Part shown: in pieces, positions 1 through 22,956 of the stretch
How the letters are laid out: each line of letters opens with the position of its first letter
How positions within the stretch are numbered: the first letter of the stretch is position 1
From: a virus
Strand: one strand, 5' to 3'
IMG/VR virus record: IMGVR_UViG_3300045118_000063
Span: 1-22,956 of that record
DNA: 22,956 bases
Program-made: the position numbers and the translations under genes
The notes under the pieces: generated by a model
Databases searched by the model: none
Told to the model about the DNA's origin: nothing
What the model saw: the letters and a program-made list of their open reading frames with translations, nothing else

Positions 1-1
1 A

Positions 2-550
2 GAGTTGTTCCCGCCGTCTAAGGGCAACTTTGCGACTCGCGGGGAATCAAAGGATGGACAATTATTCGGATATGGAAACTTCAGGGGGGACGAACCGCGT
101 GGATTCGGCGACTCCGGCTCCGCCGCCAGATTTTTCTATTGCGCCCCATTTGAAACAGGAAGGTCCGCATTAAAAAGATTTATATACACACCTAAGGCGT
201 CACGGCGCGAACGGGAGGCCGGGCTTGAGAGCCTCCCGGCCGTGACCTATGCCCGCTCGGGAGGTGCCCAAGGTGCGGAGCGGCGCGGCGAGAATGAATA
301 CCTTATCAGCAAGATTAAGAACCCTCATCCTTGCGTAAAGCCCATCGCCCTCATGCGGTATCTTTGCCGCCTCGTCACCCCGCCGGGCGGGACAATCCTG
401 GACCCGTTCGCCGGCTCGGGGACAACCGGGATTGCCGCAACGCTGGAGGGGTTCAATTTCGTGCTAATCGAGAAAGATCCTGACTATGTGAGAATTGCGG
501 AGAAGCGGGTCGAATATTTCGCCACGGCGGGGGAACGAGGGAAACAATGA
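2..550 (+). CDS. DNA methyltransferase (N6-adenine/N4-cytosine type), 3' part; 5' end beyond window
   Basis: C-terminal part of a beta-class DNA methyltransferase (N6_N4_Mtase family), which transfers a methyl group from S-adenosylmethionine to an exocyclic amine of adenine or cytosine. Visible motifs are HPCVKP, then LVTPPGGTILDPFAGSGTTG (SAM-binding motif I) and a following IEKDPDY segment. In the beta class the catalytic [DNS]PP[YFW] motif precedes motif I; it is not in the visible part and must lie upstream of base 1. The frame is open to the edge, so the TTG at position 5 is not taken as the start. The preceding segment (ARFFYC, then a basic KASRRERE stretch) also fits the family. The stop overlaps the next plus-strand ATG (ATGA, 547-550). 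No restriction endonuclease is visible, so an orphan phage methyltransferase is likely. Target specificity cannot be read from this part. Confidence 0.87.
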   Translation, partial: ELFPPSKGNFATRGESKDGQLFGYGNFRGDEPRGFGDSGSAARFFYCAPFETGRSALKRFIYTPKASRREREAGLESLPAVTYARSGGAQGAERRGENEYLISKIKNPHPCVKPIALMRYLCRLVTPPGGTILDPFAGSGTTGIAATLEGFNFVLIEKDPDYVRIAEKRVEYFATAGERGKQ

Positions 551-657
551 CCAGGATTCTCGCCGGCCTCGTGGTCCTCGGGCTCGTCGCCTGGCCCATC
601 CTGACCATCGTCTACGTGATGGACCCCCGCCGTCCCCGCCGACCCAAACATCCCTAA
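547..657 (+). CDS. Small single-pass membrane peptide (36 aa), coupled to the methyltransferase gene
   Basis: A 36-residue reading frame starts at the ATG that overlaps the methyltransferase stop (ATGA). An AGGG-type ribosome site lies 5-9 bases upstream. After MTRI it has one hydrophobic stretch of about 20 residues (roughly 5-24), then a short Pro/Arg-rich tail (DPRRPRRPKHP). This is the layout of a tiny N-out or N-in single-span membrane protein. Function is unknown. The stop codon (655-657) overlaps the stop of the convergent large terminase (654-656). The case for a real gene rests on the overlap, the hydrophobic segment and the fact that it fills the space exactly; no family is recognised. 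Confidence 0.45.
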   Translation: MTRILAGLVVLGLVAWPILTIVYVMDPRRPRRPKHP

Positions 658-2342
658 TACCCCGTGATCGACGACACCCCGGAATCCGAAGAAATGGAAT
701 CCACAAGAACCGGATACGGCGGGTTCGATACCCTCAACTTGTCCAACTCCTCCTTGGACCGCCGCTGAAACCTATACTTCATCAATTTCGCCGACATGTC
801 GAGCAAATCCTGCGTCAGGGACGACGGCCACGTCCGTATCTCCCCGATGAGTTCCTTCATGCTCCGGTGGACATAGATTTCCCCGTTCTTCATCGGGTCA
901 AGAAGCCCCAATATATCGGAGTTCTTGATGTCCTTCGATACATCCCGGGGCATTTCCTGGATACTGATGTTGGCCTTTCGCACCCGCCGGGCCTCCAGGA
1001 TGTCCTTGAAAATATACTTCTGTGCCCCGAATGTCTCGACCATCCACAGGCGAACCCCCCATTGCTTGTCCATGGCAAATATCTGGTCAAGAAATTCGGA
1101 CGGGTCCTTGAGCCTCCCGCACCACGTGTCGATGATGAACTTCCGGTTTGAATCCCGGGGTTGCCCCCCGATGACAAGGGCGTTCCGGCTCCCCTTCTTC
1201 ATGAGCCGCGTTTCCGCGAATCCCCCGGGGTCAATCATCCCGAAAAGGGTCATGTCCGATACCCGCCACTGCTTCCCGTCGTCCTCGCAGGTGATGTAAA
1301 TATCTTCCGCGTCCCCAGGGAGAACCTGTTTGTCGAACCGGTAATACCGCAACCACGCCCCGTCGAACTTCGTCAGGATGGACTCATCCCGGGGGTTGTT
1401 CATGTGCTGGGCGTAGAACACGGCCTCCTTCTCCGGGTTCGCACGCATGTCCATATAGTATTTCGTCGAGAACACCTCCGGCCAATTCGATTCCCCGGGG
1501 TCGGAGTCCGGGTTCTGGAGCCACGTGATATTGTCCGCATTCTGGAGTCCCGCGTCCTTCAGGGCGGGGACAATGAACCACTTGTATTCCCGGTAGTTCT
1601 CCTGGATATAAATGCCGAGATCCCCCACGCCCCAATGCGTCCCCTTTAGCCTGACCAGGGACGCCCTCGGACTATTCATGTCCGGCTCAATGAGGAGTTC
1701 TTCGATATTGTCGAACCAACGGAAAGCGTCCTCCATCACCACGGGCGACTCAAACCCCTTCTCCCCAACGAGGTCGTCCGGGGCAACGATGTCGAAGTGT
1801 CCCCCCTGCGAGGCCCCGCGAATCCCGACACATTGGATTGTCCCCTCGGGATAGACGCCGACACGCGGGAACTCCAGGCATTTGGTTGACCACCGCCGCG
1901 TCCTGGTGTATGAACGGTCAACGAGCTGGAGTTCTGGATACATCCACCGCAGACGGGCATTCCTGATGACGTGGTTCCCTATCTGCCCGACCCACTTCGA
2001 GGCCGTGTCCTCTTTCTCCGAGGGAATGAGAATCCTGACCTCGTTGTTCTGGAGGTATTCCCACAGGTTCCCCAATATCGTGAGATGGGTGGTCTTTCGC
2101 CAACCCCGAGGTTCAAAGGCGGCAAGCCGAAGGATGGAGTGGTCCTGCCAGGCGTCGAAAATAGGCTTATGGATGATTGGCGAGGCGTCCCCGCCGGACT
2201 TGGGCATATACCCGCCGACATCCTTGATGAAATACCACAGGCTCCGGTCGCACGCCTTTCTCCGCCGCAACCAATCCCGGGCCTCGGCCGGGGGAAGGCT
2301 AGAATACCACGACCGGAGGAGTTCCCTCCGATTATAACTCAT
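654..2342 (-). CDS. terL: Terminase large subunit (DNA-packaging ATPase/nuclease)
   Basis: Motor and headful/cos nuclease of DNA packaging; it docks on the portal and drives DNA into the procapsid using ATP. At 562 aa it has the usual TerL size. ATPase domain: Walker A-like FEPRGWRKTT near residues 76-85, Walker B FDIVAPDD at 183-190, and a coupling-type GTHWG near 234-238. The C-terminal RNase H-like nuclease has acidic residues in MIDPGGF (D371), VETFGAQ (E436) and DLLDMSAK (D512/D515). The start overlaps the stop of the preceding gene by 4 bases (ATGA at 2339-2342), so translation is probably coupled; there is no strong Shine-Dalgarno of its own. TerL is the last gene of the minus-strand late block, as in T7-like phages, and it ends in a stop-to-stop overlap with the plus-strand gene. 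Confidence 0.94.
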   Translation of the reverse strand: MSYNRRELLRSWYSSLPPAEARDWLRRRKACDRSLWYFIKDVGGYMPKSGGDASPIIHKPIFDAWQDHSILRLAAFEPRGWRKTTHLTILGNLWEYLQNNEVRILIPSEKEDTASKWVGQIGNHVIRNARLRWMYPELQLVDRSYTRTRRWSTKCLEFPRVGVYPEGTIQCVGIRGASQGGHFDIVAPDDLVGEKGFESPVVMEDAFRWFDNIEELLIEPDMNSPRASLVRLKGTHWGVGDLGIYIQENYREYKWFIVPALKDAGLQNADNITWLQNPDSDPGESNWPEVFSTKYYMDMRANPEKEAVFYAQHMNNPRDESILTKFDGAWLRYYRFDKQVLPGDAEDIYITCEDDGKQWRVSDMTLFGMIDPGGFAETRLMKKGSRNALVIGGQPRDSNRKFIIDTWCGRLKDPSEFLDQIFAMDKQWGVRLWMVETFGAQKYIFKDILEARRVRKANISIQEMPRDVSKDIKNSDILGLLDPMKNGEIYVHRSMKELIGEIRTWPSSLTQDLLDMSAKLMKYRFQRRSKEELDKLRVSNPPYPVLVDSISSDSGVSSITGY

Positions 2343-2644
2343 GGCAAACTGTTGCGGGTGTCCAGACCGTCAAGGTAGTCGTCCAGTTCGTCCCGCATTT
2401 GTTTCTGGTGCTTAGGTTTCTCCGTGTCCAACCCGGTCGGACCCTTGCTCCGCCCATCTGCGGCGACAACCCCGAGGTGCCGCCCGATGGCAAGTGTGGC
2501 GTCTATCTTATCCCTGTCCCTACTCTCCGACGAGTCCCGGATGGCTTTCAAGACCTCCAGGTTCCGGTCCAACTCCGCGATGTTCTTTGTCCGCCATGCC
2601 CCGACTGCGACAGAATCGGGGGACAACGATGAGGCCGGGGACAC
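2339..2644 (-). CDS. Candidate terminase small subunit
   Basis: Predicted 101-aa soluble protein. Residues ~20-60 look helical (LEVLKAIRDS through TLAIGRHLGV), followed by a charged C-terminal tail (KPKHQKQMRDELDDYLDGL). It sits directly upstream of the large terminase with an ATGA overlap, the normal position of TerS, and its size and small helical core fit a DNA-recognition subunit. I do not see a clear helix-turn-helix motif, so the assignment rests mainly on context. The start is GTG at 2644. A GGGGG run (2651-2655) 7 bases upstream supports it, and that run overlaps the TAG stop of the previous gene. Alternative: a conserved small phage protein unrelated to packaging. Confidence 0.5.
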   Translation of the reverse strand: MSPASSLSPDSVAVGAWRTKNIAELDRNLEVLKAIRDSSESRDRDKIDATLAIGRHLGVVAADGRSKGPTGLDTEKPKHQKQMRDELDDYLDGLDTRNSLP

Positions 2645-2650
2645 AGAACG

Positions 2651-2657
2651 CCCCCTA
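2651..2657 (-). promoter_or_regulatory. Shine-Dalgarno (G5) overlapping the upstream TAG stop
   Basis: Reads TAGGGGG on the minus strand: the TAG terminates the XhlA-like gene and the G run serves the GTG start at 2644, 7 bases on. It decides the GTG start of the candidate small terminase. Confidence 0.6.
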
Positions 2658-2873
2658 TCTCACGGCCAGGCGAACAACAAGGCTGATAATCCCGCCCACA
2701 ACAAGCCCGGCGACACCCCCAATGAACCCCATCTTGACCTTCATGGCCACGAGGACCTCCTTGATGTCGTCCGTCTTTCCGTCAAGAGCCTCATAGCACA
2801 GGTTCAGTCGTTCAAGTTCCTTCAGCACGTATTTCGACCACTCATTCCAACCGTTCGGACTATCTGGCGACAT
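2655..2873 (-). CDS. XhlA-like small membrane protein (coiled coil plus C-terminal membrane span)
   Basis: A 72-aa protein with an amphipathic, probably coiled-coil N-terminal half (WNEWSKYVLKELERLN through DDIKEVLVAMKVK) and a Gly-rich C-terminal membrane span at about 48-68 (GFIGGVAGLVVGG). This layout is shared by XhlA/hemolysin-type phage proteins and other small tail-anchored proteins seen near lysis or packaging genes. The frame extends further upstream, but the ATG at 2873 is chosen because AGGAG (2881-2885) lies 7 bases before it; the ATG at 2879 would leave only one base. The gene lies between the large internal protein and TerS, the same zone where T7-like phages keep holin and spanin. 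A holin-accessory role is inferred, not shown. Confidence 0.62.
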   Translation of the reverse strand: MSPDSPNGWNEWSKYVLKELERLNLCYEALDGKTDDIKEVLVAMKVKMGFIGGVAGLVVGGIISLVVRLAVR

Positions 2874-2880
2874 GGGCATG

Positions 2881-2886
2881 CTCCTA
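2881..2886 (-). promoter_or_regulatory. Shine-Dalgarno AGGAG overlapping the upstream TAG stop; decides start at 2873
   Basis: The minus strand reads TAGGAG here. TAG ends the 55-aa gene and AGGAG serves the ATG at 2873, which is why the longer upstream reading of the XhlA-like gene was discarded. Confidence 0.65.
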
Positions 2887-3051
2887 TTTGTCCGTGTCGT
2901 CTGCCGCCCCACCGGGATATGCGGCCGGGGCGGGACCGGATCTCCCGCCGGAAATTTTCCCACCCAAGTCCATGACCGGCAATTCATCGGTCAACTTTCT
3001 AAGTTTTTCAATGTTCGACTCGGGACACCAATTAGTTCCTATGGTTCTCAT
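2884..3051 (-). CDS. Small hypothetical protein (55 aa)
   Basis: Not recognised. The protein starts MRTIGTNWCPESNIEKL, has a short charged helix, then a Gly/Pro/Ala-rich tail ending GGAADDTDK. No membrane span. The ATG at 3051 is preferred over upstream alternatives because a seven-G run (3059-3065) lies 7 bases upstream and overlaps the TAG of the preceding gene. The stop lies within the ribosome site of the following XhlA-like gene. Its tight fit between two genes and two well-placed ribosome sites are the main evidence that it is expressed. Confidence 0.5.
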   Translation of the reverse strand: MRTIGTNWCPESNIEKLRKLTDELPVMDLGGKISGGRSGPAPAAYPGGAADDTDK

Positions 3052-3064
3052 TGCCCTACCCCCC

Positions 3065-3685
3065 CTACTTCTTGAACGCCACATAGGCCACCCCCACGAT
3101 AACCCCGACAATGACACCCGTCTTTACCCGGCCAAGCAGTCGGGACAGTCGAAGGTCTCGGGCCAAGGACTTCCTCAATTCATCACAAGCCTCGGCCTGG
3201 GCCAGGGTCTTCTCGTATAGCCCCCTGTATTTGTCCCCGATAACCACGGCCGCATCGTATTTCGCCGTGAGGGCAAATATGACCGATTGCTGGTCCGAAA
3301 TGACCCCCTGGGCCAGGGAGAACTTTTCCTTGAGGGCCACGACCTCGGCCGATAGAAGGATCACCCGTTCGGAGTCCGTCGCGGCCGCGGCCAGACGCCT
3401 CTCCAGGCCGGCGATTTCCTCGTCCTTTTTCCCGATGGCCGCATTCGTCTGACCAATGGAACCGTTCAACTGACCAATGATGGAATCCTTCTTGGCGATG
3501 ATGTCCCGCTGTCTCTCGACCTCGCGGAGGGCCTCCTTGGTTTCGGCGCGGGAAACACGAAGGGCCTTGTATGCCCCGAACCTGATTGACGTTGAGTCGT
3601 ATACGTCACACCCCCGGAGAAGCCAGACGGCAAATAGCCCGACCAGCACAACCCCGACATACACCGCAACATTTTTCTTCTTCAT
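3065..3685 (-). CDS. Membrane-anchored coiled-coil protein, spanin-like layout
   Basis: A 206-aa protein with an N-terminal membrane span (about 5-23, after MKKKN), a long heptad-rich region (about 45-135, including QRDIIAKKDSIIGQLN and KKDEEIAGLERRL), a second helical stretch, and a C-terminal hydrophobic segment (about 188-204, VKTGVIVGVIVGVAYVAF). N-terminal anchor plus periplasmic coiled coil is the layout of i-spanins (Rz); the extra C-terminal span would instead fit a protein touching both membranes. C26 follows LLRG, which is not a good lipobox. The ATG at 3685 overlaps the stop of the giant upstream gene (ATGA), with GGGGGT about 9 bases before it. A longer upstream reading is rejected on this basis. 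A lysis role is inferred from layout and from position near TerS/TerL. Confidence 0.6.
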   Translation of the reverse strand: MKKKNVAVYVGVVLVGLFAVWLLRGCDVYDSTSIRFGAYKALRVSRAETKEALREVERQRDIIAKKDSIIGQLNGSIGQTNAAIGKKDEEIAGLERRLAAAATDSERVILLSAEVVALKEKFSLAQGVISDQQSVIFALTAKYDAAVVIGDKYRGLYEKTLAQAEACDELRKSLARDLRLSRLLGRVKTGVIVGVIVGVAYVAFKK

Positions 3686-6600
3686 CGGATATTGACCCCC
3701 AAACGTTTTTCCAGGCCCGTCCTGACTCCGGTCTTCTGGGCCCGTATGGTATCCGTATAAAGCCTCTCCCAATCCTCTTTCTGAAACGTATACTGCCTGC
3801 TCCACGATTGATGGGGAATCTGGCCAAGAGTCTTTGTCATCTCGTCGGCCACATCGCGGAACTCCTTATTCCAGGAGAACAACTCGTTCTTTGCCGCCTG
3901 AATATCACCTTTTTCGATGAATCTTTGTGCCCTAAGCCGAGCCGTGTTATACCCGACCTCGGCCTTGTTGTTGACCCGGAAAACGTCGTCCGTCAGGGAC
4001 GGAACCACACTCCTTGATACCCGCCCCTTTATCTGCTCCATGATTGCGCCCGGCGTCGGGTTCCCGCCGAAACTCCCGAACAGGTTCCGCATGACAGATT
4101 GGACCTTGAGCGGCGAAATCCCCAGGCGTTTCCCGATTTCCCGGAACACGTCCGGGGTATATTCCGTATACTGCTCCTCCGGCTTAACGGACTGAAGTCG
4201 TTCCGGGACGATTGGTTTTCCCCAATACAAGTCTCGTCCGCCTGGACCACTGGCCAACTCAACCGGAGCCTTGAACACGGGGGGCATAAGCCCGGAGATG
4301 GCCCGCCCGAGGTCAACCTTCCCGCCACGTTCGAACTCTGTCGGGGAGAGTTCGTTCAATAGCCGCAGGGCCTCCTGCCCAATGTTGACCTTCTTCTTTG
4401 CAAACATGAAGTCAAGCATGTGTTCAATGGGGTTGAAAATCATCGTCCCGATGTCGCCCTTCGGAATCGGGACATAGTTCACTTCCTCCCGCTTCGTTTT
4501 CGGGTTCGTTTTCATCCCCGTGACAATGACAAAATATTTGTCCCGGATATCCTGGGAAATGGCCGCGTGTTCTTCCGGGAAAAATGCCCGGTTATACAGA
4601 TACGTAATAAGTCCTGGGGTAAGGACCCACGCGGCGGCCTTTGTCAACGCCTTCGCCGCCGGGACACCCCACTTCCCCTTCCCGGCAAGTGTGCCTATGG
4701 TAGCATATTTCGCCTGCATACGGGCGTTGAGGAACGGAATCCAGGAACTAAACACCTTGACGGTGTGTCCGGCCATGTTGAAATCAACCGTTCCGCTCCT
4801 CGCAAAGAAGGCCGCCTCCTCTGGCGTGTATCCCATTTTCATGGCCTTCTTCATTATCCCAAGGCGGGGTGTGAGTTCGGTCGTCGTGACCAGGGCGCGG
4901 AGAAGACTGAGGGGGTTTGTGACCGTCCGTCGGAACTCGCCCATCGGCCCCTCAAAAAGCCCCTTGGACTTCATGCCCGGTGCCGTCCCACGCTTTCCAA
5001 GCCCAGCCCGCGTATAGTCCCTCTGAATCAATCCCCCGAACCCGCCGCCCTCTTCCATGTATTGGCGGAACAGTTTCGTGTTGAATCCGAACGCCGGGCC
5101 AACGGACTGAAAAAATCCCCCAACCCAGGCCGCAGGGCTAAATGGAATCGGGGATGTCGTGGCCCACATCTGGATATCACGGAATATGTTCCCGATGGCA
5201 AACGGGAGATAATACCCCGTTGTCCCCGCCGTCATGAGGCTCCTCGTCCCGCGAAGGACGGAATCAAGGATGGTGATTTCCTGGGTGTTGAAGTTTTGCA
5301 GGGACTCGATGATTTCGTTCGGGGCCGCCCACTTCTCCACGATCCCATCCCTGATGACACCGAACATCCCGCCGCCCTTCTTTGGCTTTTCCCCTCTCTT
5401 GAGTTTATACAGTATCTCCTTGGTCCACGATGATTTTTCGGCCAAGTCTGACAGGCGGAGAAGGGCCAGGTTCTTTTCGACAAGGTGCCGAGTGATAAAA
5501 AGGCGGTCCATGATAGCCTGGGCGGGGTGAATCATGGACGACTCTTTTGGGGCACCCTCAAGACTATACAGGATATCCTGGGAAATCTTGAAATAGTCCT
5601 GCCCCGGCTCCATTTTGTCAACGTTGTATTTCTCGATATAGGACTCTAGTTTTTCGACTATCTCATACGGCAACCACGCCTTGTTTCTTTCCCTGATTAT
5701 GGCATACCCCTTGGGGGTGAGGATTTTCGCCTCGACCATTGGGACCAATATTTCGGCGTCGGCCCATTCGTAAAACCGCTGGGCGGTGTCCTCAATCAAT
5801 TTCATCTCGGTCGGGGTCATGGACTTCCGCATATTCTCAAGGGCCTTGGCAGACGTTTCAAGTGTCACCCCGCCGGGGTTTTGGTAGCCCCACTCGGCCC
5901 GCTCGATGTTCCTCCGTATAATGAGGTAGTCCCAAAGTTCTGCCTCATACTGTCTTGCCGGGTGAAGGATTGTCTTGAGCCGCTCCCTCGCCCCGACAAC
6001 TCGGGCATTCGTGATGGCCGACAGTCTCCTGGACGCCGCATAGGCGGATTCACCGATGGGAACCTTCTTTCCGGTCGTTTTCCCGATTTCTTTCTCCAGG
6101 CGGTAAATCGGGTCATACCGGTCAAGCATCTCGTATGTCATGGTCTTGCCGAATCTCTCGGCTTCCGCATACGCCTGGTCCCACGCGGAACCCCCCCGGT
6201 GAACCTGGTTCCTGATGGCCACTTCCTCTGGAGATAGCGTTCTCGGCTTTCGCTTCGGCTTGAATCCAGGGGGGACAATCCCAACCGAGGTGTCAAAGAA
6301 TCCGCCCTCGCCGTCGGCAAGATAGGTCTTGCCCGTCCCCCGCGATTGCCAAATTTGCCCCTTGTCTCCGGTGACCGCGTATTCTACATCATCCGGGAGC
6401 TGGTCGATTGTTAGTTTCGGCCCATTCCCCGCCGTCGTTTCTTTCGGGGTCACGACCAGATCAGGGTAGTCTTTTAGGACATCGGCAGGGACTGGTTTGC
6501 CCATCTTCAGCGATTTTACGGCATTTCGGATTCTGGAAACTTCTTCCTTCGGAAGTAATATTTCCAACGACCTTAAAGTTCCACCGTTTGGATTACTGGA

Positions 6601-8556
6601 AAAATCCGCAATCGCCCTTTTTATCGAGTTGTTCTTTTCTACGAAATGGGCAATAGACTGCTCGATAATTGGGACAGCCTTATCCCCGACAAACGCACCG
6701 ATAGTCTTTTCTCCCCTGGAAATAGCCTCCGATAATCTATGTTTACCATCAATAACGATAACATCTGGAGGCACACCAAAGCGTCCCTCTAATCTGCCAA
6801 CCTGATTTACGTTGACATCAACAATAATTGGTCCAGCACTTGTTGATCTTCCAGTAATCGGCGATGCTGTTCCAACAGAATTTATCGGAATATCCATTTT
6901 CCTAAAATGGCTACTTGGAACCCACTTGTCAACAACATCGCTCCTTATTCTTCCGACATTCCCCGGTTGTTCCATAAGGATTGATCCGACATCATCCCTT
7001 GTCATTTCCAACAATTCTTTTGGTTTCGCAGATGAAATGGCCACTTCTTTGGCGATGGGCGACGGGCCCTTCGGCCCAGGGGCCACAACCTCGGCCACCG
7101 CCTCCGTCATTGACTTCACGGCCGGCGGAGGCAACGGCTTGGGTTCCGGGGAAAGCCCCCCCTCGGCCGCCAGTCTTTTTTCGCGGAGCTTCTTCTTGCC
7201 GGCCTCATACTTGGCTATCTCTTCTGGAGAACCCTGGAATGTCGGCTCCTCAACAGGATATGGGTTTTTCATTCGGCTCCGTTCTGTTCTTACCCCGAAC
7301 GGAGAAGATTGATATGTGCCCCTCCGGGAAACGATGTATTCGGCGACTTCCGGGCTAAAATGACCCTCCTCCATGAAGTATTCTACGAGTTCCTTTTGGG
7401 TCGAACCCTTGTCATTTGTGAGGACATCGGATATCCAATCCATCACCCGCTCTGGATATCCACCCTCGGGTTCGCCAGGCCAGGCGGTTCGTTTTGCCTG
7501 GGCGTTTACTTCTTTGTAGAGTTGTTCCACTATGTCCTTGGACATCGCCTCCTTTGGACCCGCCGCCCCCGCCGCCGACTTCACGGCCGGCGGGGGGGGC
7601 TGGGTTGTTTTTGCGGGAGGTGGTTCTTTCGGCGGCTTCTTCGCACTCTTCCCGAGAACAAAATCACGGAGGTCCTTCCGAAGCGGCACACCACCTTCGA
7701 CCGGTTGGACTCCCCGCACCTGACTCACCGGGGCGACCGCCTCCGGTTGCGTCGTCCCCCGCATTTTCGCCGGCAACTCCTCGCCCGTGAATATCCGCTC
7801 GATTTCCAGCCACGCCTCCTCGGGGATGTTCTTTGTTCCCCGAAGATCCCTTGCCGCAGACCTCACCTCCTTAGAAGACAGCGGCTTTCCCCCGGCCAGC
7901 CTCGCCCCGTATTTCATAAGAAGGGCACTCCCAAGGATGCTTCCGCCAAGACGGATGCCCGCCTGCTTCTCTGGATTGTCCGTAACCGTTTCGGCAACGG
8001 CGGCGACGGCATGGTTCACCAATTCAAGCGGGGAAAAGGCAACCCCGGCAATCGTCTTGCCCCATTCAGTCTTTGGCTGATACGTCCCGATTTGGCCGAT
8101 CCTCCCCAGTTCGGCCTCGGCCGTTTCCAACGGCCCGACGGGGGACGCCCCGACACCCCTCGTCTGGAGGCGTTCAAGGACCTTGGGGGCCGCCGCACTT
8201 GCCCCGCCCAATGCCCCAAGGATGAAGGCCCCGGTCCCGGATGCGGCCGTCAACGCGGCCTCGCCAGCCCCGACTATCGGCCTAAGAAGCGGATTCCCAC
8301 GGGGGGTAAAACTCTCGGCCACGGTTTTTAGGATAGACTTCCCCTTCTTCTTTTTTTGCCCCCCCGCCTGATTGGTCACATCCTCCGGGTCCCCGAATCC
8401 GACTGGCGGAGGAGGAATGGCGGCAACTTGCCCATGAACACCGGTCGCCTGGAAATCCTCCGGGTCCCCAAATCCGGCTGGGGGCGGAGGAATAATGCCC
8501 TCGATGCCCACTTCTTTGGGCTTGGCCTTTGGGGGTTTAGGAAGCACTTCGGTCAT
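3682..8556 (-). CDS. Giant polyvalent/internal virion protein with ParB-like module
   Basis: A 1624-aa multidomain protein, probably packaged in the capsid and injected with the DNA. Residues 1-65 are disordered with a duplicated IPPPPxGFGDPED motif. Residues ~85-225 hold Gly/Ala-rich hydrophobic stretches. Residues 300-500 are Pro-rich linkers around a small helical domain (~340-410). Residues ~510-650 look like a ParB/sulfiredoxin-fold module, with VIVIDGKHRLSEAI at 599-612. Residues ~780-1100 are helical. Residues ~1100-1450 (GTTGYYLPFAIGNIFRD; FFARSGTVDFNMAG; GLITYLYNRAFFPEEH) resemble the large polyvalent-protein-associated domains (LPD38 type, from memory). The tail (1450-1624) is helical and charged. 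Start ATG 8556 has AGGA 7 bases upstream. It occupies the place of the ~1300-aa gp16 ejection protein in T7-like phages. I see no lysozyme/transglycosylase motif. Domain names are from recognition only. Confidence 0.8.
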   Translation of the reverse strand: MTEVLPKPPKAKPKEVGIEGIIPPPPAGFGDPEDFQATGVHGQVAAIPPPPVGFGDPEDVTNQAGGQKKKKGKSILKTVAESFTPRGNPLLRPIVGAGEAALTAASGTGAFILGALGGASAAAPKVLERLQTRGVGASPVGPLETAEAELGRIGQIGTYQPKTEWGKTIAGVAFSPLELVNHAVAAVAETVTDNPEKQAGIRLGGSILGSALLMKYGARLAGGKPLSSKEVRSAARDLRGTKNIPEEAWLEIERIFTGEELPAKMRGTTQPEAVAPVSQVRGVQPVEGGVPLRKDLRDFVLGKSAKKPPKEPPPAKTTQPPPPAVKSAAGAAGPKEAMSKDIVEQLYKEVNAQAKRTAWPGEPEGGYPERVMDWISDVLTNDKGSTQKELVEYFMEEGHFSPEVAEYIVSRRGTYQSSPFGVRTERSRMKNPYPVEEPTFQGSPEEIAKYEAGKKKLREKRLAAEGGLSPEPKPLPPPAVKSMTEAVAEVVAPGPKGPSPIAKEVAISSAKPKELLEMTRDDVGSILMEQPGNVGRIRSDVVDKWVPSSHFRKMDIPINSVGTASPITGRSTSAGPIIVDVNVNQVGRLEGRFGVPPDVIVIDGKHRLSEAISRGEKTIGAFVGDKAVPIIEQSIAHFVEKNNSIKRAIADFSSNPNGGTLRSLEILLPKEEVSRIRNAVKSLKMGKPVPADVLKDYPDLVVTPKETTAGNGPKLTIDQLPDDVEYAVTGDKGQIWQSRGTGKTYLADGEGGFFDTSVGIVPPGFKPKRKPRTLSPEEVAIRNQVHRGGSAWDQAYAEAERFGKTMTYEMLDRYDPIYRLEKEIGKTTGKKVPIGESAYAASRRLSAITNARVVGARERLKTILHPARQYEAELWDYLIIRRNIERAEWGYQNPGGVTLETSAKALENMRKSMTPTEMKLIEDTAQRFYEWADAEILVPMVEAKILTPKGYAIIRERNKAWLPYEIVEKLESYIEKYNVDKMEPGQDYFKISQDILYSLEGAPKESSMIHPAQAIMDRLFITRHLVEKNLALLRLSDLAEKSSWTKEILYKLKRGEKPKKGGGMFGVIRDGIVEKWAAPNEIIESLQNFNTQEITILDSVLRGTRSLMTAGTTGYYLPFAIGNIFRDIQMWATTSPIPFSPAAWVGGFFQSVGPAFGFNTKLFRQYMEEGGGFGGLIQRDYTRAGLGKRGTAPGMKSKGLFEGPMGEFRRTVTNPLSLLRALVTTTELTPRLGIMKKAMKMGYTPEEAAFFARSGTVDFNMAGHTVKVFSSWIPFLNARMQAKYATIGTLAGKGKWGVPAAKALTKAAAWVLTPGLITYLYNRAFFPEEHAAISQDIRDKYFVIVTGMKTNPKTKREEVNYVPIPKGDIGTMIFNPIEHMLDFMFAKKKVNIGQEALRLLNELSPTEFERGGKVDLGRAISGLMPPVFKAPVELASGPGGRDLYWGKPIVPERLQSVKPEEQYTEYTPDVFREIGKRLGISPLKVQSVMRNLFGSFGGNPTPGAIMEQIKGRVSRSVVPSLTDDVFRVNNKAEVGYNTARLRAQRFIEKGDIQAAKNELFSWNKEFRDVADEMTKTLGQIPHQSWSRQYTFQKEDWERLYTDTIRAQKTGVRTGLEKRLGVNIR
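6520..7040 (-). other. AT-rich island coding the ParB-like module of the giant protein
   Basis: Codons for residues about 505-678 are visibly AT-richer than the flanking parts of the same gene, with many A/T third positions and far fewer C/G runs on either strand. The island coincides with the ParB-like module. This suggests recent acquisition or a different selective history for this domain. Confidence 0.55.
7112..7593 (-). repeat. 17-bp direct repeat pair coding PPPAVKS linkers
   Basis: The same 17 bases occur at 7112-7128 and 7577-7593 and encode the PPAVKS part of Pro-rich linkers at residues about 322-328 and 477-483. They bracket a ~150-residue segment containing a small helical domain. 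Repeated linkers of this type could serve as recombination points for domain exchange. Confidence 0.7.
8380..8493 (-). repeat. Imperfect 39-bp direct repeat in the N-terminal coding region of the giant protein
   Basis: Units at 8380-8418 and 8455-8493 match at most positions and encode the two IPPPPxGFGDPED motifs (residues ~22-35 and 47-60). The region is Pro-rich and likely disordered. The duplication may be a repeated binding motif or packaging signal. Confidence 0.75.
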
Positions 8557-8573
8557 GGATTTTTCCTATCACA

Positions 8574-9386
8574 CTATTTCTTGACCATTCCCTGAACCCA
8601 CGGAACCCACGCCTTGCCATCAAAGACAATCCATTGACCCGCACTATTCACCTTTGAATTGGTCTTGTCATACCCGGCTTCGTATGGCGTCCCGGCAACA
8701 GGTTGCTTGGGCATCGGTGGCGCCGGGACAGTTCCTCCGGGAACGCCAAACTCGGAGGCAAGGGCATCCATATTCGCACTTACCGATTGCCACAACTGGG
8801 ACAGGGAAGAATCTAATTGCGTTCTCCAGGTTTTCTCAAACTCCGGCCAATCAGGCTGGAGAAAATTTCCGCCTGCCTTGGCCTCTAGATACGCCTTATC
8901 ATAATCTTTTCTGATATTCGCCGCCTGGGTTTGGTAATTGTTGAGCAGTGTGCCGTATGCCCGCTTATAGGCCGCCGCGGCCTGTGCGTCTATCCTTGCG
9001 AGGGCATCGGCACTCACCTTTGCGTCCGCACTTATTTTTGCCCACCCTTGCCGTATTCGCTCGTCCCCTTGTTTCATCGCCTCATCGTGACGGGCCTTGG
9101 CGGCGACCTCTTTGTCGCGGCTCAAAGCCAAAGACGACTCCCGATATGACTTCAAGTCTTCGCGGGACTGCTTGGCGGCACCTTGCTCCCCCTCCATCTT
9201 TTGTCGCGCCAACTGATTTTTTATCGCATCCTGGGCCAACGTATAGTTCCAGGACCGCTCCTGAATGTCCCGCTCATACTGCTGTTGCTTGACGGCTAGA
9301 ATCATATTCAGGATATTCTGCCAATTCTGACGCTGTTGGGCCTGTTGCTGTAAGGCGTATTCAGCTGGACCGCCATATCCGTTCAT
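8574..9386 (-). CDS. Coiled-coil protein, probable internal virion protein
   Basis: A 270-aa protein, Gln/Ala/Lys-rich and strongly helical from residue ~8 to ~200 (ALQQQAQQRQNWQNIL; then KSYRESSLALSRDKEVAAKARHD segments). A Pro-rich linker (GTVPAPPMPKQP) and a small C-terminal module with alternating aromatics (GQWIVFDGKAWVPWVQG) follow. No signal peptide or membrane span. The ATG at 9386 follows GGGGGT by 5 bases. It lies between the Gly-rich proteins and the giant protein, where T7-like phages encode internal core proteins, so a virion-internal role is likely but unproven. No enzyme motif is seen. Confidence 0.6.
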   Translation of the reverse strand: MNGYGGPAEYALQQQAQQRQNWQNILNMILAVKQQQYERDIQERSWNYTLAQDAIKNQLARQKMEGEQGAAKQSREDLKSYRESSLALSRDKEVAAKARHDEAMKQGDERIRQGWAKISADAKVSADALARIDAQAAAAYKRAYGTLLNNYQTQAANIRKDYDKAYLEAKAGGNFLQPDWPEFEKTWRTQLDSSLSQLWQSVSANMDALASEFGVPGGTVPAPPMPKQPVAGTPYEAGYDKTNSKVNSAGQWIVFDGKAWVPWVQGMVKK

Positions 9387-9415
9387 GATACACCCCCGTT
9401 CCAGATATCAATATA

Positions 9416-9691
9416 TCAATATGTCGGCATCCCCAAAAGAAGTGCCAACAGCGACTGCAATTCCCTCATATTCGGGCCAGCCCCCATCTGCGGAGGCGGC
9501 TGTTGGACCGGGGGACGAGAAAACGGTGCCCCCGCCCCGGTGGTCGGAAGCGGGGTCGGCGCAACCTGCGTTTTTTGCCCCTGCGGGAACATCCGCTGGG
9601 CCATGAGAAGTTGTAGAATCTGCATCCCCAACTCCCCAAGTCCGCCCCCAAAATCAGGACCCTTCATGTATGGATTGTAGAAACTTGCCAT
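9416..9691 (-). CDS. Small Pro/Gly/Gln-rich hypothetical protein, putative virion component
   Basis: A 91-aa protein with an aromatic start (MASFYNPYMKGPDFGGG), an amphipathic helix rich in Leu/Met (ELGMQILQLLMAQRMF), a Pro/Gln-rich linker (RPPVQQPPPQMG), and a C-terminal Leu-rich helix (LQSLLALLLGMPTY). The two short hydrophobic helices may contact membrane or other virion proteins. The ATG at 9691 is chosen because GGAGGT ends 5-6 bases upstream; the TTG two codons earlier would abut that site. No family recognised. It resembles its neighbours in low-complexity composition, which suggests a shared role in the same structure. Confidence 0.5.
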   Translation of the reverse strand: MASFYNPYMKGPDFGGGLGELGMQILQLLMAQRMFPQGQKTQVAPTPLPTTGAGAPFSRPPVQQPPPQMGAGPNMRELQSLLALLLGMPTY

Positions 9692-9721
9692 TGTCAACCT
9701 CCGTTGTCTACCGTTCCCCGG

Positions 9722-11053
9722 CTACCCACATAATTTTGACAGCCCGAGAAGGCTCATCCCCGCCCCGGTCAACCCGCCAAGGAGTTGGCTCCCAAGTCCG
9801 GGCGTATACTGTTGCGGCATCCCCTGACCCGTGGCAAACTGCATGGCCGCCGACAACCACGGGTTATTCTCCGGTGTCATCCTCTGCCAATTATTATAAA
9901 GGTTCTGGGCCATCGTATTATATTGCCCCGCCATTTGCCCGCCGAGCCCAGACGCCTGGCCGAGAAGACCCTGGTCATACCCGGCGTATTGCCCACCGAG
10001 GCCAGCCAAACCGGCCGCCCCCTGGAGTGCCCGATTCCTCGCGGCCTCGGACAACCCGGCCGTCCCCGCCCCCAGGGACTCCAGCATCGGGACACCGGAC
10101 ATCATCCGTTGTGCCGCCGCCTCCTGGGCCGCCATCTCCTGGGCCGTCGTCGCCACGCCGAGTTCGGTCATCCGTCGCCCGGCGATATCCTGGGCCGTTC
10201 TCCCGAGCGGGGTTGACCACCGTGTTCCGCCTAGCCCCGCCTGCTCCGCCGCCCCCTTGATGGCATCCTCGATGTCATACTGGGCCTGCCGTTTCGCCGC
10301 CAGATATTGCGGGGTCGTCGATGTCGGCATCCCGCCCTGCCCATACATCCCCGTGAGCCAGTCCGACGCCTGTCTCCATTGTCCAGGGTCCGGTGTCCTG
10401 TCCCCATAGGCGAAGTTGCTATAAACGTCCCCCGCCTGCCCCCACTCGGTCGGGTATTGGATTCCGGTGGATGCCCCGATGTCGGTCACGGGAATCTGCC
10501 AGTTCTTCCAATAGTCGGCCCACGGGTCACCGCCGACAACCGATCCGGAACCCTGGGACCCACCCCATCCGCCCCCGCCGGCATCTGGTCTGGTAACGCC
10601 TGGAAGGCCGAGGTAATCTTCCCAGTTCGAGGACATATTCGGGGTCATCCCCCATGTCCCGAGGTTCCCCCCGTATTTCCCGTATAGATCCTTCACGTTT
10701 GAGCGGGACTGGAAACCGTAGTCCGGGTTCCAGACAAGGCCCCCGCCCCAGGACGGATTGCGATACCACGAACCGGACATATTCGCCGCCCACGCATCGG
10801 CGGCGGCGTTATAGCCCGGGTCTGACGTAGACCATTTTTGATATGTCCCAGGTTGGCCCACGGGACTCCACCCGGAGGCCGTTCCCGTGGCTGTCCCCGA
10901 AGTCGCCCCAGGGGTCGTCCCCGTCCTGATACGGAATGGCCCAACCTTGTGGGATTGCTCCGCCGCCCCTGCCGTCCCCGATGTCCCCGGACCACCCCAG
11001 GACACAGCCCGGGGGGACTGGGAGTCCCATGTGATTTTCGATAAGTCCATCAT
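9722..11053 (-). CDS. Gly-rich structural/ejection protein candidate
   Basis: A 443-aa protein. Residues 1-70 are Gly/Thr/Ser-rich. Residues ~75-250 are Trp/Tyr/Gly-rich (e.g. GSWYRNPSWGGGLVWNPDYG). Residues ~245-345 are helical and Ala/Gln-rich (QYDIEDAIKGAAEQAGLGG; TAQEMAAQEAAAQRMM). The end is Gly/Leu-rich and hydrophobic (GSQLLGGLTGAGMSLLGLS). The central helix region resembles proteins often annotated as internal or head-tail structural proteins in environmental podoviruses, and the Gly/Ala amphipathic end is compatible with membrane insertion on ejection, as for T7 gp14. Two ATGs (11053, 11050) fit a GGGGGTGG ribosome site. Function is inferred from composition and position only. Confidence 0.55.
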   Translation of the reverse strand: MMDLSKITWDSQSPRAVSWGGPGTSGTAGAAEQSHKVGPFRIRTGTTPGATSGTATGTASGWSPVGQPGTYQKWSTSDPGYNAAADAWAANMSGSWYRNPSWGGGLVWNPDYGFQSRSNVKDLYGKYGGNLGTWGMTPNMSSNWEDYLGLPGVTRPDAGGGGWGGSQGSGSVVGGDPWADYWKNWQIPVTDIGASTGIQYPTEWGQAGDVYSNFAYGDRTPDPGQWRQASDWLTGMYGQGGMPTSTTPQYLAAKRQAQYDIEDAIKGAAEQAGLGGTRWSTPLGRTAQDIAGRRMTELGVATTAQEMAAQEAAAQRMMSGVPMLESLGAGTAGLSEAARNRALQGAAGLAGLGGQYAGYDQGLLGQASGLGGQMAGQYNTMAQNLYNNWQRMTPENNPWLSAAMQFATGQGMPQQYTPGLGSQLLGGLTGAGMSLLGLSKLCG

Positions 11054-11097
11054 TTTACCACCCCCACGCCCTCATCGTTCTCCCCATCTGGCCCCTA

Positions 11098-11313
11098 TTA
11101 GTTCCCGCCGTAGAATGGGTTCCCCATCGGCTTCAAATATCTGTCATAACTAGTCTTTAGGCCGTCGTTCATGAACCGTTGAAACTCGTCCGAAATTTCG
11201 CTATACACCGAGGACAATTCCCCACTGGCCCCCGGAAGCCCACGCCTAAACCTATTCTGCGTCGGGTTTGTGATGGGGTCGTTGACCCACCGACTCCACG
11301 GCCGAACTCGCAT
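11098..11313 (-). CDS. Small hypothetical protein (71 aa)
   Basis: Basic, aromatic N-terminus (MRVRPWSRWVNDPITNP), then a helix (SSVYSEISDEFQRFMNDGL) and a C-terminal GNPFYGGN. No known family. ATG 11313 overlaps the TGA of the upstream gene by one base (TGATG) with GGTGGGG just before it. A GTG three codons upstream has no ribosome site and is rejected. Probably a small virion or assembly protein co-expressed with its Gly-rich neighbours; this is context only. Confidence 0.45.
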   Translation of the reverse strand: MRVRPWSRWVNDPITNPTQNRFRRGLPGASGELSSVYSEISDEFQRFMNDGLKTSYDRYLKPMGNPFYGGN

Positions 11314-11780
11314 CAGCCCCACCAGTTGCGGCGTGGATTCGCCCCGCCACGCGGCGCTCTTGTTCCGGTAGTCTCAGAATCATAATCCCGGCGGTCCCGA
11401 CCATATCCGCCGCGGACAGACCCCCCCGATTGGGACCCACCATCATACGGACTAACATCCGGCTCAGCATTCCTGAATCCCCCACCCCCCGCAGAACCAC
11501 CCTGGGCAACAGAGAACCCCGAAATCCCGGCCCCAGTCGGCATCCCAGCCATTCCATAAAACTGCGGGGCCTTATACCCGCCATAGCCCATTTTCCCGGC
11601 CAAGGTGTTCGCCACCATAAGCTGAAGCGGGTCTTGCGCAACACCAAGCGGCCCCGTGTAGGGGGTGGCCCCCCTATTGACACCGGACGACATCAACCCA
11701 ATTAGTGCTTTCCTTATGTCCTGGGCATCCTTCGGGACACCCGAAATAATTTCTATCGGCGTACCAGACCAATCACACAT
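11313..11780 (-). CDS. Gly-rich hypothetical protein (155 aa), putative virion component
   Basis: N-terminal ~40 residues form a mixed fold (SGTPIEIISGVPKDAQDIRK). A conserved-looking segment TPYTGPLGVAQDPLQLMVAN follows, then a long Gly/Ser/Arg-rich disordered tail (~85-155). The ATG at 11780 has a near-perfect AAGGAGGT ribosome site 5 bases upstream, one of the strongest in the window, so high expression is likely. It overlaps the end of the GNAT-like gene by 8 bases. The composition matches the neighbouring Gly-rich proteins. No enzymatic motif; function unknown. Confidence 0.5.
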   Translation of the reverse strand: MCDWSGTPIEIISGVPKDAQDIRKALIGLMSSGVNRGATPYTGPLGVAQDPLQLMVANTLAGKMGYGGYKAPQFYGMAGMPTGAGISGFSVAQGGSAGGGGFRNAEPDVSPYDGGSQSGGSVRGGYGRDRRDYDSETTGTRAPRGGANPRRNWWG

Positions 11781-12330
11781 TTCCGACCTCCTTGTCCCCC
11801 GTGGCTTCCCCCGCCGGGAAAGTCGGGAAAGTCCGACCCAAAATGTATCTATCGTATAATTTCCCGTCCCACATGAAGTCGTTCTTTATCACCGCATCAA
11901 CCCCAAAACCGAATAACCCGGCCAACTTGACAATCTTCGGGTCCGCCGTTTCGCTATTCATCCTCACAAGGCCGGTCCCGGCGGCAAATTCATCCACCAG
12001 TCGCCGTCCCTCCCGAATAATGCTTTTCCCAAAATCAGACGGGTCCCAATATTTCAGCGACACCCGGCACTTGAACCCCCGGATGATATCGGCAAATATC
12101 AGCAGACCATCGAGATTCCCGATTTCATAGGCCACGTGGAATCCGCACGATGGGTCCTTCGAAAGAACACGATAGAGCATGGACCAAATGTCCCTGGAGT
12201 TCCTGTGTTCGTCCGACACGTAGAGGTATCCACTTGCCATGAGTTCGGCAAGGTTGTCGATCTGATTCTCATTGAGAACCCTCATGGGACGGAAGAACCG
12301 ATAGCCAGCCATGCCCGCCACTCTACTCAC
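11773..12330 (-). CDS. GNAT-fold protein (acetyltransferase-like, possibly T7 gp13-like)
   Basis: A 185-aa protein with the strand-helix order of GNAT domains: a hydrophobic strand pair (GFHVAYEIGNLDGLLIF, ~63-79), a beta strand FKCRVSLKYWDP, a helix (FGKSIIREGRRLVDEF, ~100-115), then VRMNSETADPKIVKLAGLFG and a final strand YDRYILGR. The acetyl-CoA pyrophosphate loop (usually Q/RxxGxG/A) is degenerate here (DFGKSI), so catalysis is doubtful. T7 gp13 is a GNAT-like protein located between nozzle and internal protein genes, so this may be its counterpart. The start is ambiguous (GTG 12333, 12330, ATG 12312). GTG 12330 is preferred because it forms a GTGA overlap with the endolysin stop and has a G5 run 7 bases upstream. 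Confidence 0.62.
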   Translation of the reverse strand: MSRVAGMAGYRFFRPMRVLNENQIDNLAELMASGYLYVSDEHRNSRDIWSMLYRVLSKDPSCGFHVAYEIGNLDGLLIFADIIRGFKCRVSLKYWDPSDFGKSIIREGRRLVDEFAAGTGLVRMNSETADPKIVKLAGLFGFGVDAVIKNDFMWDGKLYDRYILGRTFPTFPAGEATGDKEVGNV

Positions 12331-12761
12331 CACTCTGCCCCCATCGTGAGATTGTCCGACGGACGCGGATAAATGAGATACCCAATATCCAGATGAACAA
12401 ACGTTTCCCCACGGGCCAGATATTCCCTATACCCTATCCGCATCTCGTCGCACGTGTCCTTGACAACCCTCACGAAATCTTCGACTTCTTCCCTGGACCC
12501 AAGCCCTATGTCTGCGGCCAGGCCAAACATGTGGACGCTTAGGGGTTCCCCGCCAACCGCCCTGTTCCATTCGGGACACCGATAACCGGAGTTTATGGCC
12601 ATCGGCTTCCCCCAGGCAGTCCTGATGGACTCAAGGAACCCGAAGAACTCCTCATAGCAATACAGAAGTTCACCTTCCTCATCCCGCCACATCGGGGGGA
12701 GTTTCCCACAATGCTTACACTTGAACTCGTCCTCGTCAAAGTGTTTCGTTATTTTCGGCAT
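12327..12761 (-). CDS. Endolysin: M15-family zinc peptidase
   Basis: A 144-aa single-domain peptidase of the M15 (Peptidase_M15_3) type, which cleaves peptidoglycan cross-links or stems with a zinc ion. Hallmarks: KHFDEDEFKCKHCG at the start, SGYRCPEWNRAVGG (58-71), SVHMFGLAADIG (75-86, ligands H77 and D84), and FVHLDI (121-126, ligand H123). The length is typical and there is no signal peptide, so release through a holin is expected. The CxxC at 15/18 plus C35 could form an extra zinc or structural site. ATG 12761 has a purine-rich GGGGAGG 8 bases upstream. Two small membrane-protein genes directly precede it and the GNAT-like gene overlaps its end (GTGA), giving a lysis cassette. Confidence 0.88.
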   Translation of the reverse strand: MPKITKHFDEDEFKCKHCGKLPPMWRDEEGELLYCYEEFFGFLESIRTAWGKPMAINSGYRCPEWNRAVGGEPLSVHMFGLAADIGLGSREEVEDFVRVVKDTCDEMRIGYREYLARGETFVHLDIGYLIYPRPSDNLTMGAEW

Positions 12762-12787
12762 GGCCGCCGCCTCCCCCCCCTGTCCCC

Positions 12788-13030
12788 TTACCCCTTCTTC
12801 CAGGTCGAGATTGTGTCGGTAATGGTCAGGGACCCAGCCACAAACCCGACGCAGTAAATCATGACCTTGGCGTATTCAACGAACCAATCAAGGTCAGCCC
12901 CGGTGAACAGGCAGACGTAATAGGCGACAGTTATTAGGGCCACAGCCAGGAGGGCGATTTTAGCCCGCCGGCCCCAAGCCCGTCGCTCTCCGTTCCCACC
13001 ATTGCCCACGGTTCGCACACCATCAGTCAT
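12788..13030 (-). CDS. Small two-span membrane protein, holin candidate
   Basis: An 80-aa protein with a charged N-terminus (GNGERRAWGRRAK), membrane spans at about 24-42 (IALLAVALITVAYYVCLF) and 53-71 (YAKVMIYCVGFVAGSLTI), and a basic end (WKKG). Two spans, small size and position directly before the M15 peptidase fit a class II holin, which would let the endolysin reach the wall. ATG 13030 is chosen because AAGG/GGGGGG lies just upstream; the longer reading has no ribosome site. It overlaps the end of the upstream membrane gene by 8 bases. No family is recognised with certainty. Confidence 0.6.
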   Translation of the reverse strand: MTDGVRTVGNGGNGERRAWGRRAKIALLAVALITVAYYVCLFTGADLDWFVEYAKVMIYCVGFVAGSLTITDTISTWKKG

Positions 13031-13283
13031 TTGCCTTCCCCCCGACCGAAATCCCGACAAACGTCCCGGCCGCCGTCCCGGCGGCGTATGAAAGGATTAG
13101 TCCAACCTGGTTGGACGTTATGATATTGTCCAGGACCAGGACCGTCAGGGCCGTCAGGACAAAGGCCAGCACCGACGCAGAAAAAGCCCGGCGGTGCGAA
13201 ACGAGGATGTAGTATTTTGCGATTAGGACATCCTGAACCATGCCTAACGCGAAATATACGGCGTATAATGCCAGACGGCCCAT
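13023..13283 (-). CDS. Small three-span membrane protein (holin/antiholin candidate, DUF5698-like pattern)
   Basis: An 86-aa protein with three hydrophobic segments (~3-20, 37-55, 60-80). The last contains a small-residue motif, SYAAGTAAGTFVGI. The pattern of a final helix with GTxxGTxxG recalls the UPF0316/DUF5698 membrane family, but this is from memory and weak. Paired with the two-span protein next to it and followed by the endolysin, it is a candidate antiholin or second holin. ATG 13283 is preferred over ATG 13295 and GTG 13298 because a GGGGG run lies 6 bases upstream. The other starts would be about 15 bases from the nearest GGAG. Confidence 0.58.
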   Translation of the reverse strand: MGRLALYAVYFALGMVQDVLIAKYYILVSHRRAFSASVLAFVLTALTVLVLDNIITSNQVGLILSYAAGTAAGTFVGISVGGKAND

Positions 13284-13294
13284 CGTCGCCCCCA
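13284..13294 (-). promoter_or_regulatory. G5-type Shine-Dalgarno deciding the start at 13283
   Basis: The minus strand reads GGGGGCGACG before ATG 13283, giving a six-base spacer. It argues against the two upstream starts of the three-span membrane protein. Confidence 0.5.
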
Positions 13295-13334
13295 TCACTC
13301 ATTGTCAATACTCCAAACCGGGTCCATTTTTTCC

Positions 13335-16300
13335 TCAATATGCTATGTTGTGTCCGGCCGTATTCCCGGAACCAGAATCGGACACGCCGTACGCATTTTC
13401 CCAGACATTCCCAGTATAAATATTGTTATCTCCGCCAGCGATAAAGAGAATCTCATTCCCCCCTCGATTGGCCTCAAATGTATTTCCCGTAATACTATTT
13501 TTATCGCCATAGACAACAAGTTGGTTATAGTTGAATCGAATTATATTGCCAGTCACCGAACATAGGTTAGCCCCAGTAAAAAGCGTAATGCCATTTCTGG
13601 CGACAGACCCAGAACCGGTTATAACCATACCAGTAATTTTTGTGCCGGGACGACAAACAAGGATTTCATGGTCTCCAGCTATGGCAGATGAGCCAAGGCC
13701 AATCCACCCCCCTGTAAATGTATGATACCCACCAGCGGCCGCGCCGTCGCCCGTGGTGTATTCGTTGATTACACCCCCAACCATCTGGTCGAACATCGGA
13801 CAAATAACCCCAATAGCTAATTGGCCCCAATCTATGCCCGAAGCCTTTTCCTGGTACAGGAAAACAGCGTGTTTACTGAGTATGCAATGCCAATGGTCAA
13901 AATTGATTCCCTCGCAAGCGTGACGCTCGCTAGAGAGAAATGTCCATGCCCCGAGTTCTGTTTCCACAGACCTGAGATACGCCCCATATTGGACGCGCTC
14001 GACACTTCCGCCCCGGACCATACCATTTACGCAACTCAAGAGACGATATCCAGTACTGCCAACACCGTAAGACCCGCCAAGAAACTGATTTACATAAACA
14101 TCTTCGGCAACAAATCCCCAAAAACACCGCAAATCGAGGGCGTACTTCCAGTAGTACAGCGATAAATCCCTGAAAATATACGATTCCCTGGCAGAGTTCC
14201 GGTATCCCTCGAAACAGATTCCGGTATATGTATTGTCCGTTCCAAGTTGATAAATGGTCATACCCGAAATTACAACAGATAACTTCGCGTTTGCGCCGTT
14301 TTCTTCTGCCCCGTAAGAACTCTGCACAAAGCCATTTGTGTTTGTAAAAGTAACATAGGTATGCCCAATACCATGGCCCAATATTGAAAATCTGTTGATA
14401 CTACCACTTACTGTGACGGGTATTGTTTGTGTATATGTCCCCTTCCCCAGAACAAGGACATCGCCATTAGCCATCGCCGTCACCGCATCTGACAACGTAT
14501 TGGTGCCGGGCGTGACATAGGTTATGCCATAAGCCGACGCTCCCTGGACTCCCTGCGGACCAGTTGAACCAGGAGCACCAGTAGTGCCCTGAACCCCCTG
14601 CGTTCCTTGGTTCCCCTGTGTTCCCTGATTACCCTGAGGACCAGTAGCCCCGGTAGAACCCTGTGCCCCGCTTGCCCCTTGTGCCCCCGTGGACCCTTGG
14701 TTGCCCTGATTACCCTGGTTGCCCTGAGGTCCAGTCGCCCCGGTTGCTCCCTGGGCACCAGTAGACCCTTGATTCCCCTGGTGACCCTGATTTCCCTGCG
14801 TCCCCTGATTTCCTTGAGACCCCTGGGCTCCTGTGGCCCCAGTGGAACCCTGCACACCCTGAGCCCCCTGGGCCCCCGTGGCACCTTGACTTCCGGTTGC
14901 CCCCGTCGCCCCTTGGGCTCCAGTCGAACCCTGGGAGCCCGTTGAACCAGTCGAACCTTGTGCCCCAGTAGCCCCCTGCGGACCCTGTGCCCCGGTATCT
15001 CCCTGTGGACCAGCCGCCCCGGCGGCACCTTGAGGTCCCGTTGCTCCGGTTGAACCCGGGGCCCCTTGGGCACCGGCAGTTCCCTGGTTACCCTGGGTCC
15101 CCTGGTTACCCTGTGGCCCGGTGGCCCCAGTCGCGCCCTGGGCTCCCGTCGAACCCGTAGCCCCTTGGGGACCAGTCGCTCCCTGCGGACCAGTAGACCC
15201 AGTGGCACCCTGCGGCCCTGTAGCTCCGGTGGTACCCTGACTCCCCGTAGTTCCCTGTGCACCCTGGGCCCCTGCCGAACCTTGGGCTCCTTGGTTTCCC
15301 TGGTTCCCCTGATGGCCTTGGTTTCCCTGAGCACCAGTCGCTCCAGTTGCGCCCTGGGCCCCCTGGCTTCCCTGCGAACCAGTTGCACCCGTCGCACCTT
15401 GTGGGCCAGCGGCCCCGGTTGCCCCCTGTGAGCCTTGGGCACCGGTTGCCCCCTGCGGACCGGTGGCACCAGATGCCCCCTGCGACCCCTGAGAGCCAGT
15501 AGAACCCTGACTACCCTGGGCACCCTGGCTACCCTGGGCACCAGGAGTTCCAGGGGCCCCAGAAACCCCCTGTGTCCCCTGAGGACCCTGAGAACCGGCA
15601 CTACCCTGGGCACCAGCATTGCCCTGGGTTCCTTGGGTTCCTTGACTTCCGGTAGAACCCTGAGAACCCGTAGCGCCCTGATTTCCCTGGGTTCCCTGTG
15701 TTCCCTGAGAACCCTGCGGCCCAGTTGCGCCCGTGGCTCCCTGACTACCGGTAGACCCCTGATTACCCTGAGTCCCCTGATTGCCCTGGGAACCCTGGCT
15801 TCCCTGGACACCCTGCGGCCCAGTTGCTCCTTGACTACCCGTAGACCCCTGTGGACCGGTTGAACCCACCGCCCCCTGGACTCCGGTTGCTCCCTGGGAA
15901 CCGGTTGCCCCCTGACTACCCGTAGAACCCTGGGCACCAGTAGAACCCTGGGTTCCCTGATTGCCCTGCGGTCCAGCAGAGCCAGTTGCCCCCTGGGCTC
16001 CTGTGGCTCCTTGAGTTCCCTGTGAGCCTTGAGCGCCTGGGGCACCAAGGACGCCCTGCGGACCCTGAGGCCCAGTAGCACCGACAGAACCCTGTGAACC
16101 TTGTGCCCCGGTGGCCCCTTGCGAACCCTGGGCTCCGGTCGCGCCAGTTGTGCCTTGGTTCCCCTGATTACCCTGATTTCCTTGATGACCCTGAGAACCC
16201 TGGTTGCCCTGTGCGCCGGTCGAGCCCTGTGGGCCAGAAGAACCCGTGGCACCCTGAGGGCCCTGGGAACCCGTGGGACCCTGGGAACCAGTTGCCCCCT

Positions 16301-17162
16301 GCGAACCGGCATTACCTTGGGCACCCTGGGGACCCGTCGCCCCTTGAGAGCCAGTAGCCCCCTGATTGCCTTGAGTCCCCTGAGATCCGGTAGAACCCTG
16401 AGAACCGGTCAAGCCTTGCGGCCCCGTAGACCCGACACTACCCTGGCTTCCCTGCGGTCCAGATGAACCGGTTGCTCCCTGGGAACCCTGGGGTCCAGTA
16501 GACCCGACAGAACCCTGGTCCCCCTGCGGCCCGGTAGAGCCGGGAGCACCAGTTGACCCCTGACTGCCTTGACTTCCCTGGTTCCCCTGGTTACCCTGTG
16601 TCCCCTGACTTCCTTGGGTCCCGGCAGAACCCTGAGTGCCTTGGGTCCCCTGATTTCCCTGGTTGCCCTGATTACCCTGTGGGCCGGTTGATCCGGTAGC
16701 CCCCTGATTGCCTTGCGAACCCTGGGCACCTTGAGAACCGGTTGAACCCTGGCTACCCTGGCTACCGGAACTGCCTTGAGTTCCTTGGGCCCCCTGGTTA
16801 CCCTGACTCCCTTGACTGCCCTGGGTTCCCTGATTACCTTGATTTCCTTGATTTCCCTGGCTACCCTGACTACCCTGATGGCCTTGATTGCCCTGGTTGC
16901 CCTGACTTCCCTGACTACCTTGACTACCTTGGCTTCCCTGGCTTCCTTGACTACCCTGACTCCCCTGACTTCCCTGGCTACCCTGATTTCCCTGGTTCCC
17001 CTGGTTGCCCTGCGTTCCCTGTGTGCCCTGGTCACCCTGGGGACCACCAAAGGCCCCCTGTGCCCCCTGGTTTCCCTGTGGTCCCTGGCTTCCCTGCGAG
17101 CCCTGGGCACCGAAAGAATACCACGCGGTATTATCGGCGTTGCGGACTTTCAGGATTGCCAT
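13335..17162 (-). CDS. Collagen-like fibre protein with C-terminal beta-helix domain
   Basis: A 1275-aa fibre. Residues 1-17 ([17 protein letters not shown]) are a short attachment head of the kind that precedes phage collagen tracts. Residues 18-876 are 286 Gly-X-Y triplets with a single extra Gly (GAFGGPQ) near the start, expected to form a rod-like trimer. Gln is the dominant Y residue, then Thr; Ser, Asn, Ala, Thr and Pro fill X. I see no Lys, Arg or Glu in the tract. Residues 878-1275 look like a right-handed parallel beta-helix (pectate-lyase type): repeated G-rich turns, [15 protein letters not shown] and [26 protein letters not shown] near the end. This is probably the receptor-binding or polysaccharide-degrading tip. 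The ribosome site TAGGA overlaps the stop of the glycosyltransferase gene 9 bases upstream. The tip is coded by AT-richer DNA. Confidence 0.88.
14535..17111 (-). repeat. Collagen Gly-X-Y coding repeat (286 triplets, 9-bp periodicity)
   Basis: Degenerate 9-bp periodic DNA coding Gly-X-Y. The first part (about 16600-17111) is almost purely Gly-X-Gln; further on Gly-Ala-Thr, Gly-Ser-Thr and Gly-Pro-Gln triplets alternate. Synonymous codons vary between units, so the tract has not been recently amplified as exact copies. The periodicity also produces long spurious open frames on both strands. Confidence 0.95.
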
Positions 17163-17169
17163 TTTGTTA

Positions 17170-17174
17170 TCCTA
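17170..17174 (-). promoter_or_regulatory. Shine-Dalgarno of the fibre gene overlapping the TAG stop of the GT gene
   Basis: The minus strand reads TAGGA followed by seven bases and ATG 17162. The glycosyltransferase-methyltransferase stop is within the fibre ribosome site, tying translation of the two genes together. Confidence 0.65.
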
Positions 17175-18434
17175 GATTCTAGCCCCCCCAGGCGGCCTCT
17201 TGTCGTATGGCGACTTCAAGGCAATAAGGTCGGCCTGAACCACAGAAATCTCGTTACCCCTGAAAAAGTCGTTCGGATAATACGTCACCGCCCGGCTAAG
17301 TTGGAACCTCCCCTTATATTCGGGCTGAATATACTTCGCAAATTCCCTGTCTGTGTAATACCAGAAGGAATTGATGTTCCAGAAACTCTTGTGCGTCGGG
17401 TCCTGAAACGCCCCCCGGCCATCCGTTGACGGAACATCAATGAACATCCACCCACCGGGGGCCAGAACACGATAAGCCTCGTTCATCGTGAATACGGGGT
17501 CAGCAAGGTGTTCAACAATATGAGAGGCCCGAAGGACGCCGACCGAACAATCAGGCATCGGCCACCGCTTTTCCAGGTCACAGATAAAATCTGCCGGGGG
17601 ATGCTTATCAACGCTCGAATACCCCGGCCACTTATCAAATCTCCCGCCAAGGTCCAGGCACATCAGACCATTGTCAGCCGCCCACTTCGTCGCCATGTCC
17701 CGGCTATACTTACAATAGTTCGCCTCGGTCTGATTCTGGACATCGACATTCCAGACCCGGCAACTATTGTCCCCGTGAATCCTGTAAAGATAAAGACACT
17801 TGTCTATATGTCTAATTCCACTCGCCCCGTATTTAATGTAAAATCGGCAACATAAGTCGTGGTCGTCCCCTATCTTAATTCTCTCGTCGTGGCCCCCGAT
17901 ATCGAAATACGCCCTCCTGTCCCATGCCCGGACATGATTCGGTGCCCAGAAAACATACCGCATCATGTGGGGGGATGGCTCCCATCCGACCATCTCGCAT
18001 AGCCGATGGCCGTTGTAATCGAAATCACGCCACTCCCACCCCCAGAACGACGAGTAATGGGTAGATGCCCATGTGTCTGAATTGAACTCTGCGGAGTTCG
18101 AATAGGCCATTACAACCCCGTCCCGAATGGCCCCCGCCACTTCGGCCAAACAGTCTGGCGTGAGAATATCGTCGGCGTCAAACTCCAGGATGATGTCGCC
18201 CAAGGAGTTCTGTGCGGCCAATTTCTTGAGCCGACCAATATTGTTCCCGTCGCCATTCCCGGCGACAACCCGAACCCTCCCGTCGGCCCTGATTTCGTCC
18301 GGGACATGCCCCCCGTTATTCTCGACAATGACCCACTCCCAATCTCCGTGGGTCTGCCCAACGAGGCTGGAATGGGCCTCAGAGATAAATTTCTCATGTG
18401 TTGACGGAAGGGGCGTAATGACTGAAATTTTCAT
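17172..18434 (-). CDS. GT2 glycosyltransferase - SAM methyltransferase fusion
   Basis: A 420-aa two-domain enzyme. Residues 1-~240 are a GT-A (family 2) glycosyltransferase: KISVITPLPSTHEKFI at the start, EWVIVENNGG, the metal-binding DxD in FDADD (85-89), a second acidic motif IGDDHDL (188-194) and YRIHGDNS (217-224). Residues ~255-400 are a class I methyltransferase: CLDLGGRFDKWPGYSSVD (SAM-binding motif I region), RASHIVEHL (302-310) and YRVLAPGGWMFIDVP (321-335). The expected reactions are transfer of a sugar from an activated donor and methylation of the product. ATG 18434 is chosen (GGGTGGA six bases upstream, ATGA overlap with the previous stop). It directly precedes the collagen-like fibre, which makes the fibre, or a host surface glycan, the likely target. 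Substrate is not determinable here. Confidence 0.87.
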   Translation of the reverse strand: MKISVITPLPSTHEKFISEAHSSLVGQTHGDWEWVIVENNGGHVPDEIRADGRVRVVAGNGDGNNIGRLKKLAAQNSLGDIILEFDADDILTPDCLAEVAGAIRDGVVMAYSNSAEFNSDTWASTHYSSFWGWEWRDFDYNGHRLCEMVGWEPSPHMMRYVFWAPNHVRAWDRRAYFDIGGHDERIKIGDDHDLCCRFYIKYGASGIRHIDKCLYLYRIHGDNSCRVWNVDVQNQTEANYCKYSRDMATKWAADNGLMCLDLGGRFDKWPGYSSVDKHPPADFICDLEKRWPMPDCSVGVLRASHIVEHLADPVFTMNEAYRVLAPGGWMFIDVPSTDGRGAFQDPTHKSFWNINSFWYYTDREFAKYIQPEYKGRFQLSRAVTYYPNDFFRGNEISVVQADLIALKSPYDKRPPGGARI

Positions 18435-18619
18435 GTCGTATCCACCCAAAACAACCCCGGCCTGGGGTCTGGCGGCTCGGTCGAAGTAATCCTGGCCTTC
18501 AACTCGAAAATCTCATACTCCTTCATCTGTTGTGACTCGACCAGGGCCGCATAGAGCCGACGAAGATACTCCCCGACATCCCCAGTCAGGTCCGTCGGGA
18601 ACGGAAACGCCTTTATCAC
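18431..18619 (-). CDS. Small hypothetical protein (62 aa) in the tail module
   Basis: MIKAFPFPTDLTGDVGEYLRRLY leads into a helix rich in Glu/Gln/Leu (ALVESQQMKEYEIFELKARI), then PPDPRPGLFWVDTT. No membrane span or enzyme motif. It starts with GTG 18619, which overlaps the FN3 protein stop (GTGA), with GGGGAGG 7 bases upstream, and it ends in an ATGA overlap with the glycosyltransferase. The two coupled junctions strongly indicate a translated gene. A role as a short tail adaptor or fibre chaperone is a guess. Confidence 0.6.
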   Translation of the reverse strand: MIKAFPFPTDLTGDVGEYLRRLYAALVESQQMKEYEIFELKARITSTEPPDPRPGLFWVDTT

Positions 18620-19497
18620 GCCACAACCTCCCCGAACGGCTCAAACTCAGCCTGCATGGCGATTATCTGAAACTTCTTGTCGGAGGACGCCGACTCTATT
18701 TTGAACTCGAAAAACTCCCCGCTCTTGATGAAAAAGAAGTCCTTTCTTGCCGTGGCGTTGCTGGCTGTCCCGGCACTAGCCGAGGAACTGCTCCATGTCG
18801 TCCCGCCATCCGTTGACACGTAGGCCGTAAGGTTTAGGCCGGACGAGAGGTCAACATACCAGACAGAAAACCGATAGACAGTTTTCCAAATACCGGCAAA
18901 CTTTATGTTTAGTTCCGAAAAATCCGTCGCCTTGCTCCTCCAAGACGACACAATGGACGACAGATTGTCCCCCGTGTAGTCTGGCGAATACTCATATACC
19001 GGGCCGGAGTCAGCCCCAAGATAATAGGCGTAGTCCGTCTTTATCGTCTGGGACGAACTTAGGGCCGTCGTCATCGTTATCGTGTCCGTCACGGTATTGG
19101 AGAACCCGCAACTCCCGGTGAAAGATGGGGTCATGGAAACCGTGTCGGTAACAGTATCGGTGAAAGCACATTGTCCAGAAACCGAGGGCGTCATGACCAC
19201 GGTGACCGTGACCGTATCGGCAAACCTGCACAGGGTCACCTCGTCCGAGAAGTCTGACGGAACATACGGCTCCCGATATGCCTTCAGTTTGTAGTATAGG
19301 CGGGTATTCGGGTAGTCGTAAGTGTTATCATCGTAATAGTCTGTCGGGTATAGGATTGTGTCATAGGACGAGTATTCCCCATCCCCGACCTTCTTCCAGA
19401 TTACAACATGGTCATACGCATCCATATTCGTCCACGAAACCTGGGTGTATGTCGGGAAGGCGAAAATCTGGACGTTAGCCGGTGCTGGTTCTGGCAT
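18616..19497 (-). CDS. FN3-domain tail-associated protein with Cys/Thr repeats
   Basis: A 293-aa protein. Residues ~5-90 form a fibronectin type III-like domain (NVQIFAFPTYTQVSWTN; YDHVVIWKKV; RLYYKLKAY). Residues 91-150 are three tandem 20-residue units (core FxDTVTxTVxMTPS), each preceded by a Cys (C90, C110, C130). Residues ~155-293 are a beta-rich C-terminal domain (VYRFSVWYVDLSSG; AYVSTDGGTTWSSSS; FFFIKSGEFFEFKIESAS). This fits a surface-exposed tail or decoration protein that binds carbohydrate or the cell surface. ATG 19497 has an excellent AGGAGG site whose first bases are the TAG stop of the nozzle gene. No enzyme motif seen. Confidence 0.68.
   Translation of the reverse strand: MPEPAPANVQIFAFPTYTQVSWTNMDAYDHVVIWKKVGDGEYSSYDTILYPTDYYDDNTYDYPNTRLYYKLKAYREPYVPSDFSDEVTLCRFADTVTVTVVMTPSVSGQCAFTDTVTDTVSMTPSFTGSCGFSNTVTDTITMTTALSSSQTIKTDYAYYLGADSGPVYEYSPDYTGDNLSSIVSSWRSKATDFSELNIKFAGIWKTVYRFSVWYVDLSSGLNLTAYVSTDGGTTWSSSSASAGTASNATARKDFFFIKSGEFFEFKIESASSDKKFQIIAMQAEFEPFGEVVA
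19048..19227 (-). repeat. Three tandem 60-bp units coding Cys/Thr-rich repeats
   Basis: Units at 19168-19227, 19108-19167 and 19048-19107 encode 20-residue repeats with the core TVTxTVxMT. They are diverged at the DNA level but in register, with no spacer. They form a linker between the FN3 domain and the C-terminal beta domain. Confidence 0.75.
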
Positions 19498-19502
19498 CCC
19501 CG

Positions 19503-19509
19503 CCTCCTA
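19503..19509 (-). promoter_or_regulatory. Strong Shine-Dalgarno TAGGAGG containing the upstream stop
   Basis: TAG ends the nozzle gene and AGGAGG serves ATG 19497. It is the clearest example of the stop-in-ribosome-site arrangement in the window. Confidence 0.7.
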
Positions 19510-20802
19510 TACTGCCCCACGGCCGATGGCCGATATCTCGTTGGCAAACGAATACGTATACCACTCCTTATATCTGTAATTATAGACGAACGCCAGTTTT
19601 CCCTCGGTCGTTTCCGATACCCACATGACCTCGGCCAGATCCGCCACGTGGCCGCCGAACACTCGCTTCAATTCTGTTTCCCCGACGATACTGAAGAACT
19701 TGTTTCGCACCGGCCCACCGATGGACACCGCCTGGTCACCGGACATGATGTAGAAGTCATCCTTACTAATCCAGGCATTCGTCCCCATGAACTCAATCAC
19801 CCCGTATGGGGCCATACACCCAATCCCCCGCCCCTCGGTCGTCCTGGATATCGGGTTTGTCGCAATCCCGGTGCGAGAATACACATAATAGTGGTCCCGC
19901 TGGTATATGACGAGGCTCGGCCCAACCTTCCCCAAGCCCGTAATGTAGTCGGCCGTTTCTAGAAGGGCCAGGCTTCCTGCGGTGCTATCCGTCCAATCCG
20001 TCGGGTCGTTTTCCTTCGACCACATAATTGTCGTTGGGGCACGATTGCCCCCGACATAAACATCCCCAAGGAACAGGCGATTGGCGTATTCAATACAATA
20101 CCGGGCCTTCACGGCCGAGGCATAGGCCAGGTCTGCGGCATACCCTGACGCCCCCCAATACTGCGTGAATATCCCGCCATTTGTGAAACAGAACTTGTCG
20201 CCCACAACGGCCCACGACCACCGCTCATCGGCGGGGACAGAATAGACCTTTCTCCCCTTGTATGCCTTGGCCGGGGCAAAGGCACCCGTTGTCCCCGTGT
20301 ATGACGCCGTAAGGGTCAACTGCGTGTCGCTATCCACACTCTGGATGGTCGCCCAATTAGAATCGGGCTCGGCCGTTGAAGAATGGTCAATATCAAGAAT
20401 GAACTTGTCCCCGGCGGCGAGATACTTGTCCCCATTCGCGGCCGCCGTATTCCACGCCGTCCCCGACCCCGTGACAACCGCTCCGGAGATATTCGACACG
20501 CCCCCAATCGTAGTGGTGTCCGTCTTATACGACCACGTTCCGCCAGACTCCCGAGTCATCAGGTCCGTCCCGGTTAGATACATGGTATACCGCGACCCGG
20601 AAGTTGTCTGGAAAATGTCAATCCCGTAAACAGCTGACGGAAGCGACCTGTCGGTAGAATACCCCGGCCGCTTTTTGAAACTCCCCTGCTCAATTCTCCC
20701 GTTCGAAACCCACGGAGAAAATCCGGGGGTCACAAAAAGGGCCGGGGACTCAGTAGACAGGGCATGCTGAACCGGCTTTATCGGGTAAATGAGCCTAGCC
20801 AT
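19507..20802 (-). CDS. Tail nozzle/stabilisation protein (beta-propeller-like)
   Basis: A 431-aa protein beginning MARLIYPIKPVQHALSTESP. Repeated beta blades are visible (RYTMYLTGTDLM; DKFCFTNGGIFTQYW; ANRLFLGDVY; VIYQRDHYYVYS; MGTNAWISKDDFYIMSGDQ). The segment RGIGCMAPYGVIEFMGTNAW followed by a display of the measured value resembles podoviral gp12/stabilisation-type nozzle proteins. Residues ~100-175 look like an inserted beta module (SGAVVTGSGTAWNTAA; SVDSDTQLTLTASYTGTTG) of a kind widely seen in tail proteins. The ATG at 20802 has GGGGG 8 bases upstream; a longer reading lacks a ribosome site. It follows the adaptor by one small gene, as gp12 follows gp11 in T7. Confidence 0.75.
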   Translation of the reverse strand: MARLIYPIKPVQHALSTESPALFVTPGFSPWVSNGRIEQGSFKKRPGYSTDRSLPSAVYGIDIFQTTSGSRYTMYLTGTDLMTRESGGTWSYKTDTTTIGGVSNISGAVVTGSGTAWNTAAANGDKYLAAGDKFILDIDHSSTAEPDSNWATIQSVDSDTQLTLTASYTGTTGAFAPAKAYKGRKVYSVPADERWSWAVVGDKFCFTNGGIFTQYWGASGYAADLAYASAVKARYCIEYANRLFLGDVYVGGNRAPTTIMWSKENDPTDWTDSTAGSLALLETADYITGLGKVGPSLVIYQRDHYYVYSRTGIATNPISRTTEGRGIGCMAPYGVIEFMGTNAWISKDDFYIMSGDQAVSIGGPVRNKFFSIVGETELKRVFGGHVADLAEVMWVSETTEGKLAFVYNYRYKEWYTYSFANEISAIGRGAV

Positions 20803-20827
20803 GATGGGTCCCCCAACGCTCCCCCCA

Positions 20828-21202
20828 TTAGGCGTGGACAATCTTGTATGTCAGGGTAAACGTGTCGCCAGACAGCAACGACCGCGAAGCCGAAAGGGCA
20901 CTCTTGGCGATGAATTTCTCACCCGATGACCCGTTTGCCACCCCGACCTCGGCAATCGTCTTTGACCCTGAGGCCGTCCACGTATACACCCATTGGGACG
21001 TATCCCCGGCAACGGTCGTGGTCACGGTAGAAACTGTGCCGACAACCCTTGCCAGACCAGAATCAGTAATTTCCGTGTCGAGATGCGGGTGGGCGGCAGA
21101 CTCAGAGGCCGTCCCAGTCCCGCATCCGACATACGTGGCCACGGTGGCCGAACTGTTCAGGGCACTTGCGGCCAGGGCCAATCCATAGTTTGTCATTCCC
21201 AT
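20828..21202 (-). CDS. Conserved beta-rich phage protein (124 aa), virion component
   Basis: The pattern MTNYGLALAASALN, VATYVGCGTGTA, EITDSGLARVVGTVST, SKTIAEVGVANGSSGE, SGDTFTLTYKI is one I recognise from a widespread family of small phage tail/fibre-linked proteins of unknown precise role. It is predicted all-beta without membrane spans. It sits between the adaptor and the nozzle, so it may be a tail decoration or joining protein. ATG 21202 (GGGGTAG about 5 bases upstream) is preferred over the internal ATG two codons later. A 52-base spacer separates it from the adaptor gene, one of the longest in the window. Confidence 0.65.
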   Translation of the reverse strand: MGMTNYGLALAASALNSSATVATYVGCGTGTASESAAHPHLDTEITDSGLARVVGTVSTVTTTVAGDTSQWVYTWTASGSKTIAEVGVANGSSGEKFIAKSALSASRSLLSGDTFTLTYKIVHA

Positions 21203-21247
21203 TGTCTACCCCCTATCATCCCCATTATGCTCTCTAATTACACTCTC

Positions 21248-21269
21248 CGGCCGCCTAATACGACGGCCG
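21248..21269 (-). repeat. Short inverted repeat at the 3' end of the adaptor gene
   Basis: CGGCCG occurs at 21248-21253 and 21264-21269, separated by 10 bases, and can form a 6-bp GC stem spanning the adaptor stop codon. There is no T-tract, so it is not a standard intrinsic terminator. It might modulate readthrough or RNA stability in the 52-base spacer. Confidence 0.3.
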
Positions 21270-21947
21270 AGCGATTGATTCCGGCGTCGGCCGGAAACCC
21301 TCCCTACGGGCCTTCTCCTCGGCAGAATAGATGCTCTGAAGTCCGACAATCATCTCAAGGGCCGTCTTCTTCGCATATTCGGCCCGCTCCGGCTCGTTCA
21401 GCCAATTCCTCCCGAACCAGACGGCTAGTTCAAGAATAACGTCATCCCATTCTTTCCCCAGGACCGTGTAATTATACGTCGCCCCGTCAAGGTCATTGAC
21501 CCGCAACTTGTAGTATACCCGCATCACATAGGCCGCATCCGGGGTCTGATACAAGTAAATATAGCCCCCGCTCCGGTGCCAATAACTCGGCTGGCTTTCC
21601 GAAGATGTGTCCGCCCTGTCGGTCTTCCCGATGTAGTCCGGCCAAGACATCCAATCGAGCCTCTTCTTGTTTGTCGTATCGTAAACCTCGCGGACGAGAA
21701 GGGCGTCGGTCGGGGTCGAAATATATGCCGTCCCGTCAACGGTCGTCGTCCCCGTGACCGTCGATGTCTCCAATTCCGGGAAATACAACGCCCTCCTCGA
21801 CCCGAGCGGCTTGTCGCTCATGGCGAGAAACCGATACGCCTGGTTCACAAACTTCCGCAGATAGTTCGTCGGGGACTGAAGAGCCGTATTGTTCCCGAGC
21901 CGAAGAAGAAGATAATCCTCGAAATTAGCCGTCGTATACGCTCCCAT
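21255..21947 (-). CDS. Head-tail adaptor (gp11/gp4-like connector)
   Basis: A 230-aa protein with the pattern of podoviral head-tail adaptors. Helical N-terminus: YTTANFEDYLLLRLGN, SPTNYLRKFVNQAYRFL. Central beta insertion: TPTDALLVREVYDTTNKKRL, then SQPSYWHRSGGYIYLYQTPD and MRVYYKLRVNDLD. Helical C-terminus: EWDDVILELAVWFGRNWL, EPERAEYAKKTALEMIVGL. Such proteins dock on the portal and carry the tail nozzle, matching T7 gp11 in position upstream of the nozzle gene. ATG 21947 has GGGGGTGAGG a few bases upstream. The insertion domain between the two helical parts is typical. No odd features. Confidence 0.78.
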   Translation of the reverse strand: MGAYTTANFEDYLLLRLGNNTALQSPTNYLRKFVNQAYRFLAMSDKPLGSRRALYFPELETSTVTGTTTVDGTAYISTPTDALLVREVYDTTNKKRLDWMSWPDYIGKTDRADTSSESQPSYWHRSGGYIYLYQTPDAAYVMRVYYKLRVNDLDGATYNYTVLGKEWDDVILELAVWFGRNWLNEPERAEYAKKTALEMIVGLQSIYSAEEKARREGFRPTPESIARPSY

Positions 21948-21984
21948 TCCTCACCCCCTAATCCCCCCGGTCAACCCCCGGATT

Positions 21985-22293
21985 CTACCGCTCCAACTCA
22001 AGCACGCCCTCGTTGTCCACACCAAAAAGAATCTCGCTCTCCCTCAATACACGGAGGGTGTCCCCCATGATTTTGAACCTCGGCATTTCGACCACAACCC
22101 CCGAAAAATACCCGACAGCGACCCGCTGGCCAACCCTGTAAAGCCTAACATCCGGCCCCGCACCAATCACTTCCCCCCGTCGGCTCGGAACACTATGATT
22201 GTCCGGGAGGATGATTTTCCCGTCCCCGTATTTCTCGGATTCAACCGGGTCCAAAAGGACCACTAGTCGATCCCCCGCCGGCATGAGCCTCAT
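21985..22293 (-). CDS. GroES-like co-chaperonin (Cpn10)
   Basis: A 102-aa protein matching the length and order of Cpn10. PAGDRLVVLLDPVES is the first strand. GDGKIILPDNHS corresponds to the mobile loop, keeping the IIL-type hydrophobic tripeptide that docks on GroEL. GEVIGAGPDVRLYRVGQRVAVG and MPRFKIMGDTLRVLRESEILF complete the barrel. Phages use such proteins (T4 gp31 is a functional analogue) to replace or redirect the host GroES, often for folding capsid proteins. No GroEL is visible in the window, so it would partner with the host chaperonin. The start overlaps the previous stop (ATGA, 22290-22293) with AGGAG 7 bases upstream. It lies inside the virion gene block, consistent with late expression. 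Confidence 0.9.
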   Translation of the reverse strand: MRLMPAGDRLVVLLDPVESEKYGDGKIILPDNHSVPSRRGEVIGAGPDVRLYRVGQRVAVGYFSGVVVEMPRFKIMGDTLRVLRESEILFGVDNEGVLELER

Positions 22294-22784
22294 TCGTCGT
22301 CTCCTTCCTTGATGTCAACTTTCATGTCGCACCAATCTCTAACGGGCCATGTTGCGAAGTAGTGGTCGTTACAATAACGCTTTCCGTCCCGCTCGATAAG
22401 CAACGTCTCGGGATACAGTCTCCCGTATCCGTGTTTACTCCCCTTGCCGTTCGCCGTGAGCATGTTATTCCCGCCGGTCCCGCCGTTGATTTCCTCGTTG
22501 TCCTGGAAAATATACCCATCATCATCGACGCCGGTTCCCGAGGACAATTCAATGACCCCGGCGGCATCCCCGCCGGCCCATGAGCCAGATTCGACGTTGA
22601 CAGACACAACAACGGCCGTGTCGCCAGACGTGGCCCCGGTTAGCGTTTCCCCGGCAATCGGGGCGACACTCCCGGAATCAAAGTCCAAGGCATACGTGAC
22701 CGCGTTGTCCCCGCACCAAGTGCAGGACCGATACTTCTCCCCGGCAAGACCATTCTTCGGCCAGGGGACAGATGTCAGTATCAT
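22290..22784 (-). CDS. Zinc-ribbon protein with inserted beta domain
   Basis: A 164-aa protein. The N-terminus has CTWCGDNAV (C21, C24) and the C-terminus has RYCNDHYFATW (C138, H141), which together would form a treble-clef or zinc-ribbon site. Between them residues ~34-118 are a Gly/Ser/Asp-rich beta module (AGETLTGATSGDTAVVVSVN; ESGSWAGGDAAGVIEL) similar to modules seen in phage capsid-decoration and tail proteins. The zinc site is thus split by an inserted domain. Function unknown; it could be a virion-bound zinc protein or DNA-contacting factor. The ATG overlaps the stop of the upstream gene (ATGA, 22781-22784), and GGGTGAG precedes it. Confidence 0.62.
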   Translation of the reverse strand: MILTSVPWPKNGLAGEKYRSCTWCGDNAVTYALDFDSGSVAPIAGETLTGATSGDTAVVVSVNVESGSWAGGDAAGVIELSSGTGVDDDGYIFQDNEEINGGTGGNNMLTANGKGSKHGYGRLYPETLLIERDGKRYCNDHYFATWPVRDWCDMKVDIKEGDDE

Positions 22785-22956
22785 TTCTCACCCGACTTAG
22801 CCAAGAATCTGTTTTCGACCCACTTCGGGGGCTTGCGCTTCCGATATTTCTTGGGGACGTTGACTCCCGCCCGTTCCTTGGCCGCGTCCTCCCGCTCCTT
22901 CTCCAGGGGGGCCATGTCCACGCCTTCGGGGACGGCGGCAATCCGTTCCTCAAGCT
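22781..22956 (-). CDS. C-terminal fragment of an unidentified basic protein; 5' end beyond window
   Basis: The minus-strand frame open to the right edge reads LEERIAAVPEGVDMAPLEKE and then a Lys/Arg/Pro-rich stretch (VPKKYRKRKPPKWVENRF), stopping at TGA 22781-22783 in an ATGA overlap with the zinc-ribbon gene. Only 57 residues are visible, too few to identify it. Being just upstream of the structural genes, it may belong to the head or assembly module. A different overlapping frame in this stretch gives a low-complexity Arg/Ser protein and is not favoured. Confidence 0.6.
   Translation of the reverse strand, partial: LEERIAAVPEGVDMAPLEKEREDAAKERAGVNVPKKYRKRKPPKWVENRFLAKSGEK

Follow-up and report, generated by a model that had tools for sequence, protein, structure and literature searches.

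A fused glycosyltransferase-methyltransferase encoded beside Gly-X-Gln collagen-like proteins in phages and bacteria is a candidate collagen-modifying enzyme

We found that a viral DNA fragment encodes, directly upstream of a long collagen-like fibre, an enzyme in which a GT2 glycosyltransferase is fused to a methyltransferase. The enzyme looks intact and two-domain, the two genes are coupled, their pairing is conserved and the partner proteins share a Gly-X-Gln type. Judging from gene order and partner composition, we consider it fairly probable that the enzyme is a collagen glycosyltransferase with a sugar-capping methyltransferase, which would act on the collagen encoded next to it.

The DNA analysed here (the window) is a single IMG/VR fragment, 22,956 bases long. 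On its minus strand, tail genes are followed by the 420-aa enzyme, the 1275-aa fibre, two small open reading frames, which are holin-like in our own reading, and an M15 endolysin. For the terminase, the head protein and a 1624-aa LPD38 protein only distant phage relatives were found. The latter (3682-8556) carries an LPD38 polyvalent-protein domain, has weak relatives in Bacillus and Pelagibacter phages and is likely to be an ejected virion protein. At the contig edge (5-550, plus strand), there is a DNA methyltransferase-like reading frame with a DPFAGSGTT motif.

The enzyme gene (17172..18434, minus strand) starts with an ATG at 18434 and ends with a TAG at 17172-17174. Its product matches Pfam Glycos_transf_2 (PF00535) at residues 4-142 (E 1.3e-10, 41.9 bits against a curated cut-off of 23.3) and Methyltransf_11 (PF08241) at residues 281-332 (E 1.2e-6, 29.5 bits against 21.2), and the AlphaFold model is confident and shows two domains (pLDDT 93.6, pTM 0.91). 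The GT-A (GT2) domain covers about residues 1-245 (17700..18434, minus strand) and carries the DxD motif as D86-A-D88 as well as a downstream acidic pair (D190/D191). The class I SAM-methyltransferase domain (about residues 256-420; 17172..17669, minus strand) is recognised by Pfam, matches the methyltransferase phrog_6636 and carries the near-invariant signature PSTDGRGAxQDPTHxSxWN. When 34 relatives were compared, D86, D88, D89, D190, D191 and the methyltransferase motif GRGA-QDPTH turned out to be invariant. Methyltransferase motif I reads LDLGG with a short stretch to the next acidic residue and, because this motif is short, methyl transfer by the enzyme is not certain. Among the profile matches of the methyltransferase half is a D-glucose O-methyltransferase, although this match is weak.

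Structural comparison of the glycosyltransferase half of the model gave the best value for the GT domain of heparosan synthase 2 (Z 24.2, 1.9 A over 210 residues), followed by chondroitin polymerase (Z 23) and SpsA (Z 21); GalT1 domain 5hea was also aligned, and lower values (Z about 17-18) were obtained for human polypeptide GalNAc-transferases. The model and the alignment at Z 24 bear out a GT-A fold with the DxD motif and the downstream acidic pair. We counted the fold matches, which comprise polypeptide GalNAc-transferases and polysaccharide enzymes, toward a role in collagen modification, but a common fold alone establishes no function. NCBIfam holds no equivalog for this enzyme family.

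The fibre gene (13335..17162, minus strand) starts with an ATG at 17162, and its AGGA ribosome site (17170..17173, minus strand) overlaps the TAG stop of the enzyme. The junction reads TAGGATAACAAAATG, so that the enzyme stop lies within the ribosome site and 9 nt separate stop and start. Upstream, a 62-aa reading frame (18431..18619, minus strand) with the C-terminal end ITSTEPPDPRPGLFWVDTT overlaps the enzyme gene at an ATGA. The fibre consists of a 17-residue N-terminal anchor (17112..17162, minus strand), a Gly-X-Y region of 286 triplets (14535..17111, minus strand) and a C-terminal domain of 399 amino acids (13335..14534, minus strand). The triplets are organised as a run of 7 (residues 18-38) and a run of 279 (residues 40-876), which are offset by one extra Gly, and a run of 286 triplets is far above chance. 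The Y position is occupied by Gln in 185 (65%) and by Thr in 72 (25%) of the 286 triplets, together 90%; the most common triplet is GSQ (53 copies), in which Ser sits at X. The repeat contains three Asp and neither Lys, Arg nor Glu. Pfam and the sequence thus confirm what the sequence-only reading had described: a two-domain enzyme with a DxD motif that terminates inside the ribosome site of the fibre, and a 286-triplet repeat with almost exclusively Gln or Thr at Y and no Lys, Arg or Glu. For the C-terminal domain of the fibre no match was found in Pfam, PHROG or the PDB sequences and no relative by tblastn in phages or IMG/VR; folding it as a single sequence was uninformative (pLDDT 35).

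Ten loci of the closest subfamily are informative (the window, L008, L009, L283, L284, L285, L437, L318, L319, L320), and all of them carry an anchored collagen gene directly downstream of the enzyme, and in most of them the enzyme stop and the fibre start touch or lie within a few bases of each other. The anchor of the window fibre is also present in the fibres of the nine further loci that have the enzyme first, and in this subfamily it occurs in forms such as one of 18 residues or MAAVLKIRNETNTGWYSFG. In the remaining close relative (L003), the record ends inside the enzyme and is uninformative on the downstream gene. A DNA scan of IMG/VR for the anchor alone retrieved four anchored collagen fibres (L434, which is the L283 contig, L437, L009 and L440, which agrees with the L319 contig in length and in the fibre and is probably one sequence with it), and the enzyme was located immediately upstream in all four. 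Co-occurrence of enzyme and fibre in related phages had been named as a check on the proposed pair; the close subfamily keeps both genes, whether one starts from the enzyme or from the fibre. L318, L319, L320 and L347 resemble phage DNA inside MAGs, which for L319 follows from the match to an IMG/VR contig.

The genes upstream of the enzyme in the close relatives end in a motif of the ISATEPxxPFAxQVWV kind, as does the 62-aa reading frame of the window, and several of them encode large tail proteins. In its more general form (TEPxxPxxxxVWV), this C-terminal motif is present on the protein preceding the enzyme in most close relatives (the window, L003, L009, L283, L284, L285). It is possible that this end serves as docking end for the collagen fibre. 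The size of its carriers varies between the 62-aa reading frame and a large J-like tail protein, and these differing proteins in front of the enzyme point to an enzyme-fibre cassette that is kept while the surrounding tail genes differ.

Among deposited phages, the sole full-length relative of the enzyme is g90 of Synechococcus phage S-CRM01 (41.5% identity; two records of one phage). Profile scans retrieved about 23 full-length relatives from IMG/VR and at least 79 enzyme loci from bacterial genome contigs; the relatives come from phages and from several phyla of bacteria. In a tree of 97 rows, viral and bacterial enzymes are interleaved, and the starred branches require at least 7 changes between the two labels; the linkage of enzyme and collagen has therefore survived transfers. 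The long branch of L319 in this tree is an artefact, since its enzyme gene carries a frameshift. We also observed relatives that consist of the GT2 domain without the methyltransferase (L024-L030), most of them in records that also hold collagen-like genes (L024, L027-L030). A 136.8-kb phage record (L289) contains a full-length enzyme and gave no collagen match with Pfam; it is a candidate exception, the neighbour genes of which could point to another substrate.

In Micromonospora, a collagen-like protein with a signal-peptide-like start is followed by a TPR lipoprotein and by the enzyme, with gene ends that touch or overlap, and no phage genes were recognised nearby. This three-gene operon of a secreted Gln-type collagen, a TPR lipoprotein and the GT2-methyltransferase is found at 5399-9254 of L354 and at other Micromonospora loci. 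By analogy, the TPR partner may belong to collagen modification, because C. difficile SgtA holds TPR and glycosyltransferase in one chain. Thiothrix loci encode a conserved 164-aa protein between collagen and enzyme (L328 1190-1684, L334 829-1323), in the position of the actinobacterial TPR gene; this protein gave no Pfam match. Thiothrix, Solirubrobacterales, Mucilaginibacter, Planctomycetes and others have their own gene arrangements around the enzyme.

To quantify the linkage, collagen-like reading frames were scored around 102 enzymes, which form 28 clusters at 60% identity. In 16 of the 28 clusters, a collagen reading frame was present at no more than 1 kb from the enzyme, and 10 clusters lacked collagen in the fetched stretch, which for some is explained by short contigs. 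When distances were counted by side (one locus per cluster, only flanks of sufficient length), collagen was found in 14 of 53 flanks at 0-1 kb, in 0 of 46 at 1-2 kb, in 2 of 45 at 2-3 kb and in none of 143 at 3-7 kb. Of 11 records that contain an enzyme relative and are 14 kb or longer (two with a GT2-only relative), 9 had a 9-triplet collagen run, compared with 3 of 47 control records picked by an arbitrary 14-mer; one of these 3 was a poly-Gly repeat. Thus, the conserved pair that had been suggested for related phages holds, and the linkage reaches well beyond phages. In S-CRM01, the enzyme is separated by about 50 kb from the three collagen genes of the genome.

The reverse relation is different. 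A full-length enzyme was absent from all 48 viral records that had been selected by a collagen pattern, this control being taken from the first 120 matches listed and not a true random draw, and among 121 genomes of the order of Micromonospora the enzyme was present in 1 and PF01391 matches in 61, some of these repeats not being collagen. Since collagen without the enzyme is common in viral records and in this order, the enzyme is tied to collagen and not vice versa. We also considered that Gly-X-Gln collagens always need the enzyme and rejected this idea, as no GT2 match was obtained for 9 out of 10 viral records with Gln-type collagen from outside the family, several of which are fragments.

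Gene linkage alone does not identify the molecule that is modified. The median Gln fraction at Y was 0.59 in 65 linked collagens and 0.10 in 88 viral collagen loci, and the corresponding values for Thr were 0.14 and 0.12. When relatedness was limited by counting per cluster, Gln at Y was 0.615 in linked collagens vs 0.096 in controls (Mann-Whitney p 7e-9), with bacterial partners being compared with viral controls and the actinobacterial control being small, and Thr was not enriched (p 0.6). All 16 linked clusters had at least 0.42 Gln at Y, and a value of 0.4 was reached by 11% of the controls. Gln richness as a mere trait of uncharged collagens was rejected by a comparison restricted to neutral collagens (p 1.6e-6). 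The three Gly-X-Gln collagens of S-CRM01 have 0.58-0.67 Gln at Y despite the distant enzyme.

These data bear on the acceptor residue. Glycosylation of Thr in Gly-X-Thr triplets, which the sequence-only reading had put forward, is not supported as the common reaction: Gln and not Thr is common to the partners, and several of them are nearly free of Ser and Thr. The window fibre has 72 Gly-X-Thr triplets, but Thr at Y is not enriched across the family. In seven linked collagens, Ser or Thr occurs in less than 5% of the triplets (L333, L343 and L371, which are complete reading frames, L350, L363 and L369, which end at the edge of the fetched stretch, and L330), and the collagens of L363, L369, L350 and L371 contain no Asn, Lys or Tyr. 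Among 58 linked collagens of at least 25 triplets, Gln always occurs in at least 18% of the triplets, whereas each of the other candidates (Ser plus Thr, Asn, Asp, Lys, Tyr) is almost missing from some of them. Provided that modification takes place in the repeat and has one conserved acceptor, only Gln therefore remains. As no other reactive side chain is found in all partners, Gln at Y is a candidate acceptor, and Thr and Ser would have precedent on their side. That the whole family, in phages and bacteria alike, N-glycosylates Gln at Y of Gly-X-Gln and then methylates is a tentative idea, to which we give a low but appreciable chance. The acceptor could lie outside the repeat or differ by lineage, and Gln may instead serve recognition or stability.

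According to the explanation that we prefer, modification of the neighbouring collagen, the cytoplasmic enzyme would be made from the fibre's own message, just before the fibre. Its GT2 domain would use a host nucleotide-sugar as donor and attach the sugar to side chains on the new Gly-X-Y chain, and the methyltransferase domain would then O-methylate the added sugar and thereby cap it. The modified chains would trimerise to the long tail fibre of the virion. In bacteria, the same enzyme would modify a secreted collagen-like protein ahead of its export. We infer collagen as substrate, a methylated sugar as product and the order of events, and the same is true for any sugar addition at all.

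Several alternatives have to be weighed against collagen modification. The enzyme might modify another virion or tail protein beside the fibre, such as the preceding TEPxxPxxxxVWV protein, with collagen as a mere neighbour. The conserved end motif of the preceding gene in most close relatives would fit, but in Micromonospora and Mucilaginibacter the preceding gene is different and collagen is still there, and Gln-type composition of the collagen tracks the enzyme; we consider this explanation improbable. About the same small chance is given to an enzyme that alters host surface glycans (e.g. the O-antigen) against superinfection or for adsorption and sits in the fibre region as a host-range cassette. 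For pelagimyophages, glycosyltransferases encoded in the host-recognition region have been suggested to act in this way (PMC7029224), and polysaccharide synthases are among the GT2 relatives. However, the linkage is specific to collagen genes and also found in bacterial operons with a secreted collagen. Similarly doubtful is that only one activity is live on collagen, which would mean either sugar transfer without methylation or side-chain methylation with the glycosyltransferase domain as collagen binder. The short motif I and the collagen-bearing records of GT2-only relatives (L024, L027-L030) speak for this scenario, and the invariance of DxD, D190/D191 and the methyltransferase signature motif speaks against it. 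A coincidental gene order in the fibre regions of aquatic phages could be imagined, since fibre regions are hypervariable and contain many glycosyltransferases (PMC7029224), but the decay with distance, the control records and the bacterial operons make it very improbable. DNA modification by the glycosyltransferase was dropped as a candidate, since it does not fit bacterial operons that carry secreted collagens.

Taken together, enzyme and collagen probably constitute a widespread and undescribed system for decorating microbial collagen; a GT2-methyltransferase fusion with collagen was not found described in the literature searched, most subscription papers being outside its reach. Microbial collagens are mostly devoid of hydroxyproline, and the stability and solubility of long ones is an open question. 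If our explanation is true, a dedicated, mobile two-step enzyme that travels with one collagen type through phages and bacteria would partly answer this question, and phage fibres would be added to the few virus proteins known to be modified by an enzyme that a virus encodes. If Gln is indeed the acceptor, N-glycosylation of Gln with methylation would be a new kind of collagen modification. The enzyme may serve as a simple marker by which modified microbial collagens are recognised in genomes, and enzyme and fibre are a ready test pair for collagen biomaterials.

The known system that comes closest is SgtA-BclA3 of C. difficile. The sgtA gene is located immediately upstream of bclA3, and in vitro SgtA attaches beta-O-GlcNAc to collagen-repeat peptides at Thr and Ser (PMC7157674). 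What the two systems have in common is a GT-A gene directly in front of one for a collagen-like protein; in C. difficile, the GT-A product starts O-GlcNAc glycosylation of the collagen region, and the window enzyme would have a comparable role. By its description, SgtA (358 aa) combines a glycosyltransferase with TPR, has no methyltransferase and works on Gly-Pro-Thr repeats, whereas the window family combines GT2 with a methyltransferase and has Gly-X-Gln partners. In the Pfam analysis, the C-terminal TPR domain is absent from our enzyme and the methyltransferase stands in its place; the actinobacterial loci, unlike SgtA with its in-chain TPR, encode TPR separately, in a lipoprotein gene located between those for collagen and enzyme. 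As judged by gene order and domain content, the family is like SgtA in gene logic and is not a member by architecture (no TPR, partners not Thr-rich as a class).

The glycans of BclA include a methylated sugar, and the BclA sugars come from rhamnose and anthrose gene sets and are not known to come from a fused enzyme. The collagen region of this Bacillus anthracis exosporium protein is glycosylated on Thr (PMC8968730), and its repeats are Thr-rich, unlike the Gly-X-Gln partners of the window enzyme family. Mimivirus L230 is comparable as virus-coded two-domain enzyme for the virus's own collagen, but it combines lysyl hydroxylase and glucosyltransferase and acts on Lys (reviewed in PMC9614988), which the repeat of the window fibre does not contain; a lysyl hydroxylase domain was not found in our enzyme by Pfam. 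Collagen-like proteins of E. coli prophages were unglycosylated when recombinant (PMC3368898), as would be expected if a dedicated enzyme is needed. Chondroitin polymerase K4CP, heparosan synthase 2 and SpsA share the glycosyltransferase fold and the catalytic layout (Z 21-24) at about 18-20% identity; K4CP and heparosan synthase 2 extend sugar chains, and all three are without this methyltransferase. The full-length homologue g90 of S-CRM01 shares its genome with three Gly-X-Gln collagens and differs from the window enzyme in its distance from them.
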